64,000 nt of DNA from positions 1-64,000 of the forward strand of contig NZ_AP024564.1 of assembly GCF_018409545.1 (NCBI RefSeq), written 5' to 3'. This DNA comes from Allochromatium tepidum (GTDB taxonomy: Bacteria > Pseudomonadota > Gammaproteobacteria > Chromatiales > Chromatiaceae). The notes beneath the pieces are model-generated. The model was not told the origin of the DNA and did not search any database. It was given only the letters and a program-made list of their open reading frames with translations. This document shows positions 1-64,000 of the stretch, piece by piece. A program made the position numbers and the translations under genes. Each line of letters begins with the position of its first letter. The stretch's first letter is position 1.

Positions 1-656
1 AATTCGGCTGAATCCATTCCCGGCAAAAAAAAGACGATGGGTCGATAGGCGACCGCTGGAATCGTCTTTCCTTCCTTCCACAGTCCGGCCTCCAGCATGA
101 GATCCAGTCCCACGGTGTCTTCGAGAAACAACCGCGCCTGGAAAGGATCAGCCGGCAGAAAGCCGAGCATCTTCTGGGCTTGAGCCTTGGCGATAAGGTG
201 CCCTGGGATTCCCCGGACCTTGGTCATATAGGCGATGACCTCCGGATCCGGGGCCAGCTTGCCCACGCCGTCGCGCAGACGCTCAAGTGCTGTGTTGAGC
301 GCTGCTTGGCGCGCCTGGTTCGCGGATGGATCCGTCGCGGGTCGACGACGCACGACGGGTGTGGCGGCCGAAACCCACTGCTCACCAGCCAAGCGCTTGA
401 GCGCATCCCGATGCGGCATGCACCAGAGGGCCGCGGCGGCATCAATGACGTCCCCTCCCCTTCCACAAGAGAAACAACGCCATTTTTGGTCTCCTCTGTA
501 GAGACCGAGCTTGTTGCTGTCCATCCGGCCTGCGCCGCAGCATGGACAGAAATCCGAACGCAGAAATCCGCCTACTTTGCGGAACTGCGCTCCGTGTTCC
601 TCCAAAAAGACTTGCAGAGAAACGGAGGATTTGACGTTTTCAATCAGGTAATTCAT
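1..656 (-). CDS. CHC2 zinc-finger primase-like protein (3' part outside window)
   Basis: Reading the minus strand from the ATG at 656 gives an uninterrupted 218-codon frame that leaves the window at position 1. A zinc ribbon typical of the DnaG/phage primase N-terminus is visible: C37-x2-C40, then C61-x2-C64 followed by a Gly-Arg-Gly-Gly-Asp motif, as in CHC2 domains that bind the DNA template. The catalytic TOPRIM part would lie outside the window. A good Shine-Dalgarno (AAGGAGT) precedes the ATG inside a structured leader shared with other genes of this plasmid. It probably primes plasmid DNA synthesis during replication or after transfer. Confidence 0.8.
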   Translation of the reverse strand, partial: MNYLIENVKSSVSLQVFLEEHGAQFRKVGGFLRSDFCPCCGAGRMDSNKLGLYRGDQKWRCFSCGRGGDVIDAAAALWCMPHRDALKRLAGEQWVSAATPVVRRRPATDPSANQARQAALNTALERLRDGVGKLAPDPEVIAYMTKVRGIPGHLIAKAQAQKMLGFLPADPFQARLFLEDTVGLDLMLEAGLWKEGKTIPAVAYRPIVFFLPGMDSAE

Positions 657-722
657 GGACGACTCCTTCAAATGGCCCGGCGGAATGGCGGGCTTCAGGA
701 GGAGTTGCGAGGCAGGAAAAGG
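657..722 (-). promoter_or_regulatory. Structured 5' leader of the primase gene (leader family member)
   Basis: The minus-strand RNA carries the box CTCGCAACTCCT, then a hairpin with arms GCCCGCC/GCCGGGC and loop ATTCC, then the Shine-Dalgarno AGGAGT. ACTCCT (705-700) is perfectly complementary to AGGAGT (667-662), so the ribosome-binding site can be closed by a long-range stem. The same layout occurs before seven other genes in the window. Confidence 0.6.
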
Positions 723-742
723 CGGGGGTGCGGCGTTGTGGC

Positions 743-780
743 AGACAAAAGAAAACCCACCAAACCATAGGCTTGGTGGG
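743..780 (-). terminator. Rho-independent terminator
   Basis: Arms CCCACCAA (756-763) and TTGGTGGG (773-780) form an 8-bp stem. On the minus strand the hairpin is followed by a T-rich run, so it terminates a transcript arriving from the IS-damaged region to the right, just before the primase leader. Confidence 0.7.
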
Positions 781-805
781 TTTGTGTTCGCTAGAATGGG
801 ATGTC

Positions 806-1358
806 TTGACATCCTCCCCGCCCTAAAGGACGGGGATTCCCAGGGTACGGCTCCCCGGCCGGGCGGTCCTCGCGAACCGCCTTTCCTGCTTCAATGCGGG
901 ATGACGCGTAGACCGGCTCAACCACCGCCGTTCCGCCGTCAGTGCCCGCTCCACAGGCTTTACGTCCCGGACGTCCTCCGGTAGTCCCAACTCACTCATG
1001 CACCCGTAGGGCGTCCGCGCCCTGGAGGATGGCCTGGCCTGCCGCCAGGATGTTGCGCGCCGCATTCAGATCGCGGTCATGGCGCGTGCCGCACGCCGAA
1101 CAGGTCCAGTGGCGGTCGCTCAGGCGCAGCGCCCGATGCAGGTGTCCGCAGCGGCAACAGCGCTGACTGCCGCAGCGCCTGTTGTAGGATGACGCTGGAG
1201 ACCTCGGCGAGCCAGGCGGTGTCCGGGGCTTGCTTCAGGACTTTCAGTTGCCCGGCGAGGTCTTTGTAGTAGAGGCGCCGGCCGTGCTGATAGAAGGCGT
1301 CGGTGCGCTGCTGAAGACCCCAGTTATAGATCCAACGCGCGCAGCCAAACGAGCGGGC
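806..1358 (-). pseudogene. tnpB: Internally deleted tnpB with right end of an IS200/IS605 (IS1341-type) element
   Basis: This stretch matches the intact tnpB at 61792-63027 on the opposite strand. The right-end hairpin ending GATGTCAA lies at 806-835. The C-terminal zinc-ribbon coding part ends at the stop at 992-994. An N-terminal part joins it at about 1165, where the middle of the gene is missing. The upstream end breaks off at 1358, inside the N-terminal coding region, so the left end is absent. It cannot encode an active nuclease, but the 3' guide-RNA scaffold is almost complete. Confidence 0.85.
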
Positions 1359-1407
1359 TCGAGATCGAACCGGTCAGCGAGATCCAAAATCAGACTCGCT
1401 TTTGGTT

Positions 1408-1440
1408 GCAAAAGAAACCCCACCAGCAAGGCTGATGGGG
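1408..1440 (-). terminator. Rho-independent terminator of the annealing-protein gene
   Basis: CCCCACCAGC and GCTGATGGGG form a stem around AAG. On the minus strand it is followed by TTTCTTTT, directly downstream of the stop codon at 1451. The same CCCCA...CTT...TGGGG style recurs after several leader-controlled genes. Confidence 0.8.
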
Positions 1441-1450
1441 CGTGTTTTTG

Positions 1451-2581
1451 CTAGGCGGCCAACTTTTCCAGTTCGGCCTCCCGGTCCTTGATGGCACAGA
1501 GGTAAATCTCAAGTGCTCTGGTTCCGGCGAACTGCTTCGACAGCCGCGTCCGAGCCATCGCGGCGCTCTCCATACTGGAGATGCGCTCAATGCGTTTTAG
1601 GAGCTTTTCGTGATCGTCCTGTGACGGCTCCGATACGGACGGAGACGGAATATCCTCCGCGGTCTCCCTGTGGGCCGAGACATCGGGCGATGACCCATCG
1701 GCCTCAGAGACGTCCTCCGGTGTCCGGCGCCCCATCGGCTCGCGATGGAGATTGTCCAGATCCTCGCGGGCATAGACTGCTATACCGTATCCGGTCAGCA
1801 CCGCAATTCCACGGGTCAGGCAGCGCATAACCGCCCGGTTCCAGTCGTGAGTCGACGGCGACACCAGCGGTTGGTGATCCATCTTCTTGCGACCATTCTT
1901 GGTCTGAACCTCCTGGACACCCATGATGGGCAGCCACTCGGTATGGCTGTCACCCTTGTAGTGCAGATTGACGGCGACCATCCAGCCGCCCCGAACCCGT
2001 CGTGCCGGGATGTAGGACATCTCCCCCGTTTCAGGGTCGACATCCTCGAACATCTCGACCTCGAACCGGAAGTTCGGGTCGGTCAGCTTCGCGGCGGTGT
2101 AAGCCGACGCCCAGTCGACGTAAGCCGCCCCAAGCTTGTCCCCGGTTGGTGCAGGGATCTGGTCGAGATTGCTTTGAGGTGTGATCCCAAGTTCCTTGAG
2201 GAACCCGACCACGTTGTCCCCGTGCCCCGCATAGAGGCACATACCGACCCCATGGATCAGGGCGACTGCCTTGGCTCGACACCGGGATTGCGCGTCTCCG
2301 ATGTCGCGAGCGGTTGCCCGCTCGGCGGCTAACGCCAAGTTGGACGGTGTCAGGACAGGCAGCCACACGCGCTGCCTGCACTCCCCGACCTGCCCTTCCA
2401 CAGCGACCACCAGGCCGCCGAAGAACTCGAGGTAGGGATTCCCCTCGAACTGGACGACCGAGAGCAGAGGGCGCCCGGCCAGCGCGATGGCCGTTGGCCA
2501 TGGCAGGTATTTCAGCCCGTTGGCCTCGCTAACGAGGCCCTTGACGGGTGTCTTTACGCCTTCGACGAAGTTTTTTGCCAT
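1451..2581 (-). CDS. Putative single-strand annealing protein (DUF1071/Sak-like)
   Basis: A 376-residue protein. The order of motifs in the first 200 residues (a YLPWPTAIALAG segment, then ARDIGDAQSRCRAKAVAL before GVGMCLY) resembles the DUF1071/Sak family of recombination-mediator proteins that anneal ssDNA. The C-terminal 120 residues are polar and probably flexible. I place the start at the ATG at 2581 because AGGAG lies eight bases upstream; an in-frame start at 2650 would put the whole leader inside the gene. It has its own terminator and a leader hairpin. Together with the primase and the VWA/AAA/DUF3150 genes it fits an ssDNA-processing module. Family assignment is from memory of motifs, not a search. 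Confidence 0.6.
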   Translation of the reverse strand: MAKNFVEGVKTPVKGLVSEANGLKYLPWPTAIALAGRPLLSVVQFEGNPYLEFFGGLVVAVEGQVGECRQRVWLPVLTPSNLALAAERATARDIGDAQSRCRAKAVALIHGVGMCLYAGHGDNVVGFLKELGITPQSNLDQIPAPTGDKLGAAYVDWASAYTAAKLTDPNFRFEVEMFEDVDPETGEMSYIPARRVRGGWMVAVNLHYKGDSHTEWLPIMGVQEVQTKNGRKKMDHQPLVSPSTHDWNRAVMRCLTRGIAVLTGYGIAVYAREDLDNLHREPMGRRTPEDVSEADGSSPDVSAHRETAEDIPSPSVSEPSQDDHEKLLKRIERISSMESAAMARTRLSKQFAGTRALEIYLCAIKDREAELEKLAA

Positions 2582-2640
2582 GTCGGCTCTCCTGTTTGTG
2601 TCCCCGGCGACAGGCCGGGGCTTCTTCACAACGCCCAGTG
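2582..2640 (-). promoter_or_regulatory. Structured 5' leader, divergent member
   Basis: The minus-strand RNA has a strong hairpin CCCCGGC-CTGTC-GCCGGGG just upstream of AGGAG. Outside it, TTGTG and CACAA can pair. The 5-nt CTGTC loop is the same as in the leader at 42.7 kb. The anti-Shine-Dalgarno box of the other members is not obvious here. Confidence 0.4.
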
Positions 2641-2736
2641 TTCGCGACACATGGGCTCCATGTGGAATTGCCTGACAAACAAGGGCGCGAGGGGGAAGCG
2701 CAGCCGGGCCGCCCAGATCCGTTGCCGAACTTGCTT

Positions 2737-2747
2737 GTACAATGTAA
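2737..2747. promoter_or_regulatory. GTACAATGTAA operator-like site
   Basis: This near-palindrome lies immediately before the start codon of the TraD-like gene. The same core GTACAATGT occurs at 15407-15417 over a promoter and, inverted, at 21062-21070 upstream of parM, which suggests a shared plasmid repressor. Confidence 0.4.
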
Positions 2748-2748
2748 A

Positions 2749-4548
2749 ATGTTTGTATCGCATTTTTACCCCAAAAAACGCATGGTCAACGCACGAAAAT
2801 TTGGCGGGACACTCGACACCATCGCCCTGACAGGAGTCGGACTGACCGTTCTGGGGTCGAGTCCGCTACTGGCTAATTGGTTGCCACCGCTGGTCGTAAC
2901 TGGCGGTGCTGTGGTCGGAGGAGGATGGCTGGGGCTGCGCGCCTTGGATGCCTTGTTCAAACGTCCAATGCTTAAGGGATGGAAAGGCGCAACAATTTCG
3001 GATGCCCCAGTGGTGGAAGCCAAGCTGGGACGCCAGATCAAAGATGCGCTGTTGTTGGGCTATGCGGGGGATACTGGTGATCCAATCTGGATCAACAACG
3101 AAGACGCCATGCGTCACCTATACATACGCGGACAATCCGGCGTAGGTAAGACGGTGGCCGCCAGCTTGATGATGTTTCAGCAGATTCAGCGCGGAGGCGG
3201 TTTGCTGTTCATGGATGGCAAGATCGACGCTGATAACCTTGAGACGCTATATCAAATGGCCTCCTGGTGTGGACGCGAACATGATCTGGAGGTCATCAAT
3301 GCTGGCGATCCGTCCAAGAGCAACACCTACAACCCGATCCTCTTCGGCGACCCGGACGAGGTATCAGCGCGCATCATCGGTCTGATACCCTCAACGGAAT
3401 CCAATGCAGGAGCCGACTACTACAAACAGTCGGGCAATCAGGGCATCACGACCCTGGTGGCTGCATTACAGGCGGCGCAATTAGCGTACAACTTTATCGA
3501 TCTCACGATCTTGCTGATGTCGCCGAAGGCGCTCAACTACTTAGAAAGTCAGGTGGTAAGCCAAGTTTCAGACCGGCATCCGGCGGCCCGGGCGCTCAAG
3601 ATCTTTCTCGATCAGTACCGTATGGGGAAGGAGGGCGTCATCGACATGAAGAAACTCAAGGAGGTCTTTGGAGGACTGGGCGGTCGCCTCTACAGTTTCG
3701 GCACCGGGAAGTTCGGCGAGGTTATGAACACCTACTCCCCCGAAGTCCAGCTGCACCGATCCATACGCGAAAACAAAATAACCTACATTGCCTTGCCGAC
3801 GATGGGTAAGGATGTGGCAGCGAACAATTTCGGCAAGATGGCCGTCGGCGATTTCCGAACCGCTGTCTCCTGGATTCAGCTGTTGGAGGTCAAAGATCGC
3901 CCCTCCCCACCCTATATGGGCTTTTTTGACGAGGCCGGATCTTACGTTTCAGCGACCTGGAGTCGCTTGTTTGAACAAGCACGGTCAGCACATATCATGC
4001 TGATGCCGGCGGTGCAAACCGATGCCAACTTTGCCGCCGTCTCTGACGAACTCGCCGAAATGATCGAGGGTAATACCTGGGTCAAGGCCTACTTCAAGCT
4101 CGGTTCGCAGGGCACGGCCGAGAGTGCCGCCGAGTTCATTGGGAAGGTCAAGCGCGTCGCGCGGTCGCTTTCTGTCAGCGACAGTCGCTCGGAAACCAGC
4201 ACGCTCGTTCAGCCCTCCCCGGCACAATCTTCCGGTGATTCCAATGGTTTTTCCTACACCGAGCGCGAGGAAGAGCAGTATCGAGTCGCGCCGGATGATC
4301 TCAAGGCGTTGGGCAAAGGTGAGGCTATTATTCTTTACGGAGGCGACCGAGTTTATTCGGTCAAGATTCCGCGTTTAACCTTTGATCGTGCATTCATAGA
4401 TCGCGTTGGATCAGCGCGCATCAACCATCCGCGCCCAAGCCACAGTCCCAGCGGCGCATACAAACGGGGCATTAACTTGTTTGAGCAGATCGACAGATTT
4501 CTATCTTCGACCGAGCGCGAACAAATTGATCGCGAGGCGCGAAACTGA
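2749..4548 (+). CDS. TraD/VirD4-like type IV coupling ATPase
   Basis: A 599-residue protein. Hydrophobic segments near residues 20-60 look like an N-terminal membrane anchor. A Walker A motif GQSGVGKT lies at about residues 128-135 and a Walker B motif GFFDEAG near 390-396. The surrounding blocks match TraD/TraG hexameric ATPases, which feed the relaxosome-DNA complex into the conjugation pore. The start at 2749 keeps the charged residues before the anchor; no convincing Shine-Dalgarno is present, and 2782 is an alternative. The stop TGA overlaps the next start (TGATG), so it heads a coupled operon. No relaxase or mating-pore gene is in the window. Confidence 0.8.
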   Translation: MFVSHFYPKKRMVNARKFGGTLDTIALTGVGLTVLGSSPLLANWLPPLVVTGGAVVGGGWLGLRALDALFKRPMLKGWKGATISDAPVVEAKLGRQIKDALLLGYAGDTGDPIWINNEDAMRHLYIRGQSGVGKTVAASLMMFQQIQRGGGLLFMDGKIDADNLETLYQMASWCGREHDLEVINAGDPSKSNTYNPILFGDPDEVSARIIGLIPSTESNAGADYYKQSGNQGITTLVAALQAAQLAYNFIDLTILLMSPKALNYLESQVVSQVSDRHPAARALKIFLDQYRMGKEGVIDMKKLKEVFGGLGGRLYSFGTGKFGEVMNTYSPEVQLHRSIRENKITYIALPTMGKDVAANNFGKMAVGDFRTAVSWIQLLEVKDRPSPPYMGFFDEAGSYVSATWSRLFEQARSAHIMLMPAVQTDANFAAVSDELAEMIEGNTWVKAYFKLGSQGTAESAAEFIGKVKRVARSLSVSDSRSETSTLVQPSPAQSSGDSNGFSYTEREEEQYRVAPDDLKALGKGEAIILYGGDRVYSVKIPRLTFDRAFIDRVGSARINHPRPSHSPSGAYKRGINLFEQIDRFLSSTEREQIDREARN

Positions 4549-5420
4549 TGATGGCAGAATCAACAAACCATCGGGATCGCCATGGATTTTTTGACTCAAA
4601 TTTCGAACTGGATGAATCAGATCCATCTCTTATGGATTGGGATTGGCACGCTCCTGGCGATGTGGATTTTCCCGCCACTGAGATGGATTCTGGAGAAAAT
4701 CCTGTCGCCGAGTGGCACATGGATTCTGCGGATTATTTTCCAGTGGTTGATCTGGGCGATGAAGAAACTTATTCGTGCCCACCTGATCTATTTTCGGAAT
4801 CTTTTGTTGCCGCGATCAAAAATATACCCGACCCTCGAAAAGAGCGAGCGAAGGAATTAAAACAAGCCAAGCTGGCCGTTGTAAGTTATCAGGATTACGA
4901 CGACCCATTGCAGCAAAAACTCGTTCGCTTGATGAATCTGCGTGCACAGGCTATCCTCAACAACAAACCCGGCGCTCCGAATTTTTTACGCTGGTTCTTT
5001 TGCATGGAAAAAGATGATTACGGTCTGGATTTCGAGGTATGCGCGATCGGCCTGGGCGCAGACCCGAGCAGCGTGCGTCTGCGCTTTCAAAGTTATATGT
5101 ATTTGCGCTGGATCGTGTTGAATTCACCGATCGGATTTCTGGTTGCTCCTCCGCCAGAGGAGATGCTGAGTCAGTCGACATATTATGGAGGACAGGTTGG
5201 AGCAATCATTATGCGCCATACCTGGGAATGGCCGGGAATTCCTCTCCAAAAGCTGGTGGAGGATGTGGCTAAATCGGGCTTTGGTGTCAAGTATATTTAC
5301 AATTCTATTGGGGCGCTTCAGGAAAAAAAATATCTACTCGACTGGAATGATAACTGCTATGCCGTAGGTAGTCGCGGGCGACTGCTCGATCGAAATAATC
5401 CATGGAGATCGCGATTCTGA
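4548..5420 (+). CDS. Hypothetical protein, coupled to the TraD-like gene
   Basis: A 290-residue protein of unknown function that starts in a TGATG overlap with the coupling ATPase gene and ends in a TGATG overlap with the next gene. The first 85 residues are strongly acidic with many Asp, Trp and Pro. The remainder is a compact mixed segment (residues 90-285) without motifs I recognise. The acidic part overlaps a hydrophobic reading frame at 4582-4860. Its place suggests a role in transfer, but that is inference from position only. Confidence 0.65.
   Translation: MMAESTNHRDRHGFFDSNFELDESDPSLMDWDWHAPGDVDFPATEMDSGENPVAEWHMDSADYFPVVDLGDEETYSCPPDLFSESFVAAIKNIPDPRKERAKELKQAKLAVVSYQDYDDPLQQKLVRLMNLRAQAILNNKPGAPNFLRWFFCMEKDDYGLDFEVCAIGLGADPSSVRLRFQSYMYLRWIVLNSPIGFLVAPPPEEMLSQSTYYGGQVGAIIMRHTWEWPGIPLQKLVEDVAKSGFGVKYIYNSIGALQEKKYLLDWNDNCYAVGSRGRLLDRNNPWRSRF
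4582..4860 (+). CDS. Possible overlapping small membrane protein
   Basis: A 92-codon frame lies wholly inside the preceding gene in another phase. It predicts a hydrophobic segment at about residues 17-38, a second amphipathic one at 44-66 rich in Trp and Ile, and a basic tail. The composition and natural-looking codon choice are unusual for a chance overlap. The start ATG has only a weak GGGAT upstream. Either this or the acidic N-terminus of the other frame could be the by-product. Confidence 0.3.
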   Translation: MDFLTQISNWMNQIHLLWIGIGTLLAMWIFPPLRWILEKILSPSGTWILRIIFQWLIWAMKKLIRAHLIYFRNLLLPRSKIYPTLEKSERRN

Positions 5421-5713
5421 TGCTGATTTCACAGGAGATTCGTAGACGGCTCAGAAGTTTTTTGGGCATCAAACCTGAGCTTCTACCGGAAATACACCCC
5501 TGCGGCAACTGTAACAGCTCGAGCAACATCGAAATACTCTATAGTGCGACTGAAGGGACATTCGCCATCACATGCCTCGTCGACGGCTGGATTACAGGAG
5601 AGCATAGCGAGCTTTTCGATGCTATCAAAGAATGGAATCAGCATCACGCGCTTTTTCTTTGTGATGATAGCCAATCCATCCACCCAAAAAAACAAAACGC
5701 GAGATTGAATTGA
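5420..5713 (+). CDS. Small protein resembling Lar-type restriction alleviation proteins
   Basis: A 97-residue product with a CGNC motif followed by a beta-rich stretch and a C-terminal DAIKEWN. This resembles the pattern of Lar-family zinc-ribbon proteins (CxxC...EAIEAWN), although the second Cys pair is missing. Lar-like proteins modulate type I restriction, which would suit a transfer operon. It starts in a TGATG overlap and ends in another. An upstream in-frame ATG at 5402 is less likely given the coupling. The assignment is tentative. Confidence 0.45.
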   Translation: MLISQEIRRRLRSFLGIKPELLPEIHPCGNCNSSSNIEILYSATEGTFAITCLVDGWITGEHSELFDAIKEWNQHHALFLCDDSQSIHPKKQNARLN

Positions 5714-6654
5714 TGTGTCGAGAAAATGACATCATGCGCGATTGGATAGACGGCAAAATCGACTCCAATCAAGCGCTTCTAAAATTAGCTCCGTTGCTTC
5801 AGAGATTGTCACTATGGGCGGCTCGTAAATACAATGTTCCTGGTCATGCAGAGGATATTGAGCAAGAACTGGCATTAGCTCTTCTGGACAAAGCCGCTAA
5901 AAAGTGGAACCCTGTGCTCAGTATTTCAAGCTACATGACAGGTTGGGCATGGCGTATTGCCTCTAGCATATCGCAATCAAAAATGCGCGAAGAAAATCTT
6001 GACGAAATTTATTCAAAAACAGAGTCGGACATTCTGTGCGACCCCACTTTGGAAGCAATCAATGCGATCCAGGATGATCAATCGATATACGCCATGATCG
6101 ATAGAGAGTTCTTGCGGCGCGTCCCAGATGGCTTTTCGATAGATGGACTTGAGCGCGCACTGTCTGAGTTTCCAGATCCCGATCGAAAGCCGACTAGCGA
6201 TCGGATCAAGAAGACTCGTCGCTTGACGCCAAATAAATACTTGCTGAAAATCCGGAACGCTGTCGGGATGACGCGAGCGGATATAGCTGCATCCATGGGA
6301 ATTTCGCTTGGGCGCTACGCGGGTTATGAATCGGGCAAAATTCAATCTGTGCCAGAGGATATCTACGAACGTGCCAATATGGTTTATTCCAATATGGGGC
6401 ATCGTACTCGATTAACGGATGAAATCGCGGATCTTCCGATGAGCGAGATCATCCAAAAATGGTGTCGCATGCTGAATTGCTCGGAAACGAAAACCGCCGA
6501 ACATCTGGGTATTTCAAAGCGCACGCTGCGCCGATGGATCGAAGACGATTACAAACCACGACATAGCATCGTACTTCGGCACCATATCAAAGTAGAATCC
6601 TTATCCCTTCAACTAACCCGGCCTGAAGGCCGGAGCTTGAAAGAGCTAGGTTGA
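5713..6654 (+). CDS. Regulator with sigma-70-like N-terminus and two HTH regions
   Basis: A 313-residue protein starting at the ATG of a TGATG overlap. Residues 20-90 (AEDIEQEL..., then SYMTGWAWRIASSI) recall region 2 of ECF-type sigma factors. Residues about 180-220 form an XRE-type helix-turn-helix (VGMTRADIAASMGIS), and a second HTH-like segment (TKTAEHLGISKRTLRRWI) follows near 260. The second half is homologous to the product of the gene at 7511. The last 15 residues are encoded by an IS605-like hairpin, so the native C-terminus has been replaced. Confidence 0.55.
   Translation: MCRENDIMRDWIDGKIDSNQALLKLAPLLQRLSLWAARKYNVPGHAEDIEQELALALLDKAAKKWNPVLSISSYMTGWAWRIASSISQSKMREENLDEIYSKTESDILCDPTLEAINAIQDDQSIYAMIDREFLRRVPDGFSIDGLERALSEFPDPDRKPTSDRIKKTRRLTPNKYLLKIRNAVGMTRADIAASMGISLGRYAGYESGKIQSVPEDIYERANMVYSNMGHRTRLTDEIADLPMSEIIQKWCRMLNCSETKTAEHLGISKRTLRRWIEDDYKPRHSIVLRHHIKVESLSLQLTRPEGRSLKELG
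6618..6641. repeat. IS605-derived hairpin fused to gene end
   Basis: CCGGCCTGAAGGCCGG followed by AGCTTG matches the hairpin ends seen at 12746-12770 and 32821-32860. It encodes the last residues of the upstream regulator. Confidence 0.5.
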
Positions 6655-6825
6655 TGCTTCAGCCCTTTTAAGGTGCAAAAATACAACATTTATAATCAAT
6701 AAGTTGCAGAGCACGACCTGACTCAGTTAGCGCAATGCGCGCCCTATTGATGCTGTAAGTCGCTGAAAGATTTGCAACTTTTTCGAACACTTTATGAGCA
6801 CCTTAAAAGGGCTGGTTGATGCTTC
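6649..6825. mobile_element. 153-bp MITE-like element with 16-bp perfect inverted ends and 12-bp direct flanks
   Basis: AGCCCTTTTAAGGTGC at 6661-6676 is perfectly inverted at 6798-6813. The flanks carry the direct repeat GGTTGATGCTTC at 6649-6660 and 6814-6825. Inside, AAGTTGCA and TGCAACTT form a nested inverted pair around a GCGCAATGCGC palindrome. There is no coding capacity. The left direct repeat contains the stop codon of the upstream gene. Confidence 0.6.
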
Positions 6826-6901
6826 AAGGAATATCATTCCGATCGATTTATGATGCACTTCGTCATTGGTTCCCGCCTGACATGCAAGAACTCGGCGAGT
6901 G

Positions 6902-7446
6902 ATGATGGTTTCGGAAGCTCAAGTCTCGTCCATGCATCTCTCGCTGGATTACGCCGTCGGCGACTGGTGCCGGCATATCCGTCAGGCATCACCTTGCCGT
7001 GTGATCGATCGCCAAGACGTGTGGGGCGAGGTCGCCTACCGCGTCTGGCTGCCGGCCAAGGACGCGGTGGTGCGCGCCCGTGGGGTGGACCTTGCTGCGC
7101 TGGAGAGCGTGCGCCCGAGCGTCGAGCAGATCCTGCACACCACGGCGGCGGCCAAGTTGTCACCCGGCTGCAGGCGGTGGCCTGGCAGGCACGACATGGC
7201 TCGCAGCAGCGCCTCTACGAGGCGGTGACCGACTATGTGCGCGCCGAGGTGCCCAAAGGCAAGAAGGCCGGTGTGCATGTCGGGCGTGTGGCGGTGCGCC
7301 GAACCGGATCGTTCAACATCCAAACCCAGGGCGGAACCGTCCAGGGGATCTCCTACCGCCATTGCCGTCTCCTTCAGCGTGCCGACGGCTATGGTTATTC
7401 ATTTCAACCCAAACCAAATACGGAGGAAGCGAGACGGGCGGCCTGA
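6902..7446 (+). pseudogene. Frameshifted fragment, possibly from the N-terminus of a helicase-like protein
   Basis: Two adjoining frames make one continuous-looking protein. Frame one (6902 to about 7150) starts MVSEAQ and has a YAVGDW...DVWGEVAYRVWLP segment. Frame two continues from about 7150 with VVTRLQAVAWQARHGSQQRLYEAV. The first part resembles the small beta-barrel at the start of some SNF2/HepA-type helicases, but this is weak. It breaks off at an IS605-type hairpin. It separates two paralogous regulator genes. Confidence 0.45.
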
Positions 7447-7467
7447 CGGCGCTACGCGCCGCGCGCT

Positions 7468-7500
7468 GTCCCTCCCCGTTCTGAAGGACGGGGTTTCTCG
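7468..7500. repeat. IS605-derived hairpin
   Basis: CCCCGTTCTGAAGGACGGGG followed by TTTCTCG. The same GGGGTTTCTCG junction precedes the ATG of the XRE gene at 15714, so a similar element end has landed before both regulator genes. Confidence 0.5.
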
Positions 7501-7510
7501 CGCAAGACTG

Positions 7511-8068
7511 ATGAAGAAACCGCAGGTCGCCAGAAGTCCATTTATACCCTGGAATAGCCCGCCTCTACGTGTCGATGACTCGGTCGATGAAGCTCAAATA
7601 AAGGGCTTTCACTCTACTGCACTAAGAGGTAGCTACAGCACGAAAAATCTGTCTGAAAGAGCATTAGAGCTAGTAAAAATACGAAAAAAATTGGGAATGA
7701 CGCAGGCGGATTTTGCCATGTCTATCGGCCTGGAAAAAGACAAGATCGTCAATATCGAAAACGGAAGAGTCCGGAATATTCCAGATGAAATTTTGGATGA
7801 AGCCCGAAAAGTTATGGAGGGGGCTTATTACGGACGAGTCAAACCGTTAGCCGATCTTCAAAATCTATCTATGCCCGAGATCTTGGATCGCTGGTGGGCT
7901 ATGATGGGCGTCGATAACGATGAGGAAGGGGCGATCCTTCTGGGGGTCTGTGGACTGACCGTCGAGCGTTGGCGGACGCAACCCAGTCGCCCGGCGGCAC
8001 GCGATATCCTGCGCTACGATCTGATCGCGCGCAAGATTGCCGAAAAATTGACATCCTCCCCGCCCTAA
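7511..8068 (+). CDS. XRE-family HTH regulator, C-terminus altered by an IS end
   Basis: A 185-residue protein homologous to the second half of the product of the gene at 5713. It has an XRE helix-turn-helix (LGMTQADFAMSIGLEKDKI) and a second HTH-like region (AILLGVCGLTVERW). It lacks the sigma-like N-terminal domain. The final residues TSSPP are encoded by the right end of a tnpB fragment, so the native end was lost. It looks like a tandem duplicate of the regulator, later broken up by insertions. Confidence 0.6.
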   Translation: MKKPQVARSPFIPWNSPPLRVDDSVDEAQIKGFHSTALRGSYSTKNLSERALELVKIRKKLGMTQADFAMSIGLEKDKIVNIENGRVRNIPDEILDEARKVMEGAYYGRVKPLADLQNLSMPEILDRWWAMMGVDNDEEGAILLGVCGLTVERWRTQPSRPAARDILRYDLIARKIAEKLTSSPP

Positions 8069-8386
8069 AGGACGGGGATTCCCAGGGTACGGCTCCCCGG
8101 CCGGGCGGTCCTCGCGAACCGCCTTTCCTGCTTCAATGCGGGATGACGCGTAGATCGGCTCAACCACCGCCGTTCCGCCGTCAGCGCCCGCTCCACAGGC
8201 TTTACGTCCCGGACGTCCTCCGGTAGTCCCAACTCACTCATGCACCCGCAGGGCGTCCGCGCCCTGGAGGATGGCCTGGCCTGCCGCCAGGATGTTGCGC
8301 GCCGCATTCAGATCGCGGTCATGGCGCGTGCCGCACGCCGAACAGGTCCAGCGGCGGTCGCTCAGGCGCAGCGCCCGATGCAGGTG
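8048..8386 (-). pseudogene. tnpB: 3' fragment of tnpB with right end of IS1341-type element
   Basis: This is nearly identical to the last 340 bp of the intact element at 61687-63213 in reverse orientation: the GATGTCAA end, guide-RNA scaffold region and the codons for the last part of the zinc ribbon. The match stops at CAGGTG (8386), so all of the catalytic part is missing. Confidence 0.85.
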
Positions 8387-8402
8387 GCTTGCATCCCTAG
8401 AA

Positions 8403-8831
8403 TCAGGCATCGCAGGAATTATTCTGGTCGACGACAGAGAAACACGCTTCCAGTAACGACATCAAATTCATTCTGGTTTCCGAATCGAGATTTTCGGTGA
8501 GCCCCCAGACCCCAACTGCTGCGAGAATGATTTCGCAGGGGGACTCGGAGTTGATAGGGTTTCTCAAAGCGTTCAGCACCAAGTGCTGAACGTGGCTTGC
8601 TTCGTAGATGATTTGCTGCTTTCCAGCGGCGTGTTCCAGAGCATCAAGGCCGATCTCCAGCGCCACCCCACCACTACCATTGAGATCCACGTAATTCGAT
8701 AGTGCCTCTTTCAGCTCATCGATCGTGCTGGGAGTCGCCTCGGTCTCCCATGCCGGTAGGGCCTCGAACGGTAGCGACTCGAATACAGGGCTAAAATCGG
8801 AAACAGCGGGAGTGAAGTGAGTGGGTGCCAT
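8403..8831 (-). CDS. Hypothetical protein
   Basis: A 142-residue acidic protein with no recognised motif and a mostly helical appearance. AAGGAT lies at a suitable distance before the ATG. tnpB debris lies on both sides, so its original neighbours are lost. A segment with alternating hydrophobic residues at about 80-115 could pack as a helical bundle. No function can be proposed. Confidence 0.5.
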
Positions 8832-8877
8832 GATGAAATCCTTGTGTTGTGCCAGTTGTGCAATATTCGCCTTGTCT

Positions 8878-8968
8878 CCTGCCGCCAGGATGTTGCGCGC
8901 CGCGTCTACCCACGGCTAAAGCCGGGGGCTTCCGGGGGGCTTCTCGCGCCAATCTGGTGAGATTTTTA
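8878..8968. repeat. IS605/tnpB debris
   Basis: A 25-bp piece identical to the tnpB C-terminal coding region (8878-8903) is followed by a hairpin CACGGCTAAAGCCG and the sequence GCGCCAATCTGGTGA. The latter occurs inverted at the mini-element 18910-18955. The rest of this 270-bp gap holds only AT-rich DNA and the terminator at 9053. Confidence 0.5.
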
Positions 8969-9052
8969 TGTTTTTTAAGAAAAATTAATACAGTTTGTCA
9001 CCGTTTTTTGTGTGACACAGTTCATATTTTTGCATTTTTTAGACAAGGGCGT

Positions 9053-9085
9053 TCAAAAAACCCCAACACTCAATGAGTGCTGGGG
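9053..9085 (-). terminator. Rho-independent terminator of the VWA gene
   Basis: On the minus strand CCCCAGCACTC pairs with GAGTGTTGGGG and is followed by TTTTTT, 16 bases after the stop codon at 9101. Confidence 0.8.
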
Positions 9086-9100
9086 TGTTGCGGGTCGTGT

Positions 9101-10870
9101 TTAGTGACGCAGCAGCGCCTTCTGGGCCATCTGAAAGATGGCCTCGCGAAGCCCGTTCACGTCATGTATGACCCTGTAGTCTTCAAAGATTTTCTGCATG
9201 AATGCCCCCGTATCGGGGCCAATGCCGATGCCCAACACGATCATCCCGTCCTGGCGCATCCGTTTCACCAAGGCACGGGAGTTTGAGGTCCCGTCGTCCG
9301 GCATACCATCAGTCATCACGATCATGACCTTTTTCTCCTCCTTCTGATTGAGGAGTATCCCGCTGACCGAAACCAGTGCTTCGGCCAGTGGCGTCCCACC
9401 CCCATTGGGGATATGGAACCGCTGCCGGGCGCTACTCAGGCGCTCTCCATGACGCAGCACGGAAAGCAGGCGTCCGTTGTGGAACGCCGAAACCCCCAGA
9501 TTCACTCGTGGAAGCACATCAACAGCCTCAGCAATGGCCAACGCACTTGTGTCGGCTTCCTGGATCTGTCCGTCCGTCATCGATCCGGAGGCATCTACCA
9601 GGATGTGCATCGCAGCAGCAATCGTGCGTGCCTCCTCCTGAGCACGAAAAACGCGCCCATCCCCAATCGCTGTCCGTGCCAGACGTGATGCCATCAAACG
9701 TCGACCGTCCATCCGAGCACGCGGACGAACCCGCGCCTCCCCTTCTAGCAGCGTGCGTAGCCGCTGACGCAATGGCCCGCTTAATGCCCTAGCCACCTCC
9801 AGATTGGCATACTGCCCCTTCCCGTTCCAGAAGCGCTCCCAAGGAAGCGCCGATACGGTAGGGGCGGCGCAACCGCCGGCTTCCATAGCCAGAGCCCGAC
9901 CGAGGCGATCCCCCAGGTCTGTTGCCAGATCATCCGATACGTTATTCGCACCGGCTCCCTTCGCCGCCAGTTTCCTCAGTGTCGCGCGTTGGTCCTGTTC
10001 TGACGGTGTGCTCCCCCCCCCCGAACTGGCCCCCTGCTGTTGCCCGACGTCGGTTTGTTGCGTCGAGCTTGCGTCGCCGGACTGGTTTCCATCCATCGAG
10101 GCGTCATCCGGCCGGCCTGAGCCATCGCAAGACGCCCCATCCGTGGCGGATGAAGCGTCCGTCCCCTGTCCATTGTTTTGATCTCCGGTCCTCGGCCGAG
10201 GCTCCGGTTGTTGCGGTTGGCTTTCGGCCTGAATTAGATCCAGGACTGCCTGGGCCATCCGCGCCGTGTCCTCTGTTGCCTCTTTTCCGGGCCGCAGATA
10301 CGGCAAACCCCCCAACAACGCTTCCAGCTTGCGCCGGAATGTCTCAGGGAAGGTCGCCTCAAAGACGCTCTGCGCCTGGCGATCCACGGTGGCCAACGCC
10401 ACTTGTTTCAGTACCCGATGTCGCCGACTGATCAACAGCCAACTGGTCAGCACAACCTCGGGTTCGTCGCCCAGAACCGGTGCGGCAAACGCTGCCGGAT
10501 CTTCCTGAAATAAGTGACCAACCAAGTCGGACAGCACCCGGGCCATGCCCGGAAACTCGGCGATCAAGGCTCGCTCGATGCGAACATCCTCCAGGATATT
10601 GAGGATGTGCTTGGCCAGCGGTCCCTGCCGCGCAAACACCTGAAACACGCCCATGTCGGTGTTTCGGATATGGCTGGCCTCATGCCCGCCCTAACCATAG
10701 GCCTTGGCGCGCAATGACGGCGAACCGTCGATCGGCAGCGCCGGGATTCGGATGGTGTGACCATCCGTCGAGGCTTCATATCCACCAATGTGGATCTCAA
10801 CCCCGAGCTTCCCCGCCAGCGTCTTGACGACGATAGGCAGGGCTTGTTCAACGACATTCATCCCAGTCAT
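9101..10870 (-). CDS. CobT-like VWA-domain protein with an in-frame TAG at codon 60
   Basis: Read through the TAG at 10693-10691 this is a 589-residue protein. Residues 1-59 end AKAYG; after the TAG come GGHEASHIRNTD (a HExxH-like segment), a low-complexity Gln/Ser/Gly/Asp linker, and a C-terminal von Willebrand A domain with the MIDAS motif DASGS and a later MTDG. This is the plan of CobT-like partners of CobS/MoxR ATPases, and such an ATPase is encoded at 11544. The start at 10870 has GAGG upstream within a conserved leader. If TAG is not read through, translation could restart at the ATG at 10654 and lose the HExxH segment. Confidence 0.75.
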
Positions 10871-10970
10871 GGTAATCGCCTCAAAAAAAGTGCCCGGCGG
10901 GATGCCGTGGCTTCGGGTGTGGCTTGACGCTATGCCAAGCTCCAAGAGAAGTTGTGGGGCAGAAAAAGTC
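10871..10970 (-). promoter_or_regulatory. Structured 5' leader of the VWA gene (leader family member)
   Basis: The minus-strand RNA runs T-rich tract, box GCCCCACAACTTCT, a long conserved central part almost identical to the leaders at 11454 and 12808, a hairpin CGGC-ATCCC-GCCG and the Shine-Dalgarno GAGG. CTTC (10951-10948) can pair with GAGG (10882-10879) through one G-U pair. The anti-SD and SD differ from the other copies but still match each other. Confidence 0.65.
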
Positions 10971-11084
10971 GTTGCTGATTCCGATACTTGTGGCGGATCG
11001 CTGGAAGATTTCTCGCCGGATATCGGCACACTGGATAAAGGCGGATCGGTCGAGCGGGCTGGCCTTCGCGCACGTCGTGACGGA

Positions 11085-11148
11085 CTTTTTTTGTCCCGCA
11101 ACTCCTCTCGAAGTTCTCGCATCCCGCGAGGACATTCTGGAGAAGTCT
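11085..11148 (+). promoter_or_regulatory. Structured 5' leader, short form (leader family member)
   Basis: T-rich tract, box GTCCCGCAACTCCT, hairpin TTCTCGC-ATCCC-GCGAGGA (7 bp with one G-U), then GGAG before the ATG. CTCC (11102-11105) pairs with GGAG (11139-11142). The stem sequence differs from the other copies by compensating changes. Confidence 0.6.
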
Positions 11149-11295
11149 ATGAAAAGTGTGATGACAGCAGCGATCCTTGGCGCATTTTATTGGGGTGCCG
11201 GCCAACTGGGGTTCTCAGTTGGCGATGACCTCGGTGATCGCATCACCGATCGGTTAAATGAAAGAGCAGCGATGATCGACGAGTATTCTCGTTAA
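11149..11295 (+). CDS. Small protein, 48 residues
   Basis: The ATG at 11149 follows a leader and GGAG Shine-Dalgarno. The product starts MKSVMTAAILGAFYWGAG, a possible short hydrophobic helix, and ends in a charged helix (DRITDRLNERAAMIDEY). It is divergent from the VWA gene and upstream of the AAA gene. The leader, proper spacing and a terminator at 11421 support it as a real small gene. Function unknown. Confidence 0.5.
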   Translation: MKSVMTAAILGAFYWGAGQLGFSVGDDLGDRITDRLNERAAMIDEYSR

Positions 11296-11420
11296 TCATC
11301 GCGCCTCTCCCCGATATCCGGGTCGCCGCACGGCTTCCCCGGACGTTCCGACGTCAGCACCGCCTTGCGGTCCGCTGACTTGAGTCTGCGGTGCGCCATG
11401 CGCCTCCAGACATCTCCCTA

Positions 11421-11454
11421 AACCCCTTTCAGCCTTGCTGTTAGGGGTTTTTCT
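11421..11454 (+). terminator. Rho-independent terminator
   Basis: CCCCTTTCAGC-CTT-GCTGTTAGGGG followed by TTTTTC. Its T-run is directly continuous with the leader of the AAA gene. Confidence 0.8.
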
Positions 11455-11543
11455 TGCCCCGCAACTCCTCGTGGAGCTTGGCATAGCGTCAAGCCACACC
11501 CGAAGCCACGGCATCCCGCCGGGCACTTTTCTGAGGAAAGACC
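11454..11543 (+). promoter_or_regulatory. Structured 5' leader of the AAA gene (leader family member)
   Basis: Box GCCCCGCAACTCCT, small hairpin CTCC-TCGT-GGAG, hairpin CGGC-ATCCC-GCCG and Shine-Dalgarno GAGGA seven bases before the ATG. TCCTC (11466-11470) is complementary to GAGGA (11533-11537). About 75 bases are identical to the leader at 12808. Confidence 0.65.
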
Positions 11544-12509
11544 ATGCAAACACAAATCGAACTGTCAGTGTTCGTGCCCGGTGCCCAGGGCACCGTTATG
11601 GGCTTCGCGCCCGGACATGAACTGTCATCATTCGTCCCCAAGCCGACGACGGGGTATCAATTCCCCAAGACGGCACTCCGGGATATGTTTACCTTTCTTG
11701 GGTGCTCCGACGGTGATGGCCTGTTCCTCAGCGGCCCAACAGGCTGCGGAAAGACCAGCCTGATCCTTGAGGTCGCGGCCCGGCTTAACTGGCCGGTTCG
11801 GCGGGTCAATGGACACGCACGGCTAGAGCTTCACGAGCTCATCGGGAGCATGAGCCTGGCACCCGTCCAGGGAGGAGGCACGGCGACGCGCTTCCAGCAC
11901 GGACCACTGGCCATGGCTATGCGTGAGGGTTCGATCTTCATCTTGGATGAGATCGATCTCATCGATCCGGCGATCTCAGCCGGACTCAACGCAATACTGG
12001 AGGGAAATCCTCTGGTGATCGCCGAGAATGGCGGCGAGGTCATTCATCCACACCCGAACTTCCGGTTCATCGCGACCGGAAACACGGCGGGGCTCGGGGA
12101 CGATACCGGCGCTTATGCGGGGACAGTGACCCAAAATCTGGCCTACATGGACCGTTTTTGGGTCGTCCAGGTGGGCTACCCGACTCAAGACGTCGAGGAG
12201 CAGATCCTTGAAGCCCGGTTTTCAGGACTCTTGGACCGGCGTATCGCAACGTCGATGGTTCGCGTGGCCAACGCGGTTCGTGAGCAATTCATCGGAACGG
12301 GAAACGCCGAAGCGACCCTCTCGATTACGTTCTCCACGAGAACCCTGATTCGGTGGGCGCAGATCTTGCTGCATATATCTCGATCGCCGATCGATGGCAG
12401 CAAGCTGGAGTACGGCTTGGATCGCGCACTGACGATGCGGGCAAGACCGCATGAGAGAGAGGCGATCATCCACATCTGTCGGTCGATCTTCGGATCGCTG
12501 TGGACCTGA
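11544..12509 (+). CDS. CobS/MoxR-like AAA+ ATPase
   Basis: A 321-residue AAA+ protein: Walker A GPTGCGKTS at residues 64-72, Walker B FILDEID at about 131-137, sensor-1 region FIATGNT near 172. The arrangement matches the CobS/MoxR/NorQ group, which remodel client complexes together with a VWA-domain partner. That partner is the divergent gene at 9101. The DUF3150 gene downstream completes a set often seen on ICEs, plasmids and large phages next to annealing proteins. The client is unknown. The stop codon is followed at once by IS605 debris. Confidence 0.85.
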   Translation: MQTQIELSVFVPGAQGTVMGFAPGHELSSFVPKPTTGYQFPKTALRDMFTFLGCSDGDGLFLSGPTGCGKTSLILEVAARLNWPVRRVNGHARLELHELIGSMSLAPVQGGGTATRFQHGPLAMAMREGSIFILDEIDLIDPAISAGLNAILEGNPLVIAENGGEVIHPHPNFRFIATGNTAGLGDDTGAYAGTVTQNLAYMDRFWVVQVGYPTQDVEEQILEARFSGLLDRRIATSMVRVANAVREQFIGTGNAEATLSITFSTRTLIRWAQILLHISRSPIDGSKLEYGLDRALTMRARPHEREAIIHICRSIFGSLWT

Positions 12510-12529
12510 TCACCGCTGACCCGGTGCGC

Positions 12530-12770
12530 GACAAGCCCCGCCGTTCAGGGCGGGGAAGGATAACGCGGACGGCGGAGCCGTCCTATAGTTCCATTGTCGG
12601 CGATAACCACGCCGACCTACGGCAGGACATGCCGGAAGTTACGCCTGTGGAGATACGAGCAGCGGTTGCGCACTCGGCCCAGGAACCCCCCCGAAGCGAC
12701 TCAGGGGCGGCTCAATGCCGCGCCTCGTCGCCGTAGGAATCTCCGGCCTTCAGGCCGGGGAGGATGTCAA
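12530..12770 (+). mobile_element. Non-autonomous IS605-type remnant between AAA and DUF3150 genes
   Basis: A left hairpin AGCCCCGCCGTTCAGGGCGG (12533-12552) and a right hairpin CCGGCCTTCAGGCCGG followed by GGAGGATGTCAA (ending 12770) enclose about 190 bp without a gene. The right end is the same as that of the intact tnpB element; the left hairpin recurs at about 33017. Confidence 0.6.
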
Positions 12771-12777
12771 CACCCGA

Positions 12778-12809
12778 CCCCATCAGTCCTTGGCTGATGG
12801 GGTTTTTTC
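12778..12809 (+). terminator. Rho-independent terminator
   Basis: CCCCATCAG-TCCTTGG-CTGATGGGG followed by TTTTTT. It presumably ended the AAA transcript before the IS605 remnant was inserted, and now abuts the next leader. Confidence 0.8.
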
Positions 12810-12901
12810 TTGCCCCGCAACTCCTCGTGGAGCTTGGCATAGCGTCAAGCCACACCCGAAGCCACGGCATCCCGCCGGGCATGTTTTACGAGGAAAAAGT
12901 C
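12808..12901 (+). promoter_or_regulatory. Structured 5' leader of the DUF3150 gene (leader family member)
   Basis: Box GCCCCGCAACTCCT and the following 70 bases are identical to the AAA leader up to the GGGCA after the ATCCC hairpin; the last part differs. TCCTC (12822-12826) pairs with GAGGA (12890-12894). Confidence 0.65.
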
Positions 12902-13957
12902 ATGACCGACATCACAGTTTTGAGAAAACTCAACGTTGTGTCCATCGACATCTCCAGTTGGTCCGGCGGGGCTAACCTGAAGAAGGAGGACATCGGGGTC
13001 GACATACCCGACAGGGCCTTCAGTTTGGGTCGGAAGTACCTCATAGCGCCTGAGAGGATCTCGCCGTTTTCGACGATCCGTCGGCGGGCGCGCGAGCGTT
13101 GCTTGAAGGTGGGCACTCGATTCGTTGGAGGTTTTGCCATCCCGGCCGAACCAGAGGTGATGGAGGCGCTTACCTCCGATTTGGAGGAAATGCGCCTGGA
13201 GTTTGAGTCCAGGAAAGCTCAGCTACTGCGTGAGTTTTTTCACGCAGTCGATGAGTGGGTTGAGGAACCTGAAGTAGCCCCGTATGAAGAGCTCATCCGG
13301 GCGTCGCTTCCCAGCCTTCGCTCGATCGAGCGGCGGATTCAGTTCCGCTACTCAATCTTTCAAATCGGGGCCGCTGAGTCGGCTCCCGTTGAGCCACTTG
13401 AGGCCGAAGTCTCGGCACTGAGGACAAACCTCTTCACTGAGGTGGCCGAGGACGCCGGGCAACTTTACAAGTCCTTTGTAGAAAGGAATCTTCGTGAGGG
13501 ACTTGAGAAGCTGGATTGGAACTTCGGTTCCAGAAAAACCCTTCATGCGCTGACCAATCTCCGCAACAAGCTCAAGGGGCTGGAGTTCCTTGATCCGAGG
13601 ATCCCACCGGTCGTCGATGAAATCGATCGCACGGTGAAGAGCCTGCCGGAACAGGGAAAACTTGAGGGAGCCGCGATGCGCAACCTCTGCTCGTTGTTGA
13701 TCATCCTCTCGGATGATCAGCGGATGCTCCAGCTTGGAGAAGGGCTGCTGAACGTAAGCGCCGTCGTCCAGGAGGAGTTCGGCAATTTGTTACAGCGACA
13801 GGCAGAAGAGGTCAAGACGCCGACAGCGTCTGAGACCACGCCTTCAAACGAGGAGGAGAATGAGTTCCCGGATGTCATCTGGGAAGAAGCCGACATGCAG
13901 TCGGCACCTCCGGTGATGCCGACGCTCGACGTGTCGAGCTTCACCCTCGACTTCTAA
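12902..13957 (+). CDS. DUF3150-family protein
   Basis: A 351-residue protein beginning with an SIDISSWSGGANLKKEDIG segment characteristic of DUF3150 proteins, followed by long helical, heptad-like regions (about 90-300) and an acidic tail. DUF3150 genes commonly sit beside CobS-like ATPase and VWA genes on mobile elements. The start at 12902 is set by GAGGA eight bases upstream in the leader. Its biochemical role is not known; a structural or adaptor role in an ATPase-VWA complex is my inference. Confidence 0.7.
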   Translation: MTDITVLRKLNVVSIDISSWSGGANLKKEDIGVDIPDRAFSLGRKYLIAPERISPFSTIRRRARERCLKVGTRFVGGFAIPAEPEVMEALTSDLEEMRLEFESRKAQLLREFFHAVDEWVEEPEVAPYEELIRASLPSLRSIERRIQFRYSIFQIGAAESAPVEPLEAEVSALRTNLFTEVAEDAGQLYKSFVERNLREGLEKLDWNFGSRKTLHALTNLRNKLKGLEFLDPRIPPVVDEIDRTVKSLPEQGKLEGAAMRNLCSLLIILSDDQRMLQLGEGLLNVSAVVQEEFGNLLQRQAEEVKTPTASETTPSNEEENEFPDVIWEEADMQSAPPVMPTLDVSSFTLDF

Positions 13958-13962
13958 CCTAA

Positions 13963-13999
13963 CCCCGACCACGGTCTCCCTTTGGGAGCCGGGGTTTCC
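13963..13999 (+). terminator. Rho-independent terminator of the DUF3150 gene
   Basis: CCCC...GGTCTCCC-TTT-GGGAGCC.GGGG followed by TTTCCTTTG, six bases after the stop codon. Confidence 0.75.
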
Positions 14000-14062
14000 T
14001 TTGTGTCCGGCAATTCCTGTTGAAGCCGAAGCCTATTGCTGAGGCATTGAGAGGAACGTGTG
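13995..14062 (+). promoter_or_regulatory. Structured 5' leader, short form (leader family member)
   Basis: Box GTCCGGCAATTCCT, hairpin GCCGAAGC-CTATT-GCTGAGGC (with a GA/GA internal pair) and Shine-Dalgarno AGGAA. TTCCT (14014-14018) is complementary to AGGAA (14052-14056), again matching although both differ from the other copies. Confidence 0.6.
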
Positions 14063-14263
14063 ATGAAACACAAGCCGCAAGCGACCGAAGGTCGCGCCCG
14101 CTTCACTGTGCTCGAGCGCAGCCGGCGTGCCGTGCTGGCCATGAAGCGCCGCCAGCTGGCCATACGCATCGGCCAGATCGCGGTGTTCGCAGCCCTCATA
14201 GCGCTGCTCGTCGTAGCCGTTGCCGGCTACATAGCCGCTCCGGATCCATTCTATGGGCCGTAG
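14063..14263 (+). CDS. Small membrane protein, 66 residues
   Basis: A strongly basic N-terminus (about 35 residues) is followed by one hydrophobic segment (IGQIAVFAALIALLVVAVAGY) and a short tail, so it is a likely single-pass membrane protein with its basic part in the cytoplasm. It has a leader, AGGAA Shine-Dalgarno and its own terminator, which supports a real gene. The function is unknown. Confidence 0.6.
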   Translation: MKHKPQATEGRARFTVLERSRRAVLAMKRRQLAIRIGQIAVFAALIALLVVAVAGYIAAPDPFYGP

Positions 14264-14280
14264 CGGCTGATCTCCACCCG

Positions 14281-14313
14281 CCCCCAATGGCCTTGCTGTT
14301 GGGGGCTCTTTCT
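14281..14313 (+). terminator. Rho-independent terminator
   Basis: CCCCCAA...GGCCTTGC...TTGGGGG followed by CTCTTTCTTTT, 17 bases after the stop of the small membrane-protein gene. Confidence 0.75.
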
Positions 14314-14323
14314 TTTGTGCGCG

Positions 14324-14350
14324 CAAAAAAATGCCCGCTCAGCGCGGGCA
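14324..14350 (-). terminator. Rho-independent terminator of the minus-strand gene
   Basis: On the minus strand GCCCGCGCTGAGCGGGC is followed by ATTTTTTT, downstream of the stop at 14381. Confidence 0.8.
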
Positions 14351-14380
14351 AATCAAAGGCCAGAAAGAAAGAGGCTGAGC

Positions 14381-15232
14381 CTAAGCGGAAAGGGACAGTG
14401 CGATCGCTTGCGCTTGCCGTGCAGCCTCCATCGCTGCGGCCCGCGCCCGTTCTTGCTGGACGTGGTTTGCCCAACGGATACGGATGGCCTTGACCCAATC
14501 CGGCAAGGTCTCAAATTGAAAATCCCTGGAGGGAACGGCTTTGCGCACATGGTTGCTGCGAATCGCTGCAACCGATTCCCCGTTGTCGGGGCGCTTGGCG
14601 GACATTACGATACCTGTCACAAAGACCGCCATGCCGACTGTGACTACCTTTCGGTAAGAGGGAGCGTGCTTACCGGCAATCTCGACTGGAATCAGGAGTT
14701 GTGGACTTTCAGCTTGGCGAAGCATGAAGATCAAGCGATCCCGCTCATGATCTTGGTCCCGAACCAGCATGGGGGCACCGTCGACGAAACCAGCGAGTTC
14801 GATCGTGTTACTGACGGGGGTAAATGTCTCTGGAAGCTCAAAACTTTCAAAAGCTCCGTCGTTTCCTGAAAGATCCAATTGTGAAAAATCCCCTGTAGTC
14901 CGCATATCGAGCAGCGTGGGGCGGTCGATCATTTTGGCAACCAATCGGGCGTGGCGACCTGCTTTGACATCATCGTCATCATCACCTTTGATGCCGGAGT
15001 AGACGTGGCAGATCAGCTTGACATTATCTGCGACTTTGAAGTCATCCGGTATCCGATCTCCCCGCTCCAGGTGGATAGGAATCAGTTTGCTCTCATCGGC
15101 TGATCGAGTGATCTTGATGATTTTTTTTTCGTGATCGATTTCATGGATTTTACCCACAAGCCAGGCAACGTTGCGGCAACCGGCCACATAGGCATACTTG
15201 TGGGGCTTATCGGCTTCGTGTAACGGAATCAC
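14381..15232 (-). CDS. Hypothetical protein with possible OB-like domain
   Basis: A 283-residue protein starting at a GTG preceded by AGGAG. Residues 15-75 alternate strands in a way that could be an OB fold, and an Asp-rich loop (DDDDD) lies near 85. The C-terminus is a basic helix rich in Arg, Ala and Gln. I do not recognise a family. It has a strong-looking promoter with an operator-like palindrome over the -35 region and its own terminator, so it is a separately regulated single-gene unit. Confidence 0.6.
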   Translation of the reverse strand: MIPLHEADKPHKYAYVAGCRNVAWLVGKIHEIDHEKKIIKITRSADESKLIPIHLERGDRIPDDFKVADNVKLICHVYSGIKGDDDDDVKAGRHARLVAKMIDRPTLLDMRTTGDFSQLDLSGNDGAFESFELPETFTPVSNTIELAGFVDGAPMLVRDQDHERDRLIFMLRQAESPQLLIPVEIAGKHAPSYRKVVTVGMAVFVTGIVMSAKRPDNGESVAAIRSNHVRKAVPSRDFQFETLPDWVKAIRIRWANHVQQERARAAAMEAARQAQAIALSLSA

Positions 15233-15391
15233 ACGTATTCTCCTAAGCGTTTATGGATGACAAATTTCCGCCCAAGGTGGACTGCCGCCGGGCGTAGGTG
15301 GCAAGTCAAGCGCGCTCCCACAGTGTCGCCGCCGATGGAACCTTTGGCGGACCAACAAATGAGACACAAAAAACGCAAAATATATGCTAAC

Positions 15392-15419
15392 ATTATACAG
15401 CCAAAAGTACAATGTACAA
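15392..15419 (-). promoter_or_regulatory. Promoter with overlapping GTACAATGTAC operator-like site
   Basis: On the minus strand TTGTAC (15419-15414) and TATAAT (15397-15392) are separated by 16 bases, a near-consensus sigma-70 promoter for the gene starting at 15232. GTACAATGTAC (15407-15417) overlaps the -35 box and spacer, as a repressor site would. Confidence 0.55.
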
Positions 15420-15479
15420 AGCGTTAGCGCATATCTAATTTAGTGGAAAAAATAAAAAAGACGTGTAATCATGGTGCGG

Positions 15480-15705
15480 TCAACTCCCCCGCCCTGAAGG
15501 GCGGAGCTTGTGAGAGCCGGCTGGGTTGACCAGCCTCAGCCCGCCTGACCGGGACGGTCGAAAGGGGCTCCGTGTGCCACAGGTCGCCAAGACTCACCTT
15601 CCTCAGTCCGCCGCTCTGAAAGGTCGAGACCTGCACCTGTTTCCGGCGGCGGCACGGTCGTAGCCGCTCTCCCTCCCCGCCCTTCAGGGCGGGGGTTTCT
15701 CGCCG
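15480..15705. mobile_element. Non-autonomous IS605-type element (copy 1)
   Basis: Hairpin ends at 15486-15506 and 15672-15692 bracket a sequence whose first 155 bp recurs inverted at 19650-19812 (GGCTCTCACAAGC..., CGACCGTCCCGGTC...). There is no transposase. The remainder of the 480-bp gap holds the promoter at 15392-15419 and AT-rich DNA. Confidence 0.6.
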
Positions 15706-15713
15706 AGGAACTG

Positions 15714-16229
15714 ATGACAAAAGCCAAAAAAAAGTTAGAGTTTCCTGGTGCTGCCTTGATTAGTGCTCTCCATACACGGGCGGAAGAACTAGGCGTGGAT
15801 CGGCATCAGATGGCTGCGGCCTTGGGCATCACCTATCCCTATCTGCGGGCACTGTCGAGCGGTGGTCGTCCCATTTCGGGCTTGAGCGAAGAAAAGCTGC
15901 GAAACATGGCGGATTTCTTGGGATGCACCTTCGGGCAAGTTCTGATGAAGGCAGGAATCCTTCGCCCAGAGGATTTCGTGGACACACGGGAAGTCAGCAT
16001 AGACGTGCAGCTTGAAGGGGTCGTTGCGCTGATGCGCAAGCATCAGGACTGGAGCAACGTGGCCCCGACCGAGGAGGAATGGGCATCGCTGTCCCGCCCT
16101 ACCCGGTTGGGGGTCGCCATGCTTTGGGAGCGCGAACTGGGGCGAGAGTTGCTACAGAAGGTGCCTTTGGTGATCGTGGAAAGGGCATCAGAGAAGATGT
16201 CAAAATCGCCTAAAAAGCAAGCAGGTTGA
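15714..16229 (+). CDS. XRE-family HTH regulator
   Basis: A 171-residue protein. Residues 12-65 contain a helix-turn-helix of the XRE type (MAAALGITYPYLRALSSGGRPISGL), followed by a helical C-terminal domain and a basic tail. GAGGA precedes the ATG at 15714, although this Shine-Dalgarno lies at the edge of an IS605 hairpin, so the native upstream region may be lost. It could be the regulator for one of the operator families nearby. Confidence 0.7.
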   Translation: MTKAKKKLEFPGAALISALHTRAEELGVDRHQMAAALGITYPYLRALSSGGRPISGLSEEKLRNMADFLGCTFGQVLMKAGILRPEDFVDTREVSIDVQLEGVVALMRKHQDWSNVAPTEEEWASLSRPTRLGVAMLWERELGRELLQKVPLVIVERASEKMSKSPKKQAG

Positions 16230-16237
16230 GATGCTGT

Positions 16238-16372
16238 TCCTTGACAGCCGATCGCGCGTCGAAGGGGGCTTGCCGACGGTCACGGCCAGGCGCCCGTTGG
16301 GCCTGGAGACCCCGTTGGATTCGCCCCCAGAACCCCTCGGCTTTAGCCGTGGGGAGGTTCAGTCGTAGATCG
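16238..16372. mobile_element. Non-autonomous IS605-type remnant (second hairpin family)
   Basis: About 125 bp, from CTTGACAGCCGATCGCG to the hairpin GGCTTTAGCC with GTGGGGAGGTTCAG. It is repeated almost identically at 42464-42587, and its right half again at 32913-32950. Confidence 0.6.
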
Positions 16373-16381
16373 GCAACCCGT

Positions 16382-16957
16382 TCAGACCAGCATCCAAGAA
16401 TGCCACGCGCCATAGCCCAATCCAGCCCAGACAAGCGCTGAAGGTGTTCCCAACTTGATGTCGATCCAGGATGGAAGACAGGAAAACACACAGCATCCCA
16501 CCAAGTAGCCCGCCAACACCCATTCAGCGTAGTGTCCAGCAACAAACACCGGCGTCAGACAGTGCTGAAACAGCCACCAGGCGATCGGAAGCATCAGTAG
16601 CGGGGCAAAGGCTGTGGGGGCGGCATTCAGGATGTTGATGCGCGCGAAACTTACCGAACCCAGGATCCAGCGATCCCCAACACGCCGAGGGGCCAGGTCG
16701 AGCGAGACCGGCTTGGCCCCTAGCAACCAGCCGACAGTAAAATGCGTCAACTCATGCAGTAGCGTTCCCGGCAAACTCAACAAGGCCAACGTCCAAAGGG
16801 AGTTACGTCCAGTGCGCAGAATCGCCAGCCAGGTTAGCGTCAGATAGACCGACGGCGTGGTCTGATGCGTATGGATGTCCCGAAAAAGGGATTTCCAGTC
16901 AGAAGAGCGTTCCGTCAGCCAGGGAATGATGTCCCAAAGCGATGATTCAATGCTCAA
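16382..16957 (-). CDS. Membrane metalloprotease-like protein (HELTH motif)
   Basis: A 191-residue multi-pass membrane protein. LLHELTHFTVGWLLG in a hydrophobic segment (about residues 83-97) gives the zinc motif HExxH inside a membrane helix, as in M50/site-2 type proteases or related families, and at least four hydrophobic segments are visible. The start is a TTG overlapping the stop of topB (TTGA), so it would be translationally coupled. No substrate is suggested by the context. Confidence 0.55.
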   Translation of the reverse strand: MSIESSLWDIIPWLTERSSDWKSLFRDIHTHQTTPSVYLTLTWLAILRTGRNSLWTLALLSLPGTLLHELTHFTVGWLLGAKPVSLDLAPRRVGDRWILGSVSFARINILNAAPTAFAPLLMLPIAWWLFQHCLTPVFVAGHYAEWVLAGYLVGCCVFSCLPSWIDIKLGTPSALVWAGLGYGAWHSWMLV

Positions 16958-18873
16958 GCGGCGCTGCTCCGTTTAGAGCGAGACTTGCTGCCGGACGCCC
17001 CCTTGCGCACACCCGAGCGCGATTTGCTGCCTGTTTTTTGGGCTTGGGTAGGCGCAGCCGTATTTCCTCCGCGCACAAGCGTTTGTCCGGCGCGCTCGCT
17101 GAACCAGCGGGTGCCACCCCAGACGAATTTCCGGATCCCTTCCATGAAGGTAGCCGCCGGCAGCTGACCCTCAGCGATCTGCTTGAGCTCCATTTCCCAC
17201 TTAGCGGTCATATCCGGGCGCGTGAGCGGAACCGGAAGGTTCTCGATGATTGAACGCCCAACCGGCGTATCGTGAAGATTCCCCTTGGTGTCGACACGGA
17301 TATAGTTGCGCTTTTTGAGCTTTTCGATCGTCTCAGCCTGCGTGGCGGCGGTGCCGATCCCCGCGGTTTCCTTGAGCACCGCCTTGATCCGCGCGTCCTG
17401 CACATACTTGGCAATCGCCCCCATGTCGCCAATCAGGGAGCCTTCCGTGTAGTACGCGGGCGGCGTTGTCTGGCCCTCAATGAGACGGGTGTTGACCACC
17501 TTGGCATCCTCGCCGTTCTGGAGCGGCGGCAGTTCGACTTCGGATGGTTTCTCGTTTAAGTGGGTCTTCCAGCCCAGCACGCGCGGCACACTGCCTTTGG
17601 TTTTGAATTGCAGTTCTCCAAGCGGCAGCAACACCTGGGTCTCGTCGTGCTCGTAGTCCGGGCACAGCGACCACAGATAACGCTGCGCGGCCAGCGCATA
17701 CAGTTGGCGCTGTTTGGTTGTAGCATCGAGCGGCAGCGGTTTTGCGGTGGGGATGATGGCGTGGTGCTCCTCACCTTCCATTTTTTTGTTGTTGAACACG
17801 GTCGCGCGTGGCGTCGGTTCGGTGATCGCCTCGGCCATCTCAGCCAAGGACGCCTCCGGTCCCTGGCGGATGGCGGCCATCACACTCGGCACCTCGCCCT
17901 TCTGCTCTTCCGGCAGAAAGCAGCATTCCGTTCGGGGATAAGACAGACATCCGGCGACATACAGTTCCTGGGCGATGGCCAGGACTTCCGCCGCCGACCA
18001 CTTGAAGCGCTTGTTAGCTTCAGCTTGCAATGATGGCAACGCATGCAGCTTGGGCGGGGCGACCTTTTTGCGCACGGTTTCGACCTGGAGCGACCCGACT
18101 TGGCCTTTCGCCTGCTCGGCCAAGGTCTCGGCTTTTTCGCGCTCCCAAAGGCGCGACTCCTCATTGCTCGGCGAATGGCGCATCAGCACCACCGAGCCGG
18201 CGCGCGTTTTTACCTTCGCCTCGATGTCGTAGAAGGTGCGGGCGACGAACTGCTCAATGGTCTTGCAACGGTTGACCACCAGAGCGAGCGTGGGCGTCTG
18301 GACGCGCCCGACCGAGATTATAGTGTCCCGATCAGCAATCGACTTAGTGGCCGCCCGCGTCAGGTTCATCCCCACCACCCAGTCGGCTTCCGAACGCGCT
18401 TTGGCCGCTTCGTAGAGCGGACGCAGTTTCGCGTTATCTTCCAAGCGTTGAAGCTGCTTTTTGATCGTGGCCGGATCTGTGGCATTGAGCAAAAGACGCT
18501 GCACCGGCTTGCGGTTGTTGAGGTATTCCAGTACCTCATCAACGATCATCTGCCCTTCACGTCCAGGATCTCCTGCGTGAACCACGCTTTCAGCCTGGGA
18601 TAGTAAGCGTTTGATCGCCGATAACTGACCTTTGGTATTCTCGACCGGGTGCATTTGGATTTTGTCCGGAAAAATCGGCAGCAGATCCAAGCGCCAGGCT
18701 TTCCATTCAGGGTTGTAGTCTTCCGGCGGGGCCGCTTCGAGGATATGCCCAACGCACCACGTCACAACGTTTTCGCCCACTTCGATGTGGGTTTTCGAAG
18801 CCGCGCGTCTCCCCGGCAAACACGCCGCAATGGCTTTGCCCATACTGGGCTTTTCAGCAATAAACAATCGCAT
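16954..18873 (-). CDS. topB: DNA topoisomerase III
   Basis: A 639-residue type IA topoisomerase: N-terminal TOPRIM domain (FIAEKPSMGKAIA and HAGDPGREGQ), active-site tyrosine in LSYPRTE near residue 311, and domain signatures IISVGRVQTPTL and GIGTAATQAETI. The C-terminal 50 residues are basic (Lys, Arg, Ser, Gly) rather than zinc fingers. Plasmid TopB proteins decatenate daughter plasmids. In the first TOPRIM acidic motif the usual DTDREG is GDPGREG, an odd variant. An AGAGGA sequence lies upstream of the ATG. It is downstream of parR on the same strand. Confidence 0.92.
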   Translation of the reverse strand: MRLFIAEKPSMGKAIAACLPGRRAASKTHIEVGENVVTWCVGHILEAAPPEDYNPEWKAWRLDLLPIFPDKIQMHPVENTKGQLSAIKRLLSQAESVVHAGDPGREGQMIVDEVLEYLNNRKPVQRLLLNATDPATIKKQLQRLEDNAKLRPLYEAAKARSEADWVVGMNLTRAATKSIADRDTIISVGRVQTPTLALVVNRCKTIEQFVARTFYDIEAKVKTRAGSVVLMRHSPSNEESRLWEREKAETLAEQAKGQVGSLQVETVRKKVAPPKLHALPSLQAEANKRFKWSAAEVLAIAQELYVAGCLSYPRTECCFLPEEQKGEVPSVMAAIRQGPEASLAEMAEAITEPTPRATVFNNKKMEGEEHHAIIPTAKPLPLDATTKQRQLYALAAQRYLWSLCPDYEHDETQVLLPLGELQFKTKGSVPRVLGWKTHLNEKPSEVELPPLQNGEDAKVVNTRLIEGQTTPPAYYTEGSLIGDMGAIAKYVQDARIKAVLKETAGIGTAATQAETIEKLKKRNYIRVDTKGNLHDTPVGRSIIENLPVPLTRPDMTAKWEMELKQIAEGQLPAATFMEGIRKFVWGGTRWFSERAGQTLVRGGNTAAPTQAQKTGSKSRSGVRKGASGSKSRSKRSSAA

Positions 18874-18907
18874 AAGTATATAGATCCTCTTGAGTGCCTA
18901 TATATTT

Positions 18908-18955
18908 TCACCAGATTGGCGCGAGAAGCCCCGGATTTAGCCGTGGGGTACATGA
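18908..18955. repeat. Minimal IS605-type element between parR and topB
   Basis: TTCACCAGATTGGCGCGAG, a short hairpin (CCCCGG...GTGGGG) and the end GGGGTACATGAC. The same end is in the vapC insertion at 28639-28697. Confidence 0.5.
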
Positions 18956-18972
18956 CGCAAAATCTGCGTAAT

Positions 18973-19545
18973 TCAGAAAAACCGAGACGCTAGTTCTTTT
19001 TGTAACGCAAGTGCTTGCGGGTCGACATCATCCAGAGAATCAAAGTCTTGCTCATTTACAGAAGCCGGATCCGGCGCAGGTAACGGTGACGGCAACGGAA
19101 CCGCATCGGCAGCCTTGGGCGTAGATACTGGAGCGGCAATTGGAGCAGGAGGCGATGCAGGAATCGGCATCGGAACCGGCTCAGGAGTCGGATTTGGTGC
19201 GGGCGTGGCCGATGGATTCTCTATTTTTCGATAATCAACAGCCACGTCCGTCGGATTCTGCGTTGAATCAACAATCGCCGAATTTGAAACCGGATTTCTC
19301 GTAACATGAACAGGAGGAGGTGGTGCTGGTCGAACCGTTACTTGTTTGCGTCTACGCGATTTTTTTTCTTGGACGACGACCTGGCCGTGCTCAAGAAAAA
19401 AATCAATAGCCGCCCGAATATGCTCTCCAGTTTTGCCGTATGGGATGCTTCTGATCCACTCAGCAATGCGCGGATCAGATTCTGTGTTGACGTAAAACGT
19501 CACCTTTTCGACTTCAGATGTTTGATTGCGTATCCACTTACTCAT
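18973..19545 (-). CDS. parR: ParR/StbB-like plasmid partition DNA-binding protein
   Basis: A 190-residue protein. Residues 10-55 (VEKVTFYVNTESDPRIAEWIRSI..GEHIRAAIDFFLEHG) fit a ribbon-helix-helix DNA-binding domain as in ParR adaptors. A long Pro/Ala/Val-rich linker follows, ending in an acidic tail that could contact ParM filaments. It lies downstream of parM on the same strand, the usual parMR order, but an IS605-type remnant now separates the two genes. The ATG at 19545 is chosen because homology-like sequence begins there. Confidence 0.65.
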   Translation of the reverse strand: MSKWIRNQTSEVEKVTFYVNTESDPRIAEWIRSIPYGKTGEHIRAAIDFFLEHGQVVVQEKKSRRRKQVTVRPAPPPPVHVTRNPVSNSAIVDSTQNPTDVAVDYRKIENPSATPAPNPTPEPVPMPIPASPPAPIAAPVSTPKAADAVPLPSPLPAPDPASVNEQDFDSLDDVDPQALALQKELASRFF

Positions 19546-19649
19546 CAGTCGTCTCACGACGCGACACGCTCCCCTCGCCAATATGTGCCACCGGCTCCCG
19601 CCTCGCGGCGGCGATCAAGACCTTCGACGCTTTACCGTTCGCCTGTATG

Positions 19650-19812
19650 ATCTCGACCTTTCAGAGCGGCGGACTGAGGAAGCCTTCGCCGGTGCGTCGT
19701 GGCGACCTGTGGCACACGGAGCCCCTTTCGACCGTCCCGGTCAGGCGGGCTGAGGCTGGTCAACCCAGCCGGCTCTCACAAGCTCCGCCCTTCAGGGCGG
19801 GGGAGTTGACCC
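19650..19812. mobile_element. Non-autonomous IS605-type element (copy 2), between parM and parR
   Basis: Inverted copy of 15482-15640, ending in a hairpin with CCGCCCTTCAGGGCGG and GGAGTTGAC. It interrupts the parM-parR operon and may uncouple parR from parM transcription. Confidence 0.6.
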
Positions 19813-19896
19813 TCAATTACCAGCTTTGAACGTGCGTGTGCGTCTATAGGAGTTGCACGAATAGCCAGATTTTGGTGACGCCAGTCCGGCACCTGA

Positions 19897-20931
19897 TTAC
19901 GCTGCCTTGTCAGTTTTTCCTTGCAAATGCAGCAAGGTCGTAAACCGACCGAGGCGATAGTAGCCTTCTGAAATACTAAATCGCGGTCCCGAAAGCTGGT
20001 TATCATCATGTGAGTCTGTGATAACACGGGCATGCGGCCATCGCTCACGAAGAGGATCAATAACCATCTCTGCGCCACCACCAGCGATCAAAACTCCATC
20101 CAGTTCTTCCACATAATCCTTCATTAATTTTGATGCCATATCAGCGACGTGTGCGGCAAAAACCGACTTGGCGTATTTGATTTCATCTGCCAATGAAATA
20201 TCGTTACCCATGTGCCTCACAAACCCGCTTCTTAAAATACGCTCGCTGCTAATCAAATCCCGCTTGATGTTGTGACGATCGAGCAATAATCCCTGAAGCG
20301 TTTCAACTGCAATTTGAACCCCTCCACAGACTCCGGACGCCGCATCGATCCAGTGGCCGCGCTCCATCAGTATGAAGTCTGTTGTGTAGTACCCAACATC
20401 TACAATACCCCAAGACTCTGAAGTGACATCGCGCCCCCGTCCGGGCACTCCAGCGCGATTGAGCATTTGCGCTTGATAAACCCCGATCGGTTGCGGAACA
20501 ATGCGAATCTCCGAGTCATCCCCGAAATGTAATTGCGCAATATCTTTCAGCGGCCGGCGATAACCAGAAAAGAGACTGACCGGCAGTCCCAGCACCCAAA
20601 GCCTTTTGCCGGAAATTGCCCTTTCATCAACGATCTTGCGAGCCATAACCATCAGGGCCGCATGTTCGTTAGACAGCACCCATTCGTCCGTGAGTCCAGT
20701 CGATAGTTTCGACTTCCCTTGTCTTTCTGCGATTTCTCCAACGAAATAATCACGACCATTCACGGTCACAGTGTTTTCTGCTGCCAGCGCCGCCTGATGA
20801 TCGTCTCCGTCAATATTCCAGGCGTCACAAGCATAAGAAGGGAACAGCGCTCGTTCGACCCCTTTTTTGCCGTCGAACGTCATCTTGACCGCTGAATGTC
20901 CAAGATCGAGCCCCACAACAACAGTTTGCAT
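19897..20931 (-). CDS. parM: ParM/StbA-like actin-type segregation ATPase
   Basis: A 344-residue actin-fold protein. GLDLGHSAVK near the N-terminus is the phosphate-1 motif, and GIVDVGYYTTDF around residue 180 is phosphate-2. An adenosine-type motif, LIAGGGAEM, is seen near residue 295. Such filaments push sister plasmids apart with ParR bound to parC. The ATG at 20931 has GGAGAG upstream; a start further upstream lacks homology-like sequence. Directly repeated sequences upstream at 21195-21297 are a candidate parC. Confidence 0.85.
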   Translation of the reverse strand: MQTVVVGLDLGHSAVKMTFDGKKGVERALFPSYACDAWNIDGDDHQAALAAENTVTVNGRDYFVGEIAERQGKSKLSTGLTDEWVLSNEHAALMVMARKIVDERAISGKRLWVLGLPVSLFSGYRRPLKDIAQLHFGDDSEIRIVPQPIGVYQAQMLNRAGVPGRGRDVTSESWGIVDVGYYTTDFILMERGHWIDAASGVCGGVQIAVETLQGLLLDRHNIKRDLISSERILRSGFVRHMGNDISLADEIKYAKSVFAAHVADMASKLMKDYVEELDGVLIAGGGAEMVIDPLRERWPHARVITDSHDDNQLSGPRFSISEGYYRLGRFTTLLHLQGKTDKAA

Positions 20932-21021
20932 TAGATCAACTCTCCGAATTGAAGCGAAAGAAACGAGAGGCAAGCCGGCCCTGAACAAAAAACAGGAGCT
21001 TGCCTCATTTTTTACTCACTG

Positions 21022-21070
21022 ATACTAGATCATCGATCAATTTTTGTCTACCGTCAACAGCACATTGTAC
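21022..21070 (-). promoter_or_regulatory. parM control region with GTACAATGT site
   Basis: On the minus strand GTACAATGT (21070-21062) lies just upstream of a candidate -35 TTGACG, with a weak -10 GATGAT 17 bases further. The site matches those at 2737 and 15407. Confidence 0.4.
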
Positions 21071-21194
21071 CTTTCGGTTGTAACGTTCAGAAGCCGAAAA
21101 TCACCACCGAAGTCCCATGCCGCAGTCCAGTGTCACTGTATACAGTCCACACCATTCGCCCCCCTGCCTCGCCGCCCCGCCCCCTTTTTCCGCC

Positions 21195-21297
21195 TTTGCG
21201 CCACCGACGTACCCCATCTATAAATAATCACTTTGCGCCACTGACGTCCACCCGTTACGAATCTTGCGCCACCGACGTCTACCCGTTATAAAATCCT
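21195..21297. repeat. Three direct repeats upstream of parM (candidate parC)
   Basis: TTGCGCCACCGACGT begins at 21196, 21233 (one mismatch) and 21264. Each is followed by a variant of ACCCGTTATAAA. The spacing is 37 and 31 bp. Position upstream of parM fits a centromere; control of the gene at 21566 is the alternative. Confidence 0.5.
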
Positions 21298-21364
21298 AGC
21301 CCGCAGGAACCCCGCGGATAAGTGGGGTTGGAGCGCCATAGGAACGGCGTGAATGCCATCCGAA

Positions 21365-22330
21365 CGGACCCATCGAAGGGTGCATTGGCTGCGCGTAGAG
21401 GATGCCCCATGGCGCTCCCTCGGGCGTTGCGCGGGGCCGAACCGAACGGCGGGCGAGCACGCCAGACGGACCCATCGAATGGGATAGTGCGTTTTTATCT
21501 GTACGGTCGGCGCACGACTGGCGGGGGCAGACCCATCGAATTTCAACAGCACAGGCTCTCAAGCGATGACAAAAGACACGGAAACGAACCCATCGAATGA
21601 CACGAATTCTGAGTCGTTCACTGTGTTTGAAAAACGCGCGCGCGCGGCACGGCAGGAACTGAAAATGGTCTCCGAGCAGCGGCTCAGTGACGTAATGTAC
21701 GGGATTGAAAAGCTTGACAAGCTACTGCTGTGGACCGATCGCTTGCTGTATGCGTCACAGCCACCGACGACGGGACGAATCCGTATCATGTGGAGGCGCA
21801 GAGAGGAGGAGTCGAATCAGTACCGGCCGCGGCTTGTGAAGTGGATCAAGCTTGGCGGGACAAAAAACGGGAGATGTCGCTGGCGTTATCGCGTCTTGTT
21901 AAGACCGACAAAAGCGGTGAGAGCAAAAGGCGGATTCTCGACACATCGCGACGAAGTTCTTGATCTTATCGAGATCGCGCAAGAACTCATCGAGCACAGA
22001 AAAACGCTCGTCGGTTACATCACAAACTTCAGCCGGGGCTGGACGCAGAAAGATCAGCACTTATCTGATCGCGAACAAGCGATCATCTATGACCTTGCGG
22101 CGATTCTCGGAAGCATCAACGAGAAAGGCGTGATGCAACTTGATCCTAAAGAGGTTTTTGGCTGATACGAGGCCGGACCCATCGAATGGGAATCCATAGA
22201 CCCACGCCATCATGTAGAAGATCTGATGCATCGAGCCTTCAGTAGTGTTGCACTAGATTTTGAGACGACAGCGGGCAGCAGAGCCTGTACCGGCACTCAT
22301 GGCCGTTAGATCCGACCCATCGAATGCTTG
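21365..22330. repeat. Six GACCCATCGAATGGG-type repeats flanking the gene at 21566
   Basis: Copies lie near 21366, 21467, 21530, 21586, 22174 and 22314. Four are on the 5' side of or at the start of the gene and two lie 3' of it. The best copies are palindromes CCCAT-CGA-ATGGG. This looks like an iteron or operator array. Confidence 0.55.
21566..22165 (+). CDS. Hypothetical plasmid protein flanked by iteron-like repeats
   Basis: A 199-residue basic, mostly helical protein. The N-terminal 35 residues are polar; helical segments follow (VFEKRARAARQELKMVSEQRLSDV) and a basic central part (RIRIMWRRREEESNQYRPRLVKW). No family is recognised. Repeats of one sequence on both sides suggest that the protein binds them or that the segment is a maintenance or origin module. 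The Shine-Dalgarno is poor. Confidence 0.5.
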   Translation: MTKDTETNPSNDTNSESFTVFEKRARAARQELKMVSEQRLSDVMYGIEKLDKLLLWTDRLLYASQPPTTGRIRIMWRRREEESNQYRPRLVKWIKLGGTKNGRCRWRYRVLLRPTKAVRAKGGFSTHRDEVLDLIEIAQELIEHRKTLVGYITNFSRGWTQKDQHLSDREQAIIYDLAAILGSINEKGVMQLDPKEVFG

Positions 22331-22370
22331 GCGCGTGCTGCGCACGAGCCGCGCCGGCTTTTCGGGGGGT

Positions 22371-22390
22371 GTGGGGGGGGCACCCCCCAC
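22371..22390. other. GC-rich perfect hairpin
   Basis: GTGGGGGG and CCCCCCAC arms flank a short GC loop. It lies just past the stop of the minus-strand RHH-like gene but lacks a T-run, so it is not a standard terminator. Confidence 0.3.
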
Positions 22391-22392
22391 GC

Positions 22393-22671
22393 TCACCGCC
22401 TCGGTGACGTTTCAGTAAAAGATGAGTGTCCAGCGATGACATGGATGGCGCGGGACTGGATGCGCCGGCTCAGGCTTGAATCGCGCTCATATTCTGATAA
22501 CATCTTATCAGATAACATTTTATCTATTTGGGATTGCACCCACTGACGTACGGATAAATGCTTATCGAGCCGCGCGAGCCGCTGTTCAAGATACATAAAC
22601 AGCGTTTCATCCATAGAGATGGTTGTGGCTTTGTTGCCGATTGACACGTGGATCCGCTTGATCGCGCTCAT
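22393..22671 (-). CDS. Small RHH-like DNA-binding protein, probably autoregulated
   Basis: A 92-residue protein starting MSAIKRIHVSIGNKATTISM, followed by helices (ETLFMYLEQRLARL and LSVRQWVQSQIDKML), compatible with a ribbon-helix-helix repressor or partition-type protein. Two palindromes GATAA-N4-TTATC lie within its 3' coding region (encoding a DKMLS repeat) and two in its promoter region, which it shares with the divergent S49 peptidase gene. This arrangement points to an autorepressor, by inference. Confidence 0.5.
   Translation of the reverse strand: MSAIKRIHVSIGNKATTISMDETLFMYLEQRLARLDKHLSVRQWVQSQIDKMLSDKMLSEYERDSSLSRRIQSRAIHVIAGHSSFTETSPRR
22496..22524. promoter_or_regulatory. Intragenic pair of GATAA-N4-TTATC palindromes
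   Basis: GATAACATCTTATC (22496-22509) and GATAACATTTTATC (22511-22524), 15 bp apart, on one face-shifted turn and a half. They lie inside the coding sequence of the gene they may control. Confidence 0.5.
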
Positions 22672-22684
22672 TGCTGCACCGTCT

Positions 22685-22714
22685 GATAATATATTATCCT
22701 GGTAATATGTTATC
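22685..22714. promoter_or_regulatory. Promoter-region pair of GATAA-N4-TTATC palindromes
   Basis: GATAATATATTATC (22685-22698, a perfect palindrome) and GGTAATATGTTATC (22701-22714, one mismatch), 16 bp apart, between the divergent genes at 22671 and 22769. Confidence 0.55.
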
Positions 22715-22768
22715 CTAAAACGCTTCGCCGATAAAGCGCCTTAGCCCATTTAATTTGGAGTTTACTTT

Positions 22769-23776
22769 ATGAACTGGAAGTTTTGGAACAAACGCCGCGA
22801 CAGTCTACCGGAACCGGGCAGTGAGGATTGGGATCGCGCGCTGATCAATCGCGTGGTGATCGAATATCTGGATGATCAGCGCAAACGGCGACGCTGGTCG
22901 GCCCTGTTCAAGCTCTCGATTTTGATCTACGCTGTTGTGACGTTTGCGTTCACAGCGCAATTTTTGGCACCGAGGTCGGCACCTACGGAGGATCATGCGG
23001 CGCTGGTCGAAATCAACGGAATCATTGACGCCGATTCAGATGCGAGCGCTGACCGGATCATTTTTGCTTTGCGCGCTGCCTTTGAGTCCCCGCTGGTTAA
23101 GGGCGTCCTTCTGCGCATCAATAGCCCTGGCGGAAGCCTTGTTCAAGGCGGTTACATTAATGACGAAATCCGACGACTCAAGGAGAAGTACAAGAAGGAG
23201 CACGACGGTAAGGAGATGCCGGTCTACGCCATCGCTGTGGATATCTGCGCTTCGGGTGGTTACTATGTTGCTGTTGCGGCTGATGCCATCTATGTAGACA
23301 AGGCAAGCCTTGTCGGATCTATTGGCGTACGTATGGATGGATTTGGATTCCAGGATACCATGGAGAAGCTGGGCATCGAGCGGCGTCTACTGACGGCCGG
23401 GGTGAACAAGGGCATCCTCGATCCCTTCTCGCCGCTGGATCCGTCACAGCGGGACTTCATCCAGGGTGTGCTCGACCGGCTGCACGCTCAGTTCATCGAT
23501 GCCGTGAAGCAGGGGCGCGGCGACAAGCTCAAGGGCGGTGACGAACTCTTCAGCGGGTTGTTCTGGAGCGGTCAGGAAGCGGTCGAACTCGGGCTGGCCG
23601 ATGGGCTGAGCAATTCGACACAGATTGCGCGGGACTTGCTTGGCACAGACAAGGTTGTGAAATACTCAAAAAAGCGCAACCCGCTTGATTCTATGGTCCG
23701 CCGACTGGGCGCGATGGTCGGTTTTGGGATTCGGGAGAGTTTGGGCCTAACAACGAGCTTCGTATGGCTGCACTAA
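22769..23776 (+). CDS. S49 (SppA-like) membrane-anchored peptidase
   Basis: A 335-residue protein. One N-terminal membrane segment lies at about residues 48-68, and the rest has the ClpP/crotonase-like SppA fold. Catalytic Ser162 sits in DICASGGYY and the general-base Lys214 in AGVNKG; the 52-residue spacing equals that in short SppA enzymes. This is a single-domain version, which would act on signal peptides or membrane stubs. The divergent RHH-like gene and operators suggest controlled expression. A plasmid-borne SppA is uncommon and may process a plasmid-encoded envelope protein. Confidence 0.85.
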   Translation: MNWKFWNKRRDSLPEPGSEDWDRALINRVVIEYLDDQRKRRRWSALFKLSILIYAVVTFAFTAQFLAPRSAPTEDHAALVEINGIIDADSDASADRIIFALRAAFESPLVKGVLLRINSPGGSLVQGGYINDEIRRLKEKYKKEHDGKEMPVYAIAVDICASGGYYVAVAADAIYVDKASLVGSIGVRMDGFGFQDTMEKLGIERRLLTAGVNKGILDPFSPLDPSQRDFIQGVLDRLHAQFIDAVKQGRGDKLKGGDELFSGLFWSGQEAVELGLADGLSNSTQIARDLLGTDKVVKYSKKRNPLDSMVRRLGAMVGFGIRESLGLTTSFVWLH

Positions 23777-23785
23777 GGCCCAACG

Positions 23786-23865
23786 GCGCGCACCCTTTTT
23801 GCGAGACTTTGCTAAGTTGCTGTTTTTCTATAGTTCTGAAAGACGACGCAAAAAGGGTTGCGCGC
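23786..23865. repeat. 80-bp inverted-repeat structure
   Basis: The left arm 23786-23803 and right arm 23847-23865 are inverted copies that differ by one extra base (CCCTTTTTGCG against CGCAAAAAGGG, with GCGCGC tips). No T-run follows, so it is not an evident terminator. The remaining 240 bp to the H-NS gene is AT-rich and holds nothing else that I can name. Confidence 0.5.
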
Positions 23866-24106
23866 AAAAAAGACGGAGCTCCTAGTGTTGCATCACCTCA
23901 AGGTTAACAGCCGGATAGGCTGCAAAAGTACAGGCGCGTTGGCTTGCTGAGTGCCACATCGATCTAAAAAGACTCGGAAACCGGATGCGGCACGGGGAGG
24001 TGCACTGTCGATCCGCCGATCTCAAAAAACGTCAGACTATTGCGAATTTGATTCTTTTGTGTTTTTATAATCACTCTTTTGGTTTGAGCACTATTGTAGG
24101 TTAAAA

Positions 24107-24439
24107 ATGTTGAGTACCGAAGAACAAGAAGAGATCCGCGAACTCATGGAGCAGCGTCGTGAACTGGACGAGAAGATCGAGCAGCTTCGCAGCCAAGCAC
24201 GGAAACAGGCCATTGAGCAGGCGCGGTCTCTGATTGACTCATTTAATTTGACGGCAGACGACCTTTTCAAGACTGGCCGCAAAGGTCGCGTCCGTGGCGC
24301 GTCTGAATCGGTTCAGGCTGAACCGCGCTATCGTGATCCGGAAACAGGAAAAACCTGGACAGGTCGCGGTCGAGCCCCTGCTTGGCTGACCGATAAGGAT
24401 GATCCACGCTTCAAGATTGGGGCGGCGGAAGAGGCGTGA
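24107..24439 (+). CDS. H-NS-family nucleoid protein
   Basis: A 110-residue protein. The N-terminal coiled coil (residues 1-55, EEQEEIRELMEQRRELDEKIEQLRSQ) mediates oligomerisation, and the C-terminal YRDPETGKTWTGRGRAPAWL is the classic H-NS minor-groove-binding motif. Plasmid H-NS homologues silence AT-rich DNA and lessen the cost of plasmid carriage in the host. The upstream region is AT-rich, which would allow self-control. It is the clearest nucleoid protein in the window. Confidence 0.9.
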   Translation: MLSTEEQEEIRELMEQRRELDEKIEQLRSQARKQAIEQARSLIDSFNLTADDLFKTGRKGRVRGASESVQAEPRYRDPETGKTWTGRGRAPAWLTDKDDPRFKIGAAEEA

Positions 24440-24529
24440 AGCACGAGACAACCGCAGCAATTTCCCAATCACCCCCAATATCCGCCGGCTTGGCGCGACT
24501 CCTCGCCCCCATCGTCGTCTTCGGCGGCC

Positions 24530-24845
24530 ACTCGACGCAGCGCATACATGGATCTGACCGCAGGCGTGACAGGTCTTGGAGGATGGAAACCATCGATCCG
24601 CGATGACCACGGTCACGCCGCGCCATTGGGCCTTGTATTCGATCTGCCGCCGCATTTTGCCCAAGCCGGCATCCGACACGGCGCGGGCGAGACGGCGGTT
24701 CTTCGTCATTCCGGTGACATTCAGGTCTTCGAGCGTGACGACCTGATAGGTGCGGGTCAGGGTGTCGGATAGTGCATGGAGCGCCGCCTGACGTTGGTTT
24801 CCGATCCGCTGATGCAGTCGGGCCACTTTGTAGGCCTGGACGGGG
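24530..24845 (-). pseudogene. tnpB: Internal fragment of a tnpB
   Basis: On the minus strand this reads VARLHQRIGNQRQ..., a RuvC-like LEDLNVTGM and a partial zinc finger SSKTCHACGQIH, typical of the middle-to-late part of TnpB. Both ends are missing. It differs from the intact gene at 61792, so it comes from another IS. Confidence 0.75.
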
Positions 24846-24949
24846 TTTCTTGCGGAAGAACTAATGACGCCACCTATGGCCGGAAATTATGGCCGGAAAT
24901 GACACTTTTACAGATTGAAGTTTGCGAATTCAATTTGTAAGATCCACGC

Positions 24950-26134
24950 ATGATTCCACGTCTCGCTCAAACCACCGCCAAGCGCCTGGCGCAAGGCTTC
25001 CCGATCCTGACGATCACCGGCCCCCGACAGTCGGGCAAGACGACGTTGGCCCGGACCCTGTTCGCCGATCGCCCCTATGTGTCCCTGGAAGATCCGGAAC
25101 ACCGCGAGTTTGCACACAGCGACCCGCGCGGCTTCCTGGCGCGCTTTCGCGAGGGAGCGGTCATCGATGAGGTCCAGCATGTCCCAGCGCTCTTTTCCTA
25201 TCTTCAGGGGGTGGTCGATGAACGCCGACGGATGGGGGACTTCATCCTGACCGGTTCCCAGCAGTTCGGTTTGATGGCTCGGATCGGCCAGTCGCTGGCC
25301 GGTCGGGTCGGGCGTCTGGAGTTGCTGCCGTTTTCGTCCGCGGAACTGGCGGCTGCCGGACGCTTGCCGGCGGACCTCGACACGCTGTTGTGGCAGGGCG
25401 GCTATCCGCCGCTCTATGACCGCCCGCTGTCGCCGAGCGATTGGTTTCCCAACTACATCGCGACCTATCTGGAACGCGATGTCCGCCAACTGCTCCAGGT
25501 CCGTGATCTGACGCTCTTCCAGCGCTTCGTGCGGCTCTGCGCGGCGCGCACCGGCCGGCTGCTCAACCTCTCAGCCTTAGCGGCCGACAGCGGGATCTCG
25601 CATACAACCGCGCGTGAATGGCTCACAGTGCTGGAGGCGAGCTATCTGGTCTGGCGACTTCCGCCGTATCACCGCAATTTCGGCAAACGCCTGGTCAAGA
25701 CGCCCAAGCTCTATTTCCTGGATACCGGACTGGCCGCCGCGCTGCTCGGGATCCGTGAGGCCGATACCCTGGGGATCCATGCACAGCGCGGGGCGCTATT
25801 TGAGACCTGGGTGGTCAGCGAACTGATCAAACAGCGATTCAATGCCGGACGTCCGCCGGACCTGTATTTCTGGCGCGACAACACAGGGAACGAGGTTGAT
25901 GTGCTGTTTGAATCCGGCTCGCGACTGCAACCGATTGAGATCAAGTCCGGTGCGACCTTCGTGCGCGAGTGGCTCAAGGCGCTGCATCGCTGGCAGGGCT
26001 ATGCCGGTGATGAGACCTTACCGGGGTGGCTGATCTATGGCGGGGAGGACTCCTATCAGCGCGAACAGACCGAGATTCGGTCCTGGCGGTCAATGGCGAC
26101 GTGCCGCAACAGTTTGGGCGACAGAACGACTTAA
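24950..26134 (+). CDS. AAA-type ATPase with DUF4143 domain
   Basis: A 394-residue protein: Walker A TGPRQSGKTTLAR near residues 24-36, Walker B-like GAVIDEVQHV at about 70, sensor ILTGSQQF, and a C-terminal DUF4143 domain with RGALFETWVVSEL and a PD-(D/E)xK-like FWRDNTGNEVDVLFE...PIEIKSG motif. The family is widespread and poorly understood, often in genomic islands. The C-terminal 20 residues look non-native. It lies upstream of a HipA-type kinase but 96 bp apart. Confidence 0.85.
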   Translation: MIPRLAQTTAKRLAQGFPILTITGPRQSGKTTLARTLFADRPYVSLEDPEHREFAHSDPRGFLARFREGAVIDEVQHVPALFSYLQGVVDERRRMGDFILTGSQQFGLMARIGQSLAGRVGRLELLPFSSAELAAAGRLPADLDTLLWQGGYPPLYDRPLSPSDWFPNYIATYLERDVRQLLQVRDLTLFQRFVRLCAARTGRLLNLSALAADSGISHTTAREWLTVLEASYLVWRLPPYHRNFGKRLVKTPKLYFLDTGLAAALLGIREADTLGIHAQRGALFETWVVSELIKQRFNAGRPPDLYFWRDNTGNEVDVLFESGSRLQPIEIKSGATFVREWLKALHRWQGYAGDETLPGWLIYGGEDSYQREQTEIRSWRSMATCRNSLGDRTT

Positions 26135-26230
26135 AATCGTTGTATTTAATCGCGAAAAAAATCGAATTACATTCATTTTTAAAAGCTTACGCGGTAAAAT
26201 CGTTGCAAACATCGTTGCATCAAGGATCTC

Positions 26231-27604
26231 GTGGCCAACCTCTCCGATCTGCGCCGAGCGCTGACACGCGCGCCGCCGGTTTCAACGCGCGACCTGTGCC
26301 GACACCTGGGCGGTGTCGACCGTGCCACCCTGTTGCGCTGGGTGCGCCGTCTGGAGGACGAGGTGGTGCGCCTCGGTCAGGCGCGCCGCTCGGCCTATGC
26401 GCTACGGCGTGCGGTACGCGGACGGCTGGAGCCGATTCCGCTCTATCGGCTCGATGCCTCGGGGACCGGGCATCTGCTCGGGCGGCTGAGTCTGATCGAG
26501 CCTGAAGGCAGCGCTCTGGAGTGGGCGGAATCCTGCCCCTGGCCGCTCGATCCGACCATGGGCGACGGCTGGTTCGACGGATTGCCGTACATGCTCTACG
26601 ACATGGCGCCGCAGGGATTCCTCGGGCGGCATTTCGCGCATCGCCATGCCCAGCGGCTCGGGGTCAGCGAACGTCTGTCGGACTGGTCGGACGCCGATCT
26701 GGTGCATGTGTTGTCGATGCTGGGACACGATCAGCCGGGCGATCTCATTCTGGGTGAGGCCGCCTTCGACGCCGAACTCGAAGCGCGTGCCCAGCGCCGA
26801 CCGGTCGCCCGCACCGACTATCCGGCGCTGGCCGAGCGCGCCTTGGCTTTCGGCGAACCCGGTTCGTCGGCCGGCGGCGAGTACCCGAAGTTCACGGCGC
26901 TGGTCGAGCATGACGGTCGCCCGATGTCGGTGATCGTCAAGTTTTCCGGGGCCGACGCCACGCCCGTTGTGCGGCGCTGGTCGGATTTGCTCATCGCCGA
27001 GCATCTGGCCCTGGAGGTGGTGCGTGAAGTGCTGGAGCTACCGGCAGCGATCAGCCGTCTCATCGAAATCGAAGGGCGCACCTTTCTGGAGGTCGAGCGC
27101 TTCGATCGCCCCGGAGATCATGGCCGCGCACCCGTCTGTACCCTGGCCGGCCTCAATCCCGCCCTGATCGGACGCGCCGCCGAACCCTGGCCGGTCAAGG
27201 CGGCGGACTTGCAGCGACAGGGTTGGCTGCCCCAGGCGGAACTCGAACGCCTTCGCCGTCTGTGGTGGTTCGGCCGGCTCATCGCCAACACCGACATGCA
27301 CGACGGCAATCTGGCGTTCGTGCCCGGACTGGCCCTGGCCCCCGCCTACGACATGCTGCCGATGCGCTATGCCCCGACGCGCACGGGCGAGGTGCCGCCG
27401 GTGGTGTTTCAACCGCCGATGCCGCGCCCGGAGGATCAGGACGTCTGGGCGGACGCTCACCGGGCCGCGTGCTGTTTTTGGGAACGCGCCGCCGCCGACA
27501 CGCGCCTCAGTTCGGTCTTCAGGGCCATCGCCGGCCAAAATGCGGCGATTCTTGCGAGGAAAATTGATGAGCACCCACGGCGACACCCGAAAAGCGGCGT
27601 TTGA
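26231..27604 (+). CDS. HipA-family kinase, YjjJ type
   Basis: A 457-residue protein with a GTG start preceded by AAGGA. The N-terminal 60 residues form a winged-helix domain (RDLCRHLGGVDRATLLRWVRRLE), and the HipA kinase fold follows with the catalytic HDGNLAF motif (NTDMHDGNLAF) near residue 360 and the metal-binding YDMLPMRY. YjjJ proteins are HipA-like toxins that carry their own DNA-binding domain and need no separate HipB. The kfrA-like gene starts inside its 3' end. Confidence 0.8.
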   Translation: MANLSDLRRALTRAPPVSTRDLCRHLGGVDRATLLRWVRRLEDEVVRLGQARRSAYALRRAVRGRLEPIPLYRLDASGTGHLLGRLSLIEPEGSALEWAESCPWPLDPTMGDGWFDGLPYMLYDMAPQGFLGRHFAHRHAQRLGVSERLSDWSDADLVHVLSMLGHDQPGDLILGEAAFDAELEARAQRRPVARTDYPALAERALAFGEPGSSAGGEYPKFTALVEHDGRPMSVIVKFSGADATPVVRRWSDLLIAEHLALEVVREVLELPAAISRLIEIEGRTFLEVERFDRPGDHGRAPVCTLAGLNPALIGRAAEPWPVKAADLQRQGWLPQAELERLRRLWWFGRLIANTDMHDGNLAFVPGLALAPAYDMLPMRYAPTRTGEVPPVVFQPPMPRPEDQDVWADAHRAACCFWERAAADTRLSSVFRAIAGQNAAILARKIDEHPRRHPKSGV

Positions 27605-28598
27605 AGCCGCCTGCCGACTGGCCGCCGCCGGCGAGCGTCCGACCGTCGTGGCCGTGCGCGCGAAGCTGGGCGGCAAAGGCGGGCAAAACGCGATCCAAGC
27701 CGGATTGAATGACTGGATCGCCGAGGCGGCGAAACGCTTTCAACTGCCCGGTTTGCCGGAATCCCTGCAAATGGCGGTGATCGCGTTCTGGGACGTGGCT
27801 TGTCAGACGGCTCAGGCGCAGTGGGATGAAGCGCGCGCCGGGATGCTCGCCCAGCTGGAAGCGCGCGACCAGCAGCTGGCCACACTCACGCAAGCGTGCG
27901 AGGCTCTGGAGCGCGAGCGCGATCAGACGCTTTCCGAGCGTGACCGACACGCGCAGGCGCTGCAACAGGCTCAGGCCGAGTTGTTCGCCGCCCACCAGCA
28001 CATCCGCGCCCTGGAGACTGAGCGCGCCGATCTGGCGCAGCGTCTGGCCGACGCCGAGGCCGGCGTCGCGCAGCTGACGGAAACCGGTGCCGAGCTTGTC
28101 GCCAAAGTCAGAGATCTGGAATACAGCGAGCAGGGATTGAAAGAAGCGGCGAAGCGCCTTGAGACCGAGCGCGATCAGTTGCAGGCGGCTGTCGGCACGG
28201 CCAAGCAGACGATTGCCCAGCTGGAGCACCTTCGCACGCAGGAGGAACGCGAACGCGCCCAACTCACCGCCGCACTGGATCAGAGTCGGGCGGATCTGGA
28301 GACAGGGCGCACGGCACTCGCCGAGCGTGAGGCGCAGATCAAGACGCTCACCGAGCTCCTGGAGCGCACCCAGGCCACACATGAGGCCGAGTCAGCGCAT
28401 TGGCTACTTCAGATCGACGATCAGCGCCAAGCACTGTCTGCCGCCCGCGAGCGTGAGAAGCGCTGGGACAAAGAGCGCGAGGAATTACGCGCCGAGACGC
28501 ATCAGTTGCGCGCAGAGATCGCTCGGTTAAGTGCTAAAAAAATGCAGGCCATTAAAGAAAAAAAACCGGCACCGCTGTTCCTGGGGGACTCGGTTTGA
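27567..28598 (+). CDS. KfrA-like DNA-binding coiled-coil protein
   Basis: A 343-residue protein. Residues 1-70 (THGDTRKAAFEAACRLAAAGERPTVVAVRAKLGGKGGQNAIQAGLNDW) match the KfrA N-terminal DNA-binding domain, and a coiled coil of about 230 residues follows. KfrA proteins of conjugative plasmids repress their own promoter and aid segregation through alpha-helical tails. GAGGA precedes the ATG at 27567, which overlaps the hipA-like gene by 38 bases. It ends in an overlap with a broken vapC. Confidence 0.75.
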   Translation: MSTHGDTRKAAFEAACRLAAAGERPTVVAVRAKLGGKGGQNAIQAGLNDWIAEAAKRFQLPGLPESLQMAVIAFWDVACQTAQAQWDEARAGMLAQLEARDQQLATLTQACEALERERDQTLSERDRHAQALQQAQAELFAAHQHIRALETERADLAQRLADAEAGVAQLTETGAELVAKVRDLEYSEQGLKEAAKRLETERDQLQAAVGTAKQTIAQLEHLRTQEERERAQLTAALDQSRADLETGRTALAEREAQIKTLTELLERTQATHEAESAHWLLQIDDQRQALSAAREREKRWDKEREELRAETHQLRAEIARLSAKKMQAIKEKKPAPLFLGDSV

Positions 28599-28991
28599 AC
28601 CTGCTGCTCGACACACACGTCGCCCTGTGGGCGATCACGACAAGGGACTGTCCGAGTACAGCTACAAGCCCCCGGCTTTAGCCGTGGGGTACATGACGGA
28701 TAGTCCCAAATTGCCGTCGCACGCGAGGACGCTGATTCAGGCAACGACATCCATCGTCTGGGTGAGTGCAGCCAGCGTGTGGGAAATCGCCATCAAGCAC
28801 GCGCTTGGCCGGGGCGACATGCCGGTATCGAGCCAGGAAGCTATCGACTACTTCCGCGAGTCTGGCTATCGCTTCCTGGCCATCGAGGCCGAGCATGCGG
28901 CAGCGGTCGAGGCTCTGCCCGCACACCACCAAGACCCGTTCGACCGCTTACTCGTCGCTCAAGCGCTGGTCGAACCGATGCGGCTGAGTCC
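28595..28991 (+). pseudogene. vapC: VapC-type PIN toxin gene interrupted by a 59-bp IS605 remnant
   Basis: From a TTG overlapping the kfrA-like stop the frame reads NLLLDTHVALWAIT, the PIN-domain start with its first Asp. It is then broken by an insertion at 28639-28697. It resumes with DSPKLPSHARTLI...VWVSAASVWEIAIKHALGRG...HQDPFDRLLVAQAL, the middle and C-terminal PIN motifs. Removal of the insert restores one frame. The 3' end runs into the CRISPR remnant. No VapB is next to it. Confidence 0.75.
28639..28697. mobile_element. 59-bp IS605-type remnant inside vapC
   Basis: Contains the hairpin CCCCCGGCTTTAGCCGTGGGG and the end GGGGTACATGAC shared with 18908-18955. The flanks join as ATCAC|GGATAG to restore the reading frame. 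Confidence 0.6.
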
Positions 28992-29007
28992 TACAGGGGG
29001 TGCCCCC

Positions 29008-29097
29008 GTGTTCCCCGCGTGCGCGGGGATGAACCGTACAAGGCGCGAGAGCGCGACGCAGCAAAGGCGTGTTCCCCGCGTGCGCGGGGATGAACCG
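29008..29097 (+). CRISPR. Two-repeat remnant of a type I-E CRISPR array
   Basis: Two identical 29-nt repeats (29008-29036 and 29069-29097) have the I-E form GTGTTCCCCGCG...GGGGATGAACCG with an internal 7-bp palindrome. They enclose a 32-nt spacer (29037-29068). No third repeat, leader or I-E cas gene is visible. Confidence 0.85.
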
Positions 29098-29117
29098 GCC
29101 CAACGGGCGCCTGGCCG

Positions 29118-30344
29118 TCAACAGCTTTGCGCCGCCCACCATTGCGCCATTCCACCTTCCAACGCTGAAAGATGACGCAAATAACGCTTGATCATCCGCA
29201 CATCCTTCCAGCCGCCTGCCTGGAGGATTCCAGCCGTTGGAATTCCGGCGGCGGCCATATCCTGCGCGGCACCTACCCTGAGCGAATGACCCGAAACCGA
29301 ACTGGCATGAGCGCGCCACGCGCTTCGTCGTGTTTCTTCTCCCATATCCTCCGGCAGAACCAATTCCCCTCGTGCTTCTGCCAGACGCCCCATGGCATCT
29401 TTTAGGATTAAATTCACCATACCATCTGTTAAGCGCAGCCCATAATTCGCACGCTTTAGGCAGGCCTCACCGTTGCGCTGTATCCGCGTCAACAGTGGCC
29501 CATCCTGGAGTCGACTGCGTGTCAGCCAGAGGCGCACAACTTTCGCGGCCGGCGGACTGAGATACCGCACATCGACATCAGCCTCCAGGTCGGTTTTTGT
29601 CGGACGCAGTGCAATCGTTGCAGAACCATCATCCAGCCACTGGACATCCTCCACATTAAGCGCAACCAGTTCGGCGCGACGCGCCAGGGTATTGTGCCCG
29701 ATCACCAGCAGCGCCCGATCCCGCCAGCCGGACAGGGTGTCCGGAAGCAAGGGTAAGATCGCTGAAACATGCGACCAGCGCACCGCTGCCGCCTGTTTCG
29801 CGCCCCCGCTGCCGCGTACCAACGACTTCAATGTGTTTTTCACCAGCGGATGATCTGTCGGCGAGGGCAGTTCCAGGAGACGATGCAGCGTGGCAATCGT
29901 GCTCAAGTAGCGGCGCAGACTGTTGATCGAGCGCCGATCGCCATCTTCGGTGCCGACGCCGGAACGCTGATCGGTCAGAAAACAGGCCAGCAAATGTGGG
30001 GAGACGGGGAGGGTCACGCGCGCGTGACGCTCAGGGACATGCCTGGCCGCCGGGCCCAGGCACCACTCTCGAAACACAGCCCAGTCTGCGGCCCAGGCTT
30101 TGCGCGTGTTGGGCGCGGCGGCGGCCAGGGCGCCGGCCACAATCGGGGAGGGTGCTTGCATCCAACCGTCCGGGGCGAACAATGGTTCGACCAGGCCGGC
30201 GGGCAAACGGGGGGCGTGGTTTTGAGCAAGCGACAGAGGGCGCGTACATGACAGATCGTCTTCGACCTCAAGCGCACGAGAGAAAGAAGCGTTGCGTATT
30301 GAGTTACGCGGTTCTGAATGATTGGTGGCAATACGCTTAGGCAT
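29118..30344 (-). CDS. Tyrosine recombinase/integrase
   Basis: A protein of about 408 residues from the ATG at 30344. The C-terminal catalytic domain shows LARRAELVALNVEDV (first Arg), SGHSLRVGAAQDMAAAGI (HxLR) and GGWKDVRMIKRYLRH (Trp/His position and the nucleophilic Tyr). A SAM-like core-binding domain with LRRYLSTIATLHR lies at about 120-200. The Shine-Dalgarno is weak, so a start upstream is possible. It could act in plasmid dimer resolution or in integration of a genetic element ending near the CRISPR remnant. Confidence 0.85.
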   Translation of the reverse strand: MPKRIATNHSEPRNSIRNASFSRALEVEDDLSCTRPLSLAQNHAPRLPAGLVEPLFAPDGWMQAPSPIVAGALAAAAPNTRKAWAADWAVFREWCLGPAARHVPERHARVTLPVSPHLLACFLTDQRSGVGTEDGDRRSINSLRRYLSTIATLHRLLELPSPTDHPLVKNTLKSLVRGSGGAKQAAAVRWSHVSAILPLLPDTLSGWRDRALLVIGHNTLARRAELVALNVEDVQWLDDGSATIALRPTKTDLEADVDVRYLSPPAAKVVRLWLTRSRLQDGPLLTRIQRNGEACLKRANYGLRLTDGMVNLILKDAMGRLAEARGELVLPEDMGEETRRSAWRAHASSVSGHSLRVGAAQDMAAAGIPTAGILQAGGWKDVRMIKRYLRHLSALEGGMAQWWAAQSC

Positions 30345-30416
30345 GAGGTATAGCTCGGTGTGCTGGGCGGCTGTGATTATCCTCACGAAAGTCCCGCGAA
30401 AAATCAAATCTAATTT

Positions 30417-30632
30417 CCTGATTAGTTACGAAGCTCAGCACTGCGGTGCGAGAACTCTCAGGCCAAGTTTTTGTTTTCTCTTGCCCGGTCAATCTCTGAC
30501 CACCTAAGCGCGGCCTCCAAGTCAGCGCAGACGACCAGCGTACCTGGCACAAACTCAGATGGCTGAAAATAATTTCATAAAAACAATGAATTACAGTGAG
30601 CGTGAATGTGCTGAGCTTCGTAACTAATCAGG
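30417..30632. mobile_element. 216-bp MITE of the IS1595 group with 25-bp perfect inverted ends and 8-bp target duplication
   Basis: CCTGATTAGTTACGAAGC... at 30417 is perfectly inverted over 25 bp at 30608-30632. TCTAATTT flanks both sides (30409-30416 and 30633-30640). The first 172 bp is identical to the left part of the IS at 43337, so the IS transposase can be expected to move it. Confidence 0.85.
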
Positions 30633-30821
30633 TCTAATTTTGAGGTAAAAATAATTCAAAGCAAACAAAGCAAGCGCCGCGATTGCGCCTGAGCTTGATT
30701 TGTTTTAAGCTAGATACAGGGGCGTCCATTGATGTGCTCACGTCCTATTTCGATAATTAAGAAAACAGCCGTTTGAGCAAATTTGCCGCGCATCCTGCGC
30801 ATCGACGCGAAGCGTGATGCG

Positions 30822-31265
30822 TCAGTCAAGCGGCGGCCCGAGCTTGCGAGGGTCATCCTGGTTTTCGATATAGCGCAGCAGCGTATCGATGTTGGCACGC
30901 CCGCCCACACTGATCAGGGCATAGGCACGGTTCCAGAAATAGGGCTTCCAGTAATACGGCGCGAGTTCTTGGGCGAACTCCTTGCGCATCCGGCGGGCGG
31001 TGACGGACTTCAGGTTCTTGACCAGATCGGAGAGCTTGACCGTGGGCGGAGCCTCGAACAGCAGATGCACGTGGTCGGCCTCGCCACCGAATTCGACCAT
31101 CTGACACCCCCATTTGGTCAGCAGGTCACGCAGGATCTCTTCGAGCCGTGCGAGCATCGGCGCCGTCAGACATTTGTGCCGATACTTCATTGACAGCACT
31201 AGATGATAATAAAGCCTGTAAGCACTGTGGTTGCTGGTTCTAAGGCTTGATCTATCCATCGACAT
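30822..31265 (-). CDS. tnpA: IS200/IS605 Y1 transposase TnpA
   Basis: A protein of about 147 residues. The HUH motif is in ADHVHLLFE (about residues 64-72), and the nucleophile Tyr is in LLRYIENQ near the C-terminus. TnpA excises and inserts the element as ssDNA. It is divergent from tnpB with only 17 bp between their starts, an IS605-like arrangement. It could also mobilise the many hairpin-ended fragments in trans. Confidence 0.9.
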   Translation of the reverse strand: MSMDRSSLRTSNHSAYRLYYHLVLSMKYRHKCLTAPMLARLEEILRDLLTKWGCQMVEFGGEADHVHLLFEAPPTVKLSDLVKNLKSVTARRMRKEFAQELAPYYWKPYFWNRAYALISVGGRANIDTLLRYIENQDDPRKLGPPLD

Positions 31266-31282
31266 CACCTACGATATGAATC

Positions 31283-32617
31283 ATGGAAACCATGATACGC
31301 ACGGATAAGTGGCCCCTGCAAGCCACCTCGTATCAGCGGCATCTGATGCGGCTGACGCTGGCGGAATACCGTCAGTTTTGCCGTGCGCTCTCGATCGTGG
31401 TGTTGAATAACTGGCCGGAACTCCACGCTGCGCCCAGCTTTGCCGCCGCCGTCGAACGGCTCATCCATCCCACGAAGCTGCACCCAAACCCGCGTCATCA
31501 CTATTTCGCCAAGCGCTTCTACAAGTTCCCGTCCTATTTACGCCGCGCCGCCATCGAGTTCGTCAAGGGCCAGGTGTCGAGCTACCTGAGCCGCTATCAA
31601 GCCTGGCAAGGCGGCGAGCGTAAACACCGCCAAGCCCGTCCGCCACGATTCAACCCGGTTGCTCAGTGCTATCCGGTGCTGTACCGGGGACAATTGGTGA
31701 AGTTCGATACCGATTTCACCACCGCCACCTTGAAACTGTGGAATGGCAAGGAGTGGCTCTGGCATGACGTGGCCATCAAGTCGGTCCGCCAGCGCCACCA
31801 CACGGGCGTCGTTAAATCGCCAACGCTCGTGCTCAATCGGGACTATCACCTGGCGGTCCCGGTCAATGTCACACCGCCACGACTCCCCGATCACGGGCGC
31901 GTCTGCGCGGTGGATGTGGGGATCAATACGCTGGCAACAGCCAGCCTTGTTTCGCAAAACGGCACTGTCTCGGCGCGCGGTTTTTTCCACCCCGCCGCAG
32001 ATATAGACCGTCGTGACAAGCGCGCCCGGATCATCCGCAACAAAGCGCGCAAAACCGCCAAGCTCTCCAAGGGCTTCGCGCGAACCTGGTATCGCAAGGC
32101 CCAGCACATCAACGAGCAGATCGCCCAGCAGACCTCGCGGCGCGTGGTGAATTTTGCGTTGGAGCATGGCGCTGACGTGATTGTGCTGGAAGATCTGAAA
32201 GGCTGGCGTCCTAAGGCGGGCAAGAAACGCTCGGGCCTGCGTCAGCGCTTCCATCAGTGGCTCCATCGTCGACTCGCCACGCTGATCGAGCAGAAGATGA
32301 CCGAGGCCGGTGGGCGGATCGTCTACGTCTATGCGCGCGGCACCTCATCCTGGGCCTTCGACGGCTCGGGCCGCGTTCAACGCGATACCCAGCAATACGA
32401 ACGGGCAACCTTTGCCAATGGCAAGCAGTACAGCGCTGATCTCAACGCCAGCTACAACATCGGCGCCCGCTATTGGGCCTGGAAAAACAAACTGACCCGC
32501 CGCAAGGACGGGCAGTTGTCAGAGGACAGACGTTCCCCTGGCAAACCGAGAATACCGGTCACGCTCTCAACGCTTTGGTTGCGAGAGCTTGAAGCCCCGC
32601 ATCAATGCGCCGCATGA
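31283..32617 (+). CDS. tnpB: TnpB-family protein lacking the CxxC zinc ribbon
   Basis: A 444-residue TnpB-like protein. RuvC motifs are AVDVGINTLATA (Asp), VIVLEDLKGW (Glu) and SADLNASYNIGARY (Asp). Between the last two, where TnpB normally carries CxxC...CxxC, it reads TSSWAFDGSGRVQRDTQQYERATF without cysteines. This zinc-less subgroup is known among OrfB proteins. It may still be an RNA-guided nuclease, but that cannot be assumed. The extra C-terminal 60 residues are basic. Confidence 0.85.
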   Translation: METMIRTDKWPLQATSYQRHLMRLTLAEYRQFCRALSIVVLNNWPELHAAPSFAAAVERLIHPTKLHPNPRHHYFAKRFYKFPSYLRRAAIEFVKGQVSSYLSRYQAWQGGERKHRQARPPRFNPVAQCYPVLYRGQLVKFDTDFTTATLKLWNGKEWLWHDVAIKSVRQRHHTGVVKSPTLVLNRDYHLAVPVNVTPPRLPDHGRVCAVDVGINTLATASLVSQNGTVSARGFFHPAADIDRRDKRARIIRNKARKTAKLSKGFARTWYRKAQHINEQIAQQTSRRVVNFALEHGADVIVLEDLKGWRPKAGKKRSGLRQRFHQWLHRRLATLIEQKMTEAGGRIVYVYARGTSSWAFDGSGRVQRDTQQYERATFANGKQYSADLNASYNIGARYWAWKNKLTRRKDGQLSEDRRSPGKPRIPVTLSTLWLRELEAPHQCAA

Positions 32618-32628
32618 TGCGCGGGAGT
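32594..32628. repeat. Candidate right-end hairpin of the tnpA/tnpB element
   Basis: CCCCGCATCA...TGATGCGCGGG overlaps the stop of tnpB and is followed by GAGTATTCAC. Position and structure fit an IS200/IS605 right end; the left end beyond tnpA was not identified. Confidence 0.4.
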
Positions 32629-32785
32629 ATTCACCACGTCACGGTAATGCCGCTGGTAGGCGTCGATTGCGCTGCCGCTGGCCGCTGCAAGCTCCAGGGC
32701 AGGTGCTGATTGAATCCGACACCTCTATAACCCGGACCGCGCACCGTTCGCTCGGAAGCTTTAGGGGCCTTCTCGCCGAGCCCCC

Positions 32786-33055
32786 GGCTCGCCGAGGCCT
32801 CGGCGAGCCCGGCGCGGCCTTGACATCCTCCCCGGCCTGAAGGCCGGAGCTATCCTTCCCCGCCCTGAACGGCGGGGCTTGCCGCGCACCGGGTCAGGCC
32901 ACGCGCCGCCCCCCAGAACCCCTCGGCTTTAGCCGTGGGGAGGTTCAGTGATGGGGTTTTTTTCTTAAAGCTAGATATAAGATAGCTATAGTAGGGTTAC
33001 CCGTCTTGCGCGAAAAGCCCCGCCGTTCAGGGCGGGGATGGATAGCGCGTCCCTG
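32786..33055. mobile_element. Cluster of IS605-type hairpin ends
   Basis: A 24-bp perfect palindrome (32786-32809, GGCTCGCCGAGG and its complement) is followed by an inverted right end (TTGACATCC from 32821). Next come the GGCTTTAGCC/GTGGGGAGGTTCAG hairpin (32925-32949), a copy of the promoter stretch GATATAAGATAGCTATA seen at 42611, and another hairpin at 33017. Together they fill the 500-bp gap before the next tnpB. Confidence 0.55.
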
Positions 33056-33081
33056 AGTGGGCCTTGAGCCGACTCAGGGGC

Positions 33082-33105
33082 TATCTTGCAATGACTTGCA
33101 AGATA
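33082..33105. promoter_or_regulatory. 10-bp inverted repeat upstream of tnpB
   Basis: TATCTTGCAA-TGAC-TTGCAAGATA, a perfect inverted repeat ending 16 bases before the start at 33122. It may be a left-end recognition hairpin or an operator. Confidence 0.5.
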
Positions 33106-33121
33106 CTTTATCCTTTAAGGC

Positions 33122-34273
33122 ATGGCGACACTCACCAAAACACTCAAGCTTCCGTTCCTGCGGCTTAATCAAGCCAAGATGGAGCAGTTCGAGCGGTTGC
33201 AGCAACTCAATACCGAGGTCGCCAATCAGATCCTCGCCCTCCCTAAAGCCGAACGACGCGCCTTGACCTCCAAGGCGTTTGCCCACCTCGACATCGGCTC
33301 GGCGTGGATCAACCAGACCATCCGCAATGCCAACGCCCGCACGCCGATCAAACATTTCCGGCGGCTACCACTAGAGACCAATAACCAGAATTGGACACTG
33401 CATCGGGTCGGCGAGACCTTCAGTCTCGGATTTGGCCTGGTGCGCGGCGTCAAAAAGCGCGTACCGCTGGAGGTGCATATGGCCTCCCACCAGGCGTGGC
33501 TGGAGGCGGTGCTCGATGGTCGAGCCAAAGCGGGAAGTCTGAAACTGGTGCGCTCCAAAAAAGGGATCTGGTCAGCCTGTCTCTCGGTGTCGATGGAGGT
33601 TCCCGACGCCACAGAGACCGGGCGCTGGATCGGGATCGACCGGGGGCAGAATATTCCCGTTGTGGCCGCTACGCCGGATGGTCCCGTGGTGTTCTGGAAA
33701 GCGGCGCGCATCCGTCATGTGCGGCGCGTCTATGCCCAACGGCGCGCGCGGCTTCAGAAACGGGGTAAACATCAGGCGGTCAGGAAACTGGAGTCGCGCG
33801 AACGGCGCATCGTCACCCATATCAACCACTGCATCAGCCGTGAATTGGTCGAGTTGGCCCAACGACTGGAGGCCGGGATTCGCTTGGAAGACCTGTCCGG
33901 GATTCGCCAATCCTCCAAACAGTCTAAAGCCGCCAAGCGCGATGCCGGACACAACCGCGACTACTGGCCGTTCTATCAGCTGGAAACCTTCATCCGCTAC
34001 AAAGCGATGCAGGCCGGCGTGGCGGTGGACGCCGTGCGTCCGCACTATACCTCCAAGACCTGTCATCACTGCGGCGCCCTCAATGAGCGGCGCAAACACG
34101 CCTATGTCTGCACACGCTGCGGACACCAGGCGCACGCCGATGCCAACGCGGCGCAAAACGTCCGCGACTGGTATGGGCTGTGCTGCCCAGTGGTTCTTGA
34201 GGCTCCACTGGGCGGGCCGCATGACCCGGCCCCAAAGCGGGTACGCGAAATCACCGCGAAAGCGGTGATGTAG
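33122..34273 (+). CDS. tnpB: TnpB RNA-guided endonuclease (zinc-ribbon type)
   Basis: A 383-residue TnpB: RuvC motifs WIGIDRGQNIPVV (Asp), IRLEDLSGI (Glu) and HADANAAQNV (Asp), and a full zinc ribbon CHHCG...CTRCG. It is not closely related to the genes at 31283 or 61792. The right-end hairpin at 34298-34336 should be the 3' part of its guide RNA. No tnpA accompanies it, so mobility would depend on a TnpA in trans such as the one at 30822. Confidence 0.9.
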   Translation: MATLTKTLKLPFLRLNQAKMEQFERLQQLNTEVANQILALPKAERRALTSKAFAHLDIGSAWINQTIRNANARTPIKHFRRLPLETNNQNWTLHRVGETFSLGFGLVRGVKKRVPLEVHMASHQAWLEAVLDGRAKAGSLKLVRSKKGIWSACLSVSMEVPDATETGRWIGIDRGQNIPVVAATPDGPVVFWKAARIRHVRRVYAQRRARLQKRGKHQAVRKLESRERRIVTHINHCISRELVELAQRLEAGIRLEDLSGIRQSSKQSKAAKRDAGHNRDYWPFYQLETFIRYKAMQAGVAVDAVRPHYTSKTCHHCGALNERRKHAYVCTRCGHQAHADANAAQNVRDWYGLCCPVVLEAPLGGPHDPAPKRVREITAKAVM

Positions 34274-34297
34274 CTAGAACCGCAACTTCTCCGCCCC

Positions 34298-34336
34298 GGA
34301 CGGAATCCCCGTCCTTTAGGGCGGGGAGGAGGTCAA
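34298..34336 (+). ncRNA. Right-end hairpin, 3' part of the predicted guide (omega) RNA
   Basis: CCCCGTCCTTTAGGGCGGGG followed by AGGAGGTCAA, just 3' of tnpB. By analogy with IS200/IS605 elements the guide would be the flank beginning after GTCAA (about 34337). Confidence 0.5.
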
Positions 34337-34455
34337 TCGGCTTCAGCCTAGTGGCGCTGGGATATCTGTCCTGGCTGGCGTGGCGGGCGGTGCGCGGACG
34401 GTTGCTGTCGCGGCTGATGCGTGATCAAGACGATCTGACCGGCTCGGGCGACTGA
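34337..34455 (+). pseudogene. 3' remnant of a small membrane-protein gene
   Basis: The frame entering from the IS end reads SLVALGYLSWLAWRAVRGRLLSR and ends DDLTGSGD before a TGA. It looks like the C-terminal transmembrane helix and tail of a protein cut off by the tnpB element. Confidence 0.4.
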
Positions 34456-34494
34456 GACGTTGCGATCACGACTAAACCACTGGAGAACAGAACC

Positions 34495-34956
34495 ATGCCA
34501 TTCACGACACTGTCACGCGGGGCGCTGTGGAGCCTGCTGCTCATGCTCCTGATGTTCGGGACCGTTCAGGCCGATCCCATCGCCGAGGTCGCGCGGATCC
34601 TCGACGACATTCGCCAGGATCAGCCGGTGCCGCGCCTGGACTATCTGCACCCTGTCGCACCCATGAATCCCGGATGCGCGCTCTTCGAGGGGCAGTATGG
34701 CGCCGTCACCCTCCAGGTCGAGACCCATCCCGACAGTCCGCGTGTCGCCTCGCTCCTGCTCCGGATCCCCGGCCCGGATCAGACCCGCGCCCTGCTCCCG
34801 ACCGTCTCGCGCGTACTCGGACCACCGCACAGTCAGGATCGACGCCAATCGGTCTATGGCTGGGAGTGGCCCGACTATCGCGCTGCTTCGCTCCACTATG
34901 TCCCCGGCGGCTCCGGCGCACCGGGTCAGACGATCGTGTCGCTGTTCTATCGCTAG
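34495..34956 (+). CDS. Secreted protein of unknown function
   Basis: A 153-residue protein with a clear signal peptide (basic start, LWSLLLMLLMFGTVQA, cleavage after about residue 26). The mature part is about 125 residues with a single internal Cys and a beta-rich C-terminal half. Genes on both sides are chromosomal in character (DraG-like, YebG), so this block may have been captured from a chromosome. No family is recognised. Confidence 0.6.
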   Translation: MPFTTLSRGALWSLLLMLLMFGTVQADPIAEVARILDDIRQDQPVPRLDYLHPVAPMNPGCALFEGQYGAVTLQVETHPDSPRVASLLLRIPGPDQTRALLPTVSRVLGPPHSQDRRQSVYGWEWPDYRAASLHYVPGGSGAPGQTIVSLFYR

Positions 34957-34991
34957 CCGATCCGGCTGACCGGACCATCGAGGACATCCCC

Positions 34992-35948
34992 ATGTGCACT
35001 GACAAGGCTTCAGGTACGCCCTCACTCCGCGCTCGCTATCACGGGGCCCTGCTGGGACTGGCCGCCGGCGATGCGCTCGGCACCACGCTGGAGTTCACCC
35101 GTCCCGGCACCTTCGAGCCGATCACGGACATGGTCGGCGGCGGTCCCTTCCGGCTCGCCCCCGGCCAGTGGACCGATGACACCTCGATGGCGCTGTGTCT
35201 GGCCGAGAGCCTGATCGAATGCCGGGGCTTCGATGCCGCCGATCAGATGCGCCGCTACCGGCGCTGGCGGGACGAGGGCTATTGGAGCAGTACCGGGCGC
35301 TGCTTCGACATCGGCAACACCGTGGCCGGTGCCCTGAACCGCTTCATCGACACCGGCGATCCCTTCGCCGGCGTGACCGATCCCCACACCGCCGGCAACG
35401 GCTCGCTGATGCGTCTGGCCCCGATCCCACTGGCCTTCGCCCGTGATCCGGTCGCCGCCGTGGAACAGGCCGGGCGGATGTCGCGCACCACCCATGGAGC
35501 GGACGAGGCGGTCGATGCCTGCCGCTACTATGCCGGACTGCTCATCGGCGCCCTCCAGGGCGTGGAGAAGCCTGTGCTGCTCGCCCCGCACTTCGCCCCC
35601 GTGGGCGTCGACTGGAACCAAACACCCCTGGCCCCGGCCATCGCCACGATCGCCGCCGGTTCCTTCAAGGAGCGCCATCCCCCGGCCATCCGGGGCACCG
35701 GCTATGTGGTCCAGGCGCTCGAAGCGGCGCTGTGGGCCTTCCACACCAGCGACACTTTTGCGGACGGGGCGCTCAAGGCGGTCAATCTGGGCGAGGATGC
35801 CGATACCACCGGGGCCATCTATGGCCAGTTGGCCGGCGCCTACTATGGCGTGGCGGCGATTCCCGCGCCCTGGCGCGCCCGACTGACCCACGCCGAGTCG
35901 ATCGCCCGCCTGGCCGATGGGCTACTGGATCTGGCGGCGACGGATTGA
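34992..35948 (+). CDS. ADP-ribosylglycohydrolase (DraG-like)
   Basis: A 318-residue protein of the DraG/ARH fold. The binuclear-metal motifs are WTDDTSMALCLAESL near residue 58 and NLGEDADTTGAIYGQLAGA near residue 265; YHGALLGLAAGDALG opens the fold. The enzymes remove ADP-ribose from arginine and other acceptors; DraG itself reactivates nitrogenase, but no draT or nif gene is seen, so another substrate is possible. The start at 34992 is chosen because family-like sequence begins shortly after it. Confidence 0.88.
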   Translation: MCTDKASGTPSLRARYHGALLGLAAGDALGTTLEFTRPGTFEPITDMVGGGPFRLAPGQWTDDTSMALCLAESLIECRGFDAADQMRRYRRWRDEGYWSSTGRCFDIGNTVAGALNRFIDTGDPFAGVTDPHTAGNGSLMRLAPIPLAFARDPVAAVEQAGRMSRTTHGADEAVDACRYYAGLLIGALQGVEKPVLLAPHFAPVGVDWNQTPLAPAIATIAAGSFKERHPPAIRGTGYVVQALEAALWAFHTSDTFADGALKAVNLGEDADTTGAIYGQLAGAYYGVAAIPAPWRARLTHAESIARLADGLLDLAATD

Positions 35949-36026
35949 AGCCAGGGTCGACACCCATGATGCCATCGCCGGGCACCGTCACAGGACCGTC
36001 GAACGCTCCGCCCTTTGCTCAGCCGG

Positions 36027-36189
36027 CTAGGGCACAGGCGGTACGGACCAGAAGAACCCGCCGAGAACCACACCAATGAGCAACAGCGGTGGAACGAAAC
36101 CCGTGCTCACCGCCGGCCCCCAGAATGGCCGGCGTCGGATCGCGGACGTCTGAAACTGTCTCGAAGTCATCGCCAACCCCTGTGTCTTC
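36027..36189 (-). CDS. Small single-pass membrane protein
   Basis: 54 residues starting MKTQGLAMTSRQF, with a hydrophobic segment VPPLLLIGVVLGGFFWSV near the C-terminus. It starts 24 bases downstream of the stop of the Fur-box-preceded gene at 36214, so the two probably form an operon. AGGTG lies upstream of the ATG. Unknown function; a role in iron metabolism is an inference from the shared promoter. Confidence 0.4.
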
Positions 36190-36213
36190 ATGAATGGCAC
36201 CTGATCCATCCCG

Positions 36214-36498
36214 TCAAGGCTGCCAACCCGAATCACCCTGTTGCTCGCGCAGACGCTGCACCTCGGCGAGGCAGCGCCAGTGACAGGCCAGCCGACGATA
36301 GGCGCACAGCTGATCGGGTTCCCGACAATCGGTGGGGTGCAGGCACAGGGCGTCGATATGGCACAGGATGGTCTCGGCCAGCGCGACCGAGCGATCGCGG
36401 ACATACTGATGAATGAGATCGGCAAGCCGTCGGCGCAGGTGCGAGGCTTCCAGGCGCGTGAGGTCGTCGAGTTCCAGGTGGTGCGTCAGGGCGGACAT
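36214..36498 (-). CDS. Small Cys-rich protein behind a Fur box
   Basis: 94 residues, helical, with cysteines in CHIDALCLHPTDCREPDQLCAYRRLACHWRC (about 46-75). That pattern could bind a metal or an Fe-S cluster. GGGAG lies eight bases before the ATG at 36498. A strong Fur-like site at 36578-36596 suggests expression under iron limitation. I do not recognise the family. Confidence 0.55.
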   Translation of the reverse strand: MSALTHHLELDDLTRLEASHLRRRLADLIHQYVRDRSVALAETILCHIDALCLHPTDCREPDQLCAYRRLACHWRCLAEVQRLREQQGDSGWQP

Positions 36499-36577
36499 GG
36501 TGTGTTTCTCCCGAGATGAGCGGTTGAGGAAACACCCGGCTTGGCGATCCGATCTGGAGTGGCTGGCGGGTCTATTT

Positions 36578-36596
36578 GATAATGATTCTCATTTTA
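36578..36596. promoter_or_regulatory. Fur box
   Basis: GATAATGATTCTCATTTTA matches 15 of 19 positions of the classical Fur consensus, 80 bp upstream of the gene at 36498. The rest of the gap to yebG shows nothing else. Confidence 0.65.
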
Positions 36597-36752
36597 TACC
36601 AAAGATGCCCCCTGTCAAGCAGTCGGCACACACGGCTCAGAACGCTCAGACCCAGATCACCGCCTCATGCGCTCAACATTGTGGCAGTAGCGATCTATTT
36701 CCGACTTTAATACCCTGATATTTCGCAATGCGAACGTGCATGGATGTACGCT

Positions 36753-37052
36753 CTAATGAACGCCATTCGTCACCCTGGGTGACGGTTCGTTCACCACCGG
36801 ATCCGGCCCGGACTCCACCGGCTTGCCTTTGAGGATCAACTCGACCTCGCGCGCATGACGCGCTAGGTGCACCGTCAGCGTTTCCAGGTCTTCATCGGGC
36901 AGGTTCGGCAACACCGATCCGGCGCGCAGCCAGTCGGCCAGCCGCTCGGCGTTCTCCAGGATCCGGTCATAGGCTTCGGCGGCCTTCTTGTCGGCGGTGC
37001 GCAAGCGTTCCACTCCCCGGCGGTCACGGACGATGTATTCGATCTCGATCAT
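36753..37052 (-). CDS. yebG: YebG-family SOS protein
   Basis: A 99-residue protein matching YebG throughout: IEYIVRDRRGVERLRTADKKAAEAYDRILENAERLADWLR, then a helical second half, ending in a variable tail. YebG is a LexA-regulated protein of unclear function. A CTG-N10-CAG box lies 10-25 bases upstream, consistent with SOS control. Confidence 0.85.
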   Translation of the reverse strand: MIEIEYIVRDRRGVERLRTADKKAAEAYDRILENAERLADWLRAGSVLPNLPDEDLETLTVHLARHAREVELILKGKPVESGPDPVVNEPSPRVTNGVH

Positions 37053-37061
37053 GGTGTGGCC

Positions 37062-37077
37062 CTGTTTTGGCCATCAG
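37062..37077. promoter_or_regulatory. Candidate LexA (SOS) box
   Basis: On the minus strand CTGATGGCCAAAACAG fits CTG-N10-CAG, but the inner bases are only partly like the E. coli consensus. Confidence 0.4.
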
Positions 37078-37314
37078 TGGTCTGGGTTGGGGAGTATAGC
37101 GCTCAGGGTTCCGCCCCTGGTTCTCCCCGCCCTGTTTTGCCGACTGGCATCCGCTGGATGCAGCCTGAGTGCCACGATGTCCGGCACCCATGTGCTCGGT
37201 GCTTGGGACGCGCCCAATAGATTAGGAAGGGATTAAAAATAGATTAAAAGAAGATTAGGCGATTTTGGGCATCAAAAAAAGTTCTTTTATTTCAATATTT
37301 TAAGTTCGATTTTT

Positions 37315-39056
37315 GTAACTTCTCAATAAGTCATGGCGGCGTTGTCTGACGAGATCCGTTACAGTAGGCGTCATCCCCTGATCCAGCGACCAACCATCAC
37401 CCACCGCCCCATGCCGATACCGATTCAACTGCCTGACATCCCGGAAGCGGAGCGCACGCCGCTGGTGGAGCAGTTGTTGAGTCTGATCGAAGCGCTGATG
37501 GAAGCCAACCAGCGGCAAGCGGAGCAGATCCAACAGTTGCGCGATGAGATCGCGATCCTGAAGGGAGAGAAGGCGCGTCCCGTATTCAAGCCCAGTGGGA
37601 TGGAGGGGTCAGGCCAGGGCGCGGGGGGAGGCGAAGAGGGCGGTGAGGAGAAGCCACGTCGGGCCGGTTCGAGCAAACGGGCCAAGACCCAAGAGCTGAT
37701 CATTCACGAAGACTGTCCGATCGCGCCGCGCGAAGAGGTGCCGGCGACGGCGCGCTTCAAGGGCTACCGGGATTTCATCGTTCAGGATCTGCACATTGGG
37801 GCGCACAACACGCGCTATCGTTTGGAAGTGTGGCAGACGCCGGAGGGAGAGTGGTTGTGCGGAGAGCTCCCGGCCACGGTGCAGGGGAGTCATTTCGGGG
37901 CGGGTTTGCGCGCCTATGTACTCTACCAATACCATCAGTGCCATGTCACCCAGCCGTTGTTGCGCGAGCAACTCCTGGAGTGGGGAATCGACATCTCCGT
38001 CGGTCAGATCGACGCCCTGCTCAGCGGTCGCAACGACGTCTTCTTCGCCGAAAAGGACCAGCTCCTGGAGGTGGGGCTGGAGGTCAGCTCCTACGTCACG
38101 GTCGATGACTCCGGGGCGCGCCATCAGGGGCGCAACGGCTACGTCACCCACATCGGCAATGACTTCTTCGCCTGGTTCTCCAGCAGCGAAAGCAAGAGCC
38201 GGATCAATTTCCGGCGCCTGCTGCAAGCCGGTGAGCCGTTCTACAGCCTCAATGACGAGGCCCTGGCCTATTGGCGCGCCCAAGGTCTGCCTCAGGCCAT
38301 GTGCCGGGCGCTGATGGCACCGCCGATCCTGGAACTGACGACGACCACCGCTTGGGAGGCCCATCTTCAGACCCTGGGTATCACCCAGGAGCGCCATCAG
38401 CGCATCGCTACAGAAGGGGCCTTGCTCGGCGGCGTCCTGGCCAAAGGGCTCTCACGCGAGTTGGTCATCGTCAGCGATGGCGCCGGACAGTTCGCCATCC
38501 TGCTCCATGCCCTGTGCTGGGTGCACGCCGAACGCCGGATTCATACGCTCATCCCACTCAATGAGCGCCACCGCCAGGATCAGCAGCGGGTGCGCGCCCA
38601 ACTCTGGGCGCTCTACGCCGACCTCAAGGCGTACCGGTGCGACCCCGATCCCGACGCCATCGCCGGCCTACGCGCCCGCTTCAAGGCCCTGTTCACCCAG
38701 AAAACCTCTTGGGCCACGCTCAATGCGCTCCTCAAGCGCCTCAAGGCCCATCAGCAAGAACTCCTTCTCGTACTCCTGCGCCCCGACATCCCGCTACACA
38801 CCAACGGTAGCGAGAACGACATCCGCAGCTACGTCAAATGGCGCAAGATCAGTGGCGGAACCCGCAGTGATCTGGGACGCCGCTGCCGCGACACCTTTGC
38901 CAGCCTGAAGAAGACCTGTCGTAAGCTCGGGATCTCCTTCTGGGACTACCTCAACGACCGGATTGGGCAGGTGGGCGCTATCCCGCCGTTGCCCGAGATC
39001 GTGCGCCAACGGGCTTTAGCCGCCAAGGGCGTGCCGTGAGTTATTGAGAAGTTACC
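37315..39056 (+). mobile_element. IS66-like insertion sequence
   Basis: Terminal inverted repeats GTAACTTCTCAATAA at 37315-37329 and its complement at 39041-39055 bracket one transposase gene. The right end is followed immediately by the iteron array, so the IS has landed at the border of the TrfA-type origin. Confidence 0.75.
37411..39039 (+). CDS. IS66-family transposase
   Basis: About 542 residues from the ATG at 37411 (an earlier in-frame start is at 37333). It has an N-terminal leucine-zipper-like segment (VEQLLSLIEALMEANQRQAEQIQQLRDEIAIL), a zinc-finger-like region, and a DDE domain with VTVDDSGARH, LVIVSDGAGQF and GSENDIRSYVKWRKISGG (catalytic Glu). The C-terminal SFWDYLNDRIG is typical. 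No accessory TnpA or TnpB genes of IS66 are present, as in the single-gene subgroup. Confidence 0.85.
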   Translation: MPIPIQLPDIPEAERTPLVEQLLSLIEALMEANQRQAEQIQQLRDEIAILKGEKARPVFKPSGMEGSGQGAGGGEEGGEEKPRRAGSSKRAKTQELIIHEDCPIAPREEVPATARFKGYRDFIVQDLHIGAHNTRYRLEVWQTPEGEWLCGELPATVQGSHFGAGLRAYVLYQYHQCHVTQPLLREQLLEWGIDISVGQIDALLSGRNDVFFAEKDQLLEVGLEVSSYVTVDDSGARHQGRNGYVTHIGNDFFAWFSSSESKSRINFRRLLQAGEPFYSLNDEALAYWRAQGLPQAMCRALMAPPILELTTTTAWEAHLQTLGITQERHQRIATEGALLGGVLAKGLSRELVIVSDGAGQFAILLHALCWVHAERRIHTLIPLNERHRQDQQRVRAQLWALYADLKAYRCDPDPDAIAGLRARFKALFTQKTSWATLNALLKRLKAHQQELLLVLLRPDIPLHTNGSENDIRSYVKWRKISGGTRSDLGRRCRDTFASLKKTCRKLGISFWDYLNDRIGQVGAIPPLPEIVRQRALAAKGVP

Positions 39057-39066
39057 GATTTTTGCG

Positions 39067-39242
39067 GTGCCACCATGGGTTCTATCCCGTGCCACCATGG
39101 GTTCTATCCCGTGCCACCATGGGTTCTATCCCGTGCCACCATGGGTTCTATCCCGTGCCACCATGGGTTCTATCCCGTGCCACCATGGGTTTTATCCCGT
39201 GCCACCATGGGTTCTATCCCGTGCCACCATGGGTTCTATCCC
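39067..39242. repeat. Eight tandem 22-bp iterons of the TrfA-type origin
   Basis: GTGCCACCATGGGTTCTATCCC is repeated eight times with one variant (copy six). Further copies of CATGGGTTCTATCCCATG occur at about 39339 and 39382, giving palindromic arms CATGGG/CCCATG. A period of 22 bp keeps all copies on one helix face, as in IncP oriV. Short reading frames across it arise only from the repeat. Confidence 0.85.
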
Positions 39243-39338
39243 GTGCCCGACAGATAGCCCAACGTCCCACCTCATGAAGACTCAGCGGCTTATTTCCGTC
39301 CCGTGTGACTTGAAAATGGCTGGACAAGAGCGAGAGGC

Positions 39339-39406
39339 ATGGGTTCTATCCCATGTCTGACATGGTGCCAAGGCCAGCCAACCATGGGTTCTATCCCATG
39401 CGTTGA
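39339..39406. repeat. Two isolated iterons next to trfA
   Basis: Two full palindromic copies CATGGGTTCTATCCCATG lie between the tandem array and the 3' end of the trfA-like gene; they could act in copy control or handcuffing. Confidence 0.65.
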
Positions 39407-39435
39407 CCGGCCGAAACCTGATCTTGGTCGGGAGA

Positions 39436-40419
39436 TCAGTCTTTCTTCTTCGAGCGTCGGGCGAGATGTTTTGCCTGACTTGGCGTTGGCGTCTTGAAGA
39501 TGAGAACGAGGTCGTTTTCGTCGATACGCCACGTCCAACCTGTTGCCTCGGAAACCTTGTCCAAGGCCAAGCGGAGTTGACGGCGGAAGTCGAACAATGC
39601 TCCGTTCTCGCTCCCCGAGAGCTGATGCAGGGTCTTGACCTTGAGCGGGAAGGGCTGGGCGTGGGTTGAGTAGAAGCCGTGGAGCCACTGAGCCAGCGGC
39701 TGCCGCTTGAGCTGCTGACGTTGCTGCCAGTCGATCTGACTCCAGCCATCCGGGCCGTAGAGCGCCACGATGGCTGGGTTCATTTCGATGCAGTATTCCC
39801 CGGTCTCGTCATCGCGTCCGCCGTGCTGGATCATGGGACCGAAGTAGGCGAACTTGCCGTGCTTGGCTTCGATGACCGCAGAGGCTAGACGGCTGAAGGC
39901 GCTCTTGAGCCATTCGACGTCCTTTCCTCCCGTCGAGCGATGGATGTTTTTGAGAAAGCTGTGTGCGGTGAAATGGATACGACAGCCGACACCGCCCTGA
40001 CGTGCAAGGTGCAGGCATTGTTCCCAGACATCCAGGTCGGCTTGATCGAGCCGGGGGCCGGTGTAGCGCACCTCGTAGCCGTCCAGGCTCGTGACGAGTT
40101 CGCGATCCATGTAGCGCCTTGGGCCACGCTTGATCGCTCCGAACAATGCTGAACGCAGCGCCACATTCGGCACACCCCGAACCTGATCCGGCCAGATCGG
40201 TAGCGGCAACTGGAGGATCTTGGCCGTCTCTTCCAATTGGCGCTTCTTGGCGCGCTCGGCGCTGAGGGCTTCGAGTCGCGCAAGCGTGCCCAGCATCGAC
40301 TCTTTCGCGCGTCCTGTCGGCTTGCTCGGCGCCGTCGACGGGTCATGGGCCGGCGACTGTTCCGGGGCTGTGTTGGGGCCGGATGGAGACTCCGGCAGGG
40401 TCTGAGGTCGGCGAGCCAT
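39436..40419 (-). CDS. trfA: TrfA-like replication initiator
   Basis: A 327-residue protein whose core (LPIWPDQVRGVPNVALRSALFGAIKRGPRRYMDRELVTSL and YTGPRLDQADLDVWEQCLHLAR) is the TrfA signature of IncP-type plasmids. Two winged-helix domains bind iterons, here the 22-bp repeats beyond the gene's 3' end. The first 60 residues are a Pro/Ser-rich extension. GGAGGA precedes the ATG at 40419. A second initiator is present at 46.3 kb. Confidence 0.85.
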   Translation of the reverse strand: MARRPQTLPESPSGPNTAPEQSPAHDPSTAPSKPTGRAKESMLGTLARLEALSAERAKKRQLEETAKILQLPLPIWPDQVRGVPNVALRSALFGAIKRGPRRYMDRELVTSLDGYEVRYTGPRLDQADLDVWEQCLHLARQGGVGCRIHFTAHSFLKNIHRSTGGKDVEWLKSAFSRLASAVIEAKHGKFAYFGPMIQHGGRDDETGEYCIEMNPAIVALYGPDGWSQIDWQQRQQLKRQPLAQWLHGFYSTHAQPFPLKVKTLHQLSGSENGALFDFRRQLRLALDKVSEATGWTWRIDENDLVLIFKTPTPSQAKHLARRSKKKD

Positions 40420-40614
40420 CCTATGGTCCTCCAGGCGCCATGACGTGTGTTTTTTCCTCCCCGATCATACCCGATGGATACCGACCGGGCGAACCGAGAT
40501 GACGCGCGCTGATACGTGGCGTTGCCACGCCGCATCGTATTCGGGCATCCTGCCGGCTGGAGTCGCCATTCAGGAGGTCAAGACGCCTGTAGACCAACGC
40601 CCATCCCGGTGCCC

Positions 40615-40902
40615 TCATTGAATTTTCAGGTATTTTTTGAGCAACCGCTCGACGATCTCGGTTTCCGTGACGCGCCGCCCTTCACGAGACGATTCGCGAC
40701 TCGCTTCCGCTTTGAGCGCCGTGGCGATATGCCAGCGCAGCCGGAACATCTTCTGAACTACCGGCACCGGTGCGGAGACTTCGATCATCATTGACTCTGG
40801 AGCGCTACTGAGAGGCGGTGCGGGCGTGTCCTCGATCGCGGTAGTGTCGGCTCGAGAATTAGCACCTTCAAGAAACGCATCAACGCTCGGTTTTGGTTTC
40901 AT
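40615..40902 (-). CDS. Small RHH-like partner of ParA
   Basis: 95 residues from the ATG that overlaps the parA stop (ATGA). The N-terminal 50 residues are disordered, and the C-terminus ([42 protein letters not shown]) fits a ribbon-helix-helix or similar small DNA-binding fold, as in ParG-type centromere-binding partners. A mobile N-terminal tail is also typical of ParG. A GTG start at 40908 is possible. Confidence 0.6.
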
Positions 40903-41540
40903 TGCCACGAACCGTTAACCTCTTCAAATAATGATTGCATCTCAGCACTAGCAGCCTTGTCCCTGCCGTACTCGCCGACCGTCGAGCCGTCGCCGACCGA
41001 GCGCCGGTAAGCCACGCGCTCAATGATCATGGTCTTGAGCGCCGCCAGTTTTTGTTCGTTCAGAAAGCTGACCATATCGGTTGTGTCGCGCGTGCGCGGG
41101 TCAATGCGGTTGAGCAAAACCCGCACTTCCAGATCGGGGTTGTAGTCACGGGCCATATCGACGAGCGTCAGGATGTCGGTAAGAGCAGCCGCATCCAACT
41201 GCGACGCCCCGACAGGGATGATCGCGCGCTGTGCAAGCAGGAGAGCCGAGCGTAGGCCGGCCGTGTCGCGCCCGCCCGCGTCGACCACAGCCTGCTCGAA
41301 TCCTTTGGCAAGGGGGCGCCCCTCGTTCAGGATGGCCTTTTCGTGCAGGCAGGTTGTTGTGGGCGACGGAGCCTCAGGAGCGTAATCGCGACGCCACGCA
41401 GCCCAGGACGCCGCGCTCCCCTGCGGATCGCCATCAATGAGGAGCGTGCGGCTGTTTTGGGCAAACAGCGTTGCCAGATGCACGGCGATCGTGGTCTTGC
41501 CCACGCCGCCTTTCGAGTTCACGACGGCATAAATGGTCAT
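40899..41540 (-). CDS. parA: ParA-family partition ATPase
   Basis: A 213-residue ParA/MinD-type protein with a deviant Walker A motif KGGVGKTT (residues 10-17), Walker A-prime VVDAGGRD and [11 protein letters not shown]. It lacks an N-terminal HTH, so it is of the short (type Ib) class. It is coupled to the small partner gene downstream. A GATAGCTATC palindrome lies in its promoter region. Confidence 0.9.
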
Positions 41541-41586
41541 CAGTTTCTCCGCAAAAAGATTTTTGCAATCCTTATTCTAGCATCAA

Positions 41587-41596
41587 GATAGCTATC
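41587..41596. promoter_or_regulatory. GATAGCTATC palindrome upstream of parA
   Basis: Perfect palindrome 47 bases upstream of the parA start. Related sites lie upstream of proQ (42341) and the gene at 42733 (42618). The core TAGCTA is that of IncP KorA operators. Confidence 0.45.
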
Positions 41597-41619
41597 AAAC
41601 CGATAGATAAATCGGCGTC

Positions 41620-41655
41620 CGCTGCTTCCGGCCTTCAGGCCGGGGAGGATGTCAA
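41620..41655 (+). repeat. Solo IS605-type right end
   Basis: CCGGCCTTCAGGCCGGGGAGGATGTCAA; the TGA stop of the proQ-like gene is formed at its edge (AATTGACATCC on the minus strand). Confidence 0.6.
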
Positions 41656-42311
41656 TTGGTCTTTTTCTCAAAAACCTGGATCGCCGGGTTTTCGAGCACC
41701 ACGACATCCGGCCCGTCGGCCCCGACGCGCGTTCCAAGCTTGCCGGTCAGTGAGGCGACCCACTGGGGCCAGTCCGCCTTGGCCTTCTCCAATTTCTTCC
41801 AGGCTTTCGGAGGCAGCGTGGCCACGACCAGGGCGCTCTCGGTCTGGATGCCGATTTTCATGCCGCTTTTGACAGGCATCGGCTTGGGGATTTCGGAAAA
41901 TTTAACGGTCAGTTCGAGTCGGCCAGGCACGATGTTGTCCTCGGTCAGTGGGGCGTCGATGGGAAGCTCGGGAACCGGCGCCGTCGTTTTTGCAGGCGGG
42001 TTCCACCTTTTTTCGAGTCGGGCTTTCGCGTGCTCAGAGGCCTCCGCCGTGACACTTCCGGCGGGTTGGCCCTGGAGATCGACCCGAGGGGTATCTGGTC
42101 GCAGACTTTTTAGGTAGCGCACGCGCGAGCAGTAGACCGACAAGGTATGGCGGACCTGTTGGGGGTCGTGCCCCACCTCGACCAGGTCGTCGAAAAGCCC
42201 AATTTTGAGCGGCTGGGGCTTCTTCCAGTCGAAACAGGCTGGATATAGGTCGGCGAGATCGAGCAGGGGTGGTCGCGATTTTTTGCGTTCCGACGCTTTC
42301 GTTTCGGGCAT
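41652..42311 (-). CDS. ProQ/FinO-family RNA chaperone
   Basis: A 219-residue protein. Residues 15-100 (LADLYPACFDWKKPQPLKIGLFDDLV...VRHTLSVYCSRVRYLKSL...RVDLQG) are the ProQ/FinO domain, which binds RNA hairpins with 3' tails and promotes sRNA-mRNA pairing. The C-terminal half has a separate beta-rich domain of unknown type. A plasmid FinO-like protein commonly controls transfer genes; here the structured leaders and terminators of this plasmid are possible targets (inference). The stop codon lies on an IS605 end, so the last residues may be altered. Confidence 0.8.
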   Translation of the reverse strand: MPETKASERKKSRPPLLDLADLYPACFDWKKPQPLKIGLFDDLVEVGHDPQQVRHTLSVYCSRVRYLKSLRPDTPRVDLQGQPAGSVTAEASEHAKARLEKRWNPPAKTTAPVPELPIDAPLTEDNIVPGRLELTVKFSEIPKPMPVKSGMKIGIQTESALVVATLPPKAWKKLEKAKADWPQWVASLTGKLGTRVGADGPDVVVLENPAIQVFEKKTN

Positions 42312-42340
42312 ATGCTTGCAAGCACAATGATAGATGCGAA

Positions 42341-42348
42341 ATAGCTAT
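42341..42348. promoter_or_regulatory. ATAGCTAT palindrome upstream of proQ
   Basis: Part of AAATAGCTATCTTAAAGATA, about 30 bp upstream of the ATG at 42311. Same core as at 41587. Confidence 0.4.
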
Positions 42349-42463
42349 CTTAAAGATAGAACATAGATTTGTTAAGCGCCAAATACGCGAGACTGCCGCT
42401 CCGACAGACAGCGACGCTCGTTTAGGCGCGGCGGCTAGACTCGTCCCCCACGCCCCGTCGGTC

Positions 42464-42587
42464 TTTGACAGCCGATCGCGCATCGAAGGGGGCTTGCCGA
42501 CGGTCACGGCCAGGCGCCCGTTGGGCCTGGAGACCCCGTTGGATTCGCCCCCAGAACCCCTCGGCTTTAGCCGTGGGGAGGTTCAGT
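42464..42587. mobile_element. Non-autonomous IS605-type remnant (second hairpin family, copy 2)
   Basis: Almost identical to 16238-16372, ending GTGGGGAGGTTCAG. The downstream 40 bp are shared with 32950-32990. Confidence 0.6.
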
Positions 42588-42603
42588 GATGGGGTTTTTT
42601 CTT

Positions 42604-42632
42604 AAAGCTAGATATAAGATAGCTATATATCG
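42604..42632 (+). promoter_or_regulatory. Candidate promoter with GATAGCTATA site
   Basis: TTAAAG and TATATA at 16-17-bp spacing, overlapped by GATAGCTATA (42618-42627). It would drive the leader-controlled gene at 42733. A duplicate without that gene lies at about 32966-32990. Confidence 0.4.
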
Positions 42633-42664
42633 CCATTCTATATAGACGCCACCCCCAAACCACC

Positions 42665-42732
42665 CCGCTCTTTCCTGACCCACAAATCCTCTTGAACCCA
42701 GCCTGTCGCTGGGACTTGAAGAGGAAATACCC
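42665..42732 (+). promoter_or_regulatory. Structured 5' leader (leader family member)
   Basis: Box GACCCACAAATCCTCTT, hairpin CCCAGC-CTGTC-GCTGGG and Shine-Dalgarno AAGAGGA. TCCTCTT (42687-42693) is perfectly complementary to AAGAGGA (42719-42725). Located 28 kb from the main leader cluster. Confidence 0.6.
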
Positions 42733-43341
42733 ATGAGCAACAACACGCACGTTTCCGTCGACGCCGAGCGCCGCCTCTATATCATCAAGCACCCGGCCGG
42801 CGTCAGCTGCCTGGGCTTTGACAATCTGGAGCAGAACCTGTCGGTGCTTCAAGAGCGCCTGGATCTGTCGGTAGAGGTAGAGAGCGCCCCGGTGGGGACG
42901 CCTGAGCGTTACGCTCAATACGAGCAGATGCTTGATGAGGCCAGTCGCTATCCAAAAAAGATGGCAGGGACATGGTTCAAGCCGAAGACCCCTCCGCGGG
43001 TCCGGCGGATCCTGGAGAAAGCGTGGCGTGAAGACGTCAAGCTTCGCCTTTTTTTCGGCGACGTCGACTCAGGGCGGGACTGGCTGGAGGAGAACGACAC
43101 TTCCGGCCGGATCGGTCGCTCGACGGGGCTGATGAAAGTTCCCCTTCTCTTGAGTGACAGCGGACGCTTCGGCGCTCCGATTCTCGATGACTGCATCGTC
43201 AAGATACAAAACCAAGCGGGGAAGGTACTGTGGCAGCACCGCAAGTACCATCTTCCCGAGATGGAGATCCAGAAGGGCTCGGGGGGATCCTGGGAACTGC
43301 TGGTCGAAGGTCGCGTTCACGCCCGCTTTAAATCTTCCTGA
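42733..43341 (+). CDS. Hypothetical protein, 3' end displaced by an IS1595 composite
   Basis: A 202-residue protein of unknown family; residues 15-60 look beta-rich, and a helical basic part follows (RRILEKAWREDVKLRLFFGD). The IS inserted within the last codons, giving the end KSS. Removing 43337-44551 (IS plus one TAAATCTT copy) restores KSLGEAAAYTAFLSGERYPD and a TGA at 44605-44607, followed by a terminator. So the native protein had about 17 more residues. The leader places it in the same regulon as the primase, VWA and AAA genes. Confidence 0.65.
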   Translation: MSNNTHVSVDAERRLYIIKHPAGVSCLGFDNLEQNLSVLQERLDLSVEVESAPVGTPERYAQYEQMLDEASRYPKKMAGTWFKPKTPPRVRRILEKAWREDVKLRLFFGDVDSGRDWLEENDTSGRIGRSTGLMKVPLLLSDSGRFGAPILDDCIVKIQNQAGKVLWQHRKYHLPEMEIQKGSGGSWELLVEGRVHARFKSS

Positions 43342-44543
43342 TTAGTTACGAAGCTCAGCACTGCGGTGCGAGAACTCTCAGGCCAAGTTTTTGTTTTCTC
43401 TTGCCCGGTCAATCTCTGACCACCTAAGCGCGGCCTCCAAGTCAGCGCAGACGACCAGCGTACCTGGCACAAACTCAGATGGCTGAAAATAATTTCATAA
43501 AAACAATGCCTGATTAGTTACGAACCTCAGCAGACTCGTCTCTTCTAGTCTACACTCTCAGTAGATGCCACTCACCGGAGACAGCTGATGCCTCAGAACA
43601 CGATTCAGTTTCAGAAAGGCTTGAGTTTGCCGGAGTTTCTCCAGAACTACGGAACCGAGGACCAGTGCAAACAGGCCCTTGAACAGTGGCGTTGGCCGCA
43701 AGGCTTCGTCTGCCCGAGCTGCGGACACGCGGGTGAGCCGGTGCGCTTGCGCACGCGGGCGCTGTTGCAGTGTCGCCACTGTCATCATCAAACCTCACTG
43801 ATCGCCGGAACGATCTTTGAGGCGACCAAGTTGCCGCTGACGACCTGGTTTTCGGCGATGTTTCTGCTGACACAGCAGAAAAACGGGATCTCGGCCCTGG
43901 AGCTCAAACGGCATCTGGGCGTGTCCTATTTGACGGCGTGGCGGGTTAAGCACAAATTGTTGCAAGTCATGAAAGAGCGCGACGATCAAACGCCGCTCAG
44001 CGGCGTCATCGAGGTCGACGACGCCTACTGGGGCGGCGAGCACCACGGGGGCAAGCGCGGGCGCGGCTCACCGAACAAGGTTCCATTCATCGCCGCGCTC
44101 TCGTGCGACGAGGACAACCACCCCATCGGCCTGCGCTTGGGTAAAGTCGCCGGCTTCCGCAAAACCGAGGTCGAACGCTTCGCCAAGCGCCACTTTGACC
44201 CCAGCGCCCTCATCCGCACGGATGGATTGTCCTGCTTCAGCGCCATCGCCGCGGCCGGATTCGAGCACCAGCCGATCGTCACCGGCGGCGGCCACCCCAG
44301 CATGGAGATTCCTGAGTTCCAGTGGCTCAATACCGTGCTGGGCAACGTCAAAAACAGCCTGCAAGGCTCCTACCATCATCTCAGCGGCAAGCATCTGCCG
44401 CGCCACCTCGCCGAGTTCTGCTATCGCTTCAATCGCCGCTTCGACCTCGCCGCCATGCTGCCGCGCTTGGGCAAAGCCGCGGTGCGTACACCCCCAATGC
44501 CGCATCGCCTCCTCAAACTAGCTGAGCTATGTTAATAATCAGG
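43337..44543 (+). mobile_element. IS1595-group element with a nested left end, 8-bp target duplication
   Basis: TAAATCTT flanks the whole unit (43329-43336 and 44544-44551). The outer left end CCTGATTAGTTACGAAGC starts 172 bp of MITE sequence identical to 30417-30588. A second left end CCTGATTAGTTACGAACC starts at 43509 directly before the transposase part. The right end is CCTGATTATTAACATAGC in complement at 44526-44543. The element therefore moved with the outer MITE end and the inner IS's right end. Confidence 0.85.
43588..44535 (+). CDS. IS1595-family (ISXO2-like) transposase
   Basis: A 315-residue protein: an N-terminal zinc ribbon CPSCG...CRHCHHQTSLIAGTIF, then a DDE-type domain with VIEVDDAYWGGE, IRTDGLSCF and the later VLGNVKNSLQGSYHHLS. 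The domain order is that of ISXO2-like transposases of the IS1595 family. It appears complete, and should recognise both its own ends and the related MITE ends in the window. Confidence 0.9.
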   Translation: MPQNTIQFQKGLSLPEFLQNYGTEDQCKQALEQWRWPQGFVCPSCGHAGEPVRLRTRALLQCRHCHHQTSLIAGTIFEATKLPLTTWFSAMFLLTQQKNGISALELKRHLGVSYLTAWRVKHKLLQVMKERDDQTPLSGVIEVDDAYWGGEHHGGKRGRGSPNKVPFIAALSCDEDNHPIGLRLGKVAGFRKTEVERFAKRHFDPSALIRTDGLSCFSAIAAAGFEHQPIVTGGGHPSMEIPEFQWLNTVLGNVKNSLQGSYHHLSGKHLPRHLAEFCYRFNRRFDLAAMLPRLGKAAVRTPPMPHRLLKLAELC

Positions 44544-44636
44544 TAAATCTTTGGGTGAAGCAGCCGCCTATACCGCGTTTTTGAGCGGTGAACGCTACCC
44601 GGACTGACCTGACTGAGCCATCGGCTCTACCCCACG

Positions 44637-44667
44637 CCCCATCGGTCCTTGACTGATGGGGTTTTTG
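44637..44667 (+). terminator. Rho-independent terminator of the interrupted gene
   Basis: CCCCATCGG...CTGATGGGG followed by TTTTTG, 30 bases after the native stop at 44605. It has the same style as the terminators at 12778 and 11421. Confidence 0.75.
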
Positions 44668-44677
44668 CATGCTTTAT

Positions 44678-44723
44678 CCAGTGCGCCGTAAAACCCCGTC
44701 CTTCAGGGCGGGGAGGATGTCAA
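44678..44723 (+). mobile_element. 46-bp minimal TnpB-element derivative
   Basis: TTTAT at 44673-44677 is followed by CCAGTGCGCCGTAAAACC, identical to the left end of the intact element at 61687, and then by its right hairpin ending GGATGTCAA. It equals the intact element with everything between the left and right hairpins deleted. Beyond it lies AT-rich DNA to 45065. Confidence 0.7.
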
Positions 44724-44776
44724 GGAGCAAAAAACAGTTCTTGATTTTTTCTTCATTTTTCATCAGGATTTTCCAC

Positions 44777-44795
44777 TGTAGATAGGTTATCTACA
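44777..44795. promoter_or_regulatory. TGTAGATA-GGT-TATCTACA palindrome
   Basis: Perfect 8-bp arms with a 3-bp spacer in the 450-bp gap upstream of the MazE-like gene; a possible operator. Confidence 0.4.
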
Positions 44796-45065
44796 AGCGT
44801 GAAGGTTTCACGCCCCATGGTCGGGGTCAACGTCGAATCGCAAGGTTGTTCTCTGTTCAGGATGAACGCCGAGGCAATTTTTATGGCGCAAGCTGGGTTT
44901 CGACGGCTGACACGGCCCATGTTGCCGGTGTTGACCGGCCATTCGGTTGGGACTGCTCAACCCGGACTCCAGTTGCTCGCCCACCAGGGCGCTATCAACG
45001 GAGAGCGAATCACTTAAAAACCACCATAAGCAACTTTGTTTAGGTTTTTAGGAACAGGTTTAGAA

Positions 45066-45290
45066 ATGGCAACAACACACGTGAATCAGCGCGTTCAAAA
45101 GCACCGCGATGCACTGCGCAGGGCGGGGCTTCGTCCGGTTCAAATCTGGGTGCCTGACACGCGCCGCCCGGACTTCGCGGCGGAGTGCCGCCGTCAATGC
45201 CTGCTTGTGGCTCAGGCCGACAGTGCCGACACCGCCATGCAGCAGTTCATGGATGAAGCCTTGGCAGACGTGGACGGCTGGACGGAATGA
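45066..45290 (+). CDS. MazE-like antitoxin (DUF3018 type)
   Basis: A 74-residue protein (MATTHVNQRVQKHRDALRRAGLRPVQIWVPD...) with the conserved start of DUF3018/MazE-type antitoxins, which pair with MazF/PemK RNases. It overlaps the start of a mazF-like frame (ATG at 45287), but only about 12 codons of the toxin remain. The antitoxin is therefore an orphan. Confidence 0.7.
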   Translation: MATTHVNQRVQKHRDALRRAGLRPVQIWVPDTRRPDFAAECRRQCLLVAQADSADTAMQQFMDEALADVDGWTE

Positions 45291-45796
45291 TGCGCGGCGA
45301 CCTTGTGACCATCGCCATGCAAGTCTTGATGCGATTGCCCTGGGGCGCCCATGAGCCCGCAGCGCGTCTTCCAGGCAGTCCACGCAAAACCCCGCATCCA
45401 GGCACACCGCTGGATCCTTCCTATCCGCGCGAGAACGAATTGCTCCAGGCACGTATCGCCGCCGAGCATCTGCTGATCTCGCAGTTTGCGCCGGGCACCA
45501 AGACCCAGCGTTTTCACTTTCCCCAGCGCAACCGCACGATGGCCCTGATTTCGGATGCCACGATGATCGTCGAGGCCGGTGAGACCAGCGGCTCGCTGTC
45601 CCAGGGCTGGGAGGCGCTTCGTTTGGGGCGGCTGCTCTACATCACGCGCGCTCTGGCCGATGATCCGGCGCTCCGCCGGCCGTCGAAGATGCTCGATCAT
45701 GGCGCTCAGATTCTGAGCGATGCGACGCTGCCCGATTTCCTGGAAGCCTTGCCGTCTCGGCTGACGCCGGTACTCGATGCCGCCGTTCCCTTCTGA
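45287..45796 (+). pseudogene. Chimera of a truncated mazF start and a DprA-like 3' fragment
   Basis: The first codons MMRGDLVTIAMQ match a MazF N-terminus. At 45323 the sequence CTTGATGCGATTGCCCTGG begins (also found inverted at 50286), and after it the frame reads HLLISQFAPGTKTQRFHFPQRNRTMALISDATMIVEAGETSGSL, the C-terminal half of a DprA/Smf-type Rossmann fold. Two unrelated genes have been joined, probably by deletion at an IS end. Confidence 0.55.
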
Positions 45797-46050
45797 ACTC
45801 CCCTTCTGTTCGTTGCTCGCTACTTCGATCGCTTCATTTGTCACTGTGCTTTCTGTTTGATCCGCTACCGCCACCAAGGTCTGCTGCGTCGCGAGCCTTG
45901 AGGGAAGCGTGGGACAGGTGGTCCGTCGTGCTGGTCGGTGTCGGTGATCCGGCTTGTCTGCTTTTGCTCGTCTTATCGCCTCCGCCGATAGCGTGTGGAG
46001 ATACAGGATGGGCGGGGGGGCGGGGCGGTTCATCCTCAGTCTGCTGGATA

Positions 46051-46288
46051 TGTCTACAAAAATACCGTTCTCTCGGCCACGGCGTCAGCCGTGGGTTTCC
46101 TTTTCATAGATTTAAGGTTTTCTAAAGTTTGAGGCGCTGAAAGACTTTTTTGATCAAAAGCTTACGAGCGCAAATGACTACAGAAATACCGTTTCATGTC
46201 TACGAAAGTACCGTGATATGACTACAAAAGTACCGTGACACGTCTACAAAAATACCGTATATGTCTACAAAAAAAATGCGTGTAGACA
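46051..46288. repeat. RepB iterons and inverted operator (oriV 2)
   Basis: TGTCTACAAAAATACCGT-type iterons start at 46051, 46175, 46197, 46219 and 46241, the last four at 22-bp spacing. TGTCTACA (46262-46269) and TGTAGACA (46281-46288) form an inverted pair at the start of repB, the usual autoregulatory operator. The stretch 46085-46165 is AT-rich and would suit strand opening. Confidence 0.85.
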
Positions 46289-47157
46289 TGAAGCGATCCA
46301 CCAAACCCAACCGAGTGGTACAGTCCAATGCGCTGACGACGGCCTCGTACAAACTCACGTTGGTCGAGAAGCAGATCCTGCTGTTAGCCGTCGCCAAAGT
46401 CCGAGACTGCGGTGAATCCCTCGATCCCTCCACTCCTGTTGTCGTGTCGGCGCTGGATTTGGTTGAGATCTTCGGCGCCGATCCGTCCAACGCCTACAAA
46501 TATCTCAAGAGTGCCACGGAGCTTTTGTACGAGCGCTCGGTGACGATCGATCGTCCCGACCCGGACAACCCAAAACTTCGGTTCACACGCACGCGCTGGG
46601 TCGCCGCCCTGGATCATTTCCCGACCGAGGGACGTATCAGCCTGTTTTTCTCACCCAAGGTGCTGCCTTATCTGACGAACTTGGCCCGCGAGTTCACTGC
46701 CTTCCAACTCCAACACACGGCGGATATGACATCGGTCTATGCCATCCGGATCTACGAGCTTCTGTGTCAGTGGCGTAGCCGTGGAGAGCTGGAGGTGACG
46801 TTGGATTGGTTGCGAGAGAGATTCAACCTTCCGGAAAGCTATGATGATGTTCGCCGACTCAAAAGCCGCGTCATCGTCCCCGCCATTGAGCAGATCAATG
46901 CTCACAGCGACCTCTGGGTGAAATGGGAACAGCGTAAACGCGGGCGCGTGGTCGAGGCACTGATTTTCACCTTCGGCCCCAAGGCCGAGCAGAAGCCCGA
47001 CACTGAAAGCCGGCCTGCCTCCCCGGCCAATTCAAAACCCGCCAAGCCCAAGCTCACGCGCGCCTACATCGAGCGGCACGCCCAGCCCGGAGAAAGCTGG
47101 GAAGAAGCCTGGGAGCGCTGTCGTCGCAAGCTGGAGCAGGAGAGTGTCGGCCCGTGA
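46261..47157 (+). CDS. repB: Rep_3-family replication initiator RepB
   Basis: A 298-residue protein with the Rep_3 signature RVVQSNALTTASYKLTLVEKQILLLAVAKV and SALDLVEIFG...AYKYLKSATELLYERSVTI. Two winged helices follow, including FTAFQLQHTADMTSVYAIRIYELLCQWRSRG and a LRERFNLPESYDDVRRLKSRVI segment. The C-terminal 50 residues are polar. The start may be the ATG at 46288, because the upstream codons overlap the inverted operator. It binds the adjacent iterons. The stop overlaps the next start (GTGA). Confidence 0.9.
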   Translation: MSTKKMRVDMKRSTKPNRVVQSNALTTASYKLTLVEKQILLLAVAKVRDCGESLDPSTPVVVSALDLVEIFGADPSNAYKYLKSATELLYERSVTIDRPDPDNPKLRFTRTRWVAALDHFPTEGRISLFFSPKVLPYLTNLAREFTAFQLQHTADMTSVYAIRIYELLCQWRSRGELEVTLDWLRERFNLPESYDDVRRLKSRVIVPAIEQINAHSDLWVKWEQRKRGRVVEALIFTFGPKAEQKPDTESRPASPANSKPAKPKLTRAYIERHAQPGESWEEAWERCRRKLEQESVGP

Positions 47158-47615
47158 GCGATGACCGGGGCACCTATCTGGTACGGCTGATCCCCGAGCA
47201 CTCGGGGCCGGTGCGCATCGGTCGGCTCGGCCTCCTGACGCTGGCCGGCGGGGAACTGCTCTATGTCGGCAGTGCGCTGGGTCCGGGCGGACTGGCGGCG
47301 CGCTGTCGTCATCACGGGCGAGTGGCCGCACGTCCGCATTGGCATCTGGATTATCTGCGCCCGCACTGTCGTGTTCCGGGTTGTTGGGTGGCACGCGGAC
47401 TGGAGCGGCGCGAGCATGTCTGGGCACATGCACTCGGTACCCTGCAGGGCGCCTCCTGGCCGTTGGCGCGCTTCGGGTCGAGCGACTGCGACTGTCCGGC
47501 GCATCTGATCCGGCTGGAGCAGACACCGGAGACGGCGGCGCTCAGTGCGCTGTTGGGTGTGCCGCTGGTGTGGCGGGCGGCGCGGGATCAGTTCGAGGAG
47601 CAAAAAACAGTCTGA
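47154..47615 (+). CDS. DUF123 / GIY-YIG-like protein
   Basis: A 153-residue protein with a GTG start overlapping the repB stop. It matches DUF123, a GIY-YIG-related domain: GTYLVRLIPEHSGPVRIGRLG, GELLYVGSALGPGGLAARCRHHGR, HWHLDYLRPHCRV and SSDCDCPAHLIRL. Such proteins are presumed nucleases or nuclease relatives. Coupling to repB suggests a plasmid-maintenance role, but this is only positional. Confidence 0.75.
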   Translation: MSDDRGTYLVRLIPEHSGPVRIGRLGLLTLAGGELLYVGSALGPGGLAARCRHHGRVAARPHWHLDYLRPHCRVPGCWVARGLERREHVWAHALGTLQGASWPLARFGSSDCDCPAHLIRLEQTPETAALSALLGVPLVWRAARDQFEEQKTV

Positions 47616-47618
47616 GGT

Positions 47619-48626
47619 ATGACGGAGACATTGATGGAGAGTGCGCTGTGGTCGGCTGATACGATCAAGGTTGAGACCGAGGCCGAGCCTTCGCCCGGCT
47701 TCAAAGACGAGGGATCGCCCACGGATAAGCGCGCCTCATCCGCGCCTGTCATGGCCGACGAGTCTGTGCCGGCGGACGAACGCACCGAGCGGCCCGATAC
47801 GCTCGCCCCGCCCGTCCTGCCCAGCGGCCCGCTCCAGCCGCCCCGCTCCGTGGCCCTCTACATCGACGGCGACAACCAATCCCCCGCCATCGCGCGCGAC
47901 CTGCTGGCGAGTATTCGGCAGGATTTGGGGCTGGACGTCTCGCGCGTGGTGCTGGCCGGCAACGATCATGGTCATACCGTGCCACGCTGGCAGGCGGCGC
48001 TGGCCAAGGAGGGATTGGCCGAGGATCGGATTCTGGCGCTGCGCGTACCCCGAAAGCCCGAGGCGGCGGATCTGGCCGTGATCCTGGAGTTGGGTGCGGC
48101 CCTGGAGCGGCATCGTCAGGAACCGGATCTGGTGGTGGTCGTCTCGCGCGACGAGTGGCTGATCGGAGCGGCTGAGGCGGTGCGGGCGCGGGGCTGTCGG
48201 GTTTGGGTCGCCTATGCCGAGAACGAGGCGGTGCCGGCTCAGACTCAGTTACCGACGTTGCTGCTGCCGGCCGTCCAGCGCAACCAGGCCACGAGCAAGG
48301 CGGCAACAGTCGCCCCCGAGAAGCCGACTGAAAGCGTGAGGCCGACGGTCTCGGCTCCCACGTTCACACCCACGACAGCCGTCCCAACGGCCAAGCCCAC
48401 GGCGGCAACTCCAGCCGTTCAGCCGACTTCATCGCACACGAAGTTGCTTGCTCAGATCCGCGCGCAGTGCAAGGTACAGCCGGGCGGCGGGTATCTGGCC
48501 AACGAGGTCGGGCAGGTGCTCTACAAGCTGGGACTGACCGATAAGGCGGCGCGAACCCGGTTCCTGAAGGCGGTTCCCGGCTTGAGGGAGGCGGGAGCGG
48601 GCAGCGCTAAGCGCCTGATATTCTGA
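47619..48626 (+). CDS. NYN-domain (PIN-like) protein with C-terminal HTH-like domain
   Basis: A 335-residue protein. The N-terminal 75 residues are disordered. The NYN domain starts SVALYIDGDNQSPAIARDLLASI with its acidic residues, then VVLAGNDHG, KPEAADLAVILELG and VVVVSRDEWLIGAAEAVRARG. A Pro/Thr/Ala-rich linker leads to a C-terminal segment (SHTKLLAQIRAQCKVQPGGGYLANEVGQVLYKLGL...) like an OST-HTH/LOTUS winged helix. NYN proteins are RNases or relatives. It is cotranscribed with repB, judging by spacing. Confidence 0.75.
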   Translation: MTETLMESALWSADTIKVETEAEPSPGFKDEGSPTDKRASSAPVMADESVPADERTERPDTLAPPVLPSGPLQPPRSVALYIDGDNQSPAIARDLLASIRQDLGLDVSRVVLAGNDHGHTVPRWQAALAKEGLAEDRILALRVPRKPEAADLAVILELGAALERHRQEPDLVVVVSRDEWLIGAAEAVRARGCRVWVAYAENEAVPAQTQLPTLLLPAVQRNQATSKAATVAPEKPTESVRPTVSAPTFTPTTAVPTAKPTAATPAVQPTSSHTKLLAQIRAQCKVQPGGGYLANEVGQVLYKLGLTDKAARTRFLKAVPGLREAGAGSAKRLIF

Positions 48627-48635
48627 GGCTATTCT

Positions 48636-48725
48636 GTGATAAGTCACAGTGACTTAAGTTAATCTGACTTGACTTAAGTTAAGTTGAAATGACTTAACTT
48701 AAGTCACTTTGACTTACTTTGACTC
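48636..48725. repeat. TGACTTAAGTTAA repeat cluster with 15-bp perfect inverted repeat
   Basis: TGACTTAAGTTAAGT (48670-48684) and its exact complement (48692-48706) flank 7 bp, with partial copies of TGACTTAAGTTA and TTTGACTTACTTTGACT around them. No gene follows until 49157; the remaining 430 bp contain only short doubtful frames. Confidence 0.6.
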
Positions 48726-49156
48726 ATGGGTTCGGATTGGCGTTTTGGTTTCAGCCGATTAGTGTTCAATCCTGGAACAGGCTGGAGGTGTCGGCGAGAG
48801 GCGTTTGGGGGACGCGAAGCCTATGCCGGATCGGACGGCGGGCGTCTGATCAATGCAGGCGAGATCGGGATGGGCCAACTGGGTGCAGTAACGCAGATCG
48901 CCATACAACTTGACGTGGATCATTTGCCACGGTCTTCATGGCGGTGATACTTTCAAACCATTGGGACGTCATGCACACAAGGGGCTTCATGCCCCATCCG
49001 AGCGCGACGGAAACGGCCACAAGCTTGCAGCCCCAGCGATGACCAACCGAAGCTGAGACGATTCGCTCCGCGCCGGTGGCTTGTCCGAAGCCAGGGAGGC
49101 ATGGAGGCCACGGCGCACAGCGTTCATTGGATCGAAGCTTTGAGGAGACGGCGAGC

Positions 49157-50221
49157 ATGGGTTGGAGAGAGCCGATCGAAGCCGCGCCGTTGCAGGCCAT
49201 GACAGCGAATCTCGGGATGGCGGAGGACAGGTCGGAACACATCGACCCGGAGCCGTTGACCGAGGCACTGATGGGCGAGTCTGTCCCGCCACTGGCCCGC
49301 TTCCGCGTTCATTTCACGGCTCAGGAGCCGATCCGTCTGCCCGAATACAGCGGCTCGGCCTGGCGGGGACTGCTCGGCCACGGACTGCGCCGCACCGCCT
49401 GTGTCACCCGTCAGCCGACCTGCACCGGCTGTCTGCTCATTCAGAACTGCGTCTACTCGACCCTGTTCGAGACCCCGGACGCCCAGGGCACGCCGGGCGG
49501 GGCACCGCATCCCTTCATCCTCGCCATCAATCCGCAGGCTCCGCGCGCACTGGAACCAGAGACGGCCTTCAGCCTCGATCTCCAGTTGCTGGGCACGGCC
49601 ATCCAGCAGATGCCCTATCTGATCCACGCCTTCGGACTGGCTGGCCGGCGCGGTTTCGGGCGCTCAGGCGGACGTTTCACCCTGAGGGCGGTTGAGCGCG
49701 AAGTCACGCTGGGGTCTGAGGACTGGCGGACGGTCTATGACGCCACGCTCGGCCGCTATGAGCCGCTGGAAACCGCCGCACCCGTGTTACCGCCGGCCCC
49801 GGCGCGTACGCATCTGCATCTGCTCACCCCCTGGCGGCTCAAGCGCGATGGTCGGCGGATCGGTGCACGCGAACTGACTGCACTCGACATCGCCCACGCC
49901 CTCTATCGCCGACTGCGCACCCTGGCCGCCGCGCATGGCGGTGATCCCGACACCTTCGATCATCGCCGGTTGCCGACCGATCCCGACGCCCTCCAGTTGG
50001 AGGTCGACTGGCTGCGCTGGCACGACTGGACGCGCTATTCCTTGCGTCAGGATGCGCTGATGCAGTTGGGTGGTCTGATCGGTGAAGTCAGCCTCACCGG
50101 CCCGGCGCTCGCCGAGCTGTGGCCGGCGCTCTGGTTCGGGCAGTGGACGCATTTAGGCAAGGGGACGGCGTTTGGGTTGGGTGGGTATCGGATCGCGCGG
50201 GACGAAAACACAACGCTTTGA
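49157..50221 (+). CDS. cas6: Cas6-type CRISPR RNA-processing RAMP protein
   Basis: A 354-residue protein of the RAMP superfamily with the Cas6-like C-terminal Gly-rich loop HLGKGTAFGLGGYRIA. SAWRGLLGHGLRRTAC followed by four cysteines (CTGCLLIQNC) is typical of the Cas_6 family found with type III systems. It would cut pre-crRNA for the Cmr complex. The start at 49157 has GAGGAG nine bases upstream. No type III array is present in the window. Confidence 0.85.
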   Translation: MGWREPIEAAPLQAMTANLGMAEDRSEHIDPEPLTEALMGESVPPLARFRVHFTAQEPIRLPEYSGSAWRGLLGHGLRRTACVTRQPTCTGCLLIQNCVYSTLFETPDAQGTPGGAPHPFILAINPQAPRALEPETAFSLDLQLLGTAIQQMPYLIHAFGLAGRRGFGRSGGRFTLRAVEREVTLGSEDWRTVYDATLGRYEPLETAAPVLPPAPARTHLHLLTPWRLKRDGRRIGARELTALDIAHALYRRLRTLAAAHGGDPDTFDHRRLPTDPDALQLEVDWLRWHDWTRYSLRQDALMQLGGLIGEVSLTGPALAELWPALWFGQWTHLGKGTAFGLGGYRIARDENTTL

Positions 50222-50271
50222 GAGATGCCACGACACGGCAAGCTTGCGAAACCGCGATGTCCTGCGCATCC

Positions 50272-50411
50272 GACGGATACTGGCGTCCAGGGCAATCGCA
50301 TCAAGAAACGCTTATATAGCTGATTGCTCAATGCCTTACACTTCTCGGCGCAAGTTGTTTATGCATTGTAAGACATTGATTTTTAAGGCCGTGCGATTGC
50401 CCTGTACTGGC
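50272..50411. repeat. Short inverted copies of a possible IS end
   Basis: CCAGGGCAATCGCATCAAG (50286-50304) is the complement of 45323-45341, and a partial copy GCGATTGCCCTGTACTGGCG lies at 50392. These look like solo ends of one IS family. Confidence 0.35.
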
Positions 50412-50439
50412 GTCTACCCTACGATACTTTCAAGGTCGA

Positions 50440-50715
50440 ATGGCGATGCTGAATACGGACGCTTCCTTCAACGCTGCCGCTCCAAGCCCCCGGAGCCTGT
50501 TGCTCTGGCCGTTCCTGACGACCCTGGGCCTGTTGCTGCTGGCCGAATCGGTGCGCGCCGCGCCATGCTGGGCAATGCCGCTGCCGGCATCAGCGGCGGG
50601 CGGCCACGGTCTCCACAATGATCCGCTGCTGGCCGTCAAGCTCGCTGAGAGCTGGATGGATGCCAACGCGATCACCGCCTGTCAGCGTCGTGCGGAGGAC
50701 ATCGTCTTGTTTTAA
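50440..50715 (+). CDS. Doubtful small exported protein, truncated by a MITE
   Basis: 91 residues with a hydrophobic segment LLLWPFLTTLGLLLLAESVRA that could be a signal peptide. The stop TAA lies at the border of the MITE at 50714, so the native C-terminus is lost. AAGGTC is only a weak Shine-Dalgarno. It may be a non-functional remnant between cas6 and the CARF gene. Confidence 0.3.
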   Translation: MAMLNTDASFNAAAPSPRSLLLWPFLTTLGLLLLAESVRAAPCWAMPLPASAAGGHGLHNDPLLAVKLAESWMDANAITACQRRAEDIVLF

Positions 50716-50907
50716 CGTAACTACTCAGCCTACCAACGAAGAGTTTACTCACTTTAAAAACAACGTGTTACGTCTCAGCGATAAGCAAAGCAGCCGGATT
50801 TTTCCATGGATTACCATAAGACTGACCGCTCCAATTTACGCCAAAACACAACATCTAGTGCTTTCATGCAGTCAGCTGTCTGCATCTAGGGGCTGAGTAG
50901 TTACGTT
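50714..50907. mobile_element. 194-bp MITE-like element with 17-bp perfect inverted ends
   Basis: AACGTAACTACTCAGCC at 50714-50730 is perfectly inverted at 50891-50907. There is no coding capacity; a short TTTA may be the target duplication. It lies inside the CRISPR locus between cas6 and the CARF gene. Confidence 0.65.
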
Positions 50908-50964
50908 TTAACCTTCCTTGTCGCCGGATCGTGCACATCGTCTCAATCAGGAGTCTTTTGAATC

Positions 50965-52107
50965 ATGCCCGTCTATCTCTGCACCTGCGGCACCAGTGCC
51001 GCCAAGAAACTGCCGCGCGAACCGCGCTTCGATGCCGCCTGGGTCACTGAACACGGCGGGGTTGAAACAGCCTCCAAGGTGATCTACGACACTTTCCGCA
51101 CCGCCCGCCTGGACGATGAAATCGCCCTCAAGCGCGACCTCTCCGCCGAGATCCATTCGCTGGCCCGCATGGGGGTGAACGACAAGGATACCGTGGTGCT
51201 GTTCAGTTCCGAGACCGCCGATGGACAGGCCTGTGCCTGGGCGGTCAAGCGCTATCTGGAGCAGGCCCGTCCGGGGATCCTCTGCCGGGTTGAGGTCGTG
51301 GCCGGTTTGCAGGTCACCGATGCCCACGTCTTCCGCACCGCCGGGGTGCTCAATTTCACCAAGGCGGTGCGGCGCGAGATCGATGCCAATGGGGCCGGAC
51401 AGTGTGTGCTCAATCCCACGGGCGGCTTCAAGAGCCTGGTGCCCTACACGGTGCTGATCGGGATGCTGCGGGGGGTACCGGCCAAGTACATCTTCGAGCA
51501 ATCCAGCGCCCTGATTCCGCTGCCGATGATGCCGGTGGAGTTCGCCCGCTCGCGGCTCGAACCGTTGCGCCCGCTGCTGGAGCGCATCCAGAACGAGACG
51601 GCGATCCCGCGCGCCGAACTGAACAAGGCGCTGCCGTCGTTCGCGGAGCGCGAGCTTCTGGAATCGCTGTTTGAGGATGTGGGACAGGGACAGGTGAGTC
51701 TGTCGCCGGTCGGCTTCCTGATCTGGGAGGAGCTGGAGCGGCCCACGGCCCTGGTGCCCTTCCTATCGCGCCGGGCGCTTGATGATCTGCTCAAGATGCG
51801 TGCCACCGAGGGCACGGCCCCGGATGATTACATCACGCGCGTGGCCCGCTCTCCCGAGCAGCTGGCGATCGGTAAACACGACTCATGGAGCAACGGCCTG
51901 TTCTGGCTCAAGCGTGGCGAGCATACCCGCGACCGCTATCTGGTCTCGGTCGAAGGCTGGCGGTTGCTGGTGTGGCGCATCGTCGATCATGACGAGTACG
52001 ACGACCTGCTGACCCAGAACCGCAAGACCGATGCCGGGGCGCGCGTGGCGGCCGAGCGCCGCGAAAAGTATGCCCCCTTTGTCCGCCTGGAACTGTACGA
52101 AGACTGA
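50965..52107 (+). CDS. CARF-domain CRISPR-associated protein (APE2256/Csm6-like family)
   Basis: A 380-residue protein. The N-terminal CARF-like Rossmann domain shows LCTCGTSAAKK, an FSSETADGQACAWAVKRYL block and the ligand-loop motif VLNPTGGFKSLVPYTVLIG near residue 155. The C-terminal half contains a winged-helix-like part and no HEPN R-x4-6-H that I can identify. It should bind cyclic oligoadenylate made by Cmr2 and act as an effector or ring nuclease. It lies 34 bp upstream of cmr1. Confidence 0.75.
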   Translation: MPVYLCTCGTSAAKKLPREPRFDAAWVTEHGGVETASKVIYDTFRTARLDDEIALKRDLSAEIHSLARMGVNDKDTVVLFSSETADGQACAWAVKRYLEQARPGILCRVEVVAGLQVTDAHVFRTAGVLNFTKAVRREIDANGAGQCVLNPTGGFKSLVPYTVLIGMLRGVPAKYIFEQSSALIPLPMMPVEFARSRLEPLRPLLERIQNETAIPRAELNKALPSFAERELLESLFEDVGQGQVSLSPVGFLIWEELERPTALVPFLSRRALDDLLKMRATEGTAPDDYITRVARSPEQLAIGKHDSWSNGLFWLKRGEHTRDRYLVSVEGWRLLVWRIVDHDEYDDLLTQNRKTDAGARVAAERREKYAPFVRLELYED

Positions 52108-52141
52108 TCCGCCGCTGAGACCACTACACGGAGCTTTTGAC

Positions 52142-53323
52142 ATGCGTCGATCTACCCTGGAGCTTGATCCGAGCGTTGCCTTGAGCGCGTGGTCTGAAAC
52201 CACGGCGGCTAACGCCGATCCCTGGACCCATTACGCCTGCAAGCTGGTCACGCCGCTGTATGGCGGCGGGGTTCGGGCGGCGGAAGTCGATACTTCGATG
52301 CCGATCCGCGCGGCGGGTATTCGCGGTCAGCTGCGCTTTTGGTGGCGGATCGTCGCCGGTCCCTTCGCTTCGCCGGAGGCGATGTTTCAGCGCGAGGCAG
52401 CCATCTGGGGCGGGATCGCCAGCAGCGGTCCCAGCGCGAGCCGGGTTGCAGCTCGGGTCAAAGCCAAGCCCGTTCAAGCGATGCACCTTAGCGCGAAAAG
52501 CCAAGTCGCTGGTTTGCCGGCTTACGGACTCATCCTCGATCCGGGCGCGGATCCGATACTCTTGAAGTCTGGCTATCCGTTTGAGCTATTCGTGCGTTGC
52601 GCCTCGGATCTGACGCCCCGGCAGCATGACGAAGTGCAGACCGCGCTGCGTTGGTGGGCGAGTTTTGGCGGTGTGGGCGCACGGACGCGGCGCGGATTCG
52701 GCGCGGTGCAGGTCGGCATGCTCCAGCCGGTGACCCCGGAGGAGGTTGCTGAATACGGTGGCCGCCTGTGTGTGGCAGCGAGCGGCTCGAATGAGATCGA
52801 TGCTTGGGAAACATCCGTCAAAAAGCTGCAACGGTTTCGTCAAGGTCCGAATCTGGGTCGCAACCCCGGCCAAGGCAATCGGCCCGGACGCAGCCGCTGG
52901 CCGGAGCCCGACACCATCCGGCGTCAGACGCGGCGACATGCCAAAAACCATGATCCCGAGCATCCGGTGGATGGCGTTTATCCCCGCGCCTGGTTCGGAT
53001 TGCCGATCATCTTTCACTTCAAGGATGCGGACGAACCGAGTGATTCGACCTTGATCCCTGATGGCGAGCGTGACCGCATGGCCAGTCCACTCATTCTGCG
53101 TCCCTACTGGAGCGGACAAAAATGGCATCCGTCGGCACTGCTCTTACCGGGTTGGGAACGACGCGCCACTGAGTTGCGTGTGGGCTTCGGCAACGGCCCC
53201 TTCCGCCGCGCCTGGCCTTCCGACTCCGCCGAACGCGCGCGGCTGGCGGCGCAGATCCAACCGATGGCCGGTCGTGGCGATGATCCGCTGACGGCGTTCA
53301 TGGACTATTTCAAGCAGGACTGA
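52142..53323 (+). CDS. cmr1: Type III-B RAMP protein Cmr1
   Basis: A 393-residue protein with the Cmr1 hallmarks YACKLVTPLYGGGVRAAEVD, IRAAGIRGQLRFWWRI and a later WWASFGGVGARTRRGFG. Cmr1 caps the 3' end of the crRNA-Cmr backbone. It starts the cmr1-6 operon, with three bases to cmr2. The start at 52142 follows ACGGAG. Confidence 0.92.
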   Translation: MRRSTLELDPSVALSAWSETTAANADPWTHYACKLVTPLYGGGVRAAEVDTSMPIRAAGIRGQLRFWWRIVAGPFASPEAMFQREAAIWGGIASSGPSASRVAARVKAKPVQAMHLSAKSQVAGLPAYGLILDPGADPILLKSGYPFELFVRCASDLTPRQHDEVQTALRWWASFGGVGARTRRGFGAVQVGMLQPVTPEEVAEYGGRLCVAASGSNEIDAWETSVKKLQRFRQGPNLGRNPGQGNRPGRSRWPEPDTIRRQTRRHAKNHDPEHPVDGVYPRAWFGLPIIFHFKDADEPSDSTLIPDGERDRMASPLILRPYWSGQKWHPSALLLPGWERRATELRVGFGNGPFRRAWPSDSAERARLAAQIQPMAGRGDDPLTAFMDYFKQD

Positions 53324-53326
53324 CCC

Positions 53327-55162
53327 ATGCCCCAGTATCTCGTGACCCTATCGCTTGGCCCGGTGCAGAGCCTGATCGAAGCGGCGCGGCGCACGCGCGA
53401 TCTCTGGTGCGGTTCCTGGCTGCTGTCGGAGTCGGCGCGCGCCGCAGCGCGGGTGCTGCATCAGGCCCAACCCGGCTGCCTCATTTTTCCCTGTCCCCAG
53501 AACCCCGATGTGGAACTCCAGCCGCAACAGGAGCCGGGCGACAGCGCCAACATCGCCAATATCCTGCGCGCCGAGGTGGACTTGCCGGATGCCGCCGCCG
53601 CCCGCGTCCTGTGCGAGCGGGCCAAACAGGCCGCCGCCCAGCGTCTGATCGACCTGGGCGAACAGGCGCGCGGCCAACTCAGGGTCAAACTGCGCGATGA
53701 GGTCTGGCAGGCACAGATCGGCGACCTGCTGGAGAGCTTCGCCGCCTGGGCCGAGATTCCCACTGGGCCGGACGGCTACCGGCAGGCCAGCGCCCGGCTC
53801 GGCGCGACGCTGGCCGCGCGCAAGGCGACCCGCGATTTCCGCCCCGCCGTGCCCCTGAAGACGCCGGGCCTGCCCAAGTCCTCGCTCGATGGCGCGCTGG
53901 AAACCGTGTTGCCAAAGCCCGAGGATTGGCCCGAACAGCATCGGGATCGTCGCAAGCTCGGTCTTTCGCGCGGCGAGCAGCTCGATGCCTTGGGCGTCAT
54001 GAAGCGGATGGCCGGCCAGGTCGAGCAGTTCACCCCCTACTCGCGCGTGGCCGCCGATCCCTGGATCCGCACGCTCCCAACTGAACGGCAAGCGGCGCTG
54101 TGTGCGGCTTACGAACCGCTGGTCAAGTCGAAGCTGGCGACGCGAGTCAGCGGCAATCACGGTGACTACGATGCGCTTCCCTACGATGCCCAGATGCTCT
54201 ACGACTTCCGTCTCGACAATGCGCTGGCGGCCAAGGGCGAAGACGCGGCCGAGCCGGAGGAGCGTGAAGCGCTCTTGAAGCTACAAAAGGTCATGAAGTC
54301 ACTGCCGGCGGAGAGCGGTGCCCCGGTGCCCTATGCCGTGATCCTCAAGGCCGACGGCGACCGCATGGGCGCCCTTCTGCAACAGGCCAAGCAGGCGGCG
54401 GATTCACGCGCGATCTCCCAATCGCTGCATGGCTTTGCTTCCAGCGTTCGCGAACTGGTACGCCAACACCACGGTCATGCCATCTACTCCGGCGGCGACG
54501 ACGTGCTCGCTCTGGTACCGCTGCCGGAAGCCTTGGCCTGTGCGCGGACACTGGCCGAGGCCTTCGCGAAGGCACTCCAGCCGGTGGCCAAGTCGCTCGG
54601 ACTCAACGCCGCCGAGCATCCGACGCTTTCCGTCGGGCTGGCCATCGGCCATCTGATGGAACCGCTGGGTGCGTTGCGCAAGCGAGCCGGTCACGCCGAG
54701 CATCTGGCCAAGGGCGATACCGAGAAGAGGCCACGCAATGCCCTGGCCATCGTGCTGGGGATTCGCTCCGGCGGCGAACTGGAATGGCGGGCCAACTGGG
54801 ACGACAGCAAGGCGCTCGCCGACCTGGAAGCCTTCACCACCGCCTATCGTGACGGCCGGCTGCCCAGCCGGGTGGCCTACGATCTGCGTGCCATCGACAG
54901 GCGTCTGGCCTGGATGCGTCAGGATGACAGCGAAATCGCACGTGGAATGCGCAAAGCCGAGGTCGCGCGCATGCTTGACCGGGCGCGGGAAGAAGGCGGC
55001 ACCGATGAGCTTTCGCCGGCGCTGCGGGAATTAATTCTGACCCGTGCCGGTGGCCCGACATCGACCCCAAGCCCGTCTTTGGCCAAATTGGCCGATACAT
55101 TGATTCTGGCGCGCTGGCTCTCCGCCCGCACTGTCGCCGATCTGGGAGTACGCGACCAATGA
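53327..55162 (+). CDS. cmr2: Cas10/Cmr2 cyclase subunit without HD domain
   Basis: A 611-residue protein: first RRM-like part LVTLSLGPVQSLIEAARRTRDLW, a helical linker with VPYAVILKADGDRMG, and the Palm GGDD motif in YSGGDDVLALVP near residue 388. The cyclase site is intact, so cyclic oligoadenylate synthesis is expected. The usual N-terminal HD nuclease domain is absent; the protein begins directly with the Palm-like domain and is about 200-300 residues shorter than full Cmr2. The stop overlaps cmr3 (ATGA). Confidence 0.92.
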   Translation: MPQYLVTLSLGPVQSLIEAARRTRDLWCGSWLLSESARAAARVLHQAQPGCLIFPCPQNPDVELQPQQEPGDSANIANILRAEVDLPDAAAARVLCERAKQAAAQRLIDLGEQARGQLRVKLRDEVWQAQIGDLLESFAAWAEIPTGPDGYRQASARLGATLAARKATRDFRPAVPLKTPGLPKSSLDGALETVLPKPEDWPEQHRDRRKLGLSRGEQLDALGVMKRMAGQVEQFTPYSRVAADPWIRTLPTERQAALCAAYEPLVKSKLATRVSGNHGDYDALPYDAQMLYDFRLDNALAAKGEDAAEPEEREALLKLQKVMKSLPAESGAPVPYAVILKADGDRMGALLQQAKQAADSRAISQSLHGFASSVRELVRQHHGHAIYSGGDDVLALVPLPEALACARTLAEAFAKALQPVAKSLGLNAAEHPTLSVGLAIGHLMEPLGALRKRAGHAEHLAKGDTEKRPRNALAIVLGIRSGGELEWRANWDDSKALADLEAFTTAYRDGRLPSRVAYDLRAIDRRLAWMRQDDSEIARGMRKAEVARMLDRAREEGGTDELSPALRELILTRAGGPTSTPSPSLAKLADTLILARWLSARTVADLGVRDQ

Positions 55163-56442
55163 GCAAGAAGGGCAAGAAGCAACCCAAGATCAATTACAAC
55201 AAGCAGCAGCGCCTGCAGGGCCAGTCGAGCACGGCACGGGCGATACCCGCCGCCCAGTCTGCCCGCGTTCAGCGCGAGGCGCCCAAGTCCGCTGCCTCCA
55301 GCCCGATCGTCAGTCTGGAGCCACTGGCCCCGCTGATCGTGCGTTCGGGGCGTCCGTTCGACGATCAGGCCGGCGCCGATGCGCCGCGTTTCCCGCCGCC
55401 CTCGACTCTGGCGGGCTGTCTGCGCACAGCGTGGGCGCGGGCCAAGGATCAGGCGTTTGGTCCCGATCTCGCTAAACTGGCCGTGGCCAGTCCGTTTCTG
55501 GCACAAGTCGACGACACGGGAAACATCGTGCGCTTGCTCGCGCCCAAACCGGCGGATGCCCAGTATTTCGGGCATGGCGCAGAGGCCAAGTGTCTGCGCT
55601 TGGAGCCGAGTCGCTTCGAGGATGGCTGTAACGCCGATCTCCCCGATGGACTGCGCCCGCTGCGTCTGTCCGAGACGATCCAGGGCAAGGCCAGCAAGGG
55701 GCCGGCCTGGTGGGACTGGAAGGATCTGATCGCCTTTCGCCGGGGGCAGCCGCTCAGCCACCCGCGGCTGACCGAACGCGGCTGGTTGCCGCCATCCGGG
55801 GATCGGCGCACCCATGTGGCCATCGACGCGGTGACGCAGGCGGCTGAATCCGGGCGGTTGTTCCAGACTGAAGGGCTGGATCTGGAGCCGGACAATCCAT
55901 GGCTGGAGAAGTCCGAGGCCCCGTGTTTGCGCCTGCTCGCACGCTGTGCCGAGCCGCTGCCCGGTGGACTGGTCCATCTGGGCGGGGAACGGCGTCTGAC
56001 CCGTCTGCACCCGGAACCGGAGACGGTCTGGCCGACTCCGCCGGCGACCTGGTTCCAGGATATCCAAAAGGCTGGCGGTTTGACTCTGACGCTGCTCACG
56101 CCCGGCGTGTTCCAGGCGGGCTATCGCCCCGGTTGGCTCAATGTTTGGGTTGATGACCGGCTCACCGGCGAGCCGCCGATTGCCCCCGGCGTGCGGCTAC
56201 AGCTGATCGCCGCCGCCGTCGAGCGCTGGCAGCCGCATTCGGGCTGGGATCTGGCCGCACAACAGCCGCGTCCGACCCGCAAACTGGTCGGCGCCGGCGC
56301 GACCTACTGGTTCCGCCTGCTCGAACCGACCGCGCCCGAGGCGCTGGCCGCGCTGTGGCTTGCCAGTCTGTGCGACCTGGAACAGGACCGGCGCGACGGC
56401 TATGGCTTGGCCCTGCCGGCGCCCTGGAAACCCACCGACTGA
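55159..56442 (+). CDS. cmr3: Type III-B RAMP protein Cmr3
   Basis: A 427-residue protein: a basic, flexible N-terminus of 50 residues, then SLEPLAPLIVRSGRPFDD and PPPSTLAGCLRTAWARA, and a C-terminal Gly-rich segment. Cmr3 binds the crRNA 5' tag next to Cmr2. It overlaps cmr2 by four bases. Confidence 0.9.
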   Translation: MSKKGKKQPKINYNKQQRLQGQSSTARAIPAAQSARVQREAPKSAASSPIVSLEPLAPLIVRSGRPFDDQAGADAPRFPPPSTLAGCLRTAWARAKDQAFGPDLAKLAVASPFLAQVDDTGNIVRLLAPKPADAQYFGHGAEAKCLRLEPSRFEDGCNADLPDGLRPLRLSETIQGKASKGPAWWDWKDLIAFRRGQPLSHPRLTERGWLPPSGDRRTHVAIDAVTQAAESGRLFQTEGLDLEPDNPWLEKSEAPCLRLLARCAEPLPGGLVHLGGERRLTRLHPEPETVWPTPPATWFQDIQKAGGLTLTLLTPGVFQAGYRPGWLNVWVDDRLTGEPPIAPGVRLQLIAAAVERWQPHSGWDLAAQQPRPTRKLVGAGATYWFRLLEPTAPEALAALWLASLCDLEQDRRDGYGLALPAPWKPTD

Positions 56443-56478
56443 CGCCGACCTTTCCGAATCGCTTCAAAGGATGACATC

Positions 56479-57360
56479 ATGCACGCACGACTCTTTCATC
56501 TGCATACCCTCTCCGCGCTCCATTGCGGTACCGGCCGGTCGGTCGGCGTGGTCGATCTGCCGATCGCCCGCGCCCGCGCCACCCAACTGCCGATCGTGCC
56601 CGGCTCCTCGCTGCGCGGCGTTCTGCGTCAGGAGATCGGTGCGCGGGATGCCGACCTCGAACGCACGCTGTTCGGTCCCCGCACAATCAAGGACAACGCC
56701 AACAGCTTCGCCGGGGCGCTGGCCGTCGGCGATGCCCATCTGCTGGCCATGCCGGTGCGGGCGCTGGCCGGTATCCTGTGCTATGTAACCGCGCCCTTCA
56801 TTCTGCGCCGCTATGCGCGCGATCTGGCAGATGTGGGGCTGACAACTCTGGAGATCCCCAGTCCGGCCAATCGTGAGCACGCTCTGGTGCCGACCGATTC
56901 GGTCAACCTGCTCGACAACAACACCCTGGTGCTCGAAGACCTTGATCTGGGAGCGCAACGTAACGCTCTGACGCTGGAATGGGCCAGGATCATCGCCGCG
57001 CGGGTCCACCCGCACGAAACCAGCGGCCAGACCGATTTCATTCAGCGCTTCGCCATCCTGCCCGATGACATTCTCGGCTATCTGAGCGAGACGGCGACCG
57101 AACTGCGCACCCGCATCAGCATCGACCAGGACACGGGCACGGTGAAGAAGGGCGCGCTCTGGTTCGAGGAGCATCTGCCTGCCGAGTCGGTGCTGTGGGG
57201 GCTGTATGCGCTGAGCGATTCCAATGAGCCGGGCAAGCCGAAGCGCGCCGATGCACTCGCCCAGGCGCTCCCGGCCAGCCCCACGCTGCTGCAACTCGGC
57301 GGACAGGCGGGCGTCGGACGCGGTCTGGTGCGGCTGCTGACGCAGGAGGTGGCGGCATGA
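56479..57360 (+). CDS. cmr4: Type III-B Cas7-like backbone protein Cmr4
   Basis: A 293-residue protein with LFHLHTLSALHCGTGRSVGVVDLPIARARAT, LPIVPGSSLRGVLRQEI and C-terminal GGQAGVGRGLVRL. The Asp in VVDLPIAR corresponds in position to the catalytic loop residue used for target-RNA cleavage at 6-nt intervals. Overlaps cmr5 by four bases (ATGA). Confidence 0.92.
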   Translation: MHARLFHLHTLSALHCGTGRSVGVVDLPIARARATQLPIVPGSSLRGVLRQEIGARDADLERTLFGPRTIKDNANSFAGALAVGDAHLLAMPVRALAGILCYVTAPFILRRYARDLADVGLTTLEIPSPANREHALVPTDSVNLLDNNTLVLEDLDLGAQRNALTLEWARIIAARVHPHETSGQTDFIQRFAILPDDILGYLSETATELRTRISIDQDTGTVKKGALWFEEHLPAESVLWGLYALSDSNEPGKPKRADALAQALPASPTLLQLGGQAGVGRGLVRLLTQEVAA

Positions 57361-57761
57361 AGATGCGTGCCCACCATGTGGCGAAGGCGGCCTATGCGTG
57401 TGTCGAGGCCCGCCAGAACGAACCCAACAAGAAGAAGTACGGGGCCATCGCCCACAAGCTGCCGGGGATGATCCTGCAGAACGGTCTGGCTCAGGCCACG
57501 GGCTTTCTGCTGGCCAAGGGGGCCGGCGCCTCTGAGCATTTGATGCTGCTCGATGATCTGAAGGAGGTGCTGCGTGCCGGCGGAACGGTCACGGTCACGA
57601 GCGGCGAAGCCCTGCATCGGGAGATCATCGCCGCGGATCTGGCCAAGACCCTGAAATACACCCGCGCCGCCCTGGAAGCCTCCGGCTGGATCAAGCGTTA
57701 TGTGCAGGGCGTGCTGCGGGTCACGGCGACCGGCGACGACAGTGGAGAACAGGAGGGCTGA
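57357..57761 (+). CDS. cmr5: Type III-B small subunit Cmr5
   Basis: A 134-residue helical protein (HHVAKAAYACVEARQNEPNKKKYGAIAHKLPGMILQNGLAQATGFLLAK), the expected length and character of Cmr5, which stacks along the target-RNA channel. Translationally coupled on the 5' side and 2 bp from cmr6. Confidence 0.9.
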   Translation: MKMRAHHVAKAAYACVEARQNEPNKKKYGAIAHKLPGMILQNGLAQATGFLLAKGAGASEHLMLLDDLKEVLRAGGTVTVTSGEALHREIIAADLAKTLKYTRAALEASGWIKRYVQGVLRVTATGDDSGEQEG

Positions 57762-57763
57762 AG

Positions 57764-58786
57764 ATGGCAACTCAACTCATGCGCGAAGCGCTGCGTCGGC
57801 TGTATCCCGTCGCCAATGACGCGCATCCCGGACTGCTGATGCAGCGGGGACTCATGGAGCACAACGAAGAGAACAAGGAAGCAAAGACAGCGCATATCCG
57901 TAAGATTTGCGGGATCACATCGACGCCCTTCTACCACAATGCCTACCAGCGCTGGCGGACCGCCACCGCCGATCCGCTGCGCTTTCGTCAGCTTGAACTG
58001 GCGCTGGAATCGCGCCTGTTCATCGGTCTGACCGGCGGCGGAATGCTGGAAACGGGGTGCGCGATCAGCCACAGCTACGGGATGCCCTATATTCCCGGTT
58101 CCAGCGTCAAGGGTGTGGTGCGAGCGCAAGTATGCGGTAGCCCGTTTGCCGGTCAGCATCCGGAAGTAATCGCTGAACTCTTCGGTGCCGAGGCTGATCC
58201 GACACCGGAGGCGCCCTATCCGCAAGGGCTGTCGGGACTGGTGACTTTCCACGATGCCTGGTGGGTGCCCGGTTCCGCCGAGCACCCGCTGGTCGAGGAG
58301 ATCGTCACCACGCATCATCTGGAGTATTACGGCACCGAGGGCCGCACCCCGGCCACCGATTTCGACAGTCCGGTACCCAATGCTCAGATCGCCGTTCAGG
58401 GGAACTTCCTGTTCGTACTGGAAGGACCGCTTGCATGGCTGGAATTGGCCCAACGGATGCTGATCGCCGCGCTCTCCAAACGTGGGATCGGGGCCAAGAC
58501 CCGTACCGGCTACGGACTGTTCGATCCCGCGCCGCAGAAACCCGCCGGGCCAGTCTGCGCCTGGGTGGATGAAACCATTGCCCGTCTGGCCCAGCAGAAC
58601 AATAATGCCAAACCCGATGACGTCCTGCGCAGCAAAGGACTGGCGGGCGAATGGGCGGCGCTGACCGATCCGGCACTGAAGGCCGAGGCGCTGGAGGATA
58701 TTCGGTCGCGCTGGCAGGCTAAAGGATGGTGGGATGAGCCGCCCGGCAAATCGGCCAAGCAGGCACGCGCCATCTATGACGGCTGA
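57764..58786 (+). CDS. cmr6: Type III-B RAMP protein Cmr6
   Basis: A 340-residue protein with LFIGLTGGGMLETGCAISHSYGMPYIPGSSVKGVVRAQV, a VTFHDAWW segment and C-terminal GIGAKTRTGYGLF, the Cmr6 signature. It ends the cmr1-6 run. AGGAGGGCTGAAG precedes its start. Confidence 0.92.
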   Translation: MATQLMREALRRLYPVANDAHPGLLMQRGLMEHNEENKEAKTAHIRKICGITSTPFYHNAYQRWRTATADPLRFRQLELALESRLFIGLTGGGMLETGCAISHSYGMPYIPGSSVKGVVRAQVCGSPFAGQHPEVIAELFGAEADPTPEAPYPQGLSGLVTFHDAWWVPGSAEHPLVEEIVTTHHLEYYGTEGRTPATDFDSPVPNAQIAVQGNFLFVLEGPLAWLELAQRMLIAALSKRGIGAKTRTGYGLFDPAPQKPAGPVCAWVDETIARLAQQNNNAKPDDVLRSKGLAGEWAALTDPALKAEALEDIRSRWQAKGWWDEPPGKSAKQARAIYDG

Positions 58787-58821
58787 TCACCGGTCGGAGC
58801 GGGCGCGGCGCGGATCTTGCG

Positions 58822-59085
58822 TTGCTGCGCCCGCTGCTCCGGGTTTCCAGCCTGAGCGATGCCATCGAGTCGGGCGCGGCCTACATCGCCGACATGGCGC
58901 AACGCTTCGGCGACCATAGCCCGATCATCAGCCTCGGCCGGTTACCGGATGGCGGCACGGCCCTGGTACGCAGCAGCCAGCCGCTCCAGGACGCGCCCTG
59001 CCCGTTGCATCCGCTGACGCAGCCGATTCCCGCCTGGCTGATAAATCGCCGCAAGCTTGCGGTTCCAACCAAACACGCGGACTGA
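58822..59085 (+). CDS. Hypothetical protein or remnant downstream of cmr6
   Basis: An 87-codon frame with a TTG start; open sequence continues upstream to near the cmr6 stop without an ATG. It reads LRPLLRVSSLSDAIESGAAYIADMAQRFGDHSPIISLGRLPDGG, soluble and mixed alpha/beta, but I recognise no family. It could be the end of a decayed accessory gene. Confidence 0.35.
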   Translation: MLRPLLRVSSLSDAIESGAAYIADMAQRFGDHSPIISLGRLPDGGTALVRSSQPLQDAPCPLHPLTQPIPAWLINRRKLAVPTKHAD

Positions 59086-59130
59086 GGCTATCGTGGCGCT
59101 CCATCACCACCGGCCACATGGAGCACCACG

Positions 59131-59316
59131 ATGTCGACCCAACCCCAACACCGCCTGACCGCCGCCCTGCGTGCCCCGCAACATGGCTCCCCGCTGTGGG
59201 CGCACGTCGGCGCACGCACCACCGTCCCGACCCTGCACGCGGCACTCACCGCCGGTACCACGCCCCGGCGCCCGGAACTGGCCTGCTCGACCTCCATCAT
59301 CACCATCGTGTACTAA
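59131..59316 (+). CDS. Putative precursor peptide of a radical-SAM (RiPP-like) cassette
   Basis: 61 residues: a leader-like part (STQPQHRLTAALRAPQHGSPLWAHVG) and a C-terminal part ending PELACSTSIITIVY. GGAG lies seven bases before the ATG. The stop is 15 bases before the next start, so the three genes look like one operon. A short peptide directly upstream of a radical SAM/SPASM-like enzyme is typical of ribosomally made, post-translationally modified peptides. That it is the substrate is an inference. Confidence 0.45.
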   Translation: MSTQPQHRLTAALRAPQHGSPLWAHVGARTTVPTLHAALTAGTTPRRPELACSTSIITIVY

Positions 59317-59331
59317 CCGGGAGCTTCAGCC

Positions 59332-59904
59332 ATGCGTACCCTGGCTCTGTGCGTCGGCCCCGGCCGGCTGCACCTGATTCCCGCCACGCAGGCGGACCTG
59401 ATCGTCGCGGGCGCGGACGCCGAACCGCCGCTGCGCCACGAAACCCCCGAGCGCCTGACCCTGAGCGCCCCGTCGCAGACCCGGTTCGGCTTCAGCGTGC
59501 CGCCGGCCGTCGACTGGACGCTGCACGTCCCGCCCGACTTCGATCACCTGCTCGTGCAGTCGGCGGGCACGACGGTGATCTCCGAGGGGTTGGCCTGGAT
59601 CGACGTGCGCCTGGAGGGCGCCACCTCGCGCTTTGAGTGCCGCGCGCCCCATCTCGGCACGCTGTCGCTGGTCGGCACCGGGCAACAGGCCGACGTCCAG
59701 GTCGGACGCCTCCAGTGCCTGAGCCTCGATGGTCTCAATAACCGCGCCACGCTCGTCCATGCCGAAGCCTTCGCGCTGGAGCGCCACGGCCACGGACTGG
59801 GCTGTCAGGTTACGGCACCCAGCGCCCAACCCGGCACGGCGCATCGTCTGAACTGCCGGCTCAACGGTCTGCGTCAGGTGGTGGAGATCCGGCATGCGGC
59901 CTGA
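59332..59904 (+). CDS. Accessory protein of the radical-SAM cassette
   Basis: 190 residues, beta-rich throughout, with a repeating pattern (LLVQSAGTTVISEGLAWIDVRLEGATSRFECRAPHLGTLSLVGTGQQADVQVGRLQCLSL) that suggests a small beta-helix or jelly-roll like DUF4097-type or adhesin-like folds. GGGAG precedes the ATG and the 3' end overlaps the radical-SAM gene by 11 bases. No family is recognised; it could act as a scaffold or partner for the peptide. Confidence 0.55.
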   Translation: MRTLALCVGPGRLHLIPATQADLIVAGADAEPPLRHETPERLTLSAPSQTRFGFSVPPAVDWTLHVPPDFDHLLVQSAGTTVISEGLAWIDVRLEGATSRFECRAPHLGTLSLVGTGQQADVQVGRLQCLSLDGLNNRATLVHAEAFALERHGHGLGCQVTAPSAQPGTAHRLNCRLNGLRQVVEIRHAA

Positions 59905-60919
59905 TTCCGGCAACGCCCTGGTCTTCAAGCCGACCCGCGCCTGTCCGGCGCGCTGCGACTTCTGCTGCGATCCCCGCGAGGCGTCGCGTGAGCGCCTGCG
60001 CCGCACCGAGATGCTGGCCCTGCTGGAGCGTCTCACCGAAGCGGTGCCGGGGCTGATCCGCACGGTCGGTTTCACGGGCGGCGAGCCGTTTCTGGTGTTC
60101 GCCGATGTGCAGGCAGTCCTGGAACGGGCCGCCGAATCGGGACTCGGCGGGGCGGTGGTGTCCTCCTCGCATTGGGCCAAGAGTGCCGCTGAAGCCCGCC
60201 AGCGCCTGTCGGCGCTGGCTCAGGCGGGGCTGCAACGCTACTCGACCTCGTGCGATCCCGAGCATCTGCGGTTTGTGCCCCTGGAGCGCATCCGCCACGC
60301 CGTCACCGCTGCCCTGGATCTGGGCCTGGCCGTGACGGTGACGGGCACCTTTGCCGATCCCGGCGCCTCCGTCGCGTCCCTGCTCGGCGAGGATCTGGCT
60401 GCACAGGTGGCGTGCGAGGACAAGCTGATCGCGCCTTTTGGGCGTGCTACCGGACAGGCGGCCACCGCCCGGCGCTATGGATTGCCGACCGATCCGGCCG
60501 CCTGGGGCTGTTACCGGCGTCTGGGACACGACATCCTCGTCCAGCCCAACGGCGACGTGCTGCCCTGCTGCGCCACCAACAACACCATCAATCCGCTGGT
60601 GTTCGGTAACATCCGGGCCGGCGATGACCCGACCGAGATCGTCCAGGCCATCACGCGCTCCTTTCTGCTGCGGGTGCTCAAGTTCGAGAGCTTCGCCACC
60701 CTGCGCGCGCTGGTGACGGCGCACGCGCCCAACCTGGACTGGCCCGATCCGGCGCATGCCTCCGGTCCCTGTGGCTATTGCGCCGAGGTGTTCGGCGATG
60801 TCGAGCGCGCGACCGTCATCCTGGAGGCGCTGGCCCAGGCTCAACCGGCGTACCGGCAACAACTGGCTCGCCAAGCGGGGCTGTCCGAAGCGACCCTGAG
60901 CGCGCCGGCCGAGCTGTGA
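59894..60919 (+). CDS. Radical SAM enzyme with SPASM-like C-terminal cysteines
   Basis: A 341-residue protein. FKPTRACPARCDFCC gives the CxxxCxxC cluster for the SAM-bound 4Fe-4S site (about residues 18-25), and VGFTGGEPFL is the GGE motif. The C-terminal part has GCYRRLGHDILVQPNGDVLPCCATNN and GPCGYCAE, as in SPASM or twitch domains that hold auxiliary clusters. Such enzymes modify peptides or enzymes. It is coupled to the gene upstream. Not a known cas gene. Confidence 0.85.
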   Translation: MRPDSGNALVFKPTRACPARCDFCCDPREASRERLRRTEMLALLERLTEAVPGLIRTVGFTGGEPFLVFADVQAVLERAAESGLGGAVVSSSHWAKSAAEARQRLSALAQAGLQRYSTSCDPEHLRFVPLERIRHAVTAALDLGLAVTVTGTFADPGASVASLLGEDLAAQVACEDKLIAPFGRATGQAATARRYGLPTDPAAWGCYRRLGHDILVQPNGDVLPCCATNNTINPLVFGNIRAGDDPTEIVQAITRSFLLRVLKFESFATLRALVTAHAPNLDWPDPAHASGPCGYCAEVFGDVERATVILEALAQAQPAYRQQLARQAGLSEATLSAPAEL

Positions 60920-61069
60920 AGATCGGCTACAAGCTTGTGACCGACACGCGATCCGTTCAGCCGCGTTAGCGTATCAGCCGTCACACAACAACCGACGCGC
61001 CTCGCCGCACTGGCGGCGGCGGGGATGGCGAGCCTCTTTGATTGATCGACACCGGATGGAGCGCTCCAT

Positions 61070-61783
61070 ATGGGCCAAGCACTGAACCAACACACCCTCA
61101 TGCAGGCCCTGGACTGGACCTATGACAAGGCCGTCAACGGTGTGGCCGGCTTGGACTCAGCCAGCGATCCGGCACGCGACTACATGCAGCAGACCGGATC
61201 ACGGCGTGACCAGGCCCAGAGTTTGATTCGCTGGCAGAGCACCAAGGCCACGACCTCTGGGTTCCTGACCGGTCTGGGCGGCATCGTGACGCTGCCGGTG
61301 ACACTCCCGATCAATGTCGCCAGTGTCATCTACATCCAGATGCGCCTGGTGGCCGCTGTGGCGGTGATGGGCGGCTACGACGTTCGCGACGACCGCGTGA
61401 AGGTGCTGGTCTATGCCTGTCTGACCGGCAACGCCGCCAAGGACATCATCAAGGATGTCGGCATCGTCATCGGGCGCAAGCTCACTGAGCGGGCGATCCG
61501 AGGCATCTGCGCCAAAACGCTCACGGCCATCAATCAGAAAGTCGGGTTCCGGCTGTTGACTAAGTTCGGCCAGAAGGGCGTCATCAACCTGGGCAAACTG
61601 GTTCCGGTGGCCGGTGGGGTCATCGGCGGGAGTCTCGATGCCGTCGCCACCCGTACCATTGGTCACATCGCCCGCGAGACCTTTATCCAGTGCGCCGTAA
61701 AACCCCGCCCTTTAGGGCGGGGATATAAGGCGCTCGCCCGAAGGGCGAAAGGGGTGTTTTTACAAGCTATAGTTAGTGTATAA
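61070..61783 (+). CDS. EcsC-family protein, 3' end replaced by the TnpB element
   Basis: The EcsC-like part covers the first 205 residues (ALDWTYDKAVNG..., SLIRWQSTKATTSGFLTGLGGIVTLPVTLPINVASVIYIQMRLVAAVAVMGGY), with hydrophobic helices that suggest membrane association. At TTTAT (61682-61686) the element begins, and the last 32 codons come from its left end. Excision in silico restores ARETFIVAAD and a TGA at 63227-63229. EcsC-like proteins are often near defence or secretion genes, but their function is unclear. Confidence 0.75.
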   Translation: MGQALNQHTLMQALDWTYDKAVNGVAGLDSASDPARDYMQQTGSRRDQAQSLIRWQSTKATTSGFLTGLGGIVTLPVTLPINVASVIYIQMRLVAAVAVMGGYDVRDDRVKVLVYACLTGNAAKDIIKDVGIVIGRKLTERAIRGICAKTLTAINQKVGFRLLTKFGQKGVINLGKLVPVAGGVIGGSLDAVATRTIGHIARETFIQCAVKPRPLGRGYKALARRAKGVFLQAIVSV

Positions 61784-61791
61784 TATGCGCC

Positions 61792-63027
61792 ATGATCGTT
61801 CAACGCGCCTACCGCTATCGTTTCTATCCGACGGAGGAGCAGGCCGAGCAGTTGGCCCGCTCGTTTGGCTGCGCGCGTTGGATCTATAACTGGGGTCTTC
61901 AGCAGCGCACCGACGCCTTCTATCAGCACGGCCGGCGCCTCTACTACAAAGACCTCGCCGGGCAACTGAAAGTCCTGAAGCAAGCCCCGGACACCGCCTG
62001 GCTCGCCGAGGTCTCCAGCGTCATCCTACAACAGGCGCTGCGGCATCTGGACGCGGCCTTCGCGCGGTTCTTCAAAAAACAGGCCGGATATCCGGCCTAT
62101 AAGTCGCGCCGGGGCGATCAGTCCTGCTCCTACATGCGCAATGGCTTTACGTTCCGCGACGGGCGGCTGACCTTGGCTAAACAGCGCGAACCGCTCGACA
62201 TCCGCTGGTCGCGGCCGTTACCGAAAGACGCGGCGCCGTCCTCTGTGACCGTCACCCGCACCACGGGCGGAAAATACTACGTCTCGTTCTTGATCGAGGC
62301 GAACGTCCAGCCGTTGCCGGCGACGACCCAGGAAACGGGTATTGACCTCAACGTCAAGGAACTGGTGCTGAGTACCGGCCGGCGCTTTCAGCCACCCAAG
62401 GCGCTCAAGCGGCTCGAACAGCGCAAGCGGCGCTATCAACGCGCCTGCCGGCGTAAGGTCGCGGCGGCCAAGACGGCCCTGGGCCTAGATCCCCAGGCGC
62501 CGCTGCCCAAAGGCACGCGCCTGCCGATCTCCAACAACCTGCACAACGCCCACAAAAAAGTGGGGCGCATCATGGAGCGCCAGGCCAATGTGCGCCGCGA
62601 CTGGCAGCACAAAACCACTACCACCATCGTGCGCGAGAACCAAGTGATCGCGATGGAAGACCTCTACGTCCGGGGCCTGACCGCCGGCGCCAAGGGAACA
62701 GCCGAGCAGCCGGGGAAACGGGTTCGCCGGAAAGCGGGCCTCAACCGGGCGATCCTGGACGTGGGGTTCGGTGAAATCCGCCGTCAGATCGACTACAAGG
62801 CCCAATGGTACGGGCGCACCATGGTACTGATCGACCGCTGGTATCCGTCGAGTCAGCGCTGTTGCCGCTGCGGACACCTGCATCGGGCGCTGCGCCTGAG
62901 CGACCGCCACTGGACCTGTTCGGCGTGCGGCACGCGCCATGACCGCGATCTGAATGCGGCGCGCAACATCCTGGCGGCAGGCCAGGCCATCCTCCAGGGC
63001 GCGGACGCCCTGCGGGTGCATGAGTGA
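61792..63027 (+). CDS. tnpB: TnpB RNA-guided endonuclease
   Basis: A 411-residue TnpB: N-terminal AYRYRFYPTEEQAEQLARSFGCARWIYNWGL, RuvC Asp in TGIDLNVKELV (about 185), Glu in AMEDLYVRGL (about 286), zinc ribbon CCRCGHL...CSACGTRH and final Asp in [10 protein letters not shown]. All catalytic and zinc residues are present, so it should be active with the guide RNA formed by its 3' end. TATAAT lies at 61781-61786 just upstream of the ATG. Confidence 0.93.
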   Translation: MIVQRAYRYRFYPTEEQAEQLARSFGCARWIYNWGLQQRTDAFYQHGRRLYYKDLAGQLKVLKQAPDTAWLAEVSSVILQQALRHLDAAFARFFKKQAGYPAYKSRRGDQSCSYMRNGFTFRDGRLTLAKQREPLDIRWSRPLPKDAAPSSVTVTRTTGGKYYVSFLIEANVQPLPATTQETGIDLNVKELVLSTGRRFQPPKALKRLEQRKRRYQRACRRKVAAAKTALGLDPQAPLPKGTRLPISNNLHNAHKKVGRIMERQANVRRDWQHKTTTTIVRENQVIAMEDLYVRGLTAGAKGTAEQPGKRVRRKAGLNRAILDVGFGEIRRQIDYKAQWYGRTMVLIDRWYPSSQRCCRCGHLHRALRLSDRHWTCSACGTRHDRDLNAARNILAAGQAILQGADALRVHE

Positions 63028-63213
63028 GTTGGGACTACCGGAGGACGTCCGGGACGTAAAGCCTGTGGAGCGGGCGCTGACGGCGGAACGGCGGTGGTTG
63101 AGCCGATCTACGCGTCATCCCGCATTGAAGCAGGAAAGGCGGTTCGCGAGGACCGCCCGGCCGGGGAGCCGTACCCTGGGAATCCCCGTCCTTTAGGGCG
63201 GGGAGGATGTCAA
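62990..63213 (+). ncRNA. Predicted omega (re) RNA scaffold of the TnpB element
   Basis: By analogy with IS200/IS605 TnpB systems the RNA covers the tnpB 3' end, the GC-rich untranslated region and the terminal hairpin, with the guide taken from the flank after GTCAA (TGTTGCGGCGGACTGAGC). The region is conserved in the degenerate copies at 806-1000 and 8048-8260 although their coding parts decayed. The 5' limit is a guess. Confidence 0.5.
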
Positions 63214-63280
63214 TGTTGCGGCGGACTGAGCACGCCGACTCACAGCCTGCAACCCCCGGAAATCCAAGGACACTAAAATC

Positions 63281-64000
63281 ATGTCTGAACACACCGCCCC
63301 CCGCCGCATCCTGCTCGCCGTCACCGGCCTGACCCCGCAGATCGTCACCGAGACGCTCTATGCGCTGGCCTGCCAGCAGGAGCCACCCTGGATTCCGCAC
63401 GAAATTCATCTGATCACCACCGCCACCGGGGCCGGCAACGCCCGGCTCAACCTGCTCGCGGGCGAGGGCTGGTTTCATCGGCTGTGCGAGGACTATGGGC
63501 TACCACCGATCACCTTCACCCCCGAGCAGATCCATGTCCTCCAGGACGCCGACGGCCAGCCGCTCGACGACATCCGCACCCAGGCCGATAACACCCTGGC
63601 GGCGGATTTCATCACCGAGACCCTGCGTCAGTTGACCGAAGACCCCGACAGCGAGATCCATGTCTCGATTGCCGGGGGCCGCAAGACCATGGGTTATTAC
63701 CTTGGCTATGCGCTCTCGCTCTACGGGCGGCCCCAGGATCGGCTGTCGCATGTGCTGGTCTCCGACCCCTACGAGACCAACCGCGACTTCTACTATCCGA
63801 CGCCCTACGAGCATCCGATCCACAGCCGGCGAGGTGACAAGGAGGTCACGGTCGATGCCCGCCACGCGCATGTGGATCTGGCCGATATCCCCTTCGTGCG
63901 CCTGCGCGATGGTCTGCCCGAGCGGCTGCGCACCGGACAGGCGGGGTTCACCATGGCTGTGGCCACGGCCAACCGTGGCCTTCAGGAACCCCGTCTGGTG
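63281..64000 (+). CDS. CARF-type CRISPR-associated protein (NE0113/TIGR02584-like), 3' end outside window
   Basis: 240 codons to the window edge. It starts RRILLAVTGLTPQIVTETLYAL and has the ligand-loop motif VSIAGGRKTMGYYLGYALSLYG, characteristic of the NE0113-type CARF family, now described as ring nucleases or Csm6/Csx-related proteins that bind or degrade cyclic oligoadenylate. AAGGA precedes the ATG. It is separated from the cmr genes by the radical-SAM cassette, the EcsC gene and the TnpB element. Any C-terminal effector domain would be beyond the window. Confidence 0.8.
   Translation, partial: MSEHTAPRRILLAVTGLTPQIVTETLYALACQQEPPWIPHEIHLITTATGAGNARLNLLAGEGWFHRLCEDYGLPPITFTPEQIHVLQDADGQPLDDIRTQADNTLAADFITETLRQLTEDPDSEIHVSIAGGRKTMGYYLGYALSLYGRPQDRLSHVLVSDPYETNRDFYYPTPYEHPIHSRRGDKEVTVDARHAHVDLADIPFVRLRDGLPERLRTGQAGFTMAVATANRGLQEPRLV

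Follow-up and report, generated by a model that had tools for sequence, protein, structure and literature searches.

A recurrent family of structured 5′ leaders, predicted to hide the Shine-Dalgarno sequence, on a plasmid of Allochromatium tepidum

RESULTS

One type of leader precedes eight unrelated genes in the window

The first 64,000 nucleotides of contig NZ_AP024564.1 of A. tepidum, which we call the window, form part of a 175,924-bp plasmid (C2) on which genes of unrelated function begin with similar 5′ leaders. This raises the question of whether the leaders make up one RNA family and, if so, what they do for the genes that carry them. A preliminary description made from the letters alone had listed eight copies, and all eight were recovered in the sequence. 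They share one order of parts, namely, a U-run, the stretch NUGYCCNNCAA, a CU-rich box, a hairpin (P2) with a loop of mostly 5 nt, a Shine-Dalgarno sequence (SD), and the start codon, which lies 17 to 22 nt from P2 in 33 of 39 leaders. The window copies are given below with their scores under R1, a covariance model trained on nine leaders.

657..721, minus strand: leader of a primase-like gene (656 downwards, running off the window); R1 56.1 bits; box 694-706, P2 675-693, SD 663-668
2582..2684, minus strand: divergent long-form leader of a Sak annealing-protein gene (2581 down to 1451; Pfam SSAP_Sak); R1 16.1 bits, E 0.02; box 2657-2669, P2 2602-2620, SD 2589-2593
10871..10968, minus strand: long-form leader of a CobT/VWA gene; R1 28.6 bits; box 10941-10953, P2 10892-10911, weak SD 10879-10882
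11085..11148, plus strand: leader of a 48-aa gene (11149-11295); R1 71.2 bits; box 11100-11112, P2 11113-11133, SD GGAG 11139-11142
11448..11543, plus strand: long-form leader of a CobS/CbbQ-like AAA ATPase gene (11544-12509; Pfam); R1 41 bits; box 11463-11475, P2 11505-11524, SD 11533-11537
12804..12901, plus strand: long-form leader of a DUF3150 gene (12902-13957; Pfam); R1 37.8 bits; box 12819-12831, P2 12861-12880, SD 12890-12894
13997..14062, plus strand: leader of a 66-aa gene (14063-14263); R1 58.6 bits; box 14012-14024, P2 14025-14045 with a tandem G-A, SD 14051-14055
42669..42732, plus strand: leader of a 202-aa gene (42733-43341); R1 54.3 bits; box 42684-42696, P2 42697-42713, SD 42721-42725

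Two of the original entries needed amendment. The leader placed at 2582-2640 is real, but it starts at about 2684, and the shorter range holds its second hairpin only. The gene behind the 10871 leader was called a VWA gene, but its local first frame is only 59 aa and is closed by an in-frame stop; the homologue in Allochromatium humboldtianum is a 633-aa CobT/VWA protein, which aligns through that stop in one frame. The primase-like assignment rests on a Zn_ribbon_DnaG match of 20.8 bits, under that family's cut-off of 24.9. The AAA ATPase leader owes its long form to an extra hairpin between the box and P2, and three long-form copies of the plasmid are 85 to 95% alike across about 80 to 100 nt. 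The 11085 leader has an ortholog with altered box and SD in L029/L066, and the 42669 leader has a fold z score of -3.71.

The family extends across the plasmid and into related genomes

Covariance-model searches, proposed as a check by the preliminary description, found copies well beyond the window. Fourteen lie on the plasmid (6 on the plus and 8 on the minus strand), 26 in the stretches fetched from A. humboldtianum, and 1 in a further genome of the family (G081, L071), whereas the chromosome of A. tepidum held no convincing copy. R1 recovered copies on which it had not been trained, at C2:171069-171131 (minus strand, 55 bits) and C2:142317-142380 (minus strand, 39 bits). The G081 copy lies 5′ of a gene whose product is a distant homologue of the plasmid's annealing protein (BLASTP, 40% over 210 columns, E 1e-34). 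A plausible gene start follows 39 of the 41 copies, the start codons being chosen by a script that prefers an SD; these 39 enter the leader statistics, L069:2304 and L009:7310 having been dropped for want of a clear gene. The family is beyond chance expectation, as the recovery of untrained copies shows. The pattern TTGYCCCRCAACTCCTCT with up to 3 mismatches gave 12 matches in the 3.38-Mb genome, of which 11 are plasmid leaders and 1 is chromosomal; the reversed control pattern gave 15. When two mismatches were allowed, the box by itself matched 76 times in the window against 64.9 expected, which is not above chance.

R1 at E≤0.1 marked 22 of 142 genomes, among which only the A. tepidum genome, G004, and G081 stand out; by eye, none of the 20 matches in the other 19 genomes combines U-run, box, P2, SD, and start codon. 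A second model, R2, was run on 369 genomes of the class and marked 5 at E≤0.01, the four besides A. tepidum being unconvincing; it missed the G081 copy in the whole-genome search and found it at 21.1 bits in the fetched stretch. A relative of the CobS-like ATPase occurs in 4,567 records of a plasmid collection, all below 60% identity, and among the 20 places listed by a DNA search of that collection (47 records) none covers a leader. A pattern search of viral contigs gave ten stretches, including two on one contig equal in length to A. humboldtianum C18.

Some candidates were set aside. At L104:9261, G081 has one more site that resembles the leaders in U-run and box, but no start codon lies nearby. 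In the viral stretch L121, the box is present (30.8 bits) and P2 is not evident, and the remaining viral stretches look chance-like. The weak R1 matches L046 and L048 show box-like stretches only.

The preliminary description had called the family undescribed, and a search with Rfam 15 (cmscan) agrees, in that no family reached its gathering score over any leader. At that score, the window gave no match; two HEARO matches fell elsewhere on C2 and one in the stretches fetched from A. humboldtianum and G081, all outside the leaders. The best sub-threshold match, PyrC_leader over the 13997 leader (29.2 against a gathering score of 50 bits), was taken as chance, and an extra leader at 14309, hinted at by a second weak PyrC_leader match, was absent when window positions 1-30000 were searched with unfiltered R2.

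P2 covaries and folds in the sense of the gene

Covariation of the hairpin arms, claimed from the eight copies, holds across the larger family. Among 31 of the 39 parsed copies, with bulges removed, 97.2% of P2 cells are paired, compared with 75.5% after shuffling (0 of 500 shuffles as high) and 30.1 to 47.4% after sliding the arms. Six of the eight pairs are changed on both sides (6 of 500 shuffles as high), as are 39 cells (0 of 500). The copies left out of this alignment were L064:1983, L065:4476, window:2618, L062:5786, L062:7151, L067:1818, L009:10096, and L071:1970. With bulges kept, pairing at the three innermost positions is 96.6% for own arms and 79.4% for arms from other groups. The 272 cells include 28 G-U and 1 A-C, and this imbalance shows that the gene-sense strand folds, which could fit RNA or sense single-stranded DNA. 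The leader is a structured RNA element, with a covarying gene-sense stem beside the start codon.

The SD is predicted to be closed, with at best weak coevolution of box and SD

The leaders do precede unrelated genes, and fold predictions support the claim that they can close the SD, which has a predicted unpaired probability below 0.3 in 38 of 39 leaders. The probability was 0.114 with the native box and 0.225 with a scrambled one (21 of 24 groups, p=0.00025). In fixed 75-nt contexts, which truncate the box of the long-form copies, it was 0.21 for the 39 leaders of three genomes and 0.49 for 32 other SD-preceded ATG starts of the same plasmid, taken from mechanical ORFs of at least 120 aa (p=7e-7), and the 13 leaders of A. 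tepidum alone were also less accessible than the other plasmid starts (p=0.002). The mean z score of the leaders' minimum free energy was -2.33, with 25 of 39 below -2. By prediction, the leaders carry an SD-hiding stem.

The pairing of each box with its own SD is less distinct. Complementarity had been claimed for seven window copies; six of the eight reach -7.7 kcal/mol or better, while the duplexes of the 10871 and 2582 copies are weak (-3.3 and -3.6 kcal/mol). Compensating changes between box and SD had further been presented as direct evidence for the structure, which goes beyond what we found. In an unbiased swap test, duplexes with the own box were only slightly better, at -9.62 kcal/mol, than those with boxes of other groups, at -8.67 kcal/mol (median p 0.0105, largest 0.074 in 20 draws), and the longest helix gave a median p of 0.05. 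SD accessibility did not differ between own and swapped boxes (0.114 and 0.120, p=0.52), because boxes are CU-rich and SDs GA-rich regardless. Specific coevolution within this stem, which we call P1, is therefore at best weak, although some copies have long P1 helices (8 pairs at C2:173171, 10 at L064:8376). An earlier own-versus-swap test (p=0.001) was set aside, since its 3′ segments contained P2 arms and orthologues were swapped. Better-looking counts of P1 covariation were also discarded, as the register was set by each copy's own pairing and the further pair types were at shuffle level. Strongly conserved positions lie outside both P1 and P2, which leaves room for another function.

Genes, terminator-like hairpins, and a FinO/ProQ gene beside the leaders

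The downstream genes include those for an annealing protein, a YqaJ exonuclease, an SSB, primase-like, DUF4942, and CobS/CobT/DUF3150 proteins, and small proteins, the last being possible plasmid-establishment genes. Recombination, DNA repair, and replication are among their roles, with plasmid establishment a further possible one, and some are of unknown function. The following neighboring features bear on their control.

11423..11447, plus strand: hairpin (-13.9 kcal/mol) abutting the T-run of the AAA ATPase leader; missing from the consensus terminator scan
12776..12804, plus strand: intrinsic-terminator-like hairpin found by the hairpin and terminator scans; its T-run doubles as the start of the DUF3150 leader
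13963..13994, plus strand: terminator-like hairpin after the DUF3150 stop codon and ahead of the next leader, read from the sequence; the scan gives partial stems only
41652..42311, minus strand: FinO/ProQ-domain protein (PF04352, E 1.7e-23); candidate trans factor, encoded 358 bp away from the 42669 leader

A hairpin of -8 kcal/mol or lower lies directly 5′ of the T-run in 28 of 40 copies (L069:2304 dropped), a count without a shuffle control; by eye, about 23 resemble compact terminators. Two regions scanned on both strands held 9 and 18 terminator-like sites, not all at leaders, compared with 3.2 (SD 1.6) and 10.4 (SD 3.8) after shuffling. Promoter-like sites in these regions were at shuffle level, and no conserved promoter was seen upstream of the leaders. 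CsrA is encoded once per genome and never on a leader contig.

DISCUSSION

Since the leader can fold over the landing site of the ribosome, it is probably a shared switch for protein production, and an undescribed family of translational leaders is our best reading. The best explanation, to which we give a probability of about 0.55, is a plasmid-wide, cis-acting family of SD-hiding mRNA leaders under a shared trans factor. The CU-rich box and YGAA would form P1 with the SD and the U-rich sequence that precedes it, and P1 would enclose P2 in one nearly continuous stem directly before the start codon. In this ground state, the SD would be hidden and translation lowered. We infer that a common trans factor could read the U-run and NUGYCCNNCAA, perhaps also the P2 loop, and open or lock the stem. 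It would in this way set, as a group, the output of about 13 genes on this plasmid and of about 25 in A. humboldtianum, perhaps when the plasmid enters a new cell. The origin of the transcripts, given a terminator-like hairpin directly 5′ of many leaders, is a point against this explanation. Riboswitch expression platforms, RNA thermometers, and ribosomal-protein leaders likewise pair an anti-SD stretch with the SD in cis, as predicted here. To our knowledge, such leaders act on one or a few operons per genome, whereas the Allochromatium type recurs across a plasmid, has a conserved stretch outside the stem, and lacks an Rfam match at gathering score.

The main rival is processive antitermination, of which put, nut, and LoaP are further systems. 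The box and hairpin, an arrangement that recalls nut sites, would modify the polymerase to pass terminators between leader-gene-terminator units; by eye, the box is presumably not a boxA. The terminator-like hairpins adjoining many T-runs, their excess over shuffles, the mere 39 bp from the DUF3150 stop to the next leader, and the want of a conserved promoter all suit this mechanism. So does the available text on the conjugation operon of pLS20, which has more than 20 terminators and uses conAn, a leader RNA element of mobile-element operons (PMC8955417). However, antitermination could do with one element per operon and needs no fixed distance to every SD, whereas the Allochromatium leaders precede many single genes at such a distance, divergent genes have one each, and SD closure is left unaccounted for; we consider it unlikely. 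A special case of the best explanation, which we hold only tentatively, would have the plasmid's FinO/ProQ chaperones, alone or with a small RNA, decide whether the SD is free. The plasmid carries both ProQ genes of the genome, one 358 and the other 436 bp away from a leader (for one gene, the chance is about 0.095), and of the four in A. humboldtianum three sit on contigs with leaders, at distances of about 0.5 kb (C19), 0.6 kb (C10), and 3 kb (C26); only 8 of 93 genomes, A. tepidum included, have such genes. According to the available part of PMC9037510, ProQ favors hairpins followed by U-stretches, and the known targets of the plasmid-borne FinO-domain proteins FinO (with FinP) and RocC are hairpins with U-runs. 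Nevertheless, FinO-domain proteins are known on plasmids anyway, the genome yielded no further locus that could encode a long RNA antisense to the box, and G081 carries a leader without a ProQ above the cut-off. Conversely, among the ProQ-bearing genomes G001, G002, G026, G041, G106, and G111, R1 at E≤0.1 matched nothing in the first four and gave only weak matches, which are not leader-like, in the last two. The nearby FinO/ProQ genes are a lead to the trans factor.

A DNA-level element active in conjugation, such as a single-stranded-DNA promoter like Frpo, a priming site, or an operator, is very unlikely. The genes resemble leading regions with Frpo promoters, and Frpo/ssi are foldable elements 5′ of ssb and related genes, as far as the available text describes them (PMC11541004). 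The example islands in that text have their anti-defense, MTase, and SSB genes on the transferred strand, whereas the leaders occupy both strands and are tied to the SD, and no promoter hexamers were seen in the scanned regions. We find it more improbable still that the main gene is coupled to the translation of a leader peptide reading NTG, followed by S/P/T-x-N/K-S and a stop. Of 43 copies, 19 have a stop in this frame at codon 7 (18 TGA, 1 TAG), and in many others the frame continues; the first codon is TTG in 23, GTG in 10, CTG in 8, and ATG in 2. The U-run leaves no room for an SD, and the third codon is fixed at position 3 and variable at positions 1 and 2, which is not coding-like; the alignment was anchored on TG[CTA]C, which partly accounts for the invariant U1, G2, and C4. 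Hardly any credence goes to neutral or selfish DNA spread through gene conversion: the likeness of the three long-form copies would fit, but the others have mainly the box and the P2 fold in common, P2 covaries, and nearly all copies precede a plausible gene start.

Returning to the translational leaders, a single type that recurs 14 and 26 times and whose stem clearly covaries would amount to a post-transcriptional regulon readable from DNA. In the available text of the literature cited here, the coordination of plasmid genes for recombination, replication, and protection in a new host is described mainly via promoters and upstream DNA regions. It is possible, and to us rather doubtful, that leader-gene-terminator units give SD-closed mRNAs that one plasmid-borne RNA-binding factor, of FinO/ProQ type or other, opens all together, e.g., upon entry. 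If true, this RNA-level establishment regulon would be the post-transcriptional counterpart of single-strand promoters. Because the carriers are environmental purple sulfur bacteria, both switch and factor can be tested at the bench.

The establishment gene regulatory sequences EGeRS1 and EGeRS2 of the Bacillus plasmids pLS20 and p576 are similar in that, in the available text, several conserved foldable copies per conjugative plasmid lie directly 5′ of what are probably the ribosome-binding sites in putative establishment operons (PMC8708921). Compared by that description, the five EGeRS1 copies are 420 to 750 bp with a branched predicted fold, whereas the Allochromatium leaders are 60 to 100 nt, number 14 and 26, consist of a hairpin and a predicted SD-closing stem, and belong to another phylum.

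Distribution of the leader family

Among relatives that share its gene block, the window is closest to a contig of Allochromatium humboldtianum DSM 21881, and we therefore take the window to be part of an Allochromatium plasmid; the contig it comes from, C2, is 175,924 bp long and is one of the two contigs of a 3.38-Mb genome. All eight leaders that the preliminary description had placed in the window could be read in the sequence. A covariance model, R1, which holds pairs in the inner hairpin only and was trained on nine leaders from both plasmids, identified 14 copies on C2, among them those at 2618 (16 bits) and 171310 (22 bits), and the whole-genome search with it gave just two short matches on the chromosome (13.1 bits, E 2.6). 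The A. humboldtianum genome (G004) had 25 leaders at E ≤ 0.1 and 26 within the fetched stretches, and a further model, R2, added one at G004:C10:58874. Among 142 genomes, the sole additional convincing copy (R1, 28 bits) was in a third genome, G081. The gene behind it encodes a protein that shares 40% identity over 210 columns with the Sak-type annealing protein of the window (E 1e-34) and itself has no Pfam match. Within the reach of these searches, the family is therefore restricted to a single plasmid lineage and one relative. A 29,878-bp leader-bearing contig (IMGVR_UViG_2914811602_000002; stretches L117 and L118) is entered in IMG/VR as viral, and contig C18 of G004 is equally long.

The genes behind the leaders, from whose content we judge them to be putative "establishment genes," are as follows.

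Window: Sak annealing protein, CobT/VWA, CobS/CbbQ AAA, DUF3150
Window, Pfam match under the cut-off: primase-like protein
Window, without a Pfam family: three proteins
Elsewhere on C2: DUF4942, DUF3268 (with a sub-threshold likeness to Lar anti-restriction), YqaJ exonuclease, small proteins
Additionally in A. humboldtianum: SSB, many small proteins without a family

The CobT/VWA gene of the window (9101-10870, minus strand) is interrupted by an in-frame stop after 59 codons, and its 633-aa homologue in A. humboldtianum aligns in one frame across this stop.

Anatomy of the leaders

Each leader runs from a U-run through NUGYCCNNCAA, a CU-rich box, and the inner hairpin P2 to the Shine-Dalgarno (SD) and the start codon. 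Across the 43 sequences compared (41 hits and two weaker ones), U at -3 and A9-A10, numbered from NUG, were invariant and C8 was kept in 42; U1, G2, and C4 were likewise invariant, but the rows had been anchored on these positions. P2 follows the box and forms 6 to 8 pairs in 37/39 folds. Its loop most often has five nucleotides (ATCCC in 11/39; ATTCC, CTGTC, and ATTTC in 4/39 each) and is closed by a C-G pair in 35/39. Between P2 and the SD comes a stretch starting with A in 30/39 and having U third in 26/39 (A-Y-U in 19/39). The start codon, chosen by a script with a preference for an SD, lies 17 to 22 nt from P2 in 33/39, a spacing that links the element to the initiation of translation.

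An extra hairpin separates the box from P2 in the leaders of CobT, CobS, and DUF3150. The second hairpin of the CobS and DUF3150 leaders shows a C-G to A-U change in A. humboldtianum. The three long-form leaders of 10871-12906 are near-identical in the window and divergent from one another in A. humboldtianum, a pattern suggesting gene conversion within the plasmid. A tandem G-A mismatch inside P2 at 14025-14045 (GCC-GA-AGC/GCT-GA-GGC) is retained in A. humboldtianum.

P2 is a real structure, and closure of the SD is predicted for the class

Single folds gave the inner hairpin and an outer stem covering the SD in several of the eight window leaders. Each copy's own fold supplied its P2 arms, and bulges were taken out, a procedure that biases the count toward structure: standard pairs made up 97.2% of 215 cells in 31 copies, compared with 75.5% for shuffled and 30.1 to 47.4% for slid partners. 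Both-sided changes occurred at six of eight pairs, equalled in 6 of 500 shuffles. With bulges kept, the inner three pairs were formed in 96.6% with a copy's own arms and in 79.4% with those of other groups. We consider P2 established. Among 272 cells there were 28 G-U and one A-C, and thus the strand that folds is the gene-sense strand.

The mean predicted unpaired probability of the SD was 0.114, and below 0.3 in 38/39. Scrambling the box raised it to 0.225 (21/24 groups, p = 0.00025), whereas a box from another group gave 0.120, with the own box lower in 13/24 groups (p = 0.52). The box-SD duplex energy averaged -9.62 for own boxes and -8.67 for those of other groups (permutation p, median 0.0105, maximum 0.074; 20 draws, one copy per group), and the longest box-SD helix had a median p of 0.05 and a maximum of 0.18 (20 draws). 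Pair counts in the outer stem P1 (82.5% vs. 74.5%, double changes at 6/7 pairs) are biased because the register was picked by each copy's own pairing. The leaders as a class thus close the SD in prediction, but the compensating changes originally claimed copy by copy are no more than weakly visible.

Antitermination and a candidate trans factor

Antitermination is a serious rival explanation. A hairpin of -8 kcal/mol or lower lies directly 5' of the T-run in 28 of 40 copies, a count without a shuffle control; by eye about 23 are compact and terminator-like, and some are long accidental folds. No conserved motif besides the T-run was found in the 100 nt upstream of the leaders, and promoter-like sites in the two regions scanned were not above shuffles.

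C2 carries both ProQ/FinO genes of the genome, at distances of 358 and 436 bp from a leader, and the chromosome search found none:

41652-42311 (window), minus strand, FinO/ProQ-domain gene (domain match)
C2:169890-170633, plus strand, FinO/ProQ-domain gene (domain match)

The chance of one gene landing within 500 bp of a leader is about 0.095, and three of the four ProQ genes of A. humboldtianum are on leader contigs. However, G081 has a leader and yet no ProQ above the cut-off, and six other genomes have ProQ, each without a convincing leader. ProQ/FinO as the trans factor is a lead rather than a finding.

Relation to known elements

No Rfam family reached its gathering score over the leaders of C2, the fetched A. 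humboldtianum leader stretches, or the G081 copy, and the open-access matches listed held nothing on such leaders. Within the literature found, the nearest concept is the EGeRS of pLS20 plasmids, described as repeated foldable sequences immediately 5' of likely ribosome-binding sites in establishment operons (PMC8708921). The likeness lies in being repeated, foldable, and adjacent to a likely ribosome-binding site; EGeRS differ in being far longer and in having Gram-positive hosts (PMC8708921). SD closure by a leader is already known; on the literature found, its recurrence in the form of one compact leader across a plasmid regulon is a new variation.

Other plasmid features

HEARO RNAs scored above the gathering score on C2 at 148507-148745 and 152017-152255 (L008:4507-4745 and 8017-8255) and in A. 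humboldtianum at L063:3556-3797. Many copies of repeated ends, which we take to be IS605-type, occur in the window (806-1168, 8039-8386, 62851-63222, 12731-12770, and others), and one of these remnants separates the AAA gene from the leader of DUF3150; TnpB-like genes are at 31283-32614 (weak) and 61792-63024. A plasmid-borne Cmr2/Cas10-like protein of a type III CRISPR system is encoded at 53327-55162 (plus strand), and about eight 22-bp tandem units (GTGCCACCATGGGTTCTATCCC) at 39067-39242 adjoin an IS66 transposase gene.
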